Shown here one piece after another: positions 1 to 64,000 of a stretch of 64,000 bases of DNA. The stretch covers positions 62,001 to 126,000 of the forward strand of contig NZ_PDJI01000004.1 in the NCBI RefSeq assembly GCF_002563695.1, written 5' to 3'. Within the stretch, counting starts at the first letter, position 1, and the number at the start of each line of letters is the position of its first letter. The stretch comes from Georgenia soli (lineage in GTDB: Bacteria; Actinomycetota; Actinomycetes; Actinomycetales; Actinomycetaceae). The notes below the pieces were generated by a model. The model worked only from the letters and a program-made list of their open reading frames with translations, was not told where the DNA came from and did not search any database. Both the position numbers and the translations under genes were made by a program.

Positions 1-234
1 CCGCCGGTCGACGTCGCCGCGCTGGAGGACGTGATCGCGCGGGTGTCGATGCTCACCGACGACCTGCCCGAGGTGGTCGACGTGACGCTCAACCCCGTCA
101 TCGTGGGGGAGCGGGGCGCGTGCATCACGTCCTTCTCGGTCGAGGTCGCCCACCCCGTGCGCCAGGACGCCGGACGACGCGCCCTGCCGATCCCCCCGGC
201 AGAGGACGAGGAGCGCGCCGGGGTGGGACAATGA
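1..234 (+). CDS. C-terminal end of an acetate--CoA ligase (ADP-forming)/GNAT family protein (partial)
   Basis: The reading frame is open from the first base and stops at 232-234, leaving 77 C-terminal residues. The segment around VDVTLNPVIVGERGAC resembles the end of the ATP-grasp subdomain of ADP-forming acyl-CoA synthetases, where a conserved LNPV strand closes the fold. In many actinobacteria a protein fusing this domain to a GNAT acetyltransferase sits directly upstream of a DUF5998 gene, as here; that fusion would make it a cAMP/CoA-linked protein acetyltransferase type. The N-terminal domains lie outside the window, so the full architecture is inferred from the tail and the neighbourhood. 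The next start codon follows after four bases, so the genes are probably cotranscribed. Confidence 0.55.
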   Translation, partial: PPVDVAALEDVIARVSMLTDDLPEVVDVTLNPVIVGERGACITSFSVEVAHPVRQDAGRRALPIPPAEDEERAGVGQ

Positions 235-238
235 CGCG

Positions 239-817
239 GTGCTGACCAACCTCGCCAAGCAGCTGCGTGCCGATCTCGACCACGCCGGCTACTACCCGGA
301 CGTCGTCGCCGGGGTGATCGACGTCGCCCTGGCTGACGAGCCCGTCACCTCCTTCCTCGTCCACCCGGAGACCACGTTCGACGAGACCGAGGTCTTCCGG
401 CACCTCACCGCCCTCGTCCTGACGCCGACCCGGCTGGTCGTGGCCCACGTCGACGACGCCCCCGGGCCGGACGGGCGACCCTCCGCGCTCGCGACCACGG
501 ACTCCGTCCCCCTCGGCGAGATCCGCTCCGTCGCCCTGACCCACGGCGTCAGCGAACCCGCCCGCGCGCGGGGCATGCAGGTCCAGGAGCTCACCGTCGG
601 CGTGAGCTGGGGCACCGCCCAGACCCTCGATCTGGCGCCGGCCACCTGCGGGGACCCGGAGTGCGAGGCCGACCACGGCTACACGGGCAACTTCACGCCC
701 GAGGGCGTGGAGGTCCGGGTCAGCGCCCACGCCGAGGGCTCCGACGCCCTCAAGGGCGCCCTCGCCTTCGCGCGCGCCCTGTCGGCCGCCACCTCCGGCC
801 GGAGCCAGCGGGCGTGA
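239..817 (+). CDS. DUF5998 family protein
   Basis: A 192-residue soluble protein starting at GTG, four bases after the previous stop. It matches the actinobacterial DUF5998 family by its opening ([20 protein letters not shown]), the repeated short beta-strand segments and the [12 protein letters not shown] motif near residues 141-152, which carries two cysteines, a histidine and acidic residues. No signal peptide or membrane segment is visible. The function of the family is unknown to me. The stop overlaps the next gene's GTG start (GTGA), which argues for translational coupling with the phosphodiesterase-like gene downstream. Confidence 0.8.
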
Positions 818-1968
818 CGGGCGAGAACCACGCGCACCACGTGCGCGCCGTGCTCTCGGGCGCCCTGGACGCGGTCGGCCTGCCCACCGCCTCCGCCGGG
901 CGCAGCAGCGGCGAGGACCGGACGGACCTCGGCCTGCCCACCGCCGCGAAGACCTGCGTGGTCCTGGTCGACGGGCTCGGGATGCAGATGCTCGCCGAGC
1001 GCGGTGGGCACGCACCCTTCCTGCGCTCGCTGCTGCCGGACGCGCTCACCCTGCGCAGCACCTTTCCCTCCACCACCGCGGCAGCGGTCACCGCGGTCGG
1101 CACCGGCGAGCTGCCCGGCGCGACCGGCATGCTCGGGTACTCCGTTCGCGACCCCGCCGACGGCGGCGTGCTCAACCTCATCCGCTGGGAGGACACCTCC
1201 GTCCGGCCGCGCGAGTGGCAGCGCCGCGACACCCTCGTCGAGCAGCTCGAGCGCCGCCGCGCCGCCGGCGAGGACCTGCCGGCGGTCGTCAGCGTCGGTC
1301 CCGCCCGGTTCGTGGGGTCGGGCCTGACCGAGTGCGCCCTGCGCGGCATGCGCAACGTCTCCGCCGAGTCCCTCGCCGACCGCGTCGACGCCACCGTCGC
1401 CCAGCTGCGCCGCCCGGACGTCGCCGCCGTGTACCTCTACTGGGGCGACGTCGACCACGTCGGGCACACCTATGGGTGGGGCTCCTGGCAGTGGGGCGAG
1501 GAGGTGAGCGCGACCGACGGCGAGCTGCGCCGCCTGGCCCGGTCGCTGCCCGCCGGCACGCTCCTGGTGGTGACGGCGGACCACGGCATGGTCGACGTCG
1601 TGAACCGCACCGACGTCGCCGCCACCCCGGCGCTCGCCGAGGACGTCGAGCTGGTCGCCGGCGAGCCGCGCACCAACCACGTCTACGCCGCCCCCGGCAC
1701 CGCGCCCGACGTCGCGGCGCGCTGGCAGGACGTGCTGGGGGAGACCGCCTGGGTCGTCGAGCGGGACGAGCTCGTGGCGACCGGGCTGCTCGGCCCCGTC
1801 GCGCCCGAGCGCCTGGACGCCGTGGGCGACGTCGTCGCCGTCATGCGCGGCAGGGACGTGGTGGTCGACTCGCGCACCCAGACCCCCGGCTCGATCGCCC
1901 TGGTCGGGGTGCACGGCGCCCTGACCGAGGCCGAGATGGCGGTGCCGCTCCTCAGGACGGTGGTGTAG
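814..1968 (+). CDS. Alkaline phosphatase superfamily protein (nucleotide pyrophosphatase/phosphodiesterase-like)
   Basis: A 384-residue protein; GTG at 814 overlaps the DUF5998 stop and is preferred to upstream in-frame starts because those lie inside the previous gene. Metal-site motifs of the superfamily are in order: [12 protein letters not shown] (metal Asp about residue 53), the nucleophile region STFPSTT (Thr 87/88) followed by [14 protein letters not shown], then [13 protein letters not shown] and TADHGMVDV carrying the remaining Asp/His ligands. It should hydrolyse phosphodiester or pyrophosphate bonds; the substrate is not evident. No signal peptide is seen, so a cytoplasmic location is likely. 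The TAG stop shares one base with the GTG start of tdk, indicating an operon. Confidence 0.85.
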
Positions 1969-2612
1969 TGGCCCAGCTCGTCTTCTTCTCGGGGACCATG
2001 GACTCCGGGAAGTCCACCCTCGCCCTCCAGATGGACCACAACCACGCCGCCCGGGGCCGTGAGGGCCTGATCTTCTCCCGCAACGACCGTGCCGGCGAGG
2101 CGGTCCTGTCCTCGCGCCTCGGCCTCGCCGTGCCCGCGGTCGAGGTGCGCGACACCACCGACTTCTGGGACGAGGTCGTCCGGCGCCGCACCCACGGTGC
2201 CCGGGTCGACTACCTCATCTGCGACGAGGTGCAGTTCTACTCCGCCGAGCAGGTCGAGCAGCTCGCCCGTCTCGTCGACGAGATGGACGTGGACGTCTTC
2301 GGGTTCGGGATCACCACCGACTTCCGGACGCACCTGTTCCCGGGGTCGGCCCGGATGCTCGAGCTCGCCGACCGCGTCGAGCGGCTGCAGGTGGAGGCCC
2401 TGTGCTGGTGCGGCTCCCGAGCCACGCACAACGCCCGCACCGTCCGCGGCGTCATGGTCACCGAGGGCGAGCAGGTCGTCGTGGGCGACACGGACCGCGC
2501 CGAGGACGTCGGCTACGAGGTGCTGTGCCGGCGCCACCACGTCCGACGGGTCACCGCCGCGGCGGCGCACGCCGGCAGCCTGAGCCCGGACACGCTCCCG
2601 CTGGGGGAGTAG
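1968..2612 (+). CDS. tdk: Thymidine kinase
   Basis: A 214-residue type II thymidine kinase, the deoxynucleoside salvage enzyme that phosphorylates thymidine to dTMP with ATP. It shows a P-loop GTMDSGKS (residues 9-16), the catalytic/Mg segment DEVQF (Glu87) and the zinc site formed by Cys146-x-Cys148 and Cys187-x2-His190. The length is normal for the family. The GTG start shares its first base with the stop of the preceding gene, so initiation is probably coupled. It is followed by a convergent gene (sepH), with only 54 bases between the two stops. The nearby dut position is empty (see findings), which makes this the only obvious dTMP-related enzyme in the window. Confidence 0.95.
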   Translation: MAQLVFFSGTMDSGKSTLALQMDHNHAARGREGLIFSRNDRAGEAVLSSRLGLAVPAVEVRDTTDFWDEVVRRRTHGARVDYLICDEVQFYSAEQVEQLARLVDEMDVDVFGFGITTDFRTHLFPGSARMLELADRVERLQVEALCWCGSRATHNARTVRGVMVTEGEQVVVGDTDRAEDVGYEVLCRRHHVRRVTAAAAHAGSLSPDTLPLGE

Positions 2613-2666
2613 GGCCGGGGCCCTGTTCGGGAGCAGGGCTGGGCCAGGGGCGGCCCGAGCCCGGCC

Positions 2667-3875
2667 CTACTCCGGACGGGCGCCGAAGACGATCTCGTCC
2701 CAGCTCGGGACGCTGCGGCGGCTGGAAGAACGGCGCGACCGGCGCCGGTCGGCGGCACGGGTCGCAGGCTTGTCAGCCTGCCCGGCTGGCCCGATCGTCC
2801 CGGCCTCGTGCTCGGGCGAGCCGGAGCTGTCCCCGGGCGACGCGGGAACGGCCGGCTCCGCCGTCGTCGGGCGGGACTCGTCGTCCTGGGGTGCGGGCAG
2901 GGCCGGCGTGGTACCGGGCCCGTCCTCGACGACGCCACGCTCCCGGCGCGGCAGCGCGAGCACGTGCGCGTCGGTCGCCTCCTCCGGTCGGGACGCGGCC
3001 GGGTGGGCGCCCCCGTCCCACCGGTCCTCGCCGGAGCCCGCGTCGGGCTCGATGTCGTGCTGCAGCTCCACGCGCGTGCCGCGGTGGGCGGCCAGCTCGG
3101 CCAGCAGCGACTCGGTGCCGTCCGTGGCGGCCGCGGGCGTGCCCGCCGAGGGAGCGGCCGCAGAGGCGGCGGAGGCCGCGGACGGGGCCGGTGCCGGTGA
3201 GGCGGCGGAGGCGGGGCCGCGTCTGGACGGGCCGTCCGCCTCGACGTCGAACACGCGGGTCCGCGCACCGACCGGGCTGAGGTGGCGGCGCGGGTGGGCC
3301 GAGGTGCCGATCTCGGTCTCGGACAGCCAGCGCGCCTCGTCGTCCACGGCGTGAAGGGTGCGGGTGCCCAGGTCCACCTCCCAGCGGGCCTCACGCTCGC
3401 GCTCGCCCGCGACGAAGGTGGCCACCACCTCCCAGGGGCCTCCCGGGTGGCGGACGGCGTCCCACTCCAGGGAGCGGGTCTCCACGCCGCGCGCGGCGAG
3501 CCGGTCGAGGACCAGGTCGCCGAGCCGGGGCGCGTCGGGCTCGTGACCGACGCGCTGGTTCTGCGCCTGCTGCACCACCCAGGTCCGCTCCGCGACCACC
3601 GGGCCCTCGTAACGGCGCACGCGCTCCTCGGCCATGCCGGAGCGCTCGGCCACCTCCGCCACGGACACGCCGGCCCGGATCAGGGCCTGGATGTCCTTGG
3701 GGCGCAGCGGCTCGTCGGGGTCGGCGGGCAGGTGGTGCTGCAGCTTCGGGCGGTCCCGGCGCACGGCCGCACGGAGGGCGTCGTCGACGGCGACCCGGTA
3801 GCGTCGCCCGTCCTCGTCGGTGAGCGTGAGGTGCTCGCCGTCACCGTGCAGCCCGAGAAGTTCGAGCTCAACCAT
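2667..3875 (-). CDS. sepH: Septation protein SepH (DUF3071)
   Basis: A 402-residue protein. The family is known in Streptomyces and mycobacteria to bind FtsZ and stimulate its assembly at division septa. The conserved N-terminal DUF3071 domain (about residues 1-170) opens MVELELLGLHGDGEHL and contains a helix-turn-helix-like stretch (DIQALIRAGVSVAEVAERSG). A long Ala/Pro/Ser-rich, low-complexity linker follows, and the conserved terminal motif SWDEIVFGARPE ends the protein. The start at 3875 is chosen because GGAGG lies six bases upstream on the minus strand and the domain begins there; the longer upstream frame is a shadow of the divergent gene. It is encoded divergently from the inositol phosphatase gene. 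Confidence 0.92.
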   Translation of the reverse strand: MVELELLGLHGDGEHLTLTDEDGRRYRVAVDDALRAAVRRDRPKLQHHLPADPDEPLRPKDIQALIRAGVSVAEVAERSGMAEERVRRYEGPVVAERTWVVQQAQNQRVGHEPDAPRLGDLVLDRLAARGVETRSLEWDAVRHPGGPWEVVATFVAGEREREARWEVDLGTRTLHAVDDEARWLSETEIGTSAHPRRHLSPVGARTRVFDVEADGPSRRGPASAASPAPAPSAASAASAAAPSAGTPAAATDGTESLLAELAAHRGTRVELQHDIEPDAGSGEDRWDGGAHPAASRPEEATDAHVLALPRRERGVVEDGPGTTPALPAPQDDESRPTTAEPAVPASPGDSSGSPEHEAGTIGPAGQADKPATRAADRRRSRRSSSRRSVPSWDEIVFGARPE

Positions 3876-3934
3876 GGGTCCTCCTTCGAGGTTCTCTGCA
3901 CGAGGGTGCCACCTGCGCGCGCCGCCCCCGGGGA

Positions 3935-3964
3935 TTGGTGGCGGTGTGTTCCCTTCGTGACAAT
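3935..3964 (+). promoter_or_regulatory. Candidate sigma-A promoter for the inositol monophosphatase family gene
   Basis: TTGGTG (3935-3940) and GACAAT (3959-3964) are separated by 18 bases and lie about 60 bases before the GTG start at 4024, in the gap between divergent genes. The -10 match is reasonable for a GC-rich genome; the -35 is weaker. Confidence 0.4.
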
Positions 3965-4023
3965 GGCCTCGCGGCGGCCCGACCCGCGGCCGCCGCCTCC
4001 GACGACGCCCCTGGAGGGCCCAC

Positions 4024-4935
4024 GTGACTGCCGCTGCAACCCCGGACCGTCCAGGGACGGGCTCGCCCGCCGACCCCGCGCCGCCGACCGCCGTGGGCGC
4101 CGACCCGGCGACGGGTCCCGACCCCGCGCAGCTGCCCGACCCGGCGACGCTCGCGGCGCTGTGCGAGGAGCTCGCCCGCGCCGCGGGCGACCACGTACGG
4201 GCGCGCACCGCCGACCACGGCGGTGTCGCCCGCACCAAGTCCTCCGCCGTCGACGTCGTCACCGCCGTCGACGAGGAGGTCGAGGCGCTGCTGCGGGAGC
4301 GGATCGCGGCCGCCCGCCCCCACGACGGCGTCCTGGGCGAGGAGGAGGGTGCCTCCGCCGGCACCTCGGGCCTGACGTGGGTCGTCGACCCCATCGACGG
4401 CACCGTGAACTTCCTCTACGGCATCCCCTCCTACGCGGTCTCGATCGCCGTCGTCACGGGCGACCCCGACCCGCTCACGTGGACCCTGCAGGCGGGCTGT
4501 GTGCACGCGGTGGCAGGCGGCACCACCTGGACCGCGGGACGTGGGCTCGGCGCGTGGCGCGACGGCGAGCGGCTGGTCCCGCGGAGCGCGCCGCCGCTCG
4601 CCGAGGCGCTCCTGGGCACCGGCTTCGGCTACACGGCGGAGAAGCGCGCCCGCGAGGCCGCCGTCGTCGCCCAGATCCTGCCGCAGGTGCGCGACATCCG
4701 GCGGATCGGGTCCGCGGCCATCGACCTGTGCCTGGTGGCCGACGGCAGGCTCGACGCCTACTACGAGACGGGCCTGAACCCGTGGGACATGGCGGCGGGA
4801 GCCCTCGTGGTGGCCGAGGCGGGCGGCGTCGTCCAGGGCCTCGACGGCGGGCCGGCCTCCGCGGCCATGACGGTCGCCGGCCCCGGGCCGCTCGTGAGCG
4901 AGCTCACCGCCGCGCTGCACCGCGCCGGCGCCTGA
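4024..4935 (+). CDS. Inositol monophosphatase family protein
   Basis: A 303-residue member of the Mg-dependent, lithium-sensitive phosphatase family (IMPase/FBPase-like). Metal-site motifs are present: GEEEG near residue 107, DPIDGTVNF from Asp122 to about 130, and WDMAAGALVVAEAGG from Trp254. The first 40 residues are Pro/Ala-rich and poorly conserved, so translation could begin later than the GTG used here. The gene occupies the suhB position of the conserved actinobacterial block next to DUF4193. Likely substrates are inositol-1-phosphate, as needed for the phosphatidylinositol made by genes at 56.5-59.3 kb, or a related sugar phosphate; sequence alone does not separate these. Confidence 0.88.
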   Translation: MTAAATPDRPGTGSPADPAPPTAVGADPATGPDPAQLPDPATLAALCEELARAAGDHVRARTADHGGVARTKSSAVDVVTAVDEEVEALLRERIAAARPHDGVLGEEEGASAGTSGLTWVVDPIDGTVNFLYGIPSYAVSIAVVTGDPDPLTWTLQAGCVHAVAGGTTWTAGRGLGAWRDGERLVPRSAPPLAEALLGTGFGYTAEKRAREAAVVAQILPQVRDIRRIGSAAIDLCLVADGRLDAYYETGLNPWDMAAGALVVAEAGGVVQGLDGGPASAAMTVAGPGPLVSELTAALHRAGA

Positions 4936-5020
4936 CCTGTGAAGTCTGTCACCGCAGGCCCCGGAACGGGGAGACCGTCTGTGCGGCGACGCCCTCGGTG
5001 GTGCACAATCCGTTGACCGC

Positions 5021-5046
5021 GGGAACAAACGCTCCGTCCGGACGTT
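5021..5046 (+). promoter_or_regulatory. Candidate ECF-sigma (SigR/SigH-type) promoter upstream of DUF4193
   Basis: GGGAAC at 5021-5026 and GTT at 5044-5046, 17 bases apart, fit the GGAAY...GTT pattern used by stress-response ECF sigma factors of the SigR/SigH class. The site lies 71 bases before the DUF4193 ATG. A TTGACC at 5044-5049 region also exists, so a housekeeping promoter is an alternative. Confidence 0.3.
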
Positions 5047-5116
5047 GACCCGGGGGACGCGGCCGCAGGGCCGATGACCACCATGACGACTCGAAGAACC
5101 GGAGCGTGACGCCGAG

Positions 5117-5416
5117 ATGGCGACAGACTACGACGCACCGCGCAAGAACGAAGAGGACCTCTCCGAGGACTCGATCGAAGAGCTGAAGGCTCGCCGCGCG
5201 GAGAAGAACTCCCCGTCCGTGGACGAGGACGAGGCGGAGGCGGCCGAGGGCTTCGAGCTCCCGGGCGCCGACCTCTCCGGCGAGGAGCTCTCGGTGCGTG
5301 TCCTGCCCCGCCAGGCGGACGAGTTCACCTGCGCGAAGTGCTTCCTTGTGCACCACCGCAGCCAGCTGGCCTACGAGGACAAGGGGCAGCTCGTCTGCTC
5401 CGAGTGCGCGGCCTGA
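5117..5416 (+). CDS. DUF4193 family protein (two CxxC motifs)
   Basis: A 99-residue, highly acidic small protein conserved across actinobacteria (the Rv2699c position in mycobacteria). It begins MATDYDAPRKNEED, and residues 10-60 are strongly acidic. Two CxxC pairs, Cys72/Cys75 and Cys94/Cys97, probably bind one zinc ion in a small ribbon. The two clusters and the acidic arm would fit a protein-protein or transcription-associated role, but no function is established to my knowledge. It is monocistronic, ending four bases from the stop of a convergent gene. Confidence 0.9.
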   Translation: MATDYDAPRKNEEDLSEDSIEELKARRAEKNSPSVDEDEAEAAEGFELPGADLSGEELSVRVLPRQADEFTCAKCFLVHHRSQLAYEDKGQLVCSECAA

Positions 5417-5420
5417 CCCC

Positions 5421-5918
5421 TCAACGCCGGTCCAGCGCTGCGAGCAGCGCGCTGGGCCGGCGCGTGCACACCAGCCAGTAGGGGGTGGCGTCCCGCTCGT
5501 CGACCACGGGGAGCCGGACCGCCGAACGGACCCACGCCCGGTGGCACACGTACGCCCGGGCGTCCGCCTCGGGCCCCAGCGCCGAGCGAAGCTGCTCGGC
5601 GTCCAGCGCGACACCCGCACCCAGCGCGTCGACCGGGATGACCGCCTGACCGGCACGCAGCCGCAGCCCGCCGGGGGCGCCGCCGTCGGCCGGGTCCCCA
5701 CCGCGGACCACCTGCACCACGGGCGCCGTGAGCACCAGGGCGGCTGACACCACCGCCGTGACCAGCACGCCGCCCACGAGGGCGGCGACCGGGCCCCACA
5801 ACGACAGCGCGAGCGCCGCGCCGCCTCCCACCATGAGCGAGATCAGGTGCACGCCCGCCGAGGGGGCCAGGCGTTCGCGGTAGACGGGGGTGGTGGTCGC
5901 GGTCGGGGTTCTCTCCAC
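5421..5918 (-). CDS. DUF3093 domain-containing membrane protein
   Basis: A 165-residue protein starting at GTG (5918). Two closely spaced hydrophobic segments at about residues 22-65 (LISLMVGGGAALALSLWGP and ALVGGVLVTAVVSAALVLTA) form an N-terminal membrane hairpin. A soluble C-terminal domain follows, containing the conserved RAYVCHRAWVRSAVRL and PYWLVCTRRP segments typical of DUF3093. The family is actinobacterial and unassigned. It is convergent with DUF4193 and divergent from DUF3710. In related genomes dut lies between this gene and DUF3710; here only 123 bases separate them. Confidence 0.85.
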   Translation of the reverse strand: MERTPTATTTPVYRERLAPSAGVHLISLMVGGGAALALSLWGPVAALVGGVLVTAVVSAALVLTAPVVQVVRGGDPADGGAPGGLRLRAGQAVIPVDALGAGVALDAEQLRSALGPEADARAYVCHRAWVRSAVRLPVVDERDATPYWLVCTRRPSALLAALDRR

Positions 5919-6041
5919 ACCCTCACTCTGCCAGGCCGGCGGCCGTGACCGTGTCTGCGCGCGGGCCGGTGCCCCGGGTACAGTCGTGACGCGCCCGCCG
6001 GCAGCGCCGCCGGGTCCGAAGTTCTTCGAGGAGACGACGAG

Positions 6042-6758
6042 ATGAGTCTGTTCCGGCGCCGCAGGCGCGACACCCCGGCCGACGTGGGCGACGCGGCCGA
6101 CGGCGCGACCCAGGACGGCGCCGACGTCGTCACGCAGACCGACGAGCGAGGGCCGCACGACGTCGACGACGTCCCCGGCCTCGGCACCCGCCTCGACCTC
6201 GGGGCCCTGCGCGTGCCCGCACGCGCCGGCATGCAGCTGCGGCTCGAGATCGAGAAGAAGACCCGCAACGTCGTCGCCGTCACGCTCGGCCTGGACGGTT
6301 CCGCGATGCAGCTGCAGGTCTTCGCCGCGCCACGCACGCTGGGTATCTGGGACGAGCTGCGCGAGGAGATCACGGGCTCGGTCGGCAAGCAGGGCGGCAC
6401 CGTCGAGGAGGTCGACGGTCCGTTCGGCACCGAGCTGCTCGCCCGCCTGCCCGTCCGGACCCCCGAGGGCGGGACCGGGCACCGCCCCGCCCGCTTCGTC
6501 GGGGTCGACGGCCCCCGCTGGTTCCTGCGAGCCGTCCTGACCGGCCGGGCGGCCGTGGACGCCGAGGCCGCCGCGGAGCTGGAGGCGGTGCTCGCCGACG
6601 TCGTCGTGGTCCGCGGCCCCGAGGCCCGCGCGCCCCGCGACGTCCTGCTGCTGCACGCCCCCGGCGCCGCCGCCGCACCGGCGGCGGCCCCGGTGGCCGA
6701 GGACGAGCCCGACCTCGATCCGCTGCGCCGGGGTCCGGAGATCACGGAGGTCCGATGA
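6042..6758 (+). CDS. DUF3710 domain-containing protein
   Basis: A 238-residue cytoplasmic protein starting MSLFRRRRRD after a GAGGAG ribosome-binding site. The conserved domain covers residues 45-200, with the segments RLEIEKKTRNVVAVTLGL, MQLQVFAAPRTLGIWDELR and PRWFLRAVLTGRAA, characteristic of DUF3710. The Arg-rich N-terminus and Ala/Pro-rich tail are variable. The biochemical role is unknown. Its last codons overlap the ATG of the OB-fold gene, so this gene, the OB-fold gene and DUF3159 form one operon, the same order as Rv2696c-Rv2694c-Rv2693c in mycobacteria. Confidence 0.88.
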   Translation: MSLFRRRRRDTPADVGDAADGATQDGADVVTQTDERGPHDVDDVPGLGTRLDLGALRVPARAGMQLRLEIEKKTRNVVAVTLGLDGSAMQLQVFAAPRTLGIWDELREEITGSVGKQGGTVEEVDGPFGTELLARLPVRTPEGGTGHRPARFVGVDGPRWFLRAVLTGRAAVDAEAAAELEAVLADVVVVRGPEARAPRDVLLLHAPGAAAAPAAAPVAEDEPDLDPLRRGPEITEVR

Positions 6759-7129
6759 CCGCGCGCGTCGCCGACGCCCTCCACCGCCTCACCGCCTCGC
6801 GCCGTGAGCTGGAGGCCGACGACGCGCGCCGGATCAGCCACGTCCCCGGGGCCACCCCGGTGGCGGAGGTGGCCCTGCGCCGCCGGGCGGTGGTGTCCGG
6901 GACCGTCACCGCCCTGACCTACCGGCCCCGCAGCGAGTCGGCGGCCCTCGTGGCCCGGCTCTCCGACGGGACGGGGACCCTGGAGCTGATCTTCCTCGGC
7001 CGCCGCGACGTGCCCGGCATCGAGCCGGGCCGCCGGCTGGTCGCCGACGGCATGGTGTACGACGACCACGGGAGACCCGCCATGTTCAACCCTGACTACC
7101 GCCTGCTGCCCAGGGCGGACCTGGCGTGA
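6755..7129 (+). CDS. OB-fold nucleic-acid-binding domain protein
   Basis: A 124-residue protein overlapping the preceding stop by four bases. Residues 40-115 carry an OB-fold signature: GTVTALTYRPRSESAALVARLSDGTG followed by LELIFLGRRDVPGIEPGRRL. This is like the anticodon-binding/RecG wedge type OB domain. Such a stand-alone domain may bind single-stranded nucleic acid; no catalytic motif is present. It sits between DUF3710 and DUF3159 in a tightly packed operon. Confidence 0.85.
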   Translation: MTARVADALHRLTASRRELEADDARRISHVPGATPVAEVALRRRAVVSGTVTALTYRPRSESAALVARLSDGTGTLELIFLGRRDVPGIEPGRRLVADGMVYDDHGRPAMFNPDYRLLPRADLA

Positions 7130-7836
7130 GCGGCTCGCCCGCCGAGCCGGCCGAGGGGCAGCAGCCCGACCAGCCGGCGGAGGGCGTCGCCGGTGCCGCC
7201 AAGGGCTCGGCCATGCGCCAGCTCGTGGGGGAGGACTTCTCGCTCGCCGACACCATCGGCGGTGTCCGCGGGCTCGTGGAGTCGATGGCGCCGGGGCTGG
7301 TGTTCGTCGTCGTCTTCATCGCCACGCGCGACCTCGTGCCGCCACTCGTGGCCTCGCTCGCCGTCGCCGTCGTGGCCATGGTGCTGCGGCTGGTGGCCCG
7401 CACCCCGCTGACGCAGGCGGCCGGCGGGCTCGTCGGCGTGCTCGTCTGCGTGATCTGGGCGTGGCGCACGGGCGAGGCGCAGGACTACTTCGCCTTCGGC
7501 CTGTGGACCAACGGTGCCTACGCCGTCGTCCTGAGCGTCGCCCTGCTGCTGGGGTGGCCCGCGGTCGGTGTGGTGGTGTCCCTGCTGAAGGGCCAGGACT
7601 TCTCCTGGCGGACCGACCCCGCCCAGCGGGCCCGCCTGGTGCGCTACCGCCTCGCCACCGCGCTGTGGATCGGGATGTTCCTGCTCCGGCTGGCCGTCCA
7701 GGTCCCGCTGTTCCTGCAGGCGGAGGTGGCGTGGCTCGGCACCGCGCGCCTCGTCATGGGACTTCCGCTGTGGGCCCTGACGCTGTGGGCGACGTGGGTG
7801 CTGGTGCGGGAGCCAGCATCTGCTGCAGCACGCTGA
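7126..7836 (+). CDS. DUF3159 family membrane protein
   Basis: A 236-residue integral membrane protein with a GTG start overlapping the OB-fold stop (GTGA). A soluble Pro/Ala/Gly-rich N-terminus of about 50 residues precedes the family hallmark DTIGGVRGLVESMAPGLVFVVVF. About six hydrophobic segments run to the C-terminus (for example LVASLAVAVVAMVLRLVA and LWALTLWATWVLV). The family is confined to actinobacteria and has no known function. Its 3' end overlaps the end of the convergent TrkA gene by 83 bases, an unusually deep tail-to-tail overlap. Confidence 0.87.
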   Translation: MSGSPAEPAEGQQPDQPAEGVAGAAKGSAMRQLVGEDFSLADTIGGVRGLVESMAPGLVFVVVFIATRDLVPPLVASLAVAVVAMVLRLVARTPLTQAAGGLVGVLVCVIWAWRTGEAQDYFAFGLWTNGAYAVVLSVALLLGWPAVGVVVSLLKGQDFSWRTDPAQRARLVRYRLATALWIGMFLLRLAVQVPLFLQAEVAWLGTARLVMGLPLWALTLWATWVLVREPASAAAR

Positions 7837-8470
7837 GCTGGTCCTCGGCGAGGGCCGAGACCACCACGAGCAGCTCGTCCCCGGCCTCGAGCGTGTCGTC
7901 GGCGCCGGGCGCGATGGGCCGCTCCTCCCGGATGATCGCGGCCAGCACCGTGTCCGGCGGCCACAGGACCTGACCGACGCGGCGGCCCACCACGGGGGAG
8001 TCGGCGGGCAGCGTGATCTCGTGCATGCTCGCGCCCGACTGGTGGAAGCGGAAGATCCGCACCAGGTCGCCGACCGAGACGGCCTCCTCCACGAGCGAGG
8101 TCATGATGCGCGGGGTGGAGACCTGCACGTCCACGCCCCAGGCGTCGTCGAACATCCACTCGTTCTTGGGGTTGTTGACCCGTGCCACCGTCCGGGGGAC
8201 CCCGAACTCGGTCTTGGCCAGGAGGGAGACGACGAGGTTGACCTTGTCGTCCCCCGTGGCCGCCACGACGACGTCGCAGTCCTCGGCGCCGGCCTCCGCC
8301 AGCGCGCTCGGCTCGCAGGCGTCCGCCAGCAGCCACTCGGCCTCGGCGACGGAGGCGACCCGCATGGCGGCGGGGTTGCGGTCCACCAGCGTCACCTGGT
8401 GGCCGTGCCCGAGCAGCTCCCGGGCGATGGAGCGGCCCACCGAGCCCGCCCCCGCGATGACGACCCGCAT
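7754..8470 (-). CDS. TrkA-family potassium uptake regulatory protein (CeoB-like)
   Basis: A 238-residue protein with an N-terminal Rossmann TrkA-N/RCK domain (MRVVIAGAGSVGRSIARELL; nucleotide-binding acidic residue in TLVDRNP) and a TrkA-C domain (about residues 135-215; ITLPADSPVVGRRVGQV). It should gate a potassium transporter in response to NAD(H), ATP/ADP or c-di-AMP. A Pro/Thr/Ser-rich tail of about 25 residues after the TrkA-C domain is the part overlapping DUF3159. Its ATG shares one base with the stop of the upstream TrkA gene (TGATG). The paired arrangement matches CeoB/CeoC of mycobacteria. Confidence 0.9.
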   Translation of the reverse strand: MRVVIAGAGSVGRSIARELLGHGHQVTLVDRNPAAMRVASVAEAEWLLADACEPSALAEAGAEDCDVVVAATGDDKVNLVVSLLAKTEFGVPRTVARVNNPKNEWMFDDAWGVDVQVSTPRIMTSLVEEAVSVGDLVRIFRFHQSGASMHEITLPADSPVVGRRVGQVLWPPDTVLAAIIREERPIAPGADDTLEAGDELLVVVSALAEDQLSVLQQMLAPAPAPTSPTASGPTAEVP

Positions 8471-9138
8471 CAGTCCTCCTCCCGTCCGGGCGGGCCGGCG
8501 AGCACCCGCTGCGCCGCCCCGACCCGGTCCGTCGCCACCATGAGGTGGACCACGTCGTTCTCTTGCACGATCGTGCGCGGCGGCGGCACCATGCCGCGCC
8601 CCAGGCGCGTCAGGTAGGCCACGCGCGCCCCGGTGCGCTCCTCCACCCGCTCCACCTCCTGCCCGACCCACCCTGTGTGCGGGTCGAGGCGGACGAGGCT
8701 GACGGAGGAGGAGGGGTCCTGGTACTCCGACGAGGCGCCCATGGGCAGCATCCGGCGCAGCACCTGGTCCGCCGTCCAGCGGACCGTGGCGACGGTCGGG
8801 ATGCCGAGCCGCTGGTAGACCTCGGCGCGGCGGGGGTCGTAGATGCGGGCGACGACCTTGCCGACGCCGAACACCTCCCGGGCCACCCGCGCGGCGATGA
8901 TGTTGGAGTTGTCGCCGTTGGACACGGCCGCGAAGGCGTGCGCGTCCTCGATGCCCGCCTGGGCGAGCGCGTCGCGGTCGAAACCGAGCCCGGTCACCCG
9001 CCGGCCGCCGAAGTCGGCGGGCAGCCGACGGAAGGCGTCGGGGTTCTGGTCGACGACGGCCACCGAGTGGCCGCTGGCCTCCAGCTGCTCGGCGAGGGAG
9101 GCTCCCACCCTGCCGCAGCCCATGATCACGAAGTGCAC
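8470..9138 (-). CDS. TrkA-family potassium uptake regulatory protein (CeoC-like)
   Basis: A 222-residue paralogue of the neighbouring TrkA gene and the first gene of the pair. The Rossmann motif is MGCGRVGASLAEQLE; VAVVDQNPDAF carries the ribose-binding acidic residue. TrkA-C occupies about residues 135-210 (DPHTGWVGQEVERVEE). The two gene products probably form a heteromeric RCK ring on a potassium carrier. The start is 40 bases from the divergent APC permease gene, which is the likely transport partner. Confidence 0.9.
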   Translation of the reverse strand: MHFVIMGCGRVGASLAEQLEASGHSVAVVDQNPDAFRRLPADFGGRRVTGLGFDRDALAQAGIEDAHAFAAVSNGDNSNIIAARVAREVFGVGKVVARIYDPRRAEVYQRLGIPTVATVRWTADQVLRRMLPMGASSEYQDPSSSVSLVRLDPHTGWVGQEVERVEERTGARVAYLTRLGRGMVPPPRTIVQENDVVHLMVATDRVGAAQRVLAGPPGREED

Positions 9139-9164
9139 GCCACGACGCTACCGCCGCGCGGGCC

Positions 9165-9170
9165 TACCAT
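9165..9170 (+). promoter_or_regulatory. Candidate -10 element of the APC permease (leaderless)
   Basis: TACCAT lies eight bases before the GTG start at 9179 in the 40-base divergent gap, leaving room for essentially no 5' leader. No clear -35 is seen. Confidence 0.35.
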
Positions 9171-9178
9171 GGGGCCTC

Positions 9179-11158
9179 GTGCCAGGTCTCGGAGGGGCGT
9201 TCAAGCGGGTGCTCGTCGGGCGCCCGATGCGCAGTGACCGTCTGCATGCGGCAAAACTGCCCAAACGGTACGCACTGCCGGTCTTCTCCGCCGACGCCTG
9301 GTCCTCCGTGGCGTACGCGCCGGACGAGATCCTCCTGACCCTCTCCCTCGCCGGCCTGGCCGCGCTCACCCTCTCTCCCTGGGTGGGGCTCGCGGTCGTC
9401 GTCGTCATGCTGACGGTCGTCTCCTCCTACCGCCAGACGGTCCACGCCTACCCGAGCGGGGGCGGTGACTACGAGGTGGCGACCACCAACCTCGGCCACC
9501 GGGCCGGCCTCACCGTCGCCAGCGCGCTCCTCGTCGACTACGTCCTCACGGTGGCCGTCTCCATCTCCTCGGCGGTGCAGTACCTCGCGGCCGCCCTGCC
9601 CTCCGCGGCGGACCACCGCACCGGCGTCGCCATCGCCCTGGTCTCCGTCCTCGCGCTGCTCAACCTGCGCGGCGTGCGTGAGTCCGGCCGTGCGATCGCC
9701 GTCCCCGGCTTCCTCTTCCTCGCCTCGATCGGCGTGCTCGCCGTCGTCGGCCTGGCCCAGCACGCCACCGGCACGCTCGAGCCGGCCGCGTCGTCGTCCC
9801 TGGAGGTCGTCCCGGACCCCGCCTACGAGCAGGGACTGGTGGGGCTGGCCGGGGTCTTCCTCGTGCTGCGCGCCTTCTCCTCCGGCGCGGCCGCCCTCAC
9901 GGGCGTGGAGGCCATCAGCAACGGGGTGCCGGCCTTCCAGAAACCCCGGTCGAAGAACGCCGCCACCACCCTGCTGCTGCTGGGGTTCATCGGCGCCACC
10001 ATGCTGATCTCCATCCTGCTCCTGGCGCGGGCGGCGGACGTCCACTTCGTCCAGGACCCGGCCACCCAGCTGCTGCGGGACGGCGTGCCTGTGGGGGACG
10101 GCTACCTCCAGGACCCCGTCATCAGCCAGCTCGCGGCCACCGTGTTCGGGGGCGTGCCCGGGCTGTTCGTCATCGTCACCGCCGTCACCGTGCTGATCCT
10201 CGTGCTCGCCGCGAACACCGCGTTCAACGGGTTCCCTGTGCTCGGGTCGATCCTGGGCCGGGACGGCTTCCTGCCTCGTCAGCTGCACACCCGCGGCGAC
10301 CGCCTCGTCTTCTCCAACGGCATCCTCGCGCTCGCCGTCGCCGCCGGGCTGCTCATCGCCCTCTTCGACGCCGAGGTCACCCGCCTCATCCAGCTCTACA
10401 TCGTCGGGGTGTTCATCTCCTTCACCGTCAGCCAGACCGGCATGGTGCGGCACTGGACGCGGCACCTGCGGGTCGAGACGGACCCTCGGACGCGCCGGGC
10501 CATGCGCCGCTCACGGGTGGTCAACGGCTTCGGGCTGGCGATGACCGGGACCGTGCTCGTGATCGTCCTGATCACGAAGTTCACGCACGGGGCCTGGATC
10601 GCCCTGCTCCTCATGGCGGTGCTGTACGTGGTCATGAACGGGGTGCGCCGCCACTACGACACGGTGGCCGCCAAGCTCGCGGTCCCCGACGTCCGCGCCG
10701 CCAAGGCCCTCCCCGCGCGGGTGCACGGCATCGTGCTCGTCTCGAAGCTGCACCAGCCGGCGATGCGGGCCATCGCCTACGCCCGCGCCACCCGGCCGTC
10801 CACCCTCGAGGCGCTGACCGTCAACGTCTCGCCCGAGGAGACGGAGGCGCTGCGGCGGGCGTGGGAGGAGGCCGAGATCCCGGTGCCGCTCACCGTGCTG
10901 GACTCCCCGTTCCGGGAGGTCACCCGGCCGGTGGTCGAGCACGTGCGCTCGGTCCGGCGGGCGTCCCCGCGCGACCTGGTCGTCGTCTTCGTCCCCGAGT
11001 ACGTCGTCGGACACTGGTGGGAGCAGCTCCTGCACAACCAGAGCGCGCTCCGCCTCAAGAGCCGGCTGCTCTTCACGCCGGGCGTCGTCATGGCGTCCGT
11101 GCCCTTCCAGGTCGACGTCGTCGACCGCCTCGAGACCCGAACCGGAGAACCCGCATGA
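9179..11158 (+). CDS. APC superfamily permease with C-terminal cytoplasmic domain
   Basis: A 659-residue transporter. The GTG at 9179 is chosen because the conserved family opening (PGLGGAFKRVLVGRPMRSDRL...LPKRYALPVF) starts there; upstream frame is a shadow of the TrkA gene. About 12 transmembrane helices occupy residues 45-500, with the substrate-binding helix SADAWSSVAYAPDEI near the start. A roughly 150-residue soluble domain follows (VHGIVLVSKLHQPAMRAIAYAR...), ending in the segment DLVVVFVPEYVVGHWWEQLLHNQ. This architecture is shared with amino-acid/KimA-like potassium carriers. Location beside two TrkA regulators favours potassium transport, but amino-acid uptake cannot be excluded. 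Its stop overlaps the ATG of the methyltransferase gene. Confidence 0.85.
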   Translation: MPGLGGAFKRVLVGRPMRSDRLHAAKLPKRYALPVFSADAWSSVAYAPDEILLTLSLAGLAALTLSPWVGLAVVVVMLTVVSSYRQTVHAYPSGGGDYEVATTNLGHRAGLTVASALLVDYVLTVAVSISSAVQYLAAALPSAADHRTGVAIALVSVLALLNLRGVRESGRAIAVPGFLFLASIGVLAVVGLAQHATGTLEPAASSSLEVVPDPAYEQGLVGLAGVFLVLRAFSSGAAALTGVEAISNGVPAFQKPRSKNAATTLLLLGFIGATMLISILLLARAADVHFVQDPATQLLRDGVPVGDGYLQDPVISQLAATVFGGVPGLFVIVTAVTVLILVLAANTAFNGFPVLGSILGRDGFLPRQLHTRGDRLVFSNGILALAVAAGLLIALFDAEVTRLIQLYIVGVFISFTVSQTGMVRHWTRHLRVETDPRTRRAMRRSRVVNGFGLAMTGTVLVIVLITKFTHGAWIALLLMAVLYVVMNGVRRHYDTVAAKLAVPDVRAAKALPARVHGIVLVSKLHQPAMRAIAYARATRPSTLEALTVNVSPEETEALRRAWEEAEIPVPLTVLDSPFREVTRPVVEHVRSVRRASPRDLVVVFVPEYVVGHWWEQLLHNQSALRLKSRLLFTPGVVMASVPFQVDVVDRLETRTGEPA

Positions 11159-12468
11159 CGAACCAGCCCGACCAGCTCCCCGCCCCCGAGACGCGGACGG
11201 CGGAGGAGGAGCGGCCGGTCGTCGAGGTCGGCGGCCCCGCGCACGGCGGGCACTGCGTCGCCCGGCTCGACGGCCGGGTCGTCTTCGTGCGCCATACCCT
11301 GCCCGGGGAGCGGGTGCGGATCGCCGTCACCGACCGTCGCTCGCGCTTCTGGCGCGCCGACGCCGTGGAGGTGCTCGACCCCTCGCCCGACCGCGTCCCG
11401 TCGGTGTGGCCCGAGGCCGGCCCGGGCGGGGTGGGCGGCGGCGAGCTCGCCCACGTCGCGCTGCCCGCCCAGCGGGAGTGGAAGAGCCAGGTGCTCGCCG
11501 AGACGCTCCGGCGCATCGGCGGCCAGGAGGTGGCCGACGACGTCGCCGCCGTGACCGGCCCCGCCGGCCCCCGCGTCGAGGCGCTGCCCGGCGACGACGC
11601 GCGGGGCGGCCTCGGCACCCGCACCCGGGTGGAGCTCACCGTCACCCCCGACGGTCTCGCGGGGATGCACCGCTTCCGCAGCCACGACGTCCTGCCCCTG
11701 AGCTCCCTGCCGCTCGCCGACCCGGCGATCGGCGAGCTCGGGCTCCTGGGGGCGGACTCGCCCTGGCGGCGCACCTGGCGCCCGGGGGCGCGTGTCGAGG
11801 CGGTCGCCCCGAGCGAGGGCGACCCGCTCGTCCTGGTCGACGGCGAACCCGCCACGCCCGCACGCCGCCGCGGCAAGGGGCCGGCTCGCCGGTCGGTGCG
11901 CGAGGTCGTGCCCTCCCCGGTGGGCGAGCTGCACTACCGCGTCGCCGGCGCCGGGTTCTGGCAGGTGCACCGCGGCGCCCCCGAGGCGCTCGTGCGCGCC
12001 GTGCTCGACGCGGCCCGCGTCCAGCCCGGGCAGGCCGTCCTGGAGCTGTACTCCGGTGCGGGGCTGCTCTCGCTGCCGCTGGCACGCGCGGTGGGGGAGG
12101 AGGGACGGGTCGTCACGCTCGAGGGCTCGGCCACCGCGGTCAAGGACGCCCGCCGCAACCTCCACGACCACCCCAACGTCGCGCTCGGCACCGGTCTGGT
12201 GACGCCCGCGACGGTGAGCGAGGGCGGCCAGGGCTGCGACGTCGTCGTCCTCGACCCGCCGCGGGCCGGCGCGGGGACGAAGGTGATGCGCGCGATCACC
12301 GGCCTCGCTCCGGGCCGGATCGTGCACGTCGCCTGCGACCCGGCGGCCCTCGCCCGTGACCTCGCCGCCGCCCGGGAGGCCGGCTACGTCGTCACGGCGC
12401 TGACCGGTCTGGACCTGTTCCCGCACACGCACCACTTCGAGGTCGTCGCCACGCTCGAGCGGGCCTGA
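11155..12468 (+). CDS. TrmA/RlmD family class I SAM-dependent RNA methyltransferase lacking the Fe-S cysteines
   Basis: A 437-residue enzyme predicted to make 5-methyluridine in tRNA or rRNA. An N-terminal TRAM domain (about residues 18-80) precedes the SAM domain with VLELYSGAGLLSLPLA, DPPRAGAG and the catalytic-cysteine segment HVACDPAALARDL. In Fe-S members the linker reads C-GGC-QH; here the corresponding stretch is EAGPGGVGGGELAHVALPAQ, with no cysteines, so the cluster is absent. The ATG overlaps the permease stop by four bases. The same permease-methyltransferase order occurs in mycobacteria (Rv2690c-Rv2689c). Confidence 0.87.
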   Translation: MTNQPDQLPAPETRTAEEERPVVEVGGPAHGGHCVARLDGRVVFVRHTLPGERVRIAVTDRRSRFWRADAVEVLDPSPDRVPSVWPEAGPGGVGGGELAHVALPAQREWKSQVLAETLRRIGGQEVADDVAAVTGPAGPRVEALPGDDARGGLGTRTRVELTVTPDGLAGMHRFRSHDVLPLSSLPLADPAIGELGLLGADSPWRRTWRPGARVEAVAPSEGDPLVLVDGEPATPARRRGKGPARRSVREVVPSPVGELHYRVAGAGFWQVHRGAPEALVRAVLDAARVQPGQAVLELYSGAGLLSLPLARAVGEEGRVVTLEGSATAVKDARRNLHDHPNVALGTGLVTPATVSEGGQGCDVVVLDPPRAGAGTKVMRAITGLAPGRIVHVACDPAALARDLAAAREAGYVVTALTGLDLFPHTHHFEVVATLERA

Positions 12469-12476
12469 GCCTCCCG

Positions 12477-12510
12477 CTCGGGGCGACGCGGGGCGAGCGG
12501 TCGCCCCGAG
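12477..12510 (+). terminator. Hairpin terminator after the TrmA-like gene
   Basis: An 11-base perfect stem CTCGGGGCGAC (12477-12487) pairs with GTCGCCCCGAG (12500-12510) around a 12-base loop, nine bases after the stop codon. No U-tract follows, as usual in GC-rich actinobacteria. Confidence 0.5.
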
Positions 12511-12567
12511 GCGCCCCAGGGGCGTGCCGGACGCCACAGATCGGCCTCCTTGTCAGCCGCGTGTCGG

Positions 12568-12609
12568 TGGACACACGCGCCCGCGACCAACTATCTTGAT
12601 ATCGAGATA
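12568..12609 (+). promoter_or_regulatory. acn promoter region with an 18-base near-perfect palindromic operator
   Basis: TATCTTGATATCGAGATA (12592-12609) is an inverted repeat with a single mismatch, standing out as AT-rich in a GC-rich gap. A possible -35 TGGACA (12568-12573) and -10 TATCTT (12592-12597), 18 bases apart, put the palindrome directly over the -10, the geometry of a repressor site. It lies 96 bases before the aconitase start. I do not recognise the regulator. Confidence 0.55.
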
Positions 12610-12628
12610 TCCGTGGCGCGGACGCCGT

Positions 12629-12641
12629 GGGACCATGTCCC
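12629..12641 (+). other. Small hairpin in the acn leader
   Basis: GGGAC-CAT-GTCCC forms a five-pair stem with a three-base loop in the presumed 5' untranslated region of acn. It is short and may be chance in this composition. Confidence 0.2.
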
Positions 12642-12704
12642 GTGGACGGCCCCGGTGGCCCCGCGTCACCCGCCGCGCACGCCAGCACGAGCCGAGGAGC
12701 ACAT

Positions 12705-15512
<2,808 letters not shown>

Positions 15513-15542
15513 TCCTCCAGGTGCCGACGGCGTAGCACCGCC

Positions 15543-15579
15543 GGGCAGGCCCCGTCCCGCAACGGGACGGGGCCTGCCC
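15543..15579 (+). terminator. Strong intrinsic terminator of acnA
   Basis: A perfect 17-base stem (15543-15559 with 15563-15579) around a CAA loop begins 31 bases after the acnA stop. The stem is almost entirely G:C. Confidence 0.8.
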
Positions 15580-15645
15580 GTCTCACGGTGGTGAGCCCGC
15601 CCGTCTCACGGTGGTGAGCCCGCCCGTCTCAAGGTGCTGAGCCTG
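15577..15645. repeat. Three tandem 23-base repeats, each a mini-hairpin
   Basis: Three contiguous 23-base units run at 15577-15599, 15600-15622 and 15623-15645. The first two are identical and contain CTCACGGTGGTGAG, a five-pair stem with a four-base loop. The third has paired-arm changes (CTCAAGGTGCTGAG). A truncated fourth unit begins at 15646. The array follows directly on the acnA terminator. Confidence 0.75.
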
Positions 15646-15736
15646 CCCGTCCCACGATCGGGCCCCCAGTCGGTCCGGGCCCACCCCGAGACAAGATCGT
15701 GACGTGCGCGGAGGCGCTCCCCGCGCAGGCGAGCCG

Positions 15737-15742
15737 TAGGGT
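15737..15742 (+). promoter_or_regulatory. Candidate -10 element of the serpin gene (leaderless)
   Basis: TAGGGT ends six bases before the ATG at 15749, so a transcript would start at or beside the start codon. No ribosome-binding site is present upstream, which is consistent. Confidence 0.4.
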
Positions 15743-15748
15743 CACCAC

Positions 15749-17044
15749 ATGGCGCGACACCGTGGTCGACCGCTCACCGGCACTGCGCGCCCCCGGGCGT
15801 TGGCGGTCGTGCTCGGGACGGGGGTCGTCGTGAGCGCGTGCGCGGGCGCCGACGCCGGCGTCGAGCTGCGCTCCGACGTCGAGCACGAGGCCGTCACCGT
15901 CCAGGACTCCGTCGGGGTGCCCGACGCCGTCGACGCCACCACGGCGCTCGGCGCCGCGCTGGTCATGGCCGGCGAGCCGGGGGAGAACCGGGTGATCTCT
16001 CCCGCCTCGGTGGCGGTGGCGCTCGCCATGCTGGCGGAGGGGGCGCGCGGCGAGAGCGCCGCCGTGCTCGACGGGGCGCTCGGCGTGGCGGGCGAGGAGC
16101 GCACCGACGCCTACAACGCCCTGCAGTCCGCGGTGCTCGAGTACGACGGGGACCCCGGGGACGTCGACGACGACAACCTCCCGGAACGCCCGCTCCTCCA
16201 CCTCGCGAACGGCGTCGTCGTCGACGAGGGGCGGGAGGTCGAGGCCGCCTTCCTCGACAGCCTCGCACGCGGGTACGGAGCCGGCGTCCGGATGGCCGAG
16301 CTGTCGGACTCCTCCGGGGGACGGGCGCTCGACGCCTGGGTCCGTGAGCACACGGGCGGGCGGATCGAGTCCTCGTCGATCCAGCCCTCCCCCGACCTCG
16401 TCCTCGTGCTGCAGAACGCCGTGCTGCTCGCGGCACGCTGGCAGGACCCGTTCGGCGCCGAGCTGACCAGCGAGCGGCCGTTCACCCTCGCCTCGGGCGG
16501 GGAGGTACAGGTCGAGGCCATGAGCCAGCAGGTTCTCGCCGCCTACGCGGAGGTCGCCGGCGGTCAGGCGGTGCGTCTGCCGTACTCCGAGGGCTTCGCC
16601 ATGGACGTGCTCCTGCCGGCGCCCGGCCGGCAGACGGCGCCGGGCGCGGAGGTGTGGCGGGCGCTCGACGAGTCGCTCGGGGGGCCCGCCGCGACGGACG
16701 TCCAGCTGCAGCTCCCCAAGGTCGACGTCGAGACCTCGGCCGACCTCGTGCCGCCGCTGACCGAGCTCGGCCTCGGCCTCCTGTTCAGCTACCCGGGGGC
16801 CGACCTGACGGGCATCGCACCCGACCTTTTCGTCGGCGCCGTCGGCCACCAGACGACCCTCACCGTGGACGAGGAGGGCACCGTGGCGGCGGCGACCACC
16901 GAGATCGGCGCGGAGGCCGGCTACGCGCCGGACCCGAGCCACCCCGTCGTGATGACCGTCGACCGGCCGTTCGCGCTGCGCATCGTCCACGTGGAGACGG
17001 GCTGGCCGCTGTTCATGGGCGTGGTGGCGGACCCGCGCGGATGA
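15749..17044 (+). CDS. Serpin family lipoprotein (predicted inhibitory serine protease inhibitor)
   Basis: A 431-residue serpin. An N-terminal signal ends in a lipobox (VVVSAC; lipidated Cys31), so the protein should be anchored on the outer face of the membrane. The serpin core shows NRVISPASVAVALAMLAEGARG, the LVLQNAVLLAARWQDPF strand and the C-terminal DRPFALRIVHVETGWPLFMG. The reactive-centre-loop hinge EEGTVAAATT starts at residue 375 and has the small residues required for loop insertion, so an inhibitory rather than storage role is expected. The cleavage site should lie around residues 388-393 (EAGYAP region). The target protease is unknown. A convergent monooxygenase gene ends 15 bases downstream. 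Confidence 0.9.
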   Translation: MARHRGRPLTGTARPRALAVVLGTGVVVSACAGADAGVELRSDVEHEAVTVQDSVGVPDAVDATTALGAALVMAGEPGENRVISPASVAVALAMLAEGARGESAAVLDGALGVAGEERTDAYNALQSAVLEYDGDPGDVDDDNLPERPLLHLANGVVVDEGREVEAAFLDSLARGYGAGVRMAELSDSSGGRALDAWVREHTGGRIESSSIQPSPDLVLVLQNAVLLAARWQDPFGAELTSERPFTLASGGEVQVEAMSQQVLAAYAEVAGGQAVRLPYSEGFAMDVLLPAPGRQTAPGAEVWRALDESLGGPAATDVQLQLPKVDVETSADLVPPLTELGLGLLFSYPGADLTGIAPDLFVGAVGHQTTLTVDEEGTVAAATTEIGAEAGYAPDPSHPVVMTVDRPFALRIVHVETGWPLFMGVVADPRG

Positions 17045-17059
17045 CGACCGGGCCCGGGC

Positions 17060-18286
17060 TCAGGACGAGAGGGGGTCCGGGTCCCAGCGCGTGAAGCGCG
17101 TGAGCGGGCGCAGCGCCAACGCCGCAGGCAGCCGGCGCATCACCGCGTTCCGCAGGGCGACCGCCGGCGCGAGCCGGAGCTCGTGCCCGACCCGGCCGGC
17201 CCACCGCGACGCCGTCGCCACGGCCTGGGCCCTCGGGCGGCGCGTCCGGTCGTAGACGGCCAGCGAGACCTCGACCGGCCGGTCGGGGGCGCAGGCCCGG
17301 CCGAGCACCACCGCGTCCTCGAGCGCCTGCGCCGCGCCCTGGCCCAGGTGCGGCGTCATCGCGTGCGCCGCGTCCCCGAGGAGGGCGACCGGACCGCGCA
17401 CGAAGCTCCGGAGCGGTCTGCCCAGCTCGTAGAGGTCGTGGCGCAGCACGTCCTCGGGTTGGCCGGAGGCGAGGAGTGCCGGGATCGGGGCGTGCCAGTG
17501 GCGGAACCGGCGCCTGAGGTCGCCCAGCTCGTCCGCGGAGCGCTCGCCCTCGGGGGCCGGGGCGGCGGCGAACCAATACACCCGCCCGTCCAGGAGGGGC
17601 ACGATGCCGAACTCGGTGCCCGGGCCCCACGTGCTGGTGACCCCGGCCTGGACCGTCTCCGTCCCGCGGGTCACCGAACGCCAGGCGGTGACGCCCGAGT
17701 AGCGCGGGCCCGGGTGCTCCGGCCAGAGCTCGCTCCGCACGCGCGAGCGGATGCCGTCCGCACCCACGACGAGGTCCGCCGTCGCCGTGCGCTCTGTGCC
17801 ACCCCGGACGAACGTCACCGACGCTCGCCCAGCTCCCGCGGCCCTCACCGACACCACGCGCGCGCCGCTGACGAGCGCGTCCGGCGGCACCGCGTCGAGC
17901 AGGAGCCGATGAAGGTGCTGCCGGTGGATGCCGACGACGACCGCCTCCGCGTCGGCCCCGGACCGCGTGCCGGTGGTCCCGGGCTCTGCGCGGGCGGCCT
18001 CGGCCCCCGCGCCGGCCGCCCGGGCCCCGCCGAGACGGACGAGCCACCGTCCGGAGGGGTCCCGGACACCGCCCTCCTCCTGCGGCGGGGCGCCGGATCC
18101 GACGACGTCGGCGAGACCGAGCGCGTGCAGCGCCCGCCTGGCGTTCGCCGGCAGGGTGATGCCCGCGCCGATCTCGGCGAACGCCGGAGCACGTTCGAGA
18201 ACGGTCACCCGCCAGCCCGCCCGGCCCAGCGCGAGAGCGGCGGCGAGCCCTCCGACGCCGCCGCCAACCACCACCGCGTGACGCAT
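17060..18286 (-). CDS. FAD-dependent monooxygenase (class A flavoprotein hydroxylase type)
   Basis: A 408-residue protein with the three FAD motifs of PHBH-type hydroxylases: the N-terminal dinucleotide fold VVVGGGVGGLAAALALGRAG, the DG motif LVVGADGIRSRVRSEL near residue 170 and the GD motif LLGDAAHAMTPHLGQGAAQALEDA near residue 310. It probably hydroxylates a small aromatic or similar compound using NAD(P)H and oxygen; the substrate is not apparent from the context. It starts 19 bases after the stop of the S9 peptidase gene on the same strand, so the two may be cotranscribed, although no functional link is obvious. Confidence 0.87.
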   Translation of the reverse strand: MRHAVVVGGGVGGLAAALALGRAGWRVTVLERAPAFAEIGAGITLPANARRALHALGLADVVGSGAPPQEEGGVRDPSGRWLVRLGGARAAGAGAEAARAEPGTTGTRSGADAEAVVVGIHRQHLHRLLLDAVPPDALVSGARVVSVRAAGAGRASVTFVRGGTERTATADLVVGADGIRSRVRSELWPEHPGPRYSGVTAWRSVTRGTETVQAGVTSTWGPGTEFGIVPLLDGRVYWFAAAPAPEGERSADELGDLRRRFRHWHAPIPALLASGQPEDVLRHDLYELGRPLRSFVRGPVALLGDAAHAMTPHLGQGAAQALEDAVVLGRACAPDRPVEVSLAVYDRTRRPRAQAVATASRWAGRVGHELRLAPAVALRNAVMRRLPAALALRPLTRFTRWDPDPLSS

Positions 18287-18305
18287 GACGGCGACCTCCC
18301 GCGGG

Positions 18306-20453
18306 TCAGACCGCGGCGTTCTCCACCGGCAGGCGGGGCACGTCGCCGGCGGGCTCGAAGCCCCACACCTGCCCGAAGAAGCTCAGCTCCGCCAGGGCGG
18401 CGGCCTCGATGTTCTCCGCGCGGCGGAAGCCGTGCCCCTCGCCCTCGAACATCACGACGGCGACCGGCAGCCCCTTGGCGCGGACGGCGTCGGCCATCAG
18501 CTCGGCCTGGTTCGGCGGCACGACCTTGTCCTCGGTGCCCTGGAGCAGCACGATCGGCGCCGAGAGCCGGTCGGTGTGGTGGACGGGAGAGCGGTCGCGG
18601 TACGTCTGCTGCGCCTCCGGGTACGGCCCGACGAGCCCGACGGGGTAGCGAGACTCGAACTTGTGCGTGTCGCGCGCCAGCGCCTCCAGGTCCCCGATCC
18701 CGTACCGGCTGGCGCCGGCGGTGAAGGTGTCGGTGAAGGTCAGGGCCGCGAGGGTGGTGAACCCGCCGGCACTGCCGCCCCGGATGCCCAGGCGCGCCCG
18801 GTCGACCAGCCCCGTCGCGGCGAGGTGCTCGGCCCCGCTGGCGCAGTCGGCGACGTCGACGACGCCCCAGGCGCCGTCCAGCCGCTCCCGGTACGCGCGA
18901 CCGTATCCGGTGGAGCCGCCGTAGTTGACGTCGAGCACCGCGAAACCGCGTGTGGTCCAGAACTGCACCGCGAGCGAGAACACGGCGCGGGTGGCGGAGG
19001 TGGGGCCGCCGTGGCTGAGCACCAGCAGCGGCGGTCGCTCGCCGTCCGGGCCGCGGAAGCGGGTGGACGCGGGCGGGTAGAAGAATCCGTGCGCCTGCGC
19101 GCCGTCCGGAGTCGGCCAGGAGATCCCCTCGGCGACCGAGATGTCGCCGCCGTCCAGCGTGATCTCGCTGCTGCGGCGCAGGACGGTGACGTCGGCGCCC
19201 GGGTGCGACGCCCCGCTGCGCACCTCCAGCACGGCGGTCGGTCGAACCGCGGAGGCGGCCACGACGACGACACGCCCCTCGGCGGCGGCCACCTCCTGGG
19301 GCTCCCAGCCGCCGGACCACTCCTCGAGCTCGCCGTTGGCGAGCCGCACGGCGCCGAGGTGCCACCGGCCCTCGCGCGTCCAGGCGCACACCAGGTGTTC
19401 GTCGTCGAGCACCGCGACCGTGCGCGGCCCGAACCGCCACTGCGGGCCTGTGAACTCCATCTCCGCCGGGTGCAGCGCCCTGGTGCGCCGTTCCTGCCCG
19501 GGGCGCAGGCCCTCGGTGCGGTAGAGGTTCCACCAGCCGGTGCGGTCGTCGACGTGGACCAGGTCCCCGGTCTGGGTCCACAGCGGCTGGGCGACGCTGA
19601 CGCCGTCGCCGCCGGCGACGACCTCGTCCGTGGTGGGCAGGCCCTCCGGCGTGAGCTCGGCCACGTGCAGCGACGAGCTGGTCCAGGGCATGTGCGGGTG
19701 GTCCCACGAGACCCAGGCCAGACGGGCGCCGTCGGGGCTGAGCGTGGGGGAGACGACGAAGTCCGTGCCGGCGGCGACCACCGTCACGGCGCTGTCCTGC
19801 CCACCGTCGGAGCCGGTGTCGTGGCCGCCTTCGCCGTGTTCGCCGTCGGGAACGTTGCCGGAGCCGATGCCGCCGACCGCGCGCTCGCCGGCTGTGCCGC
19901 CCGAGGCGGAACCGTCCAGGGGGATGCGGACAAGCTCGTTGACCGGCTCCTGGCCGCTCGCCACCGGGCCGTGGTCCTCCCGCACCGCGTACACGACCTC
20001 CCGCACGAGGTCGATCACCGGGTCGGCGAACCGCCACGGGCCGGGCGGCGTCAGCGGGACCGCCACGGGCGCCGGGGAGGCGGAGGCGTGGTTGCCGCGC
20101 CCGCCACCGACGCCGACGCGGTACAGGCGCCCGTCGGTGGCGTGCGAGAGGACGATCACGCCGTTCCGCACGGCGTAGGCAGCGCCGCCGTACTCGTGCA
20201 CGCGGGACCGCACGTCGACGGGCTCGCCGCCGGGCATGGTGGTCACGACGTCGGCGACCGTGCCGTCGGCGCGGCGCCGCACCAGGACGGCGCGTCCGGC
20301 CTCCTCGGGCCGGTCCTCGAGCCAGTACACGTCCGCCCCGTCGACCTGCGGCAGGCTCAGGCCCACGGCCCGCTCCGTGAGGGTGCGGGCGGCCACCGGT
20401 GACTCCCAGGTGCCGTACGGGGCCTCCTGGCGCGCGGCGTCGTTGTCGATCAT
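18306..20453 (-). CDS. S9 family (prolyl oligopeptidase) peptidase
   Basis: A 715-residue cytoplasmic peptidase. The N-terminal half has beta-propeller-like repeats (segments such as DGARLAWVSWDHP). The C-terminal alpha/beta hydrolase domain carries the catalytic triad Ser561 (GGSAGG), Asp642 (GTEDKVVPP) and His674 (EGEGHGF). These order and spacings match acylaminoacyl/dipeptidyl peptidases of family S9. The ATG at 20453 is preferred to an upstream frame extension because a TAGGGT hexamer ends seven bases before it. An acidic/Gly-rich insertion around residues 215-230 lies between propeller blades. No signal peptide is visible. Confidence 0.92.
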   Translation of the reverse strand: MIDNDAARQEAPYGTWESPVAARTLTERAVGLSLPQVDGADVYWLEDRPEEAGRAVLVRRRADGTVADVVTTMPGGEPVDVRSRVHEYGGAAYAVRNGVIVLSHATDGRLYRVGVGGGRGNHASASPAPVAVPLTPPGPWRFADPVIDLVREVVYAVREDHGPVASGQEPVNELVRIPLDGSASGGTAGERAVGGIGSGNVPDGEHGEGGHDTGSDGGQDSAVTVVAAGTDFVVSPTLSPDGARLAWVSWDHPHMPWTSSSLHVAELTPEGLPTTDEVVAGGDGVSVAQPLWTQTGDLVHVDDRTGWWNLYRTEGLRPGQERRTRALHPAEMEFTGPQWRFGPRTVAVLDDEHLVCAWTREGRWHLGAVRLANGELEEWSGGWEPQEVAAAEGRVVVVAASAVRPTAVLEVRSGASHPGADVTVLRRSSEITLDGGDISVAEGISWPTPDGAQAHGFFYPPASTRFRGPDGERPPLLVLSHGGPTSATRAVFSLAVQFWTTRGFAVLDVNYGGSTGYGRAYRERLDGAWGVVDVADCASGAEHLAATGLVDRARLGIRGGSAGGFTTLAALTFTDTFTAGASRYGIGDLEALARDTHKFESRYPVGLVGPYPEAQQTYRDRSPVHHTDRLSAPIVLLQGTEDKVVPPNQAELMADAVRAKGLPVAVVMFEGEGHGFRRAENIEAAALAELSFFGQVWGFEPAGDVPRLPVENAAV

Positions 20454-20460
20454 GGGCGTC

Positions 20461-20466
20461 ACCCTA
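20461..20466 (-). promoter_or_regulatory. Candidate -10 element of the S9 peptidase gene (leaderless)
   Basis: On the minus strand TAGGGT is followed by seven bases and then the ATG at 20453. No recognisable -35 or ribosome-binding site accompanies it. Confidence 0.35.
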
Positions 20467-20510
20467 GTGGGCGCCCGGCGGGCCACGTCGCCACGGGGCG
20501 CCTACGGTTC

Positions 20511-20516
20511 TACAGT
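20511..20516 (+). promoter_or_regulatory. Candidate -10 element of dxs
   Basis: TACAGT lies 45 bases before the dxs ATG in the divergent gap with the S9 peptidase gene; GGAAGGAG precedes the start codon as a ribosome-binding site. Confidence 0.35.
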
Positions 20517-20560
20517 GGTGGGCTGGCGCGTGCCCCGGCCCGCCACGAGGAAGGAGCACC

Positions 20561-22474
20561 ATGAGCTACCTGGAGCGCATCCGGCGACCCGCCGACCTGC
20601 GCACGCTGAGCACCCCCGAGCTGGAGGTGCTCGCCAAGGAGATCCGCGACTTCCTCGTCGCCTCCGTCTCACGGACCGGCGGCCACCTCGGGCCGAACCT
20701 CGGCGTGGTCGAGCTGACGCTCGCCGTCCACCGTGTCTTCGACTCCCCGGCGGAGCACATCGTCTTCGACACCGGGCACCAGGCGTACGTCCACAAGCTC
20801 CTCACGGGGCGGCAGGACTTCTCCGAGCTGCGTCAGCGCGGCGGCGTGTCCGGCTACCCCTCCCGGGCGGAGTCGGACCACGACGTGGTCGAGAACTCCC
20901 ACGCCTCGACGGCGCTGAGCTGGGCGGACGGCATCTCCAAGGCCAACCAGCTGCGCGGCCTGCACCACCGGTCCGTCGTCGCGGTCATCGGCGACGGTGC
21001 CCTGACCGGCGGGATGGCCTGGGAGGCCCTGAACAACATCGCCGAGGGCCAGGACCGCTCGCTCGTGATCGTGGTCAACGACAACGGGCGCTCCTACGCC
21101 CCGACGATCGGCGGCCTCGCGCACCACCTCGATGCGCTGCGCACCACCAGGAGCTACGAGAAGGTGCTGGACTGGGGCAAGCGCACCCTCCAGCGTTCGG
21201 GGACCCCCGGCAAGGTCGCGTTCGACGCCCTGCACGGGATGAAGAAGGGGATCAAGGACGTCATCGCCCCGCAGGGCCTCTTCGAGGGGCTCGGCATCAA
21301 GTACATCGGCCCGGTCGACGGTCACGACGTGGCCGCGATGGAGACCGCGCTCGCACGGGCGAAGGCGTTCGGCGGTCCGGTGATCGTCCACGCCATCACG
21401 GAGAAGGGGCGCGGGTACACACCCGCCGAGACGGACGTGGCCGACAGGTTCCACGCCGTCGGCGTCATCCACCCCGAGACCGGACTGCCCGTCGCACCCT
21501 CCCGGTTCGGCTGGACCTCCGTCTTCGCGGAGGAGATCGTCGAGATCGGACGACGGCGCAGCGACGTCGTGGCCCTCACCGCGGCGATGCTCGCGCCGGT
21601 CGGCCTCGCCCCCTTCGCGGAGGAGTTCCCGGACCGCGTGTTCGACGTCGGGATCGCCGAGCAGCACGCCGTCACCTCGGCGGCCGGCATGGCGTACGCG
21701 GGGCTCCACCCCGTGGTGGCGCTGTACGCGACGTTCCTCAACCGCGGCTTCGACCAGGTCCTCATGGACGTCGCGCTGCACCGGGCGGGCGTGACCTTCG
21801 TGCTCGACCGCGCCGGTCTGACCGGGGACGACGGCGCCTCCCACAACGGAATGTGGGACATGGCCTTGCTGCGCACGGTCCCCGGCCTGCGCCTGGCCGC
21901 GCCGCGCGACGAGGACACCCTGCGAGCTGAGCTGCGGGAGGCGGTCGCCGTCGACGACGCTCCCACGGTGCTGCGCTACCCCAAGGGGGCGTTGCCGCAG
22001 TCGCTGCCCGCGGTCGGCCGGCAGGGCACGGTCGACGTGCTCGCCCGCCACGGCGGCGTCCCGCGGGTGCTGGTGGTCGGCGTCGGCGTCATGGCGCACA
22101 CCGCTGTGGAGGTCGGGGCAGCCCTGGACGCACAGGGCATCGGCTCGACCGTCGTCGACCCGCGCTGGGTGCTGCCGGTCCCCACGGACCTGCTGTCCCT
22201 CGCCCGCCAGCACGACCTCGTGGTGACCGTGGAGGACGGTCTGGTCACCAACGGCGTCGGGTCGGCCGTGCGCGACGCGCTCGCGGCAGCAGGCACCGAC
22301 GTCCCGGTGCGCAGCCACGGCATCCCGCACGCGTTCCTCGAGCACGCCTCCCGCGCGCAGCTCGTCGAGGAGCACCACCTGCGGGGCCAGGACATCGCCC
22401 GCGAGGCCGCGTCCGCGGTTGCCGCCCTCACCGGTGCGGCCGAGGTCCGCCCCGTCGACCGGCCGGCGGGCTGA
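20561..22474 (+). CDS. dxs: 1-deoxy-D-xylulose-5-phosphate synthase
   Basis: A 637-residue thiamine-diphosphate enzyme condensing pyruvate and glyceraldehyde-3-phosphate, the first step of the MEP isoprenoid pathway. It contains [16 protein letters not shown] (residues 40-55), the ThDP/Mg motif starting GDGALTGG (residues 144-151) and ending in NN about 158, the second-half pyrimidine domain with [16 protein letters not shown], and the C-terminal transketolase-like domain. Length is normal. The position between the TrmA-like gene and RNase D matches the conserved actinobacterial order, with extra genes inserted on both sides. Confidence 0.97.
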
Positions 22475-22525
22475 CCCGGCCCCTTCCCTCGCCGGAGGAT
22501 TGACCTGGCCCACGCCCTCGGCGCA

Positions 22526-22567
22526 GCCCTCCAACCGGAGTGTGCGGCCCTCCAACCGGAGTGCGCA
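22526..22567. repeat. Two tandem 21-base repeats with mini-hairpins
   Basis: Units at 22526-22546 and 22547-22567 differ at only one or two positions; each holds CTCCAACCGGAG, a four-pair stem-loop. They sit between the convergent 3' ends of dxs and the DUF222 gene. No other gene or terminator is evident in this 129-base gap. Confidence 0.6.
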
Positions 22568-22603
22568 GCTTCGGTGGACGTCACGGCCATGTAGCGACGG
22601 CCT

Positions 22604-24436
22604 TCAGAAAGGCGGGGACTCGTCGGGGTGGCCGTGGCGGGGCAGGGTGGTGACGTGTCCGTCGGGGGTGCGGCGGTAGCGGTGGCCGCTGGGGGTGGTC
22701 CAGATGAAGGTCCCGGGTTGGGGTTGTTCGACGTGGAAGGCGCCGCAGGTCTTGCGGGGGTGGTCGTGCTCGCACATGGGTGCGAGGTTGTAGACGGCGG
22801 TGTGGCCGCCGCTCGCCCAGGAGACGGAGTGGTCGAGCTGGCAGTGGCGGGCCGGGACGGTGCAGCCGGGGGCGATGCAGGTGCGGTCGCGTTCGCGGAC
22901 GAGGCGGGCCATGTCGGCCGGGGGCCGGTAGGTGGTGCGGCCGACGTCGAGGACGGTGCCGGTGAAGGGGTCGACGACGACGCGGCGCCAGGTCCCGCCC
23001 AGGGCGAGGGCGCGGGCGGCCTCGTGGGTGATGGGGCCGACGCCGTCGAGGTGGGCGATCGGCCCGTCGGGTTCGTCGCCGTAGGTGTCCAACGGGTCCC
23101 CGTCCGGGGCGGGCGGGAAGAACGCCGACCCCCACGTACCGCCGGGCGGGCCGCCGCTGTCGCCCGGGCTGCCGGTGCCGGCCGGGCCCGGTGAAGCACC
23201 GGCGTCTGGTTCCGCGCCGGTGCCGCAGGCGGCCGCGCCCTGGGATCTCTGGGCGGCGGTGCCGACGAGGACTCCGGTGGCGGGCAGGTCCGGTGGGAGG
23301 GCGACGGCGAGGGGGACGGTGAGGTTGACGGTGATCTTGTCCGACAGGGCGAACGGACCGGTGGGGCCGCCCGGTCCGGGCGCCTCGCCGATGCGGCCGG
23401 CGGCGAACGCGCCGGCGGCCATGGCGACCGCGGCGTCGAAGCGCAGCTGGTCGGTGGTGCGGGCGTCGCCGGCGGCGCGGGCGGCGACCGCGGCGGCCTG
23501 CAGGGTCGCGTCCAGGACGATGAGCTCGTGGGCGGGGCCGTCGAGCAGCATCGTCGCGGTGCCGTCCCGCCCGGGCCGCAGGTGGGTGGCCTTGCGGGCG
23601 GCGGCGGCGCGGCGTTGCCGGTCGTGGGCGTCGGGCGGGTCGGCGGCGACCAGGGCGGCGTTCAGGTCGCGCTGGAGCTGGGGGTGGGTGCGCCGCGGCG
23701 CGGTGGGCAGGACGGTGTCCTGGACGCCCCAGGCGACCGGGCCGGGCCGGCCGGACAGGGCGGTGGCGATCATCCGGGCCTTGCGCGCGTCGATCAGCCC
23801 CGCCGCCAGCGCGTCCCCGGTGGGGGCGAGGACGCCGGTGAAGGCGTGCCCGAGGTCGACCAGCTTGCCGGCCTCCTGCCGGGTGACCCCCAGGCGCATG
23901 CCGAGCTCGTCGGCGGCGAGGTCGACGTCGCTCACGCCGCGACGGGTGGGCATTCGGCCGTGCATGGAGTCCCGTCCCGCGAGGGCGGCCGCGGCGCGGG
24001 CCGCGCCGGCCGCGGCGGCGGCCTCGACCCGGCGGAAGGCGGCGACGACCTCGACCGCGGTGTAGTCGTCGACCTCGTCGGGCTCGACCGCCAGCAGCAG
24101 GCCGAGCAGCTCCCCGTCCGGCGCCGCGTGCGCGAGCAGGCCCGCGCCTTCCTCGGACTCCGAGAGCACCGCCCCGACCGGACGCCCCCCGACCCGGCCC
24201 GGCACCGCACCCACCGGGCGTAGGGCGGGCACGAGCTGCCGGCGATCCGCCGGCCCGGCCGTGCGCTCTGGGCCGGCCGGCCCACTGTCGTGGTCGTCCT
24301 GATCGACCGGCGCGTCCGGGACGGCCGAGCCCGCGTGCCGGGCGCAGCCCACCCCCAGCCGGCACCACAGGCACCGGTCCCGACCGGCCGCCCCTCCGAC
24401 GTCGTCGTCCCCCGGAATCTCAGCATCATCGCTCAT
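22604..24436 (-). CDS. DUF222 / HNH endonuclease domain protein (REP13E12-type)
   Basis: A 610-residue protein. The N-terminal helical DUF222 domain (about residues 90-380) has the family segments AAFRRVEAAAAAGAARAAAALA and LAPTGDALAAGLIDARKARMIATAL. A Gly/Pro-rich linker follows (about 400-450). A C-terminal HNH nuclease domain occupies residues 520-570: CIAPGC, RHCQLDHSVSWASGG and NLAPMCEHDHPRKTCG supply the His/Asn metal and catalytic residues and zinc cysteines. Members of this family occur in many copies in actinobacteria (13E12 repeats in mycobacteria), some under LexA control. A LexA-type box overlaps this gene's promoter. The physiological substrate is unknown; a DNA-damage or mobile-element role is inferred. 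Confidence 0.88.
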   Translation of the reverse strand: MSDDAEIPGDDDVGGAAGRDRCLWCRLGVGCARHAGSAVPDAPVDQDDHDSGPAGPERTAGPADRRQLVPALRPVGAVPGRVGGRPVGAVLSESEEGAGLLAHAAPDGELLGLLLAVEPDEVDDYTAVEVVAAFRRVEAAAAAGAARAAAALAGRDSMHGRMPTRRGVSDVDLAADELGMRLGVTRQEAGKLVDLGHAFTGVLAPTGDALAAGLIDARKARMIATALSGRPGPVAWGVQDTVLPTAPRRTHPQLQRDLNAALVAADPPDAHDRQRRAAAARKATHLRPGRDGTATMLLDGPAHELIVLDATLQAAAVAARAAGDARTTDQLRFDAAVAMAAGAFAAGRIGEAPGPGGPTGPFALSDKITVNLTVPLAVALPPDLPATGVLVGTAAQRSQGAAACGTGAEPDAGASPGPAGTGSPGDSGGPPGGTWGSAFFPPAPDGDPLDTYGDEPDGPIAHLDGVGPITHEAARALALGGTWRRVVVDPFTGTVLDVGRTTYRPPADMARLVRERDRTCIAPGCTVPARHCQLDHSVSWASGGHTAVYNLAPMCEHDHPRKTCGAFHVEQPQPGTFIWTTPSGHRYRRTPDGHVTTLPRHGHPDESPPF

Positions 24437-24439
24437 GCA

Positions 24440-24455
24440 TCAAACATACGTTCGA
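24440..24455 (-). promoter_or_regulatory. LexA (SOS) box overlapping the DUF222-HNH promoter
   Basis: Minus-strand TCGAACGTATGTTTGA differs at one position from the actinobacterial LexA consensus TCGAAC-N4-GTTCGA. The same stretch supplies a TATGTT -10-like hexamer ending six bases before the box's edge and the ATG at 24436, so LexA binding would block RNA polymerase directly. Confidence 0.75.
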
Positions 24456-24754
24456 CCACCGACATCCGCCCCGGACCGCCCCTCCGCTGGGGACAGAGGG
24501 GACGCCCGGTGGCTTGTGGATGTCGGCTCCGGGCACGCGGCGCTGTCGGGCGACAGGTTCGCGCCCACCGTGCTTGACGCCGGTGTGCCGCTGCGCGCCC
24601 CGGGCGCGGGCATCGCGATGGGGGCGGACAGCACTTGGCCCGCCGACTGATCCAGAGGTGTTCGTAGAAGGCAGTGAAAGCGCCCGGAGCACGATCCCGC
24701 GTTCTCGTCATAAGCGAGCCGAGTGACCTGGCGCACGTGTACCTCTGTGCGTCG

Positions 24755-24770
24755 TGTGAGGAGGCTCATG
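24755..24770 (+). promoter_or_regulatory. CRP/GlxR-like site upstream of pflB
   Basis: TGTGA-GGAGGC-TCATG matches 8 of 10 conserved positions of TGTGA-N6-TCACA. It is located about 100 bases before the pflB start and about 50 bases before a TTGACA, a plausible activator position. The match is not strong enough to be certain. Confidence 0.25.
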
Positions 24771-24872
24771 CAGGGGTCCGGTCCATGGTCCCAGCTGTCC
24801 GTTCCGCCCGGTTCGTAGCGTTGACAGCGAGGGGCCGCAAGGGTTGTCGGCCCGCACGAGGAGGCAGGAAAC

Positions 24873-27143
24873 ATGGCCACCACGACCGTGAACCACGCGG
24901 GGACGTCAGAGGCCCCGGGGGAGCCGTGGCGCGGGTTCGCGCCGGGCACCTGGCAGGACGGGATCGACGTCCGCGACTTCATCCAGCGCAACTACACCCC
25001 CTACACCGGTGACGCCGGCTTCCTCGCCGGGCCCACCGCGCGGACCACGTACATCTGGGACGTCCTGTCCGGGATGTTCCCGGAGGAGCGCGCGAAGGGG
25101 GTCCACGACGTCGACCCGACGACCCCGGCGGGGATCACCGCCCACGCCCCGGGCTACATCGACCGCAAGGACGAGCTCATCGTCGGCCTGCAGACCGACG
25201 CCCCGCTCAAGCGGGCGATCATGCCCTACGGGGGCTGGCGGATGGTCGAGACCTCCCTGAAGACCTACGGCTACGAGGTCGACCCGGTGATGAAGGAGAT
25301 CTTCACCAAGTACCGCAAGACCCACAACCAGGGCGTCTTCGACGTCTACCCGCCCGACGTCCGCAAGGCGCGCAGCGCGCACATCGTCACGGGCCTGCCC
25401 GACGCCTACGGCCGCGGCCGGATCATCGGCGACTACCGCCGCGTCGCCCTGTACGGCGTCGACGCGCTCATCGCAGGGAAGAAGGCCGAGCGGGCCGAGC
25501 TCGACGCCGAGCGTTCCGTCGAGGACGTCATTCGCGACCGCGAGGAGAACACCGAGCAGATCCGCGCGCTGGGCGAGCTCAAGGAGATGGCCGCGTCCTA
25601 CGGCTACGACATCTCCCGGCCCGCGGCCACGGCGCGTGAGGCCATCCAGTGGCTCTACTTCGCCTACCTCGGTGCCGTGAAGGAGCAGAACGGCGCAGCG
25701 ATGTCGCTGGGCCGGACGTCGACCTTCCTCGACGTCTACATCGAGCGAGACCTCCTCGACGGGGTGCTGACAGAGTCCGAGGCGCAGGAGCTGATCGACG
25801 ACTTCGTCATCAAGCTGCGCATCGTGCGGTTCCTGCGCACCCCGGAGTACGACGAGCTGTTCTCCGGCGACCCGACCTGGGTCACCGAGTCCATCGGCGG
25901 CATGGGTGAGGACGGGCGCACGCTCGTCACCAAGAACTCCTTCCGCATGCTGCAGACGCTGTACAACCTGGGCCCGGCGCCGGAGCCCAACCTCACGGTC
26001 CTCTGGAGCGACGCGCTGCCCGAGGGCTTCAAGCGGTTCTGCGCCCAGGTCTCCATCGACACCTCGGCGATCCAGTACGAGTCCGACGCCCAGATCTCCG
26101 GCGCGTGGGGCGACGACGCCGCCATCGCCTGCTGCGTCTCGCCGATGGCCGTGGGCAAGCAGATGCAGTTCTTCGGCGCCCGCGTCAACGTGGCGAAGGC
26201 TCTCCTGTACGCCATCAACGGCGGGCGGGACGAGAACTCCGGCCAGCAGATCGCGCCGGTCTCCGAGCCGGTGGTCGGCGACGTCCTGGACTACGACGAG
26301 GTCGTCGCGAAGTACGACGTCCTCCTCGACTGGCTGGCCGCCACCTACGTCGACGCGCTCAACTGCATCCACTACATGCACGACAAGTACGCGTACGAGC
26401 GGCTCGAGATGGCGCTGCACGACAAGGAGGTGCTGCGGACCATGGCCTGCGGCATCGCCGGCCTGTCGGTTGCGGCCGACTCGCTCTCCGCGATCCGCTA
26501 CGCCACGGTCCGGCCGGTGCGCCGCGAGGACGGGCTGGTCGTGGACTACGAGGTCGAGGGGTCCTTCCCGATGTTCGGCAACGACGACGACCGCGTCGAC
26601 GAGATCGCCGTCACCATCGTCGAGAAGTTCATGGCGAAGATCCGGGCCCTGCCCACCTACCGCAACTCGGTGCACACCCAGTCGGTGCTGACGATCACCT
26701 CGAACGTCGTCTACGGCAAGCACACCGGGAACACACCGGACGGGCGCCGTTCCGGAGAGCCGTTCGCACCGGGCGCCAACCCGATGAACGGGCGCGACAC
26801 CCACGGCATGCTCGCCTCCGCCCTGTCGGTGGCGAAGCTGCCGTACTCGGAGGCGCAGGACGGCATCTCGCTGACCAACACGGTGGTCCCGTCGGGCCTT
26901 GGGCGCACGAAGGACGAGCAGGTGACGAACCTGGTGGGTCTCCTCGACGCCTACACCGGCTCGGACGGGTATCACATGAACGTCAACGTGCTGAACCGGG
27001 ACACCCTCTACGACGCCATGGAGAACCCGGAGAAGTACCCGCAGCTGACCATCCGGGTCTCCGGCTACGCCGTGAACTTCGTCCGGCTGACGCGCGAGCA
27101 GCAGCTCGACGTCATCTCGCGTACGTTCCACGGCACCGTCTGA
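24873..27143 (+). CDS. pflB: Formate C-acetyltransferase (pyruvate formate-lyase)
   Basis: A 756-residue glycyl-radical enzyme converting pyruvate and CoA to acetyl-CoA and formate under anoxic conditions. The catalytic cysteine pair Cys420-Cys421 lies in [13 protein letters not shown] and the radical glycine is Gly731 in RVSGYAVNF, 26 residues from the C-terminus as usual. The ATG is preceded by GAGGAGGC. The activating enzyme gene follows after 76 bases containing a hairpin. This pair implies fermentative or micro-oxic metabolism. The insertion point, between dxs and RNase D, is not part of the ancestral actinobacterial order, so the pair was probably placed here by rearrangement or transfer. 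Confidence 0.97.
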
Positions 27144-27161
27144 CCCGACGACGGCGGAGCC

Positions 27162-27193
27162 GCCGCCCGCCCCGGCCCACCGGGGCGGGCGGC
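27162..27193 (+). terminator. Perfect 14-base hairpin between pflB and pflA
   Basis: GCCGCCCGCCCCGG (27162-27175) pairs fully with 27180-27193 across a CCCA loop, 18 bases after the pflB stop and 26 bases before the pflA ATG. It could act as an attenuating terminator or as a 3' stabiliser that keeps pflB transcripts more abundant than pflA. Confidence 0.6.
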
Positions 27194-27219
27194 ACCCGGA
27201 AGAACGACCAGGAGGAACG

Positions 27220-28125
27220 ATGACCGCGATCCTCGGCGCCCCCGCCACCGGCGTCGTCGCCCCCGACGGCATCAACGGCTTCTACGAGCCGGTCCCCGAG
27301 GACAACGTCCCACGGCTGCGCCGCTCCGCCGGCACCGCCGGGATCGAGGTCGCCGGGGAGATGTCCCACGCCGAGCACCTCGCCGCCGTGCGCGCGGGCG
27401 AGATCGGCTCCATGCACTCCTGGGAGCTCGTCACCGCCGTCGACGGACCCGGCACCCGCCTGACCGTCTTTCTCGCCGGGTGCCCGCTGCGGTGCCTGTA
27501 CTGCCACAACCCCGACACGCTGAAGATGAAGGACGGCGAACCGGTCGCCGTCGACACGCTGCTGACACGCGTGCGGCGGTACCTGCCCGTCTTCCGGGCC
27601 ACCGGCGGCGGCCTCACGGTCTCGGGCGGCGAGCCGCTCATGCAGCCGGCGTTCCTCGGCCGCCTGCTCCGCGGCGCGAGGGAGATGGGCGTGCACACGA
27701 CCATCGACACCTCCGGCTTCCTCGGCACCCACGCCTCGGAGGCGCTGCTCGACGACCTCGATCTCGTCCTGCTGGACGTGAAGTCGGGGCTGCCCGAGAC
27801 CTACCGGCGTACGACCGGCCGGGACCTGCAGCCGACGCTCGACTTCTCGCGCCGGCTCTCGGACCGCGGCACGGCCATGTGGATCCGCTTCGTGCTCGTC
27901 CCGGGGCTGACCGACGCGTACGACAACGTCGAGGCCGTCGCCGACCACGTCGCCACCCTCGCCACCGTGCAGCGGGTGGAGGTCCTCCCGTTCCACCAGA
28001 TGGGGCGCGACAAGTGGGACCGCCTCGGCATGACGTACGAGCTCGGCGACACCGCCGCGCCCGAGCCGGAGCTGGTCGAGCGGGTGCGCGGCCAGTTCCG
28101 CGAGCGGGGCCTGACGGTCTACTGA
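27220..28125 (+). CDS. pflA: Pyruvate formate-lyase-activating enzyme (radical SAM)
   Basis: A 301-residue radical-SAM protein that installs the glycyl radical on PflB using SAM and a [4Fe-4S] cluster. The cluster motif is Cys88-x3-Cys92-x2-Cys95 (AGCPLRCLYCHNPD), followed by GGGLTVSGGEPLMQP (the GGE SAM-binding motif) and LLDVKSGLPETYR. About 65 residues precede the conserved core (SMHSWELVTAVDGPGTR), longer than in the Escherichia coli enzyme. The upstream AGGAGG supports the ATG at 27220, although a shorter form starting near Met48 is possible. Its stop overlaps the convergent FadB-like gene by seven bases. Confidence 0.95.
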   Translation: MTAILGAPATGVVAPDGINGFYEPVPEDNVPRLRRSAGTAGIEVAGEMSHAEHLAAVRAGEIGSMHSWELVTAVDGPGTRLTVFLAGCPLRCLYCHNPDTLKMKDGEPVAVDTLLTRVRRYLPVFRATGGGLTVSGGEPLMQPAFLGRLLRGAREMGVHTTIDTSGFLGTHASEALLDDLDLVLLDVKSGLPETYRRTTGRDLQPTLDFSRRLSDRGTAMWIRFVLVPGLTDAYDNVEAVADHVATLATVQRVEVLPFHQMGRDKWDRLGMTYELGDTAAPEPELVERVRGQFRERGLTVY

Positions 28126-30248
28126 GCCGGCAGGCTCGCGACGCCCGGCTCGTGGAAGCGCGCCCCCGTCGCCGCCTCCGCGGCGCCGGTCCGGTCGAGG
28201 TAGGGGGTGATGCCGCCGAGGTGCAGCGGCCAGCCCGCCCCCAGGATCATCGCGAGGTCGACGTCCTGCGCGTCCCGGGCTACGCCCTCGGCGAGCAGCA
28301 GCCCCGCCTCCTCGGCCAGCGCGCGGCGCACACGGTCTAGCAGCGCCCCGGCGTCCGGCGGCTGCGGCACGCGACGGGCGCCGAACAGCTCGCCGACGGC
28401 GGGGTCCACCGGCGAGCTCGCGCTCGGACGCCCCTCGCCGAGGACGAAGCTGCGCCCGGACTCCACGACCGCGGCCAGCCCGGGGGAGTCGGGGTAGCGC
28501 TCCCCGAGGTTCTGGCGCAGCGAGACCAGCACGTGCTCCGCCACGGCGGGCCCGACCAGCTGGAGCAGCTGGAAGGGACCCATCGGCAGCCCCATCGGAC
28601 GCAGGGCAGCGTCCGCCTCGGTGACGGGCGTGCCCTCCTCGAGCGCCCCGAGAACCTCCCCGAGCAGCCGGATCAGCAGCCGGTTGACCACGAAGCCGGG
28701 GGCGTCGGCGACGGCGACGGCTGTCTTGCGGCACGCCTGCGCGACGGCGAACGCGGTGGCGTAGCTCGTCTCGTCCGTGGCCGCGGCCCGGACCACCTCC
28801 ACCAGCGGCATCATCGCGACCGGGTTGAAGAAGTGCAGGCCCACCACCCGTTCGGAATGGCGCAGGTGCTCCGCCATGGCGGTGACGGACAGCGCAGAGG
28901 TGTTGGTGGCCAGCACGGTCGTCGGGGAGACGACGTCCTCGAGCTCGGCGAACACGCGCTGCTTGACCGCCAGCTCCTCGAAGACCGCCTCGATCACCAG
29001 GTCGGCACCGGCGAGGTCGCCGAGGTCGGTGGTGACGCGCAGCAGCGGCCGGAGCTGCTCGGCGTCCTCCTCGCGCAGGCGCCCCTTCGCGACGTCCTGG
29101 TCGATCTGGGCGTGCACGGCCGCAAGACCCTTCCGGGCGCGCTCGTCGTCGAGGTCCCGCATGGTGACGGGCACCCGAAGTGACCGGGCGAGGAGCAGCG
29201 CGAGCTGCCCGGCCATCAGCCCGGCGCCGGCCACGCCGACCGAGCGGATCTCGCGAGGCGCCACGTCCGCGGGGCGGCCGGCGGGCTTCTTCGCCCGCCG
29301 GGTCAGCAGGTCGAACGCGTACAGCCCCGCCCGGAGCTGGTCGCTCATCACGAGATCGACCAGCGCCTCGTCCTCGAGGGCGAAGGCTTCCGCCCGCGGG
29401 AGCGACCGTGCGGCGGCGACGGTGTCCAGGGCGCGGAGGGCGGCGGGGGCGCCCCCGGCGGCCCGGGCCTCGGCCAGCGGACGGCGGGCGGCCACCGCCG
29501 TCGTCCACTCCTGGTCCGTGGCGGCCGCGGCACGCCGCGGTTGCTCGACCTCACCGGCGACGACGGAGCGCAGCCAGGCCAGCGCGGGCGCCATGGCGTC
29601 CGCCGGACCGTCCGCGCCCGGGAGCACGACGTCGACGATCCCGGCGCGCAGGGCGTCGGCGACCTTGAGGGTGCGGTTGCCGCGCGCGGGGTTGTCCACG
29701 ACGACCGTCAGCGCGGTGTCGGGCCCGACGATCCGCGGCAGGGTGGTGCAGCCGCCCCACCCCGGGAGCAGGCCCAGGTGTGTCTCGGGCAGGCCGATCG
29801 CCCGCACGCCGGGGTCGGCGGCCCGGTAGTCGCAGGCGAGGGCGAGCTCGAGCCCGCCGCCCAGGGCCGCGCCGTTGAGGTGGGCGAGGGTGGGGACCGG
29901 GAGGTCCGCCAGGGCGGCGACCACGCGGTGGCCCGCCTCGGCGAGCTCGCGAACCTGCTCGGCGCGCGTGGCCGTCCGGATCAGGTGCAGGTCCGCGCCG
30001 GCGAGGAACGTGCGCCCGGTGCCGGTCAGCACGAGCGCGGCGATCTCCCCCGCGGACGCGCGGCGGGCGGCGTCGGCGAGGGCCCGCTCGACGTTGGCCA
30101 GGCCCGCGGGTCCGAGGGTGCAGGGCCGGTCGCTGCCGTCCTCGGGCGCGAGGGTGAGCACGAGCACGGTGCCGAGGTCCGGGACGACGACGTCGGAGGG
30201 CAGCACGACGGTGGTGCGCTCGGTGTACGTGGGGGAGGTGGTGGTCAC
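28119..30248 (-). CDS. FadB/FadJ-type bifunctional enoyl-CoA hydratase / 3-hydroxyacyl-CoA dehydrogenase
   Basis: A 709-residue fusion for fatty acid beta-oxidation. The N-terminal crotonase domain (about 10-210) has TGTGRTFLAGADL and HLNGAALGGGLELALACDY, with the catalytic glutamate in ETHLGLLPGWGG. The NAD domain begins at VGVAGAGLMAGQLALLLA (about 335), with the catalytic histidine in VVGLHFFNPVAMMPLVEVVR. C-terminal dehydrogenase domains follow. The GTG at 30248 is chosen for the GGAGAG five bases upstream; another GTG eight codons earlier is possible. In streptomycetes a thiolase gene (fadA) normally adjoins this gene next to the RNase D/DUF3000 pair; here that place is taken by pflA. 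Confidence 0.92.
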   Translation of the reverse strand: MTTTSPTYTERTTVVLPSDVVVPDLGTVLVLTLAPEDGSDRPCTLGPAGLANVERALADAARRASAGEIAALVLTGTGRTFLAGADLHLIRTATRAEQVRELAEAGHRVVAALADLPVPTLAHLNGAALGGGLELALACDYRAADPGVRAIGLPETHLGLLPGWGGCTTLPRIVGPDTALTVVVDNPARGNRTLKVADALRAGIVDVVLPGADGPADAMAPALAWLRSVVAGEVEQPRRAAAATDQEWTTAVAARRPLAEARAAGGAPAALRALDTVAAARSLPRAEAFALEDEALVDLVMSDQLRAGLYAFDLLTRRAKKPAGRPADVAPREIRSVGVAGAGLMAGQLALLLARSLRVPVTMRDLDDERARKGLAAVHAQIDQDVAKGRLREEDAEQLRPLLRVTTDLGDLAGADLVIEAVFEELAVKQRVFAELEDVVSPTTVLATNTSALSVTAMAEHLRHSERVVGLHFFNPVAMMPLVEVVRAAATDETSYATAFAVAQACRKTAVAVADAPGFVVNRLLIRLLGEVLGALEEGTPVTEADAALRPMGLPMGPFQLLQLVGPAVAEHVLVSLRQNLGERYPDSPGLAAVVESGRSFVLGEGRPSASSPVDPAVGELFGARRVPQPPDAGALLDRVRRALAEEAGLLLAEGVARDAQDVDLAMILGAGWPLHLGGITPYLDRTGAAEAATGARFHEPGVASLPAQ

Positions 30249-30350
30249 GGCTGCTCTCCGGATAGACGGCACTGTCGGTATCAGGTACTGCCGCAGACCC
30301 TACCGAAGGCCCGAGAGTCGTGTGGGTGGTGCGCGACCGGGAGGTGGCGG

Positions 30351-31634
30351 TCAGACCGCGCGCAGCGCCCGCACGAGCGGCTCCGCCACCGTCTCGACCT
30401 GCCACGGCCGGGCCCCGAGGGCGGTGAGCCGGTCGACGACCTGGCCGAGGCTCGGGCGGGGCTTGACGTCCCACGCGAGCTGACGCTGCGTGGCGGGTGA
30501 GAGCAGGTTCTCCTGCGGCAGGCGGAGCTGCTCGGCGAGGTTGCGCACGCTCGTGCGCACGGCGTCGAGGCGGAGCGCGGCCTCGGGGTTCTTGTCCGGC
30601 CAGGACCGCGGCGCGGGCAGCTGGCCCGGGACGTGCGGGGCACGCCGGCTCGGCAGCTCGGACTCGGGCAGGGCGAGCGCCCGCGAGACGGCGGCGAACC
30701 AGTACGGCAGGTGCCGGCGGGTGCCCTTGCCGGAGAACTCCCTGAGCCGTCCGAGCTCCTCCACGGACCGCGGCCTCGTCCGGGCGGCGGCCACGATGGC
30801 GGCGGCTGGCAGCACCCTGCCGGGTGCGCGGTCGCGGCGGCGGGCGAGGTCCTCCCGTGCGTGCCACAGCTCCCGGGCGACGGCGAGCCCGCGGGGGTCG
30901 CGCACCACCTGCAGGCCCGCAGTGCGGCGCCACGGGTCCGCCCGCGGCGGGGCCGGGGGAGCGGTGCGCACGTGCTCGAACTCCTCCAGGGCCCAGCGCA
31001 GCTTGCCGGCCTCCTCGAGCTGGACGGTCAGGACCTGACGCAGCTCCACGAGAAGCTCCACGTCCAGCGCGGCGTAGCGCAGCCACGGGGCCGGCAGCGG
31101 GCGGGTCGACCAGTCCGCCGCGGAGTGCTCCTTGGCGAGCGCGTACCCGAGGTTCTCGGCGACGACGGCGGCCAGCCCGACGTGGGCGCGCCCGAGCAGG
31201 CGGGAGGCGAGCTCGGTGTCGAACAGCGCCGCCGGCGTCAGGCCCAGCTCGCGCAGGCAGGGCAGGTCCTGGTCGGCCGCGTGCAGGACCCACTCCGCCG
31301 GGTTCACGACGGTGGCCAGCCCGCCGAGCTCGGGCAGCGCCACGGGGTCGAGCAGCACGGTCCCGGCACCCGGCCGGCGGAGCTGGACGAGGTAGGCGCG
31401 CTGGCCGTACCGGAACCCGGAGGCACGCTCGGCGTCCACGGCGAGCGGCCCGCCGGCGGCGGCGAGCCGTGCGGTCGCCTCGGCCAGGTCGGCCTCGGTG
31501 GCGGTGACGGGTGGCACGCCCTCGGCGGGCTCGAGGAGCGGGACGGTACGGGTCTCCTCCGCCGTCGCCACACCGTCCCCGCCGGGAGAGATCCCGGTGT
31601 CGACGTGGTCGTGGGCGTCGGTGGTGGCAGGCAC
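30351..31634 (-). CDS. Ribonuclease D-like HRDC domain protein
   Basis: A 427-residue protein with an N-terminal DEDDy 3'-5' exonuclease domain: motif I has Asp67 and Glu69 (AVDAERASG), motif II HAADQDLPCL, and motif III WLRYAALDVELLVEL with the tyrosine and aspartate. An HRDC domain follows (about 235-310; ARELWHAREDLARRRDR...), and a second HRDC-like region lies near the C-terminus. It should process structured RNA, probably tRNA precursors. The first 40 residues are an unconserved acidic leader. The position next to DUF3000 is the standard actinobacterial arrangement (Rv2681-Rv2680). Confidence 0.92.
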   Translation of the reverse strand: MPATTDAHDHVDTGISPGGDGVATAEETRTVPLLEPAEGVPPVTATEADLAEATARLAAAGGPLAVDAERASGFRYGQRAYLVQLRRPGAGTVLLDPVALPELGGLATVVNPAEWVLHAADQDLPCLRELGLTPAALFDTELASRLLGRAHVGLAAVVAENLGYALAKEHSAADWSTRPLPAPWLRYAALDVELLVELRQVLTVQLEEAGKLRWALEEFEHVRTAPPAPPRADPWRRTAGLQVVRDPRGLAVARELWHAREDLARRRDRAPGRVLPAAAIVAAARTRPRSVEELGRLREFSGKGTRRHLPYWFAAVSRALALPESELPSRRAPHVPGQLPAPRSWPDKNPEAALRLDAVRTSVRNLAEQLRLPQENLLSPATQRQLAWDVKPRPSLGQVVDRLTALGARPWQVETVAEPLVRALRAV

Positions 31635-31669
31635 GGCCTCAACGGTACGACGGCGCGGCCCGCCCCGCG

Positions 31670-31748
31670 TGCGCGGCGCGCGAGTCAGTGGTGCCCGTAG
31701 GTCAGTGGTGTGCGCCAGTCCGCGGCGCGCGACTCCCGTGCGCGCGGG
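31670..31748. repeat. Degenerate direct repeats between RNase D and DUF3000 genes
   Basis: GTCAGTGGTG occurs at 31684-31693 and 31701-31710, and a 14-base module GCGGCGCGCGAGTC recurs with one change at 31720-31735. The spacer between the two same-strand genes is built largely of these pieces. Confidence 0.4.
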
Positions 31749-32333
31749 TCAGCGGCGCCGGTTGAAGGAGGCGACGTTCTCCGGGAGCGGTTCCAGCCCG
31801 GCCGCCTGGCAGGCCAGCGCGGCCCAGGCCTTCAGGTGGGGGCCGAGGTCCGGCGTCGTCGGCGTCCAGGACGCGCGGACCTCGATCTCGACCTCGCCGC
31901 CCCGCAGCTCGAGCCCGCCGAAGGTCTCCGAGAGCACGCGGGTGACCGTGCCGGAGAGGTCGTGGTACCCGGCGCCGGCGTCCGAGAGCGCGTCCGTGAG
32001 CCAGGTCCAGCCGACCTCGCCGAGCAGCGGGTCGGCGCCGAGCTCCTCCTCGAGGCGCGCCTTGGCGAGCACGATGACGCGGAAGGTGCCGTTCCACGCC
32101 TCCTGGCCGGCCGGGTCGTGGAGCACCACGAACCGGCCGTGCCCGAGCATCGTGTCGGGGTCCATCGTGCGCAGCCGGTCGTTGACCTCGCCGGTCAGGG
32201 CCAGGGCGTACGGGGCGATCCGGGTGGGCGCCGGGACCTCCTCCAGGTGCAGCTCGGGGCGCAGCCGATGCCCGCGCAGGCTCAGCAGCGCGGTCTCGAA
32301 CTCCGGCGGTGCCACCGCCTCGTCACCGGTCAC
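31749..32333 (-). CDS. DUF3000 family protein
   Basis: A 194-residue protein beginning at GTG (32333). It shows the family pattern: an N-terminal FETALLSLRGHRLRPELHLEEVPAP, a central GHGRFVVLHDPAGQEAWNGTFRVIVLAKA, and a C-terminal LKAWAALACQAAGLEPLPENVASFNRR. No membrane segment or catalytic motif is recognisable, and the function is unknown. It is probably the first gene of a DUF3000-RNase D unit, although 114 bases of repeats separate them. A TAGCCT hexamer ends six bases before the start. Confidence 0.9.
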   Translation of the reverse strand: MTGDEAVAPPEFETALLSLRGHRLRPELHLEEVPAPTRIAPYALALTGEVNDRLRTMDPDTMLGHGRFVVLHDPAGQEAWNGTFRVIVLAKARLEEELGADPLLGEVGWTWLTDALSDAGAGYHDLSGTVTRVLSETFGGLELRGGEVEIEVRASWTPTTPDLGPHLKAWAALACQAAGLEPLPENVASFNRRR

Positions 32334-32339
32334 GTGCTC

Positions 32340-32345
32340 AGGCTA
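32340..32345 (-). promoter_or_regulatory. Candidate -10 element of the DUF3000 gene (leaderless)
   Basis: On the minus strand TAGCCT is followed by six bases and the GTG start; no ribosome-binding site fits between them. Confidence 0.4.
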
Positions 32346-32398
32346 GGACTCGCGCGCGGCTCCCGGGGGCAGGCCGCGCCCGACTCGCCGGGCGGCAC

Positions 32399-32404
32399 TA
32401 TGCT
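32399..32404 (+). promoter_or_regulatory. Candidate -10 element of the ATP-grasp ligase gene
   Basis: TATGCT lies 29 bases before the TTG start at 32434, with GGAGA between as the ribosome-binding site. It forms a divergent promoter pair with the DUF3000 element. Confidence 0.35.
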
Positions 32405-32433
32405 CGCCGAGGTCCCCGCACTTTGGAGAAGAT

Positions 32434-33645
32434 TTGGCCGACAGCTCCGCAGCCGCAGTCCGTCCCGTCATCCTGGGCGGTGACATCGGGGCCTACGCCA
32501 CCGCGCGGACCTTCCACGAGACCTACGGCGTGCGCTCTGTCGTGCTCGCCGGCGTCGAGACCTGGGCGGTCACGGGCTCCGTCGCCGTCGACCACCGCGT
32601 CGTGACCGGGCTGTCCGACCCTGACCTGCTGGTCGCCGCGATCCGCGAGGTGGTCGCCGAGGAGCCTGACAGGACGCACATCGTCCTCGGCAGCGCCGAC
32701 TGGCTCGTGGACGCGCTCGTGACCCACCGCGACCAGCTGGGCGACGTCGTCGTGCCCTACGCCGGGACCGACGCGATGGCGCGGGTGACGGACAAGGGCA
32801 CGTTCACCGCGCTGTGCGAGCAGCTCGGCATCCCCGTCCCCGCCACGGTGGTGCTGCGGGCCGCCGACGGCCCCGACGCAGCCGCCGGACTGACGTTCCC
32901 GGTGGTGGTCAAGGCGGCCTCGACGACGGCGTACCACGCCGTCTCCTTCGCCGGGAAGAAGAAGGTGGACCGGGCCGACGACGTCACCGAGCTGGGGCAG
33001 GTCCTCTCGCGCATCGCGGCGGGCGGGTTCGGCGGCGACCTCCTCGTCCAGGAGCTCGTGCCGGGCGGGGACGCCGAGATGGCGGCGGTGAACCTCTTCT
33101 TCGACGCCGACGGCGTGTGGCGCTTCGCGCAGTTCGGGCGCGTGCTGCTGGAGGAGCACACCCCCGGGGCGCTCGGGAACTCGGTCGCCCAGGTCACCGG
33201 CGTCGACGCCGAGGCCGTCGACCACGCCAGGCGGCTGCTGGAGCACGTGGGCTGGCGCGGGTTCGCCAACGTGGACCTCAAGCGGGACCCGCGGGACGGC
33301 GTCTACCGCTTCCTGGAGGTCAACCCGCGGGTGGGTCGCAGCGGGTACGCCGTGACGGCCTCCGGCCACGACATCTCCCGCATGTACGTCGACGCCTTCG
33401 TCGAGGGCCGGCCGGCCGACCCTGTGGTGAGCACCGCCGAGCACCTCTTCCACGTGGTGCCGCTGAGCCTGGTGCGCCGGTACGTCAGCCCGGACGACGC
33501 CGCGCTCGTGCGCCGGCTGGCGCGTCAGGGGAGGGCGACGAACCCGCTGCTCTACCGCGCCGAGCGCAACCCGCGGCGGTGGGCGAACATCGCGGCCGCG
33601 CAGCTGAACCAGTTCCGGAAGTTCGCCCGGCACTACCCGCACTGA
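32434..33645 (+). CDS. ATP-grasp carboxylate--amine ligase (COG3919-type)
   Basis: A 403-residue ATP-grasp enzyme starting at TTG, chosen because GGAGA lies six bases upstream and no ATG or GTG fits the conserved opening (RPVILGGDIGAYATARTF). Domain order is a preATP-grasp fold (10-110), lysine-bearing strands VVVKAASTTAYHAV and LLVQELVPGGDAEMAAVNLFF, and the metal-binding end FANVDLKRDPRDGVYRFLEVNPRVG with Asp, Glu and Asn ligands. It should couple a carboxylate to an amine through an acyl phosphate. Enzymes of this group include peptidoglycan cross-bridge ligases such as D-aspartate ligase, so a cell-wall role is possible but unproven. It is monocistronic. Confidence 0.8.
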   Translation: MADSSAAAVRPVILGGDIGAYATARTFHETYGVRSVVLAGVETWAVTGSVAVDHRVVTGLSDPDLLVAAIREVVAEEPDRTHIVLGSADWLVDALVTHRDQLGDVVVPYAGTDAMARVTDKGTFTALCEQLGIPVPATVVLRAADGPDAAAGLTFPVVVKAASTTAYHAVSFAGKKKVDRADDVTELGQVLSRIAAGGFGGDLLVQELVPGGDAEMAAVNLFFDADGVWRFAQFGRVLLEEHTPGALGNSVAQVTGVDAEAVDHARRLLEHVGWRGFANVDLKRDPRDGVYRFLEVNPRVGRSGYAVTASGHDISRMYVDAFVEGRPADPVVSTAEHLFHVVPLSLVRRYVSPDDAALVRRLARQGRATNPLLYRAERNPRRWANIAAAQLNQFRKFARHYPH

Positions 33646-33669
33646 GAACTGAATTACAGTACGTGACTG

Positions 33670-33710
33670 TTGCGTATATCTGGGTTAGGGTCTCCTTCGT
33701 TAGGTAACCC
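33670..33710 (+). promoter_or_regulatory. Promoter region of the siderophore importer with DtxR/IdeR-like half-sites
   Basis: TTAGGG at 33685-33690 and GTTAGGTAACCC at 33699-33710 resemble half-sites of the DtxR iron box (TTAGGTTAG...). GGGTTA (33682-33687) and TAACCC (33705-33710) also make an inverted pair 17 bases apart. A possible -10 TATATC (33675-33680) precedes them. Neither half-site forms a full 19-base consensus. Confidence 0.35.
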
Positions 33711-33726
33711 TTCCTCAGGAGAACAC

Positions 33727-34689
33727 GTGAGCAGCACCTCGCGCCGGGCCGCCGTGGCCGCAGGCTCCCTCGCCCTGGCCACCGCACTCGCGGCCTGCTC
33801 GTCGTCCGGCGCCGACGGTGGCGCGGGCGACGCGGAGACTGCCGAGACGGTCACCGTCGAGCACGCCCAGGGCAGCACCGAGGTCCCTGCCGACCCGCAG
33901 CGCGTGGTGGTGCTCGACATGGGGGTCCTGGACACCCTCGACACGCTCGGGGTCGACGTCGTGGGGCTGCCCAAGGCCAACGTGCCGTCGTTCCTGGGCG
34001 AGTACGAATCCGACGAGTACACCGACGTCGGCACCCTCCAGGAGCCCGACTACGAGGCGCTCGCCCGGCTCGACCCCGACCTGGTCATCGTCGGGTTCCG
34101 CTCCGCGGCCGCGTACCCGGAGCTGTCGAAGAGCTTCCCCACCGTCGACGCGACCTTCGAGTGGAGCGGCGACTACCTCGCCAACTTCGGCGAGAGCGCC
34201 ACGATGCTGGGCGAGATCTTCGGCAAGGAGTCCGAGGTCGAGGCCGCGCTGGCGGACATCGAGACCCAGGCGGAGGAGATCCGGCCCGCCGGCGAGGCGG
34301 CCGGCTCCGGCATGGTGCTGATGACCTCCGGGGGCGAGGTGACCCTCAACGGCGCCGACTCCCGCTTCGGGCTGATCTACTCCGAGCTCGGCGTCACCGA
34401 GGCCGAGACCGGTGTCGAGGCCGCCGACCACGGCGAGGCCGTCTCCTTCGAGCTCATCCGGGACGTGAACCCCGACTGGATGTTCGTCGTCGACCGCGAC
34501 GCCGCGATCGGCGAGTCGAGCGGCCAGGCGGCGGAGCAGGTGCTGGACAACGAGCTGGTCACCTCCACCACCGCGTGGCAGGAGGACCAGGTGGTCTACC
34601 TCGACGGCGAGCGGTGGTACGTGGTCATGCACGGCCTGAGCAACGTGCCGGCGATGCTGGACGAGGTCGGGACGGCGCTGGCCCGGTGA
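33727..34689 (+). CDS. Ferric-siderophore ABC transporter substrate-binding lipoprotein
   Basis: A 320-residue periplasmic-binding-type protein. GTG at 33727 follows AGGAGA and leads into a lipoprotein signal with a lipobox ending AAC about residue 23 (LATALAACSSSG). The helical-backbone siderophore-binding fold is shown by PQRVVVLDMGVLDTLDTLGVDVVGLP, a PDY-EALARLDPDLVIVG segment and the C-terminal NPDWMFVVDRDAAIGE. It closely resembles YclQ/FatB-type catecholate (petrobactin-like) receptors. It is the first of four overlapping genes forming an importer, with iron-box-like sequence upstream. Confidence 0.92.
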   Translation: MSSTSRRAAVAAGSLALATALAACSSSGADGGAGDAETAETVTVEHAQGSTEVPADPQRVVVLDMGVLDTLDTLGVDVVGLPKANVPSFLGEYESDEYTDVGTLQEPDYEALARLDPDLVIVGFRSAAAYPELSKSFPTVDATFEWSGDYLANFGESATMLGEIFGKESEVEAALADIETQAEEIRPAGEAAGSGMVLMTSGGEVTLNGADSRFGLIYSELGVTEAETGVEAADHGEAVSFELIRDVNPDWMFVVDRDAAIGESSGQAAEQVLDNELVTSTTAWQEDQVVYLDGERWYVVMHGLSNVPAMLDEVGTALAR

Positions 34690-35804
34690 CAGGCCCGGAA
34701 CTGCGGTCGGGGCGCGGGGCCGTCAGCACGACGGCCCCGCGCCCTGCCGCGCGTCTGCACCCCGGGACGGGCGCCGAGGCGCCGCCGGCGGCGCGGTCGC
34801 AGGTGGCCCGCCCGGTCGGGCGCCCCGGCGTCCTGCGGCAGCGTCTGGGGCTTCTCGGGGGCCTGGCGGCCGTCCTCCTCCTCGCGGCGATCTCGCTGTT
34901 CGTCGGCGTGTCCGAGCTCTCGGTGGGCGACGTCCTCACGGGTGACCTCGACGACGCGCAGCGACAGACCCTGCTCGCCTCGCGGGTGCCCCGCACCGTC
35001 TCGATCCTGCTCGCCGGGTCGGCGATGGCGGTCGTCGGGCTCGTCATGCAGCTCCTGGTGCGCAACAAGTTCGTCGAGCCGTCCACGGCCGGGACCACCG
35101 AGTCCGCCGGCCTCGGGCTGCTCGTCGTGACCCTGCTCGCCCCCGGGATGCCGCTGCTGGGCAAGATGGGGGTCGCCGCCGTGTTCGCCCTCGCCGGGAC
35201 GGCCCTGTTCCTGCTGATCCTGCGACGGATCCAGCTGCGCTCCGTCGTCGTCGTCCCGCTGGTCGGGATGATGCTCGCGGGCGTCGTGGGCGCCCTGTCG
35301 ACGTTCCTGGCCTACGGCAACGACCTGCTGCACACCCTGTCGAGCTGGATGACGGGCGACTTCTCCGGCGTCGTGCGCGGACGTTACGAGATGCTCTGGA
35401 TCGTCGCGGGCTGCGCCGTCGTGGCCTACCTCGCGGCCAACCGGTTCACGGTGGCCGGGCTGGGGCAGGAGTTCACCACCAACCTGGGCCTCAACTACCG
35501 GCGGGTCCTGGCGCTCGGCCTCGCGATCGTGGCCGTGACCAGCGCGGTGGTCGTGGTCGTGGTGGGCGGGCTGCCCTTCCTCGGGCTGGTGGTCCCCAAC
35601 GTCGTCTCGCTCGCGATGGGCGACTACCTGCGCCGGTCGCTGCCCTGGGTGGCGCTCGTCGGGGCGGGGTTCGTGCTCGTGTGCGACATCGTCGGCCGGC
35701 TGGTGATCTACCCCGCCGAGGTGCCCATCGGCATCGTGGTCGGCATCGTCGGCGCGGGCCTGTTCCTGTACCTGCTGCTGCGGAGGCCCTCCGGTGCTCG
35801 CTGA
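34686..35804 (+). CDS. Iron-siderophore ABC transporter permease (FecCD family)
   Basis: A 372-residue integral membrane permease whose GTG start overlaps the binding-protein stop. A charged, Pro/Ala-rich N-terminus of about 55 residues precedes eight to ten helices. FecCD marks are RVPRTVSILLAGSAMAVVGLVMQLLVRN near residue 100 and GLPFLGLVVPNVVSLAMGDYLRRSLPW in the cytoplasmic coupling region near 300. It is a YclN-like first permease that pairs with the next gene, which it overlaps by 11 bases. Confidence 0.93.
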   Translation: MTGPELRSGRGAVSTTAPRPAARLHPGTGAEAPPAARSQVARPVGRPGVLRQRLGLLGGLAAVLLLAAISLFVGVSELSVGDVLTGDLDDAQRQTLLASRVPRTVSILLAGSAMAVVGLVMQLLVRNKFVEPSTAGTTESAGLGLLVVTLLAPGMPLLGKMGVAAVFALAGTALFLLILRRIQLRSVVVVPLVGMMLAGVVGALSTFLAYGNDLLHTLSSWMTGDFSGVVRGRYEMLWIVAGCAVVAYLAANRFTVAGLGQEFTTNLGLNYRRVLALGLAIVAVTSAVVVVVVGGLPFLGLVVPNVVSLAMGDYLRRSLPWVALVGAGFVLVCDIVGRLVIYPAEVPIGIVVGIVGAGLFLYLLLRRPSGAR

Positions 35805-36795
35805 CGCCTCTGCCACGCTCGCCGCGACCGAACGGCGCCCGGCGGGCCCCCGTCCCGGACTGCGGGTGGCTCTGCTGGGAGCCGCGGCCGCCCTCGTCGT
35901 CCTCGGGTTCCTCGTGGTCGGCGCCTTCGACGCGCTCGCCCTTCTCGTGCCCATGCGGGTCGAGCGCGTGGCGGCCATGGTGCTCGTCGGCGTCGCCATC
36001 GCCGTCTCCACGGTGCTGTTCCAGACCGTGACCGAGAACCGCATCCTCACGCCGTCGATCATGGGCTTCGACGCCCTGTACGCGCTGATCCAGACCTCCG
36101 CGGTGTTCTTCCTCGGGTCCGGGACGGTCAACGGCCTGGCGCCGCCGCTGCGCTTCGCGGTCGAGGTGGCGGCGATGCTCGTCTTCTCGTTCCTGATCTT
36201 CCGGTGGGTCTTCGGCGGCGCGCGGCGCAGCCTGTACCTGGTGGTGCTCGTCGGGATCGTCTTCGGCGTGCTGTTCCGCTCGCTGGCGACGTTCATGCAG
36301 CGGGTGATCGACCCGAACGAGTACCTCATCGTCCAGGACCGCCTCTTCGCCTCGTTCAACGCCGTCGACCCGACCCTCCTGGTCGTGTGCGCGGCCGTCG
36401 TGGCGGTCGCCTCGGCGTGGGTGTGGAGCCGCCGGCGCGAGCTCGACGTCCTCGCGCTCGGCCGGGCGAACGCGGTGACCCTGGGCCTGGAGCACCACCG
36501 CAGCACCATGGCCGTGCTGCTGGTGTGCGCGCTGCTCGTCTCCGTCTCCACCGCCCTGGTCGGGCCGATCACCTTCTTCGGCCTGCTGGTGGCGAACCTC
36601 GCCTACCTCGTGGCCGGGACCCACCGCCACGCGTACGTGCTGCCGGTGGCGTCGCTGCTCGCCGTCGTCACGCTCGTGGGCGGCCAGACCATCCTCGAGC
36701 ACGTGTTCGGCCTGGACACCGTGCTCAGCGTCATCGTCGAGTTCGTCGGAGGAATTGTGTTCATCATGCTGCTCGTGCGGGGAGGCCGCCGATGA
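35794..36795 (+). CDS. Iron-siderophore ABC transporter permease (FecCD family)
   Basis: A 333-residue second permease subunit with about nine hydrophobic helices. VERVAAMVLVGVAIAVSTVLFQTVTENRILTPSIMGFD (residues about 50-90) and VGPITFFGLLVANLAYLV (about 245-265) are the characteristic FecCD segments. It starts at GTG inside the preceding gene and overlaps the ATG of the ATPase gene, so all four products should be made in a fixed ratio. Confidence 0.93.
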   Translation: MLADASATLAATERRPAGPRPGLRVALLGAAAALVVLGFLVVGAFDALALLVPMRVERVAAMVLVGVAIAVSTVLFQTVTENRILTPSIMGFDALYALIQTSAVFFLGSGTVNGLAPPLRFAVEVAAMLVFSFLIFRWVFGGARRSLYLVVLVGIVFGVLFRSLATFMQRVIDPNEYLIVQDRLFASFNAVDPTLLVVCAAVVAVASAWVWSRRRELDVLALGRANAVTLGLEHHRSTMAVLLVCALLVSVSTALVGPITFFGLLVANLAYLVAGTHRHAYVLPVASLLAVVTLVGGQTILEHVFGLDTVLSVIVEFVGGIVFIMLLVRGGRR

Positions 36796-37550
36796 TCGTC
36801 ACCGAGAACCTCACCAAGAGCTACGGCTCCACCGTCGTCGTCGACGGTGTCGACCTCACGCTCACCCCGGGCGGCGTCACGTCCATCATCGGCGCCAACG
36901 GCGCCGGGAAGTCGACCGTGCTGTCGATGATCTCGCGCCTGCTCGAGATGGACGGCGGCACCGTGAGCATCGACGGCCTCGACGTCTCCCGCACGCCGAG
37001 CGCGGAGCTGGCCAAGCGCATGTCCATCCTGCGTCAGGACAACCACCTGGCCGTCCGGCTGACCGTCCAGGACCTCGTGGCGTTCGGCCGCTACCCGCAC
37101 TCCCGGGGCCGGCTGACCATCGAGGACCGGCGCCACATCGCCGCCGCGATGGACTACCTCGAGCTCGGGCCGTTCGCCTCGCGGTACCTCGACGAGCTCT
37201 CCGGCGGGCAGCGCCAGCGCGCCTTCGTGGCCATGGTGCTGTGCCAGGACACCGACTACGTCCTGCTCGACGAGCCGCTCAACAACCTCGACATGAAGCA
37301 CTCCGTGTCGATGATGAAGCTGCTGCGGCGTACCGCCGACGAGCTCGGCAAGACTGTGGTGGTCGTCGTCCACGACATCAACTTCGCCTCCTGCTACTCC
37401 GACCACATCGTGGCGATGAAGAACGGTCGCGTGCTGTGCCAGGGCAGCGCCGAGGAGGTCATCACCACCGAGCAGCTCCGTGCGGTCTACGACATGGACG
37501 TCGCCGTCGAGATCGTGGGCGGGCGGCGCATCGGCGTCTACTACGACTGA
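36792..37550 (+). CDS. Iron-siderophore ABC transporter ATP-binding protein
   Basis: A 252-residue ATPase energising the importer. It has Walker A GANGAGKS (residues 34-41), the Q-loop within MSILRQDNHLAV, the signature LSGGQ from residue 136, Walker B VLLDEP with Asp160 and Glu161, and the H-loop in VVHDINFASCYSDH. The YclP/VctC-like segment NNLDMKHSVSMMK favours catecholate siderophore transport. It is the last gene of the importer operon. Seventy bases of weak dyad symmetry follow before the Wadjet-like operon begins on the same strand. Confidence 0.95.
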   Translation: MIVTENLTKSYGSTVVVDGVDLTLTPGGVTSIIGANGAGKSTVLSMISRLLEMDGGTVSIDGLDVSRTPSAELAKRMSILRQDNHLAVRLTVQDLVAFGRYPHSRGRLTIEDRRHIAAAMDYLELGPFASRYLDELSGGQRQRAFVAMVLCQDTDYVLLDEPLNNLDMKHSVSMMKLLRRTADELGKTVVVVVHDINFASCYSDHIVAMKNGRVLCQGSAEEVITTEQLRAVYDMDVAVEIVGGRRIGVYYD

Positions 37551-37560
37551 CCTCTGCTCC

Positions 37561-37599
37561 GACTTTCGGGCCGACGCGCCGGACGACCCTCCCGAAGTC
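37561..37599 (+). terminator. Imperfect hairpin after the siderophore operon
   Basis: GACTTTCGGG (37561-37570) can pair with CCCGAAGTC (37591-37599) with one bulged T. It lies 11 bases after the ATPase stop. The inner loop of 20 bases is itself GC-rich. Confidence 0.35.
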
Positions 37600-37674
37600 C
37601 CTGACCGCGCCGGACGCGGCGCACGTCACCCCCGCCACGCCCGCCGCCCGCCGATCCGGCCGTGGTCCGGCCAT

Positions 37675-37680
37675 TAGGGT
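37675..37680 (+). promoter_or_regulatory. Candidate -10 element of the Wadjet-like operon
   Basis: TAGGGT lies 28-34 bases before the candidate GTG starts of the DUF2397 gene and ahead of a strong AGGAGG (37699-37704). It suggests the cassette has its own promoter rather than relying on the iron-regulated operon. Confidence 0.35.
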
Positions 37681-37707
37681 GGACCGTCGCTGTGGCGGAG
37701 GAGGGAC

Positions 37708-39267
37708 GTGCGGGTGTCAGCTGTGAACGAGTCGGTGCAGGACGGCGGGACGACCTCGGCACGGCTGGATCTCTTCCGCTACCTCACCGCCGACCTGGCC
37801 GCGGACTACCGCGCCATCATGACGTTGTTCACCTCGACGTTGCTGGCCGACCTCTCCGCGTCCGAGGTGAGCGAGGCACTCGCCGAGCGGGGGACCGTCC
37901 TCTCCGTCGACGACGTCACCACCCGGTGCGAGCAGCTCGAGAGGTGGGGCAACCTCGTCCGCGGCATCCGCGACGCACGGGTGGCGACGGTCCAGGACTA
38001 CGTCCGTTCCCGCGCCCGGTACCAGGCCTCCAAGCTGGGGGTCCGCGTGCACCGCGAGGCCGAGGCGATCGTCGCCGCCGGGGACGGTGCGCGGGAGGTC
38101 GCCCGCGAGCTGCTCGGCGCCACCGCCGAGACCCTCGACCGCATCGTCGCCCGCATGACGGCGGCCAGCGACGGCCGCCCGGTGAGTGCCGAGGCACTCT
38201 CCGGCGACGTGACGACGGTCTTCAACAACCAGCGGCTCTTCTCCGACAGCGTGCGGGACTTCTACGCGTACGTGAACACCGTCCTCACGCGCTACGACCT
38301 CGCCGGCGAGGAGTACCAGCAGTTCAAGCGGCTGCTCCTCGACTACATCGACCTGCTCACGGCCGACGTCGCACGCCACGCCCCCGTCGTCGCCCGCCGC
38401 TTCACCGCGCTGGAGCCGCTGCTCGACGACGTCCTCGCCGCCATGGCCACGTTGCCCACGCTGGCGGACGCGAACACGGAGCGGCTGCCCGGACGCACCC
38501 GCGAGGACTGGGAGCACGTGCGCGGCTGGTACACCGGCGCCGACGGCCGTTCGGGCCCCGAGACGCTGCGGCTCGCCGCCGACCAGGCCCTCGGTCAGCT
38601 TCTCGCCAACACCAAGCGGATGCTGGCGTCCGCCGGCACCGGGGTGAGCCGGCGTGCCGACCTCCTCAAGCTCGCCTCGTGGTTCGACGACGCCGACGCC
38701 GACCAGGCGCACGCCCTCTACGCCGCAGCGTTCGGCGCCTATCCCGCTCGTCACCTGCTCGGCGGCCCCGAGGAGCCGGACCCTCGCGACGGCGCCACGA
38801 CCTCCTGGTGGGCCGCGACGCCCGTGGAGGTCCCGCTCAGCCTGCGCGAACGTGGTGACCGCGGCGCCCGGGGACGAACCTCGTCCGTCCCGGACCCGGG
38901 CCTGGACCGGGTGCGGCTGCTGGCGGAGGCCCAGAGCGAGGCCGACGCCCGGGCGGCCGCCGTCGGTGAGCTGGTCGCCGCCGGCCGGCTCGACGGCGCG
39001 CAGGTCAGCCCGGCCGCCCTCGGCCTGCTGCTGGGCCAGCTGACCCGTCTGCTGGCGCTCCACCCCCAGCTGGAGGCGACGGCCCGGGCCACGGACACCG
39101 ACCTCGGGCTGACTCTCACCGCCGCACCGGAGCCGACGGCGTCCACGACGCTGCGGACCACGGACGGAGATCTCACCGTCCACGGGCTCGTCCTGGAGGT
39201 CACCGCGGCCGGCGGCGCGGCCGACGGCGGCGCTGCCTCGCCCGAGCCGGCGGAGGTGCTCGCGTGA
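37708..39267 (+). CDS. jetA: DUF2397 / TIGR02677 family protein, JetA-like subunit of a type III Wadjet system
   Basis: A protein of about 519 residues. DUF2397 features are the opening RLDLFRYLTADLAADYRAIMTLF, a winged-helix-like region (residues about 45-85, ending CEQLERWGNLV), and the long helical centre TVFNNQRLFSDSVRDFYAYVNTVLTRYDL. In Wadjet complexes the JetA role is the kleisin-like subunit joining the JetC motor, related to MukF. GTG at 37708 is the outermost start, but GTG at 37714 has better spacing (nine bases) from AGGAGG. The stop overlaps the next gene by four bases. Codon use and GC content look like the surrounding genome. Confidence 0.85.
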   Translation: MRVSAVNESVQDGGTTSARLDLFRYLTADLAADYRAIMTLFTSTLLADLSASEVSEALAERGTVLSVDDVTTRCEQLERWGNLVRGIRDARVATVQDYVRSRARYQASKLGVRVHREAEAIVAAGDGAREVARELLGATAETLDRIVARMTAASDGRPVSAEALSGDVTTVFNNQRLFSDSVRDFYAYVNTVLTRYDLAGEEYQQFKRLLLDYIDLLTADVARHAPVVARRFTALEPLLDDVLAAMATLPTLADANTERLPGRTREDWEHVRGWYTGADGRSGPETLRLAADQALGQLLANTKRMLASAGTGVSRRADLLKLASWFDDADADQAHALYAAAFGAYPARHLLGGPEEPDPRDGATTSWWAATPVEVPLSLRERGDRGARGRTSSVPDPGLDRVRLLAEAQSEADARAAAVGELVAAGRLDGAQVSPAALGLLLGQLTRLLALHPQLEATARATDTDLGLTLTAAPEPTASTTLRTTDGDLTVHGLVLEVTAAGGAADGGAASPEPAEVLA

Positions 39268-40517
39268 GTGCGCACGGCACCGCCGAGCACGATGCCGCGG
39301 AGCGGCGCGAGGCCGCCCGGGCGCTGCTGCGTCACCCGGTGCTGACGAAGGCACGCCACGGGGAGGAGTTCGCGCTCGTCCGACGGCACGCGCCGGCGCT
39401 GCGGAGAATGTTCCCCGCGGTCCTGGGCTACCCGCTCGTCGTGGAGTCCTCGTTCGCCCGCCTCGTCAAGGACGCCCCGAGCGCCGACGCCCCGCCGCGT
39501 CCCGCGCAGCGCCGCGGCGGGCAGCCGTTCGCCCCGCGCACCTACGCCTACCTCGCCCTCGTGTGCGCGGCCCTGCTGCAGACCGCCGGCCGGGAGCAGG
39601 TGCTCCTCGGCACCCTGGTCGAGCAGGTCCGCGCCGACGCCGCGGTGGCGGGCATCGCCGTCGACGACTCGCTGACCGACCGGCGCCATCTCGTGCAGGC
39701 CATGGCGCTGCTCCTCGACCGGGGCGTGCTCAGCGAGACGGACGGCTCCGTCACCGCCTGGGGCGACCGCCAGGATGAGGCGCTGCTCGACGTCAACCGG
39801 ACGCTGCTCACCCACGTGCTCGCGCGACCACTGGGAGACGTGGCCACCCCGGAGGAGCTCCTGGCACGCGGAGAGCGCGCCGTCGCCGAGCAGCCTCGCC
39901 GGGCGCTGCGCCGCCGGCTCGTCGAGAACCCGCTCGTGCGCCGGGAGGACCTCACCGCGGAGGAGCAGCACGTCCTCTCCCGCGAGCGCGCCGACCTCAG
40001 CCGCACCCTGGGCGAGCACTTCGGCCTGACGCTCGAGGTCCGCCAGGAGGGTGCACTCGCCTACGACGTCGACGGCGAGCTCACCGACATCGCCTTCCCC
40101 GGCCAGGGCACCGTCGCGCACGTCGCGCTCCTGCTCGTCAACGCCCTCGTCGACGACCTGGACGGCGGTCCCGGCGTCGTCGCCGAGGTCGACGGTCGCA
40201 CCGTGCCGGGCCTCCTCGCTCCGTGGGCCGCGGTGTCGGACGCGGTGGACCTGCTCGTCGAGCAGTACGGCACCACGTTCGCGGAGGCGTTCGCCCGCGA
40301 CCCCGAGCACCTGCAGGCCGAGGCCGTGTCCCGGCTCGAGGACATGAGCCTGGCCCGGCGCACCGCCGAGGGGCTCGTGCTGCACCCGGCGTGCGCCCGC
40401 TACCAGCCCGAGCCGCAGCGCGCCCCGCGCCGGGCGTCCGTCCCCGCCGCCCGTGCGTCCGAGGACGCACCGGCGGAGACGCAGCAGGGCCTGTTCCCGC
40501 TCCAGGAGGACCGATGA
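39264..40517 (+). CDS. jetB: DUF2398 / TIGR02678 family protein, JetB-like subunit of a type III Wadjet system
   Basis: A 417-residue protein with a GTG start overlapping the DUF2397 stop. Conserved family segments are EFALVRRHAPALRRMFPAVLGYPLVVESSFARL near residues 33-65, TYAYLALVCAALLQTAGREQVLLG, and DRRHLVQAMALLLDRGVLSETDGS, a winged-helix pattern. It would correspond to the KITE-like (MukE-type) subunit. The last 40 residues are Pro/Ala/Arg-rich. The ATG of the next gene overlaps its stop, and the AGGAGG for that gene lies inside this coding region, so synthesis of the three proteins is coupled. Confidence 0.83.
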   Translation: MSAHGTAEHDAAERREAARALLRHPVLTKARHGEEFALVRRHAPALRRMFPAVLGYPLVVESSFARLVKDAPSADAPPRPAQRRGGQPFAPRTYAYLALVCAALLQTAGREQVLLGTLVEQVRADAAVAGIAVDDSLTDRRHLVQAMALLLDRGVLSETDGSVTAWGDRQDEALLDVNRTLLTHVLARPLGDVATPEELLARGERAVAEQPRRALRRRLVENPLVRREDLTAEEQHVLSRERADLSRTLGEHFGLTLEVRQEGALAYDVDGELTDIAFPGQGTVAHVALLLVNALVDDLDGGPGVVAEVDGRTVPGLLAPWAAVSDAVDLLVEQYGTTFAEAFARDPEHLQAEAVSRLEDMSLARRTAEGLVLHPACARYQPEPQRAPRRASVPAARASEDAPAETQQGLFPLQEDR

Positions 40518-43500
40518 GCACCACGACCACCGCGACAGCCGGGACCGAGCCGGAGGGCGCCGTCGACGTCGTCGCCGACGGCGCCACCGACCTCCTCCCG
40601 GAGGGCGGGGGCGCCGTCGTCGGGGAGCACGGCGTCACGCGCCGCCCTCACCGGTGGGGCCTGCACCGTGCAGGCATCGTCAACGTCTGGCACTACTGGG
40701 CGGAGACGTTCAGCTTCTCCGGCGGGCGGATGGTGCTGCGCGGGACCAACGGCTCGGGCAAGAGCCGGGCCCTGGAGATGCTCCTGCCCTTCCTCCTCGA
40801 CGCCGACCGGCGACGGATGGACTCCACCGGCTCCGGGAAGGTGCGTCTCGACGAGCTCATGAAGGTGGGGGCCGAGGGCCAGGGCAACCGCCTCGGGTAC
40901 CTCTGGGTCGAGCTCGCCCGCGACGGCGACGCCGGCCGTGAGCACCTCACGCTCGGCGCGCTGGTGCGCTGGTCGGCCAGCTCGGGGGAGGCGCGCGTCT
41001 GGTACTTCACCACCCCGCTGCGCGTGGGGCACGACCTCGAGCTCCTCGACGCCGCGCGCCAGCCGATGCCCCGTGAGCGCCTCGCCGAGCTCATCGGCGC
41101 CGAGCGCCTCACCGAGAACCCGGACACCCACCGCGAACGTGTCCGCAGCGCGGTCTTCGGCCTGACCGGGCCAGGCGCACGCGAGCGCTACGACGGCCTG
41201 CTGCAGCTTCTCCGCACCCTGCGCTCGCCCGACGTCGGCAACCGCATCGAGGAGGGCAACCTGCCACGGATCCTCTCCGAGGCGCTGCCCCCGCTGTCGG
41301 AGGAGACGCTCAACGACGCCGGAGGCCGGCTCGACGACCTGTCCGAGTCCCGCGAGTCCCAGCGCCGCCTCGCCGGCGCGCACGAGCACATCAGCACCTT
41401 TCTCGCCACCTACGGCCGTTACGCGGCCACGGAGCTGCGTGCCACGGCGGACAGGGCGGCCCGCACGGCCGACGCGGCGCGGGCCGCGGCCGAGGCTGCG
41501 GGCTCGGCGGCCGTCGCGCGTGACGAGCTCGCAGCCCGGACGGTGGAGGCCCGGACCGCCGTGGAACGGCTGGAGACCCGGGAGGGCGAGCTGGCGGCCA
41601 CTGCCGAAGGTCTCAAGGCGTCCGAGGCGTACCGCGCCGGCCAGGACCTCGCCCAGCGCGACCGCTACGTCCGGACGCTCGCGCAGCGGGCGCAGGAGAG
41701 GCTCGACGGCGCCGACGGCGCACGCAGCGAGGAGAAGGAGGCCGTCGCCGCGGTGGACGCCCTCGCCGCGGACGTCGTCGACGCCGCCCGGGAGACCGCC
41801 GGCGTCCTCGACGAGGCACGGGCCGGGCTGCGCGGCGCCCGCCTGGCGACGACGGCCCTTCCCGGCACGCTGGAGGCCCGCCTCGAGACGGTTGAGGGCT
41901 CCGCGGAACCGGTGCGCACCCTGCTCGAAGGTGACCCGCACCCTCAGCAGCGGCCGGAGGCCCAGCAGCTCCTGGTCACGCCGACCGACCTCGAGGACGC
42001 CGCCGTGCGTGCGCGCGAGGTCGCGACTGCGGCGCAGGCGCGGGCGGGCGAGGCGGGGAACAGGCTCCGGGGCGCCGTCGAGCTCGCGCGCGCCAGGACC
42101 GAGGCCGACCACGCCGGCACGGCCGCGGGTGAGGCCGACGAGCGACGGGCCGTGGACGAGACCGGGGCGGCCGAGCGGCGAGAGGACCGCGACGAGGCCG
42201 CCCGAGGGCTGGCGGACGCCTGGCGGGAGTGGGTCGCCCAGGACGCGACCACCGACCTGCTTGGCGACGTCGACTGGTCGGCCACCGCCGTCGGCCCCCT
42301 CCTGCTCGACGCAGACCTGCTCGCGGGCGACGCCCGCGTCGGCCGGGGCGGGGACGAGAACCCCCACGCGCTCCGGCTCGAGGAGCTCGACCGCGTGGCC
42401 GCCGAGGCCGCCGAGCCCGCGCGCGACCGGCTCGCCCGCACGGGTGCTGCCCTCGACGCCGCGGACCAGGCCGACGCGGTCCGGCGACGGGAGCTGGCGG
42501 ACGAGCAGCGAGCCCTCCGTGCCGCGAACGACCCGGAGCCGCCCGCCGCGCCCTGGGCGCGGGCGCTGCCCGAGGGGGCCGTGGCGCTGTGGCGTGCGGT
42601 GGACTTCGCGGACGGCCTGAGCGACACGGACCGGGCCGGCCTCGAGGCCGCGCTGCTCTCCGCCGGCCTGCTCGGCGCAGGCCTGACGGCAGACGGCGCG
42701 CTCGTCGCCGAGGACGGCCAGACCCTGCTGACGTCCGCCGCCCCGCCGGCTCAGCACCCGCTGCGGGCGGCTCTCGTACCGGACCCCACCGCCGGCGTGC
42801 CGGCGGCCGTCGTCACCGCCGTCCTGGCGCGCGTCGGCCTGGGCCGTGACACTCACACCACGTGGGTCGAGGTGGACGGCTCCTGGGGCAACGGGCCCCT
42901 GCGCGGGCGGTACACCGCTGACTCCGCCCGGCACATCGGGGCCGCGGCGCGAGCCGCGGCCCGCGCCGTGCGCCTGGCGCAGATCGACGACGAGCTGGCG
43001 GACCTCGACCGGCGGCAGACCGAGCGGGCCGCTGCCCGCGACCGGCTCGCGGCGGCGCGGTCCGCACTTACCGCGCACGTGCGGACCGCACCCGGCGGCG
43101 CGGCGCTGGCCGACGCCCGCACCCTCGCCGTCGCGGCAGCCCGCCAGGCGGCGCGCAGCCGGGCCGAGGCGGCCCGGCTGACGGAGCGAGCCGCAGAGCT
43201 GCACGTGGCGTGGAAGGCCCAGGAGACGACCCACCGCCAGCTCTGCGACCGGCACGGCCTGCCTCACGACCCGGACGAGCTGCGCGGCGTGCGTGACACC
43301 GCGAGGGCCGCCCAGGACGCGTGCCTGGCCGCCGCCGCCGCCCTGAGCTCTCTTGCGGGGGGCCGGGCCCGGCACGCCGAGGAGGTGTCGCGGCTCGCCA
43401 GGCACCGCGAACGCCGCTCCGAGGCCGAGCTCCGCGCCGAGGAGGCCTGGGCCGAGTGGCACCGCGAGGCAGCTGAGGTCGAGGCGCTCACCGACAGCCT

Positions 43501-44779
43501 CGGGCAGGAGGCGCGGGAGGTCCACCGCCGGCTGGCCGTGACCGAGGACGAGCAGCGGCGGGTCACCCGGGAGCTGCGTGACGCTCGGATGGCCGCCCAG
43601 CAGCTGGGCGAGCAGGAGGCCGTGGCCCGCCGGGACGCCGAGACCGCTGCGGACGCGGCTGCTGCGGCGGAGAGACAGCTCACCGGGGCGCTGGAGAGGT
43701 TGCGCCGGCAGGTGGCCCTTCCGGGGGTGCTGGCGGCCGCCGGTGGCGGGGAGCTCGACCTGACGGCGGACGGACCGGTCACGCCGGAGCTGGTCCGCGA
43801 CGCTGCCGAGGCGGTGCGGTCCGCCGTCGCCGGGAGCGGCACCGCCGACCTCAACGCGCTGCTACGCGCCCGGCAGAAGCTCGAGGCCGAGCTGCAGGGC
43901 GGTTTCGACGTCGTGCCCACCGTCGCCGAGGACGTCCACCTCGTCGAGCTCGTCGACGGCGCCGGCCGGCGTCCGGTGGCGGAGGCCGCCGCCGACCTGG
44001 GCGCGCGCGTGGAGCGGGCACGCGAGGCTCTCACGAGCCGGGAGCACGAGGTGTTCACCAACTTCGTCGTCGGCGGCGTGGGGGAGGAGCTGCGCCGGCG
44101 GCTGGCGCAGTCCGAGCAGCTCGTGTCCGCGATGAACGAGAGTCTGCGCAGCATCAGCACGAGCCACGGCATCGGGGTGCGGCTGGCATGGGTGCTGGAC
44201 GCGCCGGAGGGCAGCCGGGTCCACCGCATCAAGGAGCTCGTCCGGTCGGCCGCGGCCGTGCGCCCGGGCGAGCGCACCGACGAGCTGATCGGTCTCCTGC
44301 GCGAGCAGGTGGACGAGCAGTTCGCGCTCGACGAGACCGCCGGGTACGCCCAGCACCTCAAGAGCGCCCTCGACTACCGCGACTGGCACCACATGCGGGT
44401 GACCATCCTCGGCCCGGGCCCGAACGACCGGCGCGAGCTGCGGGGGCGCGCCAAGCTGTCGCAGGGCGAGACCCGCTTCGTCTCCTACGTCACGCTCTTC
44501 GCCGCCGCGGACGCGTACCTGTCCGGCCTCGGCGACACGGCGCTGCGCCTGGTCCTGCTGGACGACGCCTTCGCCAAGGTCGACGACCCCACCATCGGGG
44601 AGCTCATGGGCCTGCTCGTGCGTCTCGACCTCGACTTCTGCATGACGGCGCACAACCTGTGGGTCACCTACCCGCAGGTCCCCTGCGCCGACGAGTACGA
44701 GATCCTCCGCGCGGAGGGCACCCCCGCCGTCGCCGTCCACACGCACTGGGACGGCCGTTCCCGCCACCTGACGGCATGA
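40514..44779 (+). CDS. jetC: TIGR02680 family SMC-like ATPase, JetC-like motor of a type III Wadjet system
   Basis: A 1421-residue SMC/MukB-like protein. The N-terminal ATPase half has the P-loop GTNGSGKS at residues 77-84, preceded by FSFSGGRMVLRG. A long Ala/Arg/Glu-rich region (about 270-1180) is predicted to form the antiparallel coiled coil, interrupted near 680-850 by a less helical segment that may be the hinge. The C-terminal half holds the signature LSQGE at 1315-1319 and the Walker B end LVLLDDAF with Asp1350-Asp1351. Such a motor extrudes DNA loops in Wadjet systems so that the partner nuclease can recognise small circular DNA. No jetD follows; a hairpin and a convergent trehalose operon come next. 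Confidence 0.88.
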   Translation: MSTTTTATAGTEPEGAVDVVADGATDLLPEGGGAVVGEHGVTRRPHRWGLHRAGIVNVWHYWAETFSFSGGRMVLRGTNGSGKSRALEMLLPFLLDADRRRMDSTGSGKVRLDELMKVGAEGQGNRLGYLWVELARDGDAGREHLTLGALVRWSASSGEARVWYFTTPLRVGHDLELLDAARQPMPRERLAELIGAERLTENPDTHRERVRSAVFGLTGPGARERYDGLLQLLRTLRSPDVGNRIEEGNLPRILSEALPPLSEETLNDAGGRLDDLSESRESQRRLAGAHEHISTFLATYGRYAATELRATADRAARTADAARAAAEAAGSAAVARDELAARTVEARTAVERLETREGELAATAEGLKASEAYRAGQDLAQRDRYVRTLAQRAQERLDGADGARSEEKEAVAAVDALAADVVDAARETAGVLDEARAGLRGARLATTALPGTLEARLETVEGSAEPVRTLLEGDPHPQQRPEAQQLLVTPTDLEDAAVRAREVATAAQARAGEAGNRLRGAVELARARTEADHAGTAAGEADERRAVDETGAAERREDRDEAARGLADAWREWVAQDATTDLLGDVDWSATAVGPLLLDADLLAGDARVGRGGDENPHALRLEELDRVAAEAAEPARDRLARTGAALDAADQADAVRRRELADEQRALRAANDPEPPAAPWARALPEGAVALWRAVDFADGLSDTDRAGLEAALLSAGLLGAGLTADGALVAEDGQTLLTSAAPPAQHPLRAALVPDPTAGVPAAVVTAVLARVGLGRDTHTTWVEVDGSWGNGPLRGRYTADSARHIGAAARAAARAVRLAQIDDELADLDRRQTERAAARDRLAAARSALTAHVRTAPGGAALADARTLAVAAARQAARSRAEAARLTERAAELHVAWKAQETTHRQLCDRHGLPHDPDELRGVRDTARAAQDACLAAAAALSSLAGGRARHAEEVSRLARHRERRSEAELRAEEAWAEWHREAAEVEALTDSLGQEAREVHRRLAVTEDEQRRVTRELRDARMAAQQLGEQEAVARRDAETAADAAAAAERQLTGALERLRRQVALPGVLAAAGGGELDLTADGPVTPELVRDAAEAVRSAVAGSGTADLNALLRARQKLEAELQGGFDVVPTVAEDVHLVELVDGAGRRPVAEAAADLGARVERAREALTSREHEVFTNFVVGGVGEELRRRLAQSEQLVSAMNESLRSISTSHGIGVRLAWVLDAPEGSRVHRIKELVRSAAAVRPGERTDELIGLLREQVDEQFALDETAGYAQHLKSALDYRDWHHMRVTILGPGPNDRRELRGRAKLSQGETRFVSYVTLFAAADAYLSGLGDTALRLVLLDDAFAKVDDPTIGELMGLLVRLDLDFCMTAHNLWVTYPQVPCADEYEILRAEGTPAVAVHTHWDGRSRHLTA

Positions 44780-44782
44780 CAC

Positions 44783-44811
44783 GACCCGGGGGCGTGGTGC
44801 GCCCCCGGGTC
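44783..44811. terminator. Bidirectional terminator between jetC and treZ
   Basis: GACCCGGGGGCG (44783-44794) pairs perfectly with 44800-44811 around TGGTG. It fills most of the 39-base gap between the two convergent stop codons, so it probably ends transcripts from both sides. Confidence 0.7.
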
Positions 44812-44818
44812 CGCGCTG

Positions 44819-46597
44819 TCAGGCGTTCCGCAGGACCGCCACCCCGGGGCCCTCGACGGTGACGCTGGTGCCGTCATGCACGGGCGCGGTCTCGCCCCAC
44901 GCCAGCAGGACCTCCGGCGGGCCGGCCTCGCCCACGGGCACCGGCACCGCCGTGGCGCCGTCGGCGAGCACGAGCACGACGTCGATCGCGCCCCGCCGCA
45001 CGACCAGCCAGCTGCCGTCGTCGGCGACGCGGACCGTGGTGGCCCCACGGTCGCCGGACGCGATGTCCGGCTCGTCGCGGCGCAGCCGCACGAGGTCGGT
45101 GTAGAACGCGAGGAGCCGGTCGTGACCCGGGCGGGCGGGCTCGTCCCAGTCCAGCCGGGACGCCTCGACGGTGGCCGGGGACTGCGGGTCCGGGACCTCG
45201 ATCTCCCGGCCGTAGAGCTCCGCCCAGCCGTGCGTGCCGAACTCGCGCGCACGCCCTTCCTGGACGGCGCGCGCCAGCTCCGGCTCCGCGTGGTCGGTGA
45301 AGTACTGGAACGGGGTGGTCGCCCCCCACTCCTCGCCCATGAACAGCATGGGGGTGCCCGGGCCGAGCAGCACCACGGCGGCGCTGACCGCCAGCTGCCC
45401 GGGGGAGAGGGTGCGGCTCGGCCGGTCCCCGAGCGCCCGGTTGCCCACCTGGTCGTGGTCCTGGGAGAACACCACGAAGCGGCGGCCGTCCACGTCGGGC
45501 GGCACCGGGGCGCCCCACACCTTGCCCCGGAAACTCGAGTACTCGCCGGCGTGGACGAAGACGTCGGTCAGGGCCTTGGCCAGGGTCTGCGGGCTGCCGA
45601 AGTCGGCGTAGTAGCCCTGCCGCTCGCCGGTGACGAGGGCGTGCAGCGCGTGGTGCAGGTCGTCGTTCCACTGCGCCGTCATCCCCAGGCCGCCCTCGGC
45701 GGTCGGGGTGACCATGCGTGCGTCGTTGAGGTCGGACTCGGCCACCAGGGAGAGCGGGCGCCCCACCTGCCTCTCGAGGTCCGCCACGGCGTCGGCGAGC
45801 TCGGCGAGGACGTGGCGCTCGCTCTCGTCCACGAGGGCGTGCACCGCGTCGAGGCGCAACGCGTCGACGTGGAAGTCGCGGAGCCACCGCAGCGCGTTGT
45901 CGATGACGAACGCGCGCACCTCGGCCGCGTCGTCGCCGTCGAGGTTGACGGCCGCGCCCCACGGGGTGTGGTGCCGCTCGGTGAAGTACGGCCCGTACGC
46001 CCCCAGGTAGTTCCCCGACGGGCCGAGGTGGTTGTAGACCACGTCCAGGCACACCGCGATGCCGCGGGCGTGCGCCGCGTCGACGAAGCGCTGCAGCGCT
46101 GCCGGCCCGCCGTAGGGGTCGTGGACCGCGTACAGGGCGACGCCGTCGTAGCCCCAGCCGTGGGTGCCGGGGAAGGCGGCGACCGGCATGAGCTCGACCA
46201 TGTCGACGCCGAGCGCCACGAGGTGGTCGAGCCGGTCGATGGCGGCGTCGAGCGTGCCCTCGGCGGTGAACGTCCCGATGTGGAGCTCGTAGACGACCGC
46301 GCCGAGGAGGGAGCGGCCCGTCCACGACCCGTCGGACCACCGGTGCGCGTCGGGGTCGAAGGTGCGCGACGGTCCGTGGACGCCCTGCGGCTGCCACGGG
46401 CTGCGCGGGTCCGGGAGGGCCGGGCCGCCGTCGAGCGAGAACGCGTAGTCCGTCCCCGGCGCGAGGGCCGACGGCGACCGCCACCAGCCGCCCTCGTCGG
46501 CCAGCATGGGGACGGGGTCGCCGGCACCGGGCAGCACGAGGTCGACGGCGGACGCGACGGGCGCCCACACGCGCAGGGTCTCGGTGGTGGTGGTCAT
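44819..46597 (-). CDS. treZ: Malto-oligosyltrehalose trehalohydrolase
   Basis: A 592-residue GH13 enzyme that releases trehalose from maltooligosyltrehalose, the second step of the TreY-TreZ pathway. An N-terminal beta-sandwich (residues 5-95; LRVWAPVASAVDLVLPG) precedes the barrel. Barrel motifs are LDVVYNHLGPSGN, VDALRLDAVHAL (nucleophile Asp), VAESDLND (acid/base Glu) and FSQDHDQVGN. The DPWQPQG...VYELHIGTFT segment is typical of TreZ. The ATG overlaps the treY stop by four bases (ATGA), so translation is coupled with treY. Confidence 0.95.
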   Translation of the reverse strand: MTTTTETLRVWAPVASAVDLVLPGAGDPVPMLADEGGWWRSPSALAPGTDYAFSLDGGPALPDPRSPWQPQGVHGPSRTFDPDAHRWSDGSWTGRSLLGAVVYELHIGTFTAEGTLDAAIDRLDHLVALGVDMVELMPVAAFPGTHGWGYDGVALYAVHDPYGGPAALQRFVDAAHARGIAVCLDVVYNHLGPSGNYLGAYGPYFTERHHTPWGAAVNLDGDDAAEVRAFVIDNALRWLRDFHVDALRLDAVHALVDESERHVLAELADAVADLERQVGRPLSLVAESDLNDARMVTPTAEGGLGMTAQWNDDLHHALHALVTGERQGYYADFGSPQTLAKALTDVFVHAGEYSSFRGKVWGAPVPPDVDGRRFVVFSQDHDQVGNRALGDRPSRTLSPGQLAVSAAVVLLGPGTPMLFMGEEWGATTPFQYFTDHAEPELARAVQEGRAREFGTHGWAELYGREIEVPDPQSPATVEASRLDWDEPARPGHDRLLAFYTDLVRLRRDEPDIASGDRGATTVRVADDGSWLVVRRGAIDVVLVLADGATAVPVPVGEAGPPEVLLAWGETAPVHDGTSVTVEGPGVAVLRNA

Positions 46598-49110
46598 GCA
46601 CGCTCCAGGAGGGCGACGGGACGGGCGGCGAGCAGGTCTCCCAGGCGGCACGGGCCGGCCGCGTGCTCGGTGCCGGTGAGCACGTCCCGCCACGTCCCGT
46701 CCGGGAGCACGACGGTCTGGTCGGGCAGCGAGCGGGCCGGTGCGGTGTCGGCGACGAGCCGGGTGGCCACCGCGACCACGCGCGGGCCGGTCGCGTCGGT
46801 CCGGGCGAGCGCGACGGCGTGACCCGTCGTCGTGGGGAGCGGCTCGTACCCCGCCTCGGCGCCGACGAAGGCGCCCGGGTGCGTCCGGCGCAGCCGCAGC
46901 GCGGCGGCGGTGAGCTGGAGCTTCTCCTCGTCGAGGCCCGCGGGGGCGCGTCCGCCGTCGAGCTCGGCGAGGACCGACGCGAGGGCGTCGAGGTCGACCG
47001 GGCGCCGGTTGTCCGGGTCCACCAGCGAGGTCTGGGTGACCTCCGAACCCTGGTAGACGTCCGCCACGCCCGGCACGGTGAGCTGGAGCAGCTTGGTGCC
47101 GAGCACGGCGCGGCGCACGGCGGCACTGGTCCTCTCCACCCAGGACGTGAAGGCCGCGACGACGTCGGGGTGCTCGAGCAGCGCCGCGGCGTAGCGGTTC
47201 ATCGCCTCCTCGCGGGCCTCGTCCGGGGCGGTCCAGGTGGTCCAGGACTTCTGCTCGCGGGCGGCCTTGACGAGGTAGCCCTGCAGCCGTTCGACCGGGA
47301 TGGGTCCGGCGTCGGTCCAGGTGCCGGCCAGCGTCTGCCAGAGCAGGTTCTCGGTGCGCCCGTCGAGATCGGCGGGCCGCAGGTCCGCCGTCGCCGTGCG
47401 CAGGGAACGGACGAGGTCGGCCCAGGCCTCGGCGTGGCCGGCGAGGACCCCGATGCGCGCGCGGACGTCCTCGCCGCGTTTCGTGTCGTGCGTGCTCCCG
47501 GCCGTCATCGTGGCGGGCCAGGCGGCCAGGGTGCGGGCGGCCCAGTCGTGCAGCTCGTCCGGGTCGATGCCGAACCGCTCGGGTGCGCCGCCCACCTCGC
47601 ACAGGCTCACCAGGTGGGTCCAGCGGTAGAACGCGGTGTCCTCCACGCCCTTGGCCATCACGGCGCCGCACACCTGCGGGAAGCGCACCATCAGCTCGGT
47701 GCGCCGCTCCTCGTGCGTGCGGCCGGCGCTGCCGACCTCCTTGCCCAGGAGCAGGCCGACGACGACGTCGAGAGTGTCGTGCCGGTCAGGCTCCAGGTGG
47801 GCGCGGGCGACGTCGGCGGCGTCGTGCAGCAGGCGCTCCGCGGCGGCGGGGGCGTCCTCGCCGGGCACGACGTAGGCGCGGTAGCGCGGGAAGGCCACGA
47901 CCAGCTCGACGACGCACTCCTGCAGGGCCCGGTACGTGTGGTCACGCAGGCGGATGTCGTCGTGGCAGATCTCCGCCAGCAGCCGGGCGAGGCGGTCGAT
48001 CTCGGCGAAGAGGGACGTCGCGACGATCTGCCGCTTGGCGTCCTCGACCACCGCCGGCAGGTTCGCGGGGTCGCCGGTCAGCTCCTGCATCAGGCCGGCG
48101 AGCGGCACGGAGCCGCCCGGGTCGACCTGGAGGGCGTGCAGGCGCCAGGCCGCGTCGTAGCCGGTGGTGCCGGCCACGGGCCAGTCCTCGGGGAGCTCCT
48201 CCTCGCCCTCGAGGATCTTCTCCGCGACCACCCATGCCCCGCCGGTGGCCTCGTGCAGCCGCCGCAGGTAGCCGCGCGGCTCCGCCAGACCGTCCGGGTG
48301 GTCGATGCGGAAGGCGTCGATGACGCCGTCGTGGAACAGCTCCAGGAGCAGCGCGTGGGTGGCGTCGAAGACCTCCGGGTCCTCGACCCGGACCGCGGCG
48401 AGCGTGCCGACGTCGAAGAAACGCCGGTAGTTCAGCTCCTCGTCGGCGACCCGCCAGTACGCCAGGCGGTAGTGCTGGCGCTCGACGAGGTCGGCCAGCG
48501 GCAGCTGCTCCGTCTCCGGCCGGACCGGGAAGACGTGGTCGTAGTAGCGCAGCACGGTCTGCTCGCCCTCGTCGGGCTCGCTGGGCACGACCATCCGGTC
48601 CAGGGTGAGCTCCCCGGAGGCCAGGACGGCGCCGATGCGGCTGCCGAGGACGGGCATGAGGAGGCCGTCGCCGGACTCCAGGTCGACGTCGAACCACGTG
48701 GCGTAGGGGGAGGAGCTGCCGTGCTTGAGCACCGACCAGAGGGCGCGGTTGTGCCACACCGGGGTCGGCACGGCCATGTGGTTGGGGACGACGTCGACGA
48801 CGACGCCCATGCCGCGCTCGTGGGCGGCGGCCGCGAGGGACTCCAGCCCCTCCCGGCCGCCCATCTCGGCACTGATCCGGCTGTGGTCGACGACGTCGTA
48901 GCCGTGCGTCGAGCCGGGGGCGGCCTGCAGGACGGGGGAGAGGTAGAGGTCCGTGACGCCGAGGGAGTCCAGGTACGGCAGGGCCTTCTCCGCCTGCGCG
49001 AACGACAGGTCCGGGCCGAGCTGGAGGCGGTAGGTGCTCACGGGCAGGCGCCGGTCCGGTCCTGGCAGGTGGGCGGCGGCCGCCCCGGTCGGGGAGGCGG
49101 GGGCGGTCAC
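46594..49110 (-). CDS. treY: Malto-oligosyltrehalose synthase
   Basis: An 838-residue GH13 enzyme that isomerises the reducing-end alpha-1,4 bond of maltodextrins to alpha-1,1. It shows STYRLQLGPDLSFAQAEKALPYL at the N-terminus, the barrel segments VVDVVPNHMAV, IDAFRIDHPDGLAEP and VVAEKILEGEEELP, and the TreY-specific region GVEDTAFYRWTHLVSLCEVGG near residue 480. The length is at the upper end for the family. The GTG start overlaps the glgX stop. Together with glgX and treZ it converts glycogen-derived dextrins to trehalose, an osmoprotectant and, in actinobacteria, a precursor of cell-surface glycolipids. Confidence 0.96.
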   Translation of the reverse strand: MTAPASPTGAAAAHLPGPDRRLPVSTYRLQLGPDLSFAQAEKALPYLDSLGVTDLYLSPVLQAAPGSTHGYDVVDHSRISAEMGGREGLESLAAAAHERGMGVVVDVVPNHMAVPTPVWHNRALWSVLKHGSSSPYATWFDVDLESGDGLLMPVLGSRIGAVLASGELTLDRMVVPSEPDEGEQTVLRYYDHVFPVRPETEQLPLADLVERQHYRLAYWRVADEELNYRRFFDVGTLAAVRVEDPEVFDATHALLLELFHDGVIDAFRIDHPDGLAEPRGYLRRLHEATGGAWVVAEKILEGEEELPEDWPVAGTTGYDAAWRLHALQVDPGGSVPLAGLMQELTGDPANLPAVVEDAKRQIVATSLFAEIDRLARLLAEICHDDIRLRDHTYRALQECVVELVVAFPRYRAYVVPGEDAPAAAERLLHDAADVARAHLEPDRHDTLDVVVGLLLGKEVGSAGRTHEERRTELMVRFPQVCGAVMAKGVEDTAFYRWTHLVSLCEVGGAPERFGIDPDELHDWAARTLAAWPATMTAGSTHDTKRGEDVRARIGVLAGHAEAWADLVRSLRTATADLRPADLDGRTENLLWQTLAGTWTDAGPIPVERLQGYLVKAAREQKSWTTWTAPDEAREEAMNRYAAALLEHPDVVAAFTSWVERTSAAVRRAVLGTKLLQLTVPGVADVYQGSEVTQTSLVDPDNRRPVDLDALASVLAELDGGRAPAGLDEEKLQLTAAALRLRRTHPGAFVGAEAGYEPLPTTTGHAVALARTDATGPRVVAVATRLVADTAPARSLPDQTVVLPDGTWRDVLTGTEHAAGPCRLGDLLAARPVALLERA

Positions 49111-51227
49111 TCGCGGTCCTCCTTCGGCCCGCGCAGGACGACGACGCTGCGCGCCTCGACCTGCAGGTTCGTCCGGGGCTCGACGGTGCGTTCGGGGGCG
49201 CTCTCGTGGACGGTGTCGACGACGACCTCCCAGCTCGGCCCGTACTCCTCGCCCGGCAGGCAGAACTCGAGCGGCTCCTCCGCGGCGTTGAACAGGATCA
49301 GGAAGGAGTCCCCGACCACCCGCTCGCCGCGGCTGTCGGGCTCCGGGATCGCCTGCCCGTTGAGGAAGACCATGACCGACTTCGCGAACCAGGTGCCCCA
49401 GTCCTCCTCGGCCATGTGCTCAGCGGCAGGGGTGAACCACTCGATGTCGCCGATCTCCGACTCGCCGCCGTGCTCCGGCAGACCCGCGAAGAAGCGCCGA
49501 CGCCGGAACACCGGCTGCTCGGAGCGCAGCGCGATGAGCCGGCGCGTGAACTCGAGCTGGGCCTGGGCGTCCTCGTCCAGGTCCCAGCCCAGCCACGAGA
49601 GCTCGTTGTCCTGGCAGTAGGTGTTGTTGTTCCCGTCCTTGGTGCGGCTGAGCTCGTCCCCGTGCAGGATCATCGGCACGCCCTGGCTGAGCAGGAGCGT
49701 GGCGAGGAAGTTGCGCTGCTGCCGGGCGCGCAGGGCGTTGATCTCCGGGTCGTCCGTGGGGCCCTCGACGCCGCAGTTCCAGGACCGGTTGTGCGACTCG
49801 CCGTCGGCCCCGCCCTCGCCGTTGGCGTCGTTGTGCTTCTCGTTGTAGGAGACGAGGTCGCGCAGCGTGAAGCCGTCGTGCGCGGTGACGAAGTTGATCG
49901 AGGAGACCGGCAGGCGGCCGCTGTGCTCGTACAGGTCCGCCGAGCCGGTGAGCCGGCTGGCGAACTCGCCCAGGGTCGACGGCTCGCCGCGCCAGAAGTC
50001 GCGGACCGTGTCGCGGTACTTGCCGTTCCATTCCGACCACAGGGGCGGGAACCCGCCCACCTGGTAGCCGCCCTCGCCGACGTCCCACGGCTCGGCGATG
50101 AGCTTGACCTGGGAGATGACCGGGTCCTGCTGGATGATGTCGAAGAACGCCGAGAGCCGGTCGACCTCGTGCAGCTCGCGGGCCAGGGTCGAGGCGAGGT
50201 CGAAGCGGAAGCCGTCGACGTGCATCTCCTCGATCCAGTAGCGCAGCGAGTCCATGATCATCTGCAGCGTGTGCGGGGAGCGCATCAGCAGGGAGTTGCC
50301 CGTGCCGGTGGTGTCGAAGTAGTGCGCCTCGTCGCCGTCCACCAGGCGGTAGTACGAGGCGTTGTCGATGCCGCGGAAGGACAGGGTCGGCCCCAGGTGG
50401 TTGCCCTCGGCGGTGTGGTTGTAGACGACGTCGAGGATGACCTCGATGCCCGCCTCGTGCAGCGCCTTGACCAGGGTCTTGAACTCCTGGACCTGCTCGC
50501 CGCGGGTGCCGAAGGCGGCGTAGCCGTTGTGCGGCGCGAAGAACCCGATGGAGTTGTAGCCCCAGTAGTTGCTCAGGCCCTTCTCCTGCAGGTGCGGGTC
50601 GTTGACGAACTGGTGCACCGGCATGAGCTCGACGGCGGTGACGCCGAGCTCGACGAGGTGCTGGATCACCGCCGGGTGGGACATGCCCGAGTAGGTGCCG
50701 CGCAGCTCCTCGGGCACCTCCGGGTGGAGCTTCGTCATGCCCTTGACGTGCGCCTCGTAGATGACGCTCTCGTGGTACTCGCGGTTCGGCGGCCGGTCGT
50801 AGCCCCAGTCGAAGTACGGGTTGACGACGACGGAGGTCATCGTGTGGGCGGCCGAGTCCTCCTCGTTGCGCTCCTCCGGGTCGTCGAAGGAGTACGAGTA
50901 CAGGGAGCGGTCGCCGTCGATCTGCCCGTCGATGGCCTTGGCGTACGGGTCGAGCAGGAGCTTGGACGGGTCGCACCGGTGGCCGGCGGGCGGGTCGTAG
51001 GGGCCGTGGACGCGGTAGCCGTACCGCTGCCCCGGCTGCACCGAGGGCAGGTAGCCGTGCCAGACGTGGGCGTCGACCTCGGTGAGCTCGACGCGCTCCT
51101 CCGTCCCGTCGTCGTCCAGGAGGCACAGCTCCACGCGCTCGGCGACGCTGGAGTAGAGCGCGAAGTTGGTTCCGGAACCGTCGAACGTGGCTCCGAGGGG
51201 GTAGGGGCGGCCGGGCCAGATCTGCAT
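49107..51227 (-). CDS. glgX: Glycogen debranching enzyme GlgX/TreX
   Basis: A 706-residue isoamylase-type GH13 enzyme. It has the N-terminal CBM48 module (QIWPGRPYPLGATFDGSGTN), the barrel motifs VILDVVYNHTAEGN, VDGFRFDLAS (nucleophile), LIAEPWDVGEGGY (acid/base) and FVTAHDGFTLRDLVSYN, and the family segment LSRTKDGNNNTYCQDNELSW. It removes alpha-1,6 branches from glycogen to supply linear dextrins for TreY. The ATG at 51227 opens the conserved MQIWPG; longer upstream frames lack conservation. It is the first gene of the glgX-treY-treZ operon and is divergent from the YgjV-like gene. Confidence 0.96.
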   Translation of the reverse strand: MQIWPGRPYPLGATFDGSGTNFALYSSVAERVELCLLDDDGTEERVELTEVDAHVWHGYLPSVQPGQRYGYRVHGPYDPPAGHRCDPSKLLLDPYAKAIDGQIDGDRSLYSYSFDDPEERNEEDSAAHTMTSVVVNPYFDWGYDRPPNREYHESVIYEAHVKGMTKLHPEVPEELRGTYSGMSHPAVIQHLVELGVTAVELMPVHQFVNDPHLQEKGLSNYWGYNSIGFFAPHNGYAAFGTRGEQVQEFKTLVKALHEAGIEVILDVVYNHTAEGNHLGPTLSFRGIDNASYYRLVDGDEAHYFDTTGTGNSLLMRSPHTLQMIMDSLRYWIEEMHVDGFRFDLASTLARELHEVDRLSAFFDIIQQDPVISQVKLIAEPWDVGEGGYQVGGFPPLWSEWNGKYRDTVRDFWRGEPSTLGEFASRLTGSADLYEHSGRLPVSSINFVTAHDGFTLRDLVSYNEKHNDANGEGGADGESHNRSWNCGVEGPTDDPEINALRARQQRNFLATLLLSQGVPMILHGDELSRTKDGNNNTYCQDNELSWLGWDLDEDAQAQLEFTRRLIALRSEQPVFRRRRFFAGLPEHGGESEIGDIEWFTPAAEHMAEEDWGTWFAKSVMVFLNGQAIPEPDSRGERVVGDSFLILFNAAEEPLEFCLPGEEYGPSWEVVVDTVHESAPERTVEPRTNLQVEARSVVVLRGPKEDRE

Positions 51228-51422
51228 GAGGCATACCTTGACACGCAGACCGCCGTACGGCGCTCCGGGAGGATCTCTCGGACGGTGCGGGTGAGATGGG
51301 TCACGCGCCGCCGGCCGAGGTGCCGGTGAGAGCAGATGGTCCCGCACCTTCGCGGGGGCGCCGTGGGAGGATCCCGGCGGCGCGGCAGCTCGTGCCGCAC
51401 GTGCGAGGCGTGGGGGAAGCAG

Positions 51423-52043
51423 ATGCCGGTGCTGGAGGTCGTGGGGTGGGTCGGCTCCGCCGTCGTGGTCTGGTCGATGATGCAGCAACGCATCCTCCGG
51501 CTGCGGTTCATCAACCTGGTCGGCTGCCTACTGCAGATCGTCTACAACAGCGTGCTCGGCGTCTGGCCGGTCGTGGGGCTGAACGTGGTGCTCGCGGCGG
51601 TCCAGCTCGTCAACCTCTACCGGCTGCTCGGCCGCCGGCACTCCGAGGAGGCCTACGAGGTGCTCCGGGTGGACCCCCAGGGTGAGTACCTCCACCACCT
51701 CCTCGCGCGGCACCGCGGTGACATCGAGAGGTTCACGCCAGGGTTCCGCGGGCCCGTCCCCGGCGGCGCCGCCTACCTCATCGTCAAGGGGGAGGAGACG
51801 GTGGGCTACGTGCTGCTCCACGACACCGGGGACGGCGTCGCCCAGATCGACCTGGACCACGTGGTCGAGAAGTACCGCGACCTCACGCCCGGCGAGTTCG
51901 TCTTCAACTCCAGCGACATCCTCGTCGAGGACGGGTACCGGCGCGTGCGCACCGCTCCCGGCGTCCGCGAGCCCTACTACGACCGGATCGGGTTCACCGA
52001 GGTGGGCGGTGCCTACGAGCTGGACCTGGTCGGGGCGCGCTGA
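51423..52043 (+). CDS. YgjV-like membrane protein with a GNAT-like C-terminal region
   Basis: A 206-residue protein. Residues 1-66 contain three short hydrophobic segments (VLEVVGWVGSAVVVWSMM, INLVGCLLQIVYNSVLG, VGLNVVLAAVQLVNLYRL), the pattern of the YgjV family of small inner-membrane proteins. The C-terminal 120 residues have AAYLIVKGEETVGYVLLHDTG, an HVVEKYRDLTPG segment and the ending YYDRIGFTEVGGAYELDL, resembling the final strands of GNAT acetyltransferases. The acetyl-CoA loop (Q/RxxGxG/A) is not evident, so activity is doubtful. The function is unknown. It lies alone between glgX and the tRNA-Val gene. Confidence 0.65.
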   Translation: MPVLEVVGWVGSAVVVWSMMQQRILRLRFINLVGCLLQIVYNSVLGVWPVVGLNVVLAAVQLVNLYRLLGRRHSEEAYEVLRVDPQGEYLHHLLARHRGDIERFTPGFRGPVPGGAAYLIVKGEETVGYVLLHDTGDGVAQIDLDHVVEKYRDLTPGEFVFNSSDILVEDGYRRVRTAPGVREPYYDRIGFTEVGGAYELDLVGAR

Positions 52044-52111
52044 GAGCCGCGGACGAGCAGGCTCAGCGCCCGGTGCGGCCCCGCTGAGAACCCGGGTCGG
52101 GCGCGCTCAGG
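52038..52111. repeat. Alternating inverted GCTGAG/CTCAGC modules
   Basis: CGCTGAGAGCC (52038-52048), GGCTCAGCG (52060-52068), CGCTGAGAACC (52082-52092) and GCGCTCAGG (52103-52111) alternate in orientation about 22 bases apart, starting at the end of the YgjV-like gene. Confidence 0.4.
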
Positions 52112-52125
52112 AGCCCGGGGACGAC

Positions 52126-52158
52126 GAAGGCCGCCCCGGATGATCCGGGGCGGCCTTG
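52126..52158. terminator. Hairpin terminator between the YgjV-like gene and tRNA-Val
   Basis: AAGGCCGCCCCGGA (52127-52140) pairs perfectly with 52144-52157 around a TGA loop. On the minus strand it follows the tRNA-Val 3' end by seven bases; on the plus strand it ends transcription from the YgjV-like gene. Confidence 0.7.
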
Positions 52159-52164
52159 TGCCGG

Positions 52165-52236
52165 TGGGCGATACTGGGTTCGAACCAGTGACCTCCTCGG
52201 TGTGAACGAGGCGCTCTACCACTGAGCCAATCGCCC
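52165..52236 (-). tRNA. tRNA-Val (anticodon CAC)
   Basis: A 72-base cloverleaf on the minus strand: acceptor GGGCGAT/ATCGCCC, D-arm with GGCTCAGTGGTAGAGC, anticodon stem CCTCG/CGAGG enclosing TTCACAC (anticodon CAC, reading GUG), and the T-loop GGTTCGAACC. The discriminator is A; CCA is not encoded. The acceptor and T-arm match the tRNA-Val(GAC) at 53573, indicating a duplicated gene pair. Confidence 0.95.
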
Positions 52237-52358
52237 GCGTCCGTCGGCGCCTGCCGTGACCGGCGCTTCGGGTGCGAGAAGTGATGTTAGCGAACGCGGT
52301 GCCGGATCGTGAAACCGGCGGGCCCCCGGAGCGGTGAGAGGAAGGCCACACCGCCTCA

Positions 52359-52418
52359 GGGCCCGGCTCCTCAGGGCCCGGCTCCTCCGGATCCGGCTCC
52401 TCCGGGTCCGGCATCTAC
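52359..52418. repeat. Four tandem 15-base repeats at the 3' end of the aminotransferase gene
   Basis: Units begin at 52359, 52374, 52389 and 52404 and share the core CCGGCTCCTC; the fourth is truncated and runs into the pabC stop codon (52415-52417). Read on the minus strand they would encode a PEEPG-type pentapeptide repeat after the stop. Confidence 0.6.
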
Positions 52419-53260
52419 GGGTAGGGCGTCTCGAGGTGGCGCCGCGTGTAGATCTCCGAGACCTGCTCGGTCACCGGTCCCGGGCGCAGCTCACGACCGT
52501 CGACGGCGACGACGGGCACCACCCCGCGCGTCGAGGAGGTCAGTGCCACGTGCTCCGCCCGGTGGATGGCGTCGAGCGGCAGCGTCTCCTCCCGGACCTC
52601 GACGCCGGCCTCCCGTGCCCACTCGATGACGACGGCCCGAGTGACCCCCGCCAGACACCCGGACTCCAGCGGCGGGGTGACCAGCGCGCCGTCGACCTCC
52701 AGGAAGACGTTCGTGCCGGTGCCCTCGCACAGCTCCCCGCGGGTGTTGCCGAAGATCGCCTCGTCCCCGCCCCGCTCGTGCGCCCACGCGAGGGCGCGCA
52801 CGTTCTCGGCGTAGGAGATCGTCTTCAGGCCGGCGATCGCCGAGCGCTCGTTGCGGGTGAACGGCACCACCGACACGGAGACCGCGCGGGGGGCGCCGAC
52901 CGCGGAGGCGGCGACGAGCAGCGTGCCCGGGCCCCAGGCGGCGTCGGAACCGAGAGGGCCCGGCCCCGCCGTCCACACGATCCGGACCCGTCCGAGCGTG
53001 TCTCCCCAGGCCTGGGCCACCTCGGTGACCGCCCGGCGCACCAGGTCCCGGTCGGGAAGCGGCAGCCCCAGCCCCGCCGCCGAGCGCTCCAGTCTCTCCA
53101 GGTGCCGGGTGAGCGCGAACGGGCGCCCGCCGAGGAGCTCGCACGCCTCGAAGACGCCGTCGCCTACCGTCAGGCCGTGGTCGGTGGCAAGCACCAGCGG
53201 CTCGGCGTGTCCGCGCAGGCGGCCGTCGAACCAGACGATCACGCGGTTCTCGGGTGTCAT
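52415..53260 (-). CDS. Aminotransferase class IV (aminodeoxychorismate lyase-like)
   Basis: A 281-residue PLP fold-type IV enzyme. The PLP lysine is Lys146 in AGLKTISYAENV; other family segments are VFDGRL-like WFDGRLRGHAEPLVLATDHGLTVGDGVFEAC and GTGTNVFLEVDGALVTPPLESGCLAGVTR, the phosphate cup. It is most like PabC, which makes 4-aminobenzoate for folate, but branched-chain or D-amino-acid aminotransferases share these motifs. No pabB neighbour is present. The gene lies between two oppositely oriented tRNA genes. Confidence 0.82.
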   Translation of the reverse strand: MTPENRVIVWFDGRLRGHAEPLVLATDHGLTVGDGVFEACELLGGRPFALTRHLERLERSAAGLGLPLPDRDLVRRAVTEVAQAWGDTLGRVRIVWTAGPGPLGSDAAWGPGTLLVAASAVGAPRAVSVSVVPFTRNERSAIAGLKTISYAENVRALAWAHERGGDEAIFGNTRGELCEGTGTNVFLEVDGALVTPPLESGCLAGVTRAVVIEWAREAGVEVREETLPLDAIHRAEHVALTSSTRGVVPVVAVDGRELRPGPVTEQVSEIYTRRHLETPYP

Positions 53261-53305
53261 GGGGGCACTGTGTCACTGATCACCAGGATTTCACCACCTC
53301 GTGGT

Positions 53306-53334
53306 TTGGACTTTCCCCGGCACGGTGGTTAAAG
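53306..53334 (+). promoter_or_regulatory. Promoter of the tRNA Gly-Cys-Val cluster
   Basis: TTGGAC (53306-53311) and TTAAAG (53329-53334) are exactly 17 bases apart and 43 bases upstream of the tRNA-Gly. This is the best sigma-A-type match in the window, as expected for a stable RNA operon. Confidence 0.6.
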
Positions 53335-53377
53335 TTCTGGACGTTCCACCGGATCGGAAACGAGCCGGATGGCACAC

Positions 53378-53450
53378 GCGGATGTGGCTCAGTTGGTAGA
53401 GCATCACCTTGCCAAGGTGAGGGTCGCGGGTTCGAGTCCCGTCATCCGCT
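53378..53450 (+). tRNA. tRNA-Gly (anticodon GCC)
   Basis: A 73-base cloverleaf: acceptor GCGGATG/CATCCGC, D-arm GGCTCAGTTGGTAGAGC, anticodon stem TCACC/GGTGA with loop TTGCCAA (anticodon GCC, reading GGC/GGU), and T-loop GGTTCGAGTCC. The discriminator is T and no CCA is encoded. First gene of a three-tRNA cluster. Confidence 0.96.
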
Positions 53451-53483
53451 CGGAGGCACCACCACCCGGTGGGCATCCCTCAG

Positions 53484-53554
53484 GGTGGCGTGGCCGAGAG
53501 GCGAGGCAGCGGCCTGCAAAGCCGTATACACGGGTTCGAATCCCGTCGCCACCT
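53484..53554 (+). tRNA. tRNA-Cys (anticodon GCA)
   Basis: A 71-base cloverleaf: acceptor GGTGGCG/CGCCACC, anticodon stem CGGC/GCCG with loop CTGCAAA (anticodon GCA, reading UGC/UGU), T-loop GGTTCGAATCC and the discriminator U that cysteinyl-tRNA synthetase requires. It starts 33 bases after tRNA-Gly. Confidence 0.96.
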
Positions 53555-53572
53555 CTCTGCGGTGCACGACCT

Positions 53573-53644
53573 GGGCGATTGGCGCAGCGGTAGCGCGCTT
53601 CCCTGACACGGAAGAGGTCACTGGTTCGATCCCAGTATCGCCCA
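53573..53644 (+). tRNA. tRNA-Val (anticodon GAC)
   Basis: A 72-base cloverleaf: acceptor GGGCGAT/ATCGCCC, anticodon stem CTTCC/GGAAG with loop CTGACAC (anticodon GAC, reading GUC/GUU), T-loop GGTTCGATCC, discriminator A. It ends the cluster; the acceptor stem is identical to that of tRNA-Val(CAC) at 52165. Confidence 0.96.
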
Positions 53645-53650
53645 CCGAAC

Positions 53651-53689
53651 GAGGCCCCGGGCCGGCTCACCAGCCGGCTCCGGGGCCTC
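53651..53689 (+). terminator. Two-tier hairpin terminator of the tRNA cluster
   Basis: Outer arms GAGGCCCCGG (53651-53660) and CCGGGGCCTC (53680-53689) enclose an inner stem GCCGGCT/AGCCGGC (53661-53667 with 53672-53678) around CACC, with one bulged base. TCTTCC follows. It starts six bases after the last tRNA. Confidence 0.8.
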
Positions 53690-53888
53690 TTCCGTCTCTC
53701 GGCCGGACCGAGGATCTCAGGTCCGCCTCTGCGCGATCTCGCGTCCAGGTGTGCACGATCTCCCGCACAGCTCCGCAGGATCGGGGCGCAAGGTGCTGCC
53801 GCCGTGCCCACGGTGGTGGTGCGCGGCAGGAGGGTGGTGCGTCGGTACGATCGTGAGGTCCTGTCCGCACCTGCGAGGAGCTTTCCCG

Positions 53889-55913
53889 GTGACCATCGAC
53901 CACTTCCTGACCATCGACGGTGTCGAGCAGACGGTCACCGAGAGCACGACCGGGACCGAGCTCTTCGCCGACCGGCGCGACGTGGTCGCGCTGGCCGTGG
54001 ACGGGGAGCTGAAGGACCTGTCCGTGGACCTCGCCGAGCTGCCGGTCGGCGCGAAGGTCGAGCCCGTCACCATCGACAGCCCCGCCGGGCTGCAGATCCT
54101 GCGTCACTCCGCGGCCCACGTGCTCGCCCAGGCGGTGCAGCAGGTCAACCCGGACGCGAAGCTCGGCATCGGGCCGCCCATCGAGAATGGCTTCTACTAC
54201 GACTTCGAAGTCGAGACCCCGTTCACCCCCGAGGACCTGAAGAACCTCGAGAAGGTCATGGGCCGCATCGTCAAGGAGGGGCAGACCTTCCGCCGTCGGG
54301 TCGTCACCGAGGAGGAGGCGCGCGCCGAGCTCGCGGGGGAGCCGTACAAGCTCGAGCTCATCGGCCTGAAGGGCCCCGGCGGGGACGCCGAGGGCGAGGT
54401 GGCCGAGGGCGCCTCCGTCGAGGTGGGCGGCGGCGAGCTGACGATCTACGACAACGTCCGGCGCGGGGGCGAGGTGGCGTGGAAGGACCTGTGCCGCGGC
54501 CCGCACCTGCCCTCGACGAAGCTCATCGGGAACGGGTTCCAGCTCATGCGCAGCGCCGCCGCCTACTGGCGCGGCAGCGAGAAGAACCCGCAGCTCCAGC
54601 GCGTCTACGGCACCGCCTGGCCCACCAAGGACGAGCTCAAGGCCTACACCGAGCGCCTCGCCGAGGCGGAACGGCGTGACCACCGCCGCCTGGGCGCCGA
54701 GCTGGACCTGTTCTCCTTCCCCGACGAGATCGGGTCGGGCCTGCCGGTCTTCCACCCCAAGGGCGCCATGATCCGGATGGAGATGGAGGAGTACTCCCGC
54801 CGCCGCCACGTCGAGGCCGGCTACTCCTTCGTCAACACTCCGCACATCACCAAGGCGCAGCTCTTCGAGACCTCCCGGCACCTGGAGTGGTACGCCGACG
54901 GGATGTACCCCCCGATGCACCTGGACGAGGCGCGCGACGCCGAGGGCAACGTCACCCGGCAGGGCCAGGACTACTACCTCAAGCCCATGAACTGCCCGAT
55001 GCACAACCTCGTCTTCAACTCCCGGGGGCGTTCCTACCGCGAGCTGCCGCTGCGGCTCTTCGAGTTCGGGCACGTGTACCGGTACGAGAAGTCCGGGGTG
55101 GTGCACGGCCTGACCCGCGCCCGCGGCTTCACCCAGGACGACGCCCACATCTACTGCACCCGCGAGCAGATGAAGGACGAGCTCTCGAGCCTGCTGACCT
55201 TCGTCCTCGACCTGCTCAAGGACTACGGGCTGGAGGAGTTCTACCTCGAGCTGTCCACCCGCGACCCGGAGAAGTCCGTGGGCGACGAGGCCACCTGGGA
55301 GGAGGCCACCCGCACCCTGGAGGAGGTGGCCACCGCCTCCGGCCTCGAGCTCGTGCCGGACCCGGGCGGCGCCGCCTTCTACGGGCCCAAGATCTCGGTG
55401 CAGGCCAAGGACGCCATCGGGCGCACCTGGCAGCTCTCCACCATCCAGCTCGACTTCTTCGAGCCGGAGCTGTTCGAGCTCGAGTACACCGCCCCCGACG
55501 GGTCCCGGCAGCGCCCGGTGATGATCCACCGCGCCCTGTTCGGCTCCATCGAGCGGTTCTTCGGTGTGCTCCTCGAGCACTACGCCGGTGCCTTCCCGGC
55601 CTGGCTCTCCCCGGTTCAGGTGATCGGCGTGCCGGTCGCCGACGTCTTCGACGACTACCTGCGGGACGTTCTCGACCAGCTCCGCGCCCGCGGGGTCCGC
55701 GTCCAGCTGGACGACTCCGACGACCGGTTCGGCAAGAAGATCCGCAACGCCGCCAAGGAGAAGGCGCCGTTCGTGCTCATCGCCGGCGGCGAGGACGTCG
55801 AGGCGGGCGCCGTCTCGTTCCGCTACCGCGACGGCTCGCAGCGCAACCAGGTGCCCGTCGCCGAGGCGATCGAGGAGATCGTCGGGAAGATCGCCGCCCG
55901 GGAGCAGGTGTGA
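53889..55913 (+). CDS. thrS: Threonine--tRNA ligase
   Basis: A 674-residue class II synthetase that charges tRNA-Thr. Domains are an N-terminal TGS domain (1-60), the editing/SAD domain (about 65-230; [35 protein letters not shown]), and the catalytic core with motif 2 [33 protein letters not shown] and the zinc cysteine in [11 protein letters not shown]-terminal anticodon-binding domain ends the protein. GTG at 53889 is chosen because GAGGAG lies about ten bases upstream and the TGS domain begins at once. I see no T-box leader in the 200 bases upstream. The stop overlaps the HIT gene start. Confidence 0.97.
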
Positions 55914-56494
55914 CGGGGGACCACCTGGACCCGCGGGCCGCTGAGGCGGCCGGCGGCCACCCCGGCGTGCCCGACGCCTTCGGGCGCCTGTGGACGCCGC
56001 ACCGCATGGTCTACGTCGGCGGCCAGGACAAGCCGGAGGACGACGGCGAGGGCGCCTGCCCCTTCTGCCGCACCCCCGCGCGCACCGACGAGGACGGGCT
56101 GGTGGTCCACCGCGGGGAGACCGCGTACGTGGTCCTCAACCTCTACCCGTACAACCCCGGTCACCTCCTGGTCTGCCCCTACCGGCACGTCGCCGACCTC
56201 ACCGACCTCACCGACGACGAGCGCGACGAGATCGGCGCGCTGAGCGCCGCCGCGATGCGGGTGCTGCGGGCGGTCTCGGCCCCGCACGGGTTCAACCTCG
56301 GCATGAACCAGGGGTCTGTCGCGGGCGCCGGCATCGCCGCCCACCTCCACCAGCACGTGGTGCCCCGCTGGGGCGGCGACACCAACTTCCTGCCCGTGGT
56401 CGCCAGCACGAAGGCCCTGCCGCAGGTGCTCGGCGAGACGCGCGACCTCCTCGCCGCGGAGTGGGCGTCAGCCGCCGCGCCGGAGGGGATCTAG
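55910..56494 (+). CDS. HIT family protein (Ap4A phosphorylase/hydrolase-like)
   Basis: A 194-residue histidine-triad protein; GTG overlaps the thrS stop. The catalytic triad motif is His145-x-His147-x-His149 ([12 protein letters not shown]), and a zinc-type CPFC pair occurs at residues 50-53. N-terminal segment [15 protein letters not shown] is typical of the actinobacterial group that includes mycobacterial Rv2613c, a diadenosine tetraphosphate phosphorylase, in the same thrS-HIT-pgsA position. It should remove dinucleoside polyphosphates, which aminoacyl-tRNA synthetases such as ThrS can generate. Its stop shares one base with the pgsA start. Confidence 0.9.
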
Positions 56495-57144
56495 TGCTCA
56501 GCACCAACGCGCGCGGGTTCGCGCGCGCCGTCTTCGGCCCCGCGGCACGCCTGCTCGTGCGTCTCGGCGTCAGCCCCGACGTCGTCACGGTCACCGGCAC
56601 GGTGCTCACCTCGGTGGCGGCCCTGACGCTCCTGCCCATGGGCCATCTCACCGTCGGCGCCCTCGTCCTCGGCGCGCTCGTCGTCGCGGACAACCTCGAC
56701 GGGCAGATGGCGCGCCTGACCGGCACCGAGTCGCGGTGGGGCGCGTTCCTCGACTCCACGATGGACCGGTTCGCCGACGCCGCGATCTTCTCCGGCGTCG
56801 CCGTCTGGGCGCTGCGCCACCTCGACGGCACCCTGGGGAACCTCACGGCCGGCCTCGCCCTCGTCTGCCTCGTGCTCGGAGCGGTGGTCCCCTACGCCAA
56901 GGCCCGGGCGGAGTCGCTCGGCATGACCGCGAACGTGGGCCTGGCCGAGCGGGCCGACCGGGTCGTCGTCGTGCTCGCGGCCGTCCTCCTGGTCGGCCTC
57001 GGGCTCCCCGCCCCCGTGCTCACCGTCGCGCTCGGGCTGCTCGCACTGGCGAGCGCCTGGACCGTCCTGCAGCGCATGCGGGCCGTCTACGTCCAGTCCG
57101 GCGGCCCCCGCCGCGCCGGGACGGGCACGGAGGAGGCTCGGTGA
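56494..57144 (+). CDS. pgsA: CDP-alcohol phosphatidyltransferase (phosphatidylinositol phosphate synthase)
   Basis: A 216-residue membrane enzyme with about six helices. The CDP-alcohol motif is complete: Asp66-x2-Asp69-Gly70-x2-Ala73-Arg74-x8-Gly83-x3-Asp87-x3-Asp91. It transfers a phosphatidyl group from CDP-diacylglycerol to inositol-1-phosphate, the first step toward phosphatidylinositol mannosides. That acceptor is inferred from the patA and pimA genes immediately downstream, the same order as in mycobacteria. GTG shares one base with the HIT stop; the 3' end overlaps the next GTG by four bases. Confidence 0.92.
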   Translation: MLSTNARGFARAVFGPAARLLVRLGVSPDVVTVTGTVLTSVAALTLLPMGHLTVGALVLGALVVADNLDGQMARLTGTESRWGAFLDSTMDRFADAAIFSGVAVWALRHLDGTLGNLTAGLALVCLVLGAVVPYAKARAESLGMTANVGLAERADRVVVVLAAVLLVGLGLPAPVLTVALGLLALASAWTVLQRMRAVYVQSGGPRRAGTGTEEAR

Positions 57145-58121
57145 GGCTCGACGTCGTCAAGGTCTTCTCCCTGGCGAAGGCCGGCGTCGAGCACCTGCCC
57201 GAGCCGGCCGCCCGCGCCCTGTTCACCGCCGCCGCCGACGTCGCGTGGGCGCTCCGGCTCGGCGGCACGACCCAGCTCGAGCGGAACCTCCAGAGGGTCC
57301 GTCCCCACCTCGGCCGGCGTGGGCTCCGGCGCCTCTCCCGCGACGGGCTGCGCGCCTACCTGCGGTACTACTGCGAGGTCTTCCAGCTGCCGCGTCTTAC
57401 CGAGGACCAGGTCCGGGCCCGCGTCCGCGTGGTCGGCGACGCGGCGGTCCGCGAGACCCTCGCCGGCGGCCGCTCCGTGGTGTGTGCCCTCGGCCACCTC
57501 GGCAACTGGGACCTCGCCGGCGCCTGGGGGGCGAAGAATCTCGCCCCCGTGGTCACGGTCGCCGAGCACCTCGAGCCGGAGGAGATCTTCCAGGGCTTCC
57601 TCGACTTCCGCACCGGCCTGGGCATGACGATCATCCCGTTCGAGAAGAACGGCGGCGTCTTCCGTCAGCTCATCCGCCACGCGCGGACCTCCGCCAGCAT
57701 GATCCCGCTCCTGGCCGACAGGGACCTCACCGCCACCGGAGTCGAGGTCGACCTGTTCGGTCACCGCGCCCGCGTCGCACCCGGTCCGGCGGCGCTCGCC
57801 CTGGCCACCGGGCTGCCGCTGCACCCGACGATGATCCGCCACGAGCGCATCAGCGGCCCCCGCCGCCGCGCCGCCGGGTCCCGGTGGGGGATCGTCATCG
57901 AGTTCCTCCCCCGGGTCGACCTGCCGGGGGACGACGGCGCAGCCCCCGACGTCGCGACGCTCACGCAACGCTGGGTCGACGCACTCGCCGCGCGGGTCCG
58001 GGAGCACCCCGCCGACTGGCACATGCTGCAGCGCGTGTTCCTCGCCGACCTCGACCCGGCCCGGCTGGCCCGCGCCGCGGCCACGGCCGGCCCGGCGGGC
58101 CGGGCGGGGGAGGAGAGCTGA
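57141..58121 (+). CDS. patA: Phosphatidylinositol mannoside acyltransferase (PatA-like)
   Basis: A 326-residue LpxL/HtrB-superfamily acyltransferase. The catalytic H-x4-D motif is His119 to Asp124 (LGHLGNWDLAG), with further segments VTVAEHLEPEEIFQGFLDFRTGLGMTIIPF and MIPLLADRDLTATGVEVDLFG. It should acylate the mannose of PIM intermediates at the cytoplasmic membrane face. It begins at GTG overlapping the pgsA stop and ends with TGA overlapping the pimA ATG by one base. Confidence 0.92.
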   Translation: MRLDVVKVFSLAKAGVEHLPEPAARALFTAAADVAWALRLGGTTQLERNLQRVRPHLGRRGLRRLSRDGLRAYLRYYCEVFQLPRLTEDQVRARVRVVGDAAVRETLAGGRSVVCALGHLGNWDLAGAWGAKNLAPVVTVAEHLEPEEIFQGFLDFRTGLGMTIIPFEKNGGVFRQLIRHARTSASMIPLLADRDLTATGVEVDLFGHRARVAPGPAALALATGLPLHPTMIRHERISGPRRRAAGSRWGIVIEFLPRVDLPGDDGAAPDVATLTQRWVDALAARVREHPADWHMLQRVFLADLDPARLARAAATAGPAGRAGEES

Positions 58122-59311
58122 TGCGCATCGGCATCGTCTGCCCGTACTCCTTCGACGCGCCCGGAGGGGTGCAGTTCCACGTCCGTGACCTTGCCGAGGA
58201 GCTCATCCGCCTCGGGCACGAGGTGAGCGTGCTCGCCCCCGCCGACGACTCCACCCCGGTGCCCGACTACGTGGTGCCCTCCGGCAGGACGGTGGCGATC
58301 CCGTACAACGGGTCGGTGGCCCGCCTGAACTTCGGCCCCGTCGTCGGGGCGCGGGTGCGGCGCTGGGTCAGCGAGGGAGACTTCGACCTCCTCCACATCC
58401 ACGAGCCGTTCCTCCCCTCGCTGAGCATGCTGGCGCTGTGGGCGGCGGACGGGCCCGTGGTCGGGACGTTCCACACCTCGATGGAGCGCTCCCGCGGCCT
58501 GCAGGCCATCTCACCGGTCGTCGTGCCCATGCTGGAGAAGATCACCGGGCGCATCGCCGTCTCCGCCGAGGCCCGCCGCACGCTGGTCCAGCACCTCGGC
58601 GGCGACGCGGTCATCGTCCCCAACGGGGTCTACGTCGACCGGTTTGCCCGCGCGCCGCGCGACCCCCGGTGGGTCGGCGCGGACGAGCGTCCCACCGTGG
58701 CGTTCCTCGGACGCCTCGACGAGCCGCGGAAGGGGCTGCCCATCCTGGCCGACGCCGTCGGACCGGTCCTCGACCAGGTGCCGGGCGCCCGCTTCCTCGT
58801 CGCCGGGCGCGGCGAGGCCGCCGCGGAACGGGCCCAGCTGGCTCCCTTCGGGGACGCGGTCGAGTTCCTCGGCGGCGTCAGCGACGAGGAGAAGGCGAGC
58901 CTGTTCGCGTCCGTCGACGTCTACGTCGCCCCGCAGACCGGCGGCGAGAGCTTCGGCATCGTGCTGGTGGAGGCGATGAGCGGCGGGGCCCTGACCGTCG
59001 CGGCCGACATCCCCGCCTTCCAGGCGGTGCTCGAGGACGGCGCCGTCGGGCGGCTGTTCCGGCGCGGCGACTCCTCCAGCCTCGCCCGCACGCTGGTCGA
59101 CGTCCTGTCCCACCGGGCCGAGACCGCGCCGGTGCGTGAGCGGGCCGCCACCGCCGTGCGCCGCTACGACTGGTCCACGGTCACCAGCCAGGTGCTAGCC
59201 GTCTACGACATGGTGCTGTCCACGGCCCACGCCCGGGTCCGGGAGGACCCGCGCTCGCGCACGATGTTCGGCCGGCTGCGGGCGGCCGCCACGGAGCGCA
59301 CATGGGCCTGA
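58121..59311 (+). CDS. pimA: Phosphatidylinositol alpha-mannosyltransferase
   Basis: A 396-residue GT4 glycosyltransferase adding the first mannose from GDP-mannose to phosphatidylinositol. It has the N-terminal Rossmann segment CPYSFDAPGGVQFHVRDLAEEL with the conserved GGVQ glycine-rich loop, HIHEPFLPSLSMLAL, and the donor site SFGIVLVEAMSGGALTVAADIPAF containing the EX7E-type glutamates. AGGAGAG precedes the ATG. The 3' end overlaps the next gene by ten bases, extending the operon. Confidence 0.96.
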   Translation: MRIGIVCPYSFDAPGGVQFHVRDLAEELIRLGHEVSVLAPADDSTPVPDYVVPSGRTVAIPYNGSVARLNFGPVVGARVRRWVSEGDFDLLHIHEPFLPSLSMLALWAADGPVVGTFHTSMERSRGLQAISPVVVPMLEKITGRIAVSAEARRTLVQHLGGDAVIVPNGVYVDRFARAPRDPRWVGADERPTVAFLGRLDEPRKGLPILADAVGPVLDQVPGARFLVAGRGEAAAERAQLAPFGDAVEFLGGVSDEEKASLFASVDVYVAPQTGGESFGIVLVEAMSGGALTVAADIPAFQAVLEDGAVGRLFRRGDSSSLARTLVDVLSHRAETAPVRERAATAVRRYDWSTVTSQVLAVYDMVLSTAHARVREDPRSRTMFGRLRAAATERTWA

Positions 59312-59913
59312 CGGAGTGGACGCTGGTCGTGGTCGCCGCCCTCGCCGTGGTGCTGGTGGTGCTGTGGCGGCAGGCGGTGCGGGTCGACCGGCTGCACCGC
59401 ACGGTGCTGCGCTCCCGTGCCACCCTCGAGGCCCAGCTGGCGCGCCGCGCCACCGCGGCGACAGAGCTCGCGGCGTGCGGCGCGCTCGACCCGGCCGAGG
59501 CGATGGTCGTGGCCGACGTCGCCCTGCGGGCCTGCGACGCCGCGGCCGGTGAGCTCGTGCGTGACGGCCTCGAGGGCAGCCCGGAGACCGGGCCGCTGGC
59601 CGGTGTCGACAACGGCGCCGCCGGCGCCGCGGACCGCGGGCTCCTGGAGAGCGAGCTGAGCCGGACCCTGCGCACCGTGCTCGGGCCCCGCGAGGAGCGC
59701 GACGAGCTCGCGGCAGACCCGCGCGCCGCCGGCGTCATGACGCAGCTGCACCAGGCCTGGTACCGGCTGCAGCTGGCCCGGCGCTTCCACAACTCGCACG
59801 TGGAGCAGGTGCGCCGGCTCCGCGCCAACTCGCTGGTGCGGGCGTTCCACCTCGCCGGCCGCGCGCCGCTGCCCGAGCCGTTCGACATGGACGACGCCCT
59901 CCCCGCGGACTGA
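59302..59913 (+). CDS. LemA-like membrane-anchored protein of unknown function
   Basis: A 203-residue protein with one N-terminal transmembrane helix (WTLVVVAALAVVLVVLW, residues 6-22) followed by a helical cytosolic-type domain. The segments VDRLHRTVLRSRATLEAQLARRATAATELA and AWYRLQLARRFHNSHVEQVRRLRANSLVRAFHLAG resemble the alpha-helical LemA fold, including the NSHVEQVRRLR-type helix. I do not know its function. ATG lies within the pimA end, so it is cotranscribed with the PIM genes. Homologous genes occupy this position in other actinobacteria. Confidence 0.6.
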   Translation: MGLTEWTLVVVAALAVVLVVLWRQAVRVDRLHRTVLRSRATLEAQLARRATAATELAACGALDPAEAMVVADVALRACDAAAGELVRDGLEGSPETGPLAGVDNGAAGAADRGLLESELSRTLRTVLGPREERDELAADPRAAGVMTQLHQAWYRLQLARRFHNSHVEQVRRLRANSLVRAFHLAGRAPLPEPFDMDDALPAD

Positions 59914-59939
59914 GCCACGACGGTGCGGCGCACCGGCCC

Positions 59940-59945
59940 TAGTCT
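59940..59945 (+). promoter_or_regulatory. Candidate -10 element of the PrsW-like gene (leaderless)
   Basis: TAGTCT is followed by seven bases and the ATG at 59953. No ribosome-binding site lies between, suggesting an internal leaderless promoter within the gene series. Confidence 0.4.
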
Positions 59946-59952
59946 TGGGCCC

Positions 59953-61254
59953 ATGTCGTCAAACGGTCGGTCACCGTTCGCGCCCCGGGATCCGCAGGGC
60001 GGTCCCGGCCGGAGGGGCGAGCCCCGCGCGAGCTCGTACGGGCGCGCACCGGCGCCCGGGTCGCGGTACGGGCAGTCGCCGGCGCCCGGGTCGCCCTACG
60101 CCCCGCTCGTCACGCCGGCCGGGCAGAGCGCCCCTCAGATCCCCGCCGCGCCGCAGTGGCCGCACCGCCGCCCGCGCCGGACCTCCACCCTCGTCTTCGA
60201 GATCGTCGGCATCGCCCTCGGACTCGTCGGGGCGCTGTGGCTGCTCTCCGTGGTCGCCGGCCAGGGCGGCGGTGTGGGCGGGACCGTGCTCGCCGGGTTC
60301 CTGGCCTTCCTCCCGCTCGTCGGCGTGCTCGCCGCGATCATGTGGGTGGACCGGTGGGAGCCTGAGCCTCGGTGGCTGCTGCTGACCGCCCTCCTGTGGG
60401 GCGTCGGGGTCTCGACCGCGGTCTCGCTCATCCTCAACGAGGCCTTCGCCTTCTACGTGATGGGCACGACGGGCAGCTCGCTAGCCGCCTCCGTGCTCGG
60501 CACGGTGGTGGGCGCCCCGCTGGTGGAGGAGAGCGCGAAGGGCCTCGGCGTCCTGCTGATCTTCCTGCTGCGCCGCCGGTTCTTCGACGGGCCGGTCGAC
60601 GGCATCGTCTACGCCGCCGTCGTGGCGGCCGGGTTCGCCTTCACGGAGAACATCCTGTACTTCGTCCAGTACAGCGACGTCCTCAGCGAGGTGTTTCTCG
60701 CCCGGGCGATCCAGTCGCCGTTCGCCCACGTCACCTTCACCGCCGTCATCGGCATCGCGCTCGGCTTCGCCTCCCGCACCGCCGGCCGGTACTCGTGGCT
60801 CTGGCTCTTCCCGCTCGGCTGGCTGGGGGCGGTGATGCTGCACGCCGTGTGGAACGGCTCCGCGGCGCTGGCGCTCTACGACGTCCTCTACTGGCTCTTC
60901 CAGGTCCCGCTCTTCGCCGCCGGCATCGTCCTGGTGGTGTGGCTGCGCAACGACGAGAAGGCCACCATCGGGCACCGCCTGACCGAGTACGCCCAGGCCG
61001 GCTGGTTCGCGCCCTACGAGATCCACATGCTCACCTCGCTCGGCGGCCGGCGCGCGGCCCGGCGCTGGGCCGCCTCCCGCGGGGCCGGCGCGGCGCGGGC
61101 GATGACGGACTTCCAGCGTGCGTCGACGTCGCTGGCCTTCACCCGCCAGCGGGCTCTGACCGGCAGGTACGACGTCGGCGCCCGCCTCGACGAGCAGGAG
61201 CTCCTGGACCGCGTCGTGCGCGCCCGGGCCGGGTACACGGCACCGGTGCGCTGA
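59953..61254 (+). CDS. PrsW family intramembrane metalloprotease
   Basis: A 433-residue membrane protein. A disordered Gly/Pro/Arg-rich N-terminus of about 75 residues with APGS repeats precedes eight or so helices. The PrsW catalytic motifs are present: APLVEESAKGLGVLL (two glutamates, about residue 192), FAFTENILYFVQY, SPFAHVTFTAVIG and MLHAVWNGSA. The family cleaves membrane-bound regulators, such as anti-sigma factors, within or near the membrane; no anti-sigma gene is adjacent, so the target is unknown. A basic cytosolic tail of about 100 residues follows the last helix. Confidence 0.87.
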   Translation: MSSNGRSPFAPRDPQGGPGRRGEPRASSYGRAPAPGSRYGQSPAPGSPYAPLVTPAGQSAPQIPAAPQWPHRRPRRTSTLVFEIVGIALGLVGALWLLSVVAGQGGGVGGTVLAGFLAFLPLVGVLAAIMWVDRWEPEPRWLLLTALLWGVGVSTAVSLILNEAFAFYVMGTTGSSLAASVLGTVVGAPLVEESAKGLGVLLIFLLRRRFFDGPVDGIVYAAVVAAGFAFTENILYFVQYSDVLSEVFLARAIQSPFAHVTFTAVIGIALGFASRTAGRYSWLWLFPLGWLGAVMLHAVWNGSAALALYDVLYWLFQVPLFAAGIVLVVWLRNDEKATIGHRLTEYAQAGWFAPYEIHMLTSLGGRRAARRWAASRGAGAARAMTDFQRASTSLAFTRQRALTGRYDVGARLDEQELLDRVVRARAGYTAPVR

Positions 61255-61320
61255 CGCCTGCTCGCCCGCCCGCCCTGGCCAGCAGGTGAACGCCCGGACG
61301 GGGCGTCCGCGGAGCCCGAC

Positions 61321-61326
61321 TAGACT
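61321..61326 (+). promoter_or_regulatory. Candidate -10 element of pdxS
   Basis: TAGACT lies 51 bases upstream of the pdxS GTG, immediately after the spacer following the PrsW-like gene. The -35 region is not convincing. Confidence 0.35.
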
Positions 61327-61377
61327 CGGACGCGGGCCTGCACCACGGCCCTTCCGCCGCCCCACACCGAGGTCACC

Positions 61378-62295
61378 GTGTCTGAGAACGAGTTCGCCAA
61401 CGAGATTTCCGCCCCGCAGCAGGGCACCGCCCGGGTCAAGCGCGGGATGGCGGAGATGCTCAAGGGCGGCGTCATCATGGACGTCGTCACCCCCGAGCAG
61501 GCGCGCATCGCCGAGGACGCGGGCGCGGTGGCCGTGATGGCGCTCGAGCGGGTGCCCGCCGACATCCGGGCCCAGGGCGGCGTCGCCCGCATGAGCGACC
61601 CCGACATGATCGACGGCATCATCGAGGCCGTCTCGATCCCCGTGATGGCGAAGGCGCGCATCGGCCACTTCGTCGAGGCCCAGGTCCTCCAGGCCCTCGG
61701 CGTCGACTACGTCGACGAGTCCGAGGTGCTCACGCCGGCCGACTACGCCCACCACATCGACAAGTGGAAGTTCACCGTCCCCTTCGTCTGCGGGGCCACC
61801 AACCTGGGCGAGGCGCTGCGCCGGATCACCGAGGGCGCCGCCATGATCCGCTCCAAGGGCGAGGCCGGCACCGGTGACGTCTCCAACGCCACCACGCACA
61901 TGCGCGAGATCCGCGACGAGATCCGCCGCCTGCAGACCCTGCCCGAGGACGAGCTCTACCTGGCCGCCAAGGAGCTGCAGGCCCCGTACGACCTCGTCAA
62001 GGAGGTCGCCGAGGCCGGCAAGCTCCCCGTCGTGCTCTTCACCGCCGGGGGCATCGCCACCCCGGCCGACGCGGCGATGATGATGCAGCTCGGCGCGGAG
62101 GGCGTCTTCGTCGGCTCCGGCATCTTCAAGTCGGGCAACCCGGCCGAGCGTGCCGCCGCCATCGTCAAGGCGACGACGTTCTACGACGACCCGTCCGTCG
62201 TCGCGGACGTCTCGCGCGGCCTCGGCGAGGCCATGGTCGGGATCAACGTCGACGACATCCCCGTCCCGCACCGCCTCGCCGAGCGCGGCTGGTGA
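61378..62295 (+). CDS. pdxS: Pyridoxal 5'-phosphate synthase lyase subunit PdxS
   Basis: A 305-residue (beta/alpha)8 enzyme that builds PLP from ribose-5-phosphate, glyceraldehyde-3-phosphate and ammonia supplied by PdxT. It has [35 protein letters not shown], the lysine-bearing [34 protein letters not shown] and the phosphate-binding [30 protein letters not shown]. The GTG start follows no strong ribosome-binding site. The stop overlaps the NUDIX gene start (GTGA), while pdxT follows further downstream. Confidence 0.97.
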
Positions 62296-62846
62296 CGAAG
62301 GCTCCCACCTACGGCCTCGGCCCCGAGTGGGAGCCGGGACCCGACGGCGTGCCGTTCCGCCGGGCTGCCCGGGTGATCCTCCTCGACGACGACGACCGCG
62401 TGCTGCTCGTGCGCGGCCACGACGCCGGGGAGGTCACCCGCAGCTGGTGGTTCACCGTCGGCGGCGGGCTGGACGCGGGGGAGAGCGCCCACGACGGCGC
62501 CGTCCGGGAGGTCCGCGAGGAGACGGGCCTCGCCGTCGCCCACGAGGAGCTCGTCGGGCCGGTCCTGACCCGCAGCGCGCTCTTCGACTTCGCCCGGGTG
62601 ACGTGCCGGCAGGACGAGGAGTTCTTCCTCGCCCGCGTGGACTCCGCGGACGCCGTCACCGACGAGGGCTGGACGCTGCTCGAGCGTGACGTGCTCGACG
62701 AGATGCGCTGGTGGCACCTCGACGAGCTCGAGGCCGCCGTCGCCGCCGGTGCCGTGGTCTACCCCGGAGCGCTGCCACGGCTCGTGCGCCGCCTGCTGGA
62801 GGGTTGGGACGGCAGCGTCGAGCACCTCGACGAGTTCTCGGTCTAG
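62292..62846 (+). CDS. NUDIX hydrolase
   Basis: A 184-residue protein with a complete Nudix box, Gly58-x5-Glu64-x7-Arg72-Glu73-Val-x-Glu-Glu-x-Gly79, in a domain spanning about residues 24-165. It should hydrolyse a nucleoside diphosphate derivative (X) with Mg; the specificity is not evident. The GTG start overlaps the pdxS stop by four bases, so it is translationally coupled to pdxS and separates pdxS from pdxT. Confidence 0.9.
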
Positions 62847-62851
62847 CCCCC

Positions 62852-62991
62852 GGCGAGAGGTCATCTCCTCCGCGAGGCGTCAAGTTCTCCGCGAGGCGTC
62901 AACTCGTCCCTCGGACCGTGGTGAGGCCTCGTCACGCCTGATGTCTCGCGGGGGAGCTCGTGACATCTCGGGGAGGGAGTGACGTCTCGCC
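62852..62991. repeat. Three-by-three inverted repeat array between the NUDIX gene and pdxT
   Basis: Left modules GGCGAGAGGTCA (62852-62863), GCGAGGCGTCA (62872-62882) and GCGAGGCGTCA (62891-62901) face right modules TGATGTCTCGC (62939-62949), TGACATCTCGG (62961-62971) and TGACGTCTCGCC (62980-62991), which are their approximate reverse complements. Modules on each side are spaced 19-22 bases apart. The whole array is symmetrical around about 62920. Confidence 0.65.
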
Positions 62992-63026
62992 AGGACGGGG
63001 TGGAAGGAGCGGGCGCCGGACCGCAC

Positions 63027-63032
63027 TAGACT
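63027..63032 (+). promoter_or_regulatory. Candidate -10 element of pdxT (leaderless)
   Basis: TAGACT ends eight bases before the pdxT GTG. The same hexamer occurs upstream of pdxS (61321), so the two PLP synthase genes may share a promoter type. Confidence 0.4.
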
Positions 63033-63040
63033 GGCCGTTC

Positions 63041-63709
63041 GTGACAGTCCGCCCCACCGTCGGCGTGCTCGCCCTGCAGGGCGACGTGCGTGAGCACCTT
63101 TCCGCACTCACCCGTTCGGGCGCCGCCGCCGTCCCGGTCCGACGACCTGAGGAGCTCGCGACCGTCGACGGGCTCGTCCTGCCCGGCGGGGAGTCGACGA
63201 CGATGGACAAGCTCCTGCGCGCGTTCGGCCTCTTCGCCCCGCTGCGAGAGCGCATCGCGGCCGGCATGCCGGTGTTCGGCTCGTGCGCCGGGATGATCCT
63301 GCTCGCGGACCGGGTGCTGGACCGCCCGGCCGACCAGCAGACGCTCGGCGGGATCGACATGACGGTGCGGCGCAACGCGTTCGGCCGGCAGGTCGACTCC
63401 TTCGAGCGGCCGCTGCACGCCCCCGCGCTCGAGGCCGGTGGCGGCCTTCTCCACGCCGTGTTCATCCGGGCGCCGTGGGTGGAGGAGGCGGGTCCCGGGG
63501 TCGAGGTCCTCGCCACCACCGACACCCCCGCCACGCCGCCGGGCCGCGGGCCGGGCGAGGGCACGGGTAGGATCGTCGCAGTCCGCCACGGCAGCCTGCT
63601 CGCGACCGCCTTCCACCCGGAGATCGGTGACGACACGCGCGTGCACCAGTACTTTGTCGAGCTGGTCCGCGAGAACGCCGTGGCCGCCACGCAGCACTCG
63701 AGCATCTGA
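63041..63709 (+). CDS. pdxT: Pyridoxal 5'-phosphate synthase glutaminase subunit PdxT
   Basis: A 222-residue class I glutamine amidotransferase that feeds ammonia to PdxS. It opens [14 protein letters not shown] and has LPGGESTT, the nucleophile Cys82 in [17 protein letters not shown] and the His192-Pro-Glu194 pair of the triad. GTG at 63041 starts the conserved sequence at once; the upstream frame extension runs through the repeat array and is not credible. yebC follows 10 bases downstream on the same strand. Confidence 0.96.
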
Positions 63710-63719
63710 GGAGCACACA

Positions 63720-64000
63720 TTGGCCGGTCACTCCAAGTGGGCCACCACCAAGCACAAGAAGGCGGCGATCGACGCCAAGCGCGGCAAGCTGTTCGCCCGC
63801 CTCATCAAGAACGTCGAGGTGGCGGCCCGCACCGGCGGCGGTGACCCGGCCGGCAACCCGACCCTCTTCGACGCCATCCAGAAGGCCAAGAAGGCCTCGG
63901 TCCCGGCCGACAACATCGACCGCGCCGTCAAGCGCGGGTCCGGGGCCGAGAGCGGCGGTGCCGACTACGAGACCATCATGTACGAGGGGTACGCCCCCGG
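63720..64000 (+). CDS. yebC: YebC/PmpR family transcriptional/translational regulator (5' part)
   Basis: The first 93 residues of a YebC family protein, cut by the window end. The TTG start is supported by GAGGAG eight bases upstream and the invariant opening (M)[48 protein letters not shown] and the start of the YEGYAPGG motif follow. The family acts in regulation and in resolving ribosome stalling. In actinobacteria it usually precedes ruvCAB, which would lie beyond the window. Confidence 0.95.

What the first reader, a model, noticed from the sequence alone, without database searches (positions are those of the whole stretch)
37708..44818. Type III Wadjet-like JetABC cassette without an adjacent jetD nuclease gene
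Seen: DUF2397, DUF2398 and a TIGR02680 SMC-like ATPase overlap by four bases each, with their own promoter-like hexamer. Directly after jetC there is a perfect hairpin and then the convergent treZ; the gap is 39 bases, and I find no DUF3323/DUF2399 (TIGR02679) gene anywhere in the window. Established: Wadjet systems restrict small circular DNA through the JetABC loop-extruding complex plus the Toprim-like nuclease JetD, and type III cassettes normally encode all four genes together. Inference: either jetD was deleted, or it is supplied from another locus, or this JetABC works with a different effector or as a housekeeping SMC complex. JetC keeps Walker A, signature and Walker B, so the motor does not look decayed.
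Basis: partly seen in the sequence, partly recalled or inferred. Interest (0 to 1): 0.78.

Follow-up and report, generated by a model that had tools for sequence, protein, structure and literature searches.

The report
Plasmid-cutting machine missing its cutter
Several Georgenia bacteria keep three well-preserved genes of a DNA-looping machine that normally destroys plasmids, but lack the fourth gene that does the cutting, which suggests that the machine now does something other than cut.

Summary
The three genes are real and are jetA, jetB and jetC of a Wadjet system, but of type II (nearest solved relative: Neobacillus vireti Wadjet-II), not type III. No jetD lies beside them, in the window, or in the rest of the 99.6% complete genome by three type II JetD profiles and one type I profile. 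The main type II profile found jetD in 23 of 25 order-level genomes with this JetC family; the two without are this genome and one truncated cassette. Orphan jetABC is no one-genome accident: four of nine held Georgenia genomes carry it between fepC and treZ, with 18 to 48 bases after jetC and no conserved extra gene; two others have that site without jetABC. The orphan JetCs form one clade among jetD-bearing systems, so loss of jetD is the simplest history. ATPase motifs are intact and dN/dS (0.07 to 0.30) is about as low as in flanking genes and in jetD-bearing Georgenia Wadjets. Best reading: a nuclease-free type II SMC motor kept by selection, parallel to MksBEF, the jetD-less type I relative. 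What it does, whether an unrecognised effector helps, and whether the jetD-less clade reaches beyond Georgenia remain open.

The parts
37708..39267 (+). jetA: kleisin subunit, DUF2397/TIGR02677, 519 aa (a database copy has 517 aa, so the start may be 37714)
   Evidence: (375.6 bits, cut-off 28.5); AlphaFold model's best PDB match is 9qe0_E, N. vireti Wadjet-II
39264..40517 (+). jetB: KITE subunit, DUF2398/TIGR02678, 417 aa
   Evidence: (302.6 bits); PDB 9qe0_D E 1.6e-8
40514..44779 (+). jetC: SMC ATPase, TIGR02680, 1421 aa, with intact Walker A, signature and Walker B
   Evidence: (715.6 bits, cut-off 462.85); PDB 9qe0_A E 1.6e-55
44776..44779 (+). ATGA at the jetC stop, possible vestige of the jetC/jetD overlap seen in relatives
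   Evidence: jetC ends in ATGA in 2 of 4 orphan species; 4-base jetC/jetD overlap in five of six plasmid relatives (not in 59); A is 2.7% of third positions in jetC. Post hoc, weak.
44780..44818 (.). 39-base jetC-treZ gap with a 12-bp perfect hairpin; the place where jetD sits in the plasmid relatives
   Evidence: sister gaps 40, 18 and 48 bases, counted on the sequences
36204..37550 (+). upstream boundary: FepC-like ABC ATPase (longest ORF; the part conserved in sisters begins near 36783), after two FecCD permease genes and a binding-protein gene

Best explanation
A type II Wadjet cassette lost its nuclease gene jetD in an ancestor of part of Georgenia, and the remaining JetABC was kept by natural selection as a nuclease-free, ATP-driven SMC complex. 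Shown: the genes, the absence of known-type jetD, the shared site, the place of the orphan clade among jetD-bearing systems, purifying selection, intact ATPase motifs. Inferred: the direction of change (loss, by parsimony), that JetABC still binds and extrudes DNA, and that without JetD it folds, segregates or holds DNA (chromosome, or plasmids without cutting them), as MksBEF does for the chromosome in Pseudomonas aeruginosa.
For: jetD absent: G000 has no hit to TIGR02679, PF09664, PF11796 or PF09983. TIGR02679 rang in 23 of the 25 order genomes with TIGR02680 at E<=1e-30 (297 searched in each); PF09983 rang in C. glutamicum. Shared: four of 9 genus genomes carry jetABC beside treZ with 18-48 bases after jetC. 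G376 has fepC and treZ 4 bases apart and G375 has one 141-aa open frame between them. Derived: the four orphan JetCs form one clade (99/99) among jetD-bearing rows. Six of 6 plasmid relatives, one of them a broken cassette, have jetD after jetC. In Actinokineospora sp. G85, whose JetA falls in the same JetA group, JetB ends in about 60 residues of a JetD C-terminus, which looks like a deletion scar. Selection: dN/dS jetA 0.13-0.30, jetB 0.07-0.25, jetC 0.21-0.26, against treZ 0.24-0.32, fepC 0.11-0.40, and jetD-bearing Georgenia jetC 0.19 and 0.30. Only 3 of 84 JetC columns conserved in jetD-bearing rows are changed in all four orphans; 0-14 in 11 jetD-bearing groups. [quoted passage not shown]
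Against: No function was measured. JetC keeps the same conserved columns as jetD-bearing systems, so nothing in the sequence shows a new role; this fits equally with an unknown effector in trans. MksBEF is type I-like (recalled), so the parallel is by analogy. The other jetD-less case in the order surveys, G140, is truncated, so jetD loss can be a step of decay. PF09664 and PF11796 had no ringing control in their own calls (9, 10). Whether this genome has Smc-ScpAB was not checked.
Confidence: 0.6

Rival explanations
1. JetABC works with an unrecognised nuclease or other effector encoded elsewhere, so plasmid defence persists as a split system.
For: Purifying selection as strong as in complete Georgenia systems and JetC columns largely unchanged fit an unchanged job.
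Against: No type I or II JetD found in the genome. No gene is conserved beside jetABC: between fepC and jetA SYP-B2076 has an M15 peptidase gene and G. thermotolerans an MFS gene, both on the other strand, while the window (157 bases) and G. ruanii (about 105 bases) have no room there.
Confidence: 0.2
2. JetABC alone still restrains plasmids by extruding and compacting them, lowering copy number or segregation without cutting.
For: The sensor and motor are intact. Recalled, not tested: SMC complexes can restrain extrachromosomal DNA without a nuclease.
Against: [quoted passage not shown] subtilis.
Confidence: 0.12
3. A recently broken system on its way to decay.
For: G140, the other jetD-less case in the order surveys, is truncated in jetC; Actinokineospora sp. 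G85 carries what looks like a deletion scar.
Against: Three complete jetABC sets and one split by a contig break, no internal stops, dN/dS far below 1 with dS up to 0.53.
Confidence: 0.04
4. This branch of Wadjet-II never had JetD; the nuclease was added to other branches.
For: 0 of 31 members of the JetA group holding Georgenia show a JetD hit on a contig of equal length, against 14 of 89 other listed rows; the trees are rooted at the midpoint only.
Against: The orphan JetCs lie inside jetD-bearing rows, and a genome of that same JetA group carries a JetD tail fused to JetB.
Confidence: 0.04

Closest known systems
Wadjet type II JetABCD (Neobacillus vireti nvJET; PDB 9qe0, 9qe1)
   Same: JetA, JetB and JetC match by sequence and the JetA model by Foldseek (E 1.5e-13, but TM only 0.25, so the overall fit is loose)
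   Different: No JetD gene found beside it or in the genome; nvJET cleaves circular DNA (PMC12647877, passages)
Streptomyces sp. BB1-1-1 plasmid Wadjet-II (NZ_CP134205.1, L140)
   Same: Best plasmid hit: JetA 56% over 80%, JetC 46%; same A-B-C order, B/C overlap of 4 bases
   Different: TIGR02679 jetD overlaps the end of jetC by 4 bases
MksBEF of Pseudomonas aeruginosa
   Same: SMC trio without the nuclease; [quoted passage not shown]
   Different: Type I-like proteins (recalled); here type II. The window's JetC matches the one listed JetC1 model at only 29 bits. P. aeruginosa MksBEF itself was not compared
jetD-less Wadjet I of Stenotrophomonas maltophilia
   Same: jetABC conserved (over 95% identity between strains) without jetD (PMC11680222, passages)
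   Different: Type I; within one species; the authors call it probably inactive
Complete Wadjet-II of other Georgenia (second locus of G374; G376, G076, G052)
   Same: Same four families, same genus
   Different: jetD present; JetC only 25-28% identical to the window's JetC; other sites

Membership tests
Wadjet type II (complete JetABCD) | JetA DUF2397 kleisin | tested here: met
   PF09660 375.6 bits, TIGR02677 over cut-off, PADLOC JetA2
Wadjet type II (complete JetABCD) | JetB DUF2398 | tested here: met
   PF09661 302.6 bits, TIGR02678 over cut-off, JetB2
Wadjet type II (complete JetABCD) | JetC SMC ATPase with intact motifs | tested here: met
   TIGR02680 715.6 bits; Walker A, LSQGE, Walker B
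Wadjet type II (complete JetABCD) | JetD Toprim nuclease gene | tested here: not met
   No hit in own genome with TIGR02679, PF09664, PF11796; TIGR02679 controls; local profile. PF09664 and PF11796 had no ringing control in their own calls
Wadjet type II (complete JetABCD) | Restriction of small circular DNA | not testable with these tools
   needs a bench test
Wadjet type III | Type III subunits | tested here: inconclusive
   PADLOC gives only Jet '2' and, weakly, '1' models and the nearest structure is Wadjet-II, which speaks against type III; no profile labelled type III was seen or tested
MksBEF (nuclease-free SMC complex) | SMC, kleisin and KITE trio without nuclease gene | tested here: met
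MksBEF (nuclease-free SMC complex) | Type I-like Mks/Jet1 sequence families | tested here: not met
   JetC1 29.2 bits against JetC2 1100.6 bits; JetB1 14.6 against JetB2 376.3; no JetA1 model listed
MksBEF (nuclease-free SMC complex) | Role in chromosome organisation | not testable with these tools
   needs knockout and chromosome conformation capture

The most novel reading that the evidence does not exclude
Wadjet-II has, independently of the MksBEF line, given rise to a nuclease-free SMC complex kept for a cellular job, and this jetD-less clade may reach beyond Georgenia into Amycolatopsis and Actinokineospora relatives: a second natural case of a plasmid-cutting SMC system turned into a non-cutting one.
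Probability: 0.35. Interest if true: 0.7.

Novelty: new variant of a known kind. Interest (0 to 1): 0.55.

Why it matters
How defence SMC complexes and chromosome-organising SMC complexes turn into each other is unresolved; PMC10586767 (section 7 read) speculates that MukBEF and MksBEF came from Wadjet. A type II example within one genus, with complete cassettes, jetD-less cassettes and the site without jetABC in sister species, would let such a conversion be tested directly. It also warns that JetABC hits alone should not be counted as working plasmid defence.

Tried and rejected
Type III label: not supported. Trans-encoded known-type JetD: not found. jetD placed before jetA: this order exists in G239, but in the window fepC ends 157 bases upstream of jetA. 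Hidden jetD remnant after jetC or before jetA: tblastn gave only chance-level hits, best E 0.34. A conserved alternative effector next to jetABC: none seen. G140 as a second intact orphan: rejected, its jetC match stops near residue 694 and no second half is found in the fetched 19 kb. First JetC tree had 12 loci on the wrong strand and is discarded; one search replaces it. In one search the SYP-B2076 treZ was out of frame; one search replaces those rows. JetA relatives in viral contigs: none confirmed. An attempt to see whether Amycolatopsis and Actinokineospora relatives have jetD gave only a biased hint: 120 of 534 JetA hits and 120 of 710 JetD hits were listed, and the JetD query came from outside that group. 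The JetA model is middling (pLDDT 73.9, pTM 0.47). The column comparison left out four rows (G017, G252, G146 as outliers, G140 as a fragment). Paper searches showed no jetD-less type II Wadjet in the rows listed (all matches listed in 19, 40, 41, 48, 91, 92; 15 of 43 in 35; 10 of 67 in 45); only open-licence PubMed Central papers are searchable here, so a report elsewhere is not excluded. Papers seen as passages only: PMC10123090, PMC9252829, PMC10952713, PMC12287153, PMC12647877, PMC10482375, PMC10512200, PMC11680222; PMC10586767 as passages and one section.
Full report
What is there. The window holds jetA (37708-39267), jetB (39264-40517) and jetC (40514-44779) on the + strand, each overlapping the next by four bases. 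They match DUF2397/TIGR02677, DUF2398/TIGR02678 and TIGR02680 above the curated cut-offs (the other listed families are weak). PADLOC's best models for all three are the Jet '2' models. By sequence the PDB match of all three is 9qe0/9qe1 (for JetA a 113-residue uncharacterised protein also came up, at E 0.075). The JetA model's best Foldseek match is 9qe0_E, titled Neobacillus vireti Wadjet-II JetABC dimer (E 1.5e-13, TM 0.25, so a loose global fit). PMC12647877 (passages) also calls nvJET Wadjet-II.

No jetD. Downstream, 39 bases separate the jetC stop from the convergent treZ. Upstream, a FepC-like gene ends 157 bases before jetA. The window's genome (G000, 4.27 Mb, 99.57% complete, 4 contigs) has no hit at E<=0.001 to TIGR02679, PF09664 or PF11796, nor to the type I family PF09983 (JetD_C), which rang in the C. 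glutamicum control. In some searches no control genome rang, so I made a positive control for TIGR02679: of 297 genomes of the order, 25 have TIGR02680 at E<=1e-30, and 23 of these have TIGR02679 at E<=0.001 (also 297 genomes, same handles). The two without are G000 and G140. A PADLOC JetC2 survey of 396 order genomes gave 27 carriers, the same 25 plus G384 and G385; those two have jetD after jetC. So 25 of 27 carriers have a jetD. In G239 jetD comes before jetA and jetB, with jetC on another contig. G140 is a truncated cassette: its jetC match ends near residue 694 and no second half follows in the 19 kb fetched. A local JetD profile of 38 sequences found 5 of 5 held-out JetDs (130 to 345 bits) and nothing in the window or in loci L001 to L004.

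It is shared by several species. A scan of genome contigs confirmed four loci from three named species: Georgenia ruanii, G. sp. SYP-B2076 and G. thermotolerans, the last split over two contigs. All have jetABC between fepC and treZ. By equal contig lengths I take these to be G374, G022 and G377 of the genus search (an inference). Of 9 genus genomes, four carry the orphan set (G000, G022, G374, G377), four carry a complete jetABCD elsewhere (G374 again, G376, G076, G052), and two have no JetC hit at E<=1e-20 (G375, G094). The gaps from jetC to treZ are 39, 40, 18 and 48 bases, counted on the sequences. In G376 fepC and treZ lie four bases apart, and in G375 one 141-aa open frame of unknown function lies between them, so the site exists without jetABC. 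In the other three genomes the surroundings differ: no fepC hit beside treZ in the stretches fetched from G076 and G052, and only a 45% identical ABC gene about 1.2 kb away in G094. Between fepC and jetA, SYP-B2076 has an M15 peptidase gene and G. thermotolerans an MFS gene, both on the opposite strand; the window and G. ruanii have gaps of 157 and about 105 bases. No partner gene is conserved. Database proteins add JetA or JetB relatives named Georgenia daeguensis, sp. AZ-5 and sp. SUBG003, whose context was not seen.

History. In a maximum-likelihood tree of 29 JetCs the four orphans form one clade (99/99) whose nearest row is the G140 fragment, followed by jetD-bearing rows. In a tree of 20 chosen rows that adds four jetD-bearing Streptomyces plasmid JetCs, the orphans, G140 and Streptomyces sp. 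BB1-1-1 form a group (100/100) among jetD-bearing rows. Both trees are midpoint-rooted for drawing, so the direction rests on parsimony. Six of 6 plasmid records matching JetA at E<=1e-20, all Streptomyces, have jetD after jetC; five show a 4-base overlap, and one of these, S. dangxiongensis, is a broken cassette with jetC and jetD in pieces. Two of four orphan jetC genes still end in ATGA, as if a coupled start codon followed; A is 2.7% of third positions in jetC. This was noticed after the fact and is weak. In a FastTree of 120 JetAs plus three, Georgenia falls in a 31-member group (support 0.987) with Actinokineospora, Amycolatopsis and others. The genome of one of these, Actinokineospora sp. 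G85, has a JetB ending in about 60 residues of a JetD C-terminus (PF09664 27 bits over a cut-off of 23.4; 48% identity to a Streptomyces JetD). That looks like a deletion that removed jetC and most of jetD, so jetD was probably once there.

Selection. Pairwise Nei-Gojobori dN/dS among the four orphan sets is 0.13-0.30 for jetA, 0.07-0.25 for jetB and 0.21-0.26 for whole jetC in three species (halves in four species 0.11-0.28). For the flanks it is 0.24-0.32 (treZ) and 0.11-0.40 (fepC). For jetD-bearing Georgenia pairs it is 0.19 and 0.30 (jetC), 0.15 and 0.16 (jetA) and 0.20 and 0.21 (jetD). dS reaches 0.53 in jet genes and is similar in the flanks (0.12-0.63), so the genes have probably been there as long as their neighbours. 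Walker A, signature and Walker B motifs are present in all four, the G. thermotolerans ones in two contig pieces. Of 84 JetC columns at least 95% conserved in the jetD-bearing rows used, 3 are changed in all four orphans; for 11 jetD-bearing comparison groups the number is 0 to 14 (four rows left out beforehand). So there is no sign of decay, and equally no sign of a changed motor.

How it most likely works. From work on type I (PMC10586767, passages and section 7): JetABC is a dimeric SMC motor thought to extrude loops and sense circular DNA, and JetD is the nuclease; all four subunits were required for plasmid suppression in B. subtilis. Without JetD the likely remaining activity is extrusion or holding of DNA. 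The review says that P. [quoted passage not shown] PMC11680222 (passages) reports a conserved jetD-less Wadjet I in Stenotrophomonas maltophilia, taken there as probably inactive. The Georgenia set is the type II counterpart, and the selection data argue against inactivity here. The step from 'kept by selection' to 'acts on the chromosome' is inference. An unknown effector in trans remains the main rival.

How far it reaches. Of the 120 listed JetA hits, 0 of 31 in the Georgenia group and 14 of 89 others share a contig length with one of the 120 listed JetD hits (Fisher p 0.02; without the six Georgenia-like rows 0 of 25, p 0.04). This is biased: both lists are truncated, the JetD query came from outside the group, and equal contig length is only a proxy. 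It is a lead for a wider jetD-less clade, not a result.

Verdict. It is a new variant (jetD-less Wadjet type II) of a known kind.

Noticed in passing
G. ruanii (G374): L099 and L109: One genome holds both the orphan jetABC and a complete, distant jetABCD-II (JetC 28% identical to the window's), a natural side-by-side case.
   Followed up: partly
P0170 (Actinokineospora sp. G85): JetB fused to the C-terminal tail of a JetD: looks like a deletion scar that removed jetC and most of jetD.
   Followed up: partly
L102 (G140): Decayed Wadjet-II: JetC match truncated near residue 694, JetB match interrupted, no TIGR02679 hit in the genome.
   Followed up: partly
L147 (G239:C295): Wadjet-II with jetD first (D-A-B, jetC on another contig), a different gene order from the usual A-B-C-D.
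   Followed up: partly
window 44783-44811: 12-bp perfect G+C-rich hairpin between the convergent jetC and treZ, z -4.3, without a T-tail; sister junctions do not stand out from shuffles.
   Followed up: partly
fepC-treZ interval in L002, L003, L103, L106: A small variable site: different extra genes in different Georgenia, or four bases only in G376.
   Followed up: partly
L141 (Streptomyces dangxiongensis plasmid): A broken Wadjet-II cassette, with jetC and jetD annotated in pieces.
   Followed up: no
window 53378-53646: tRNA-Gly, tRNA-Cys and tRNA-Val cluster, with another tRNA-Val at 52163-52236 on the other strand.
   Followed up: no
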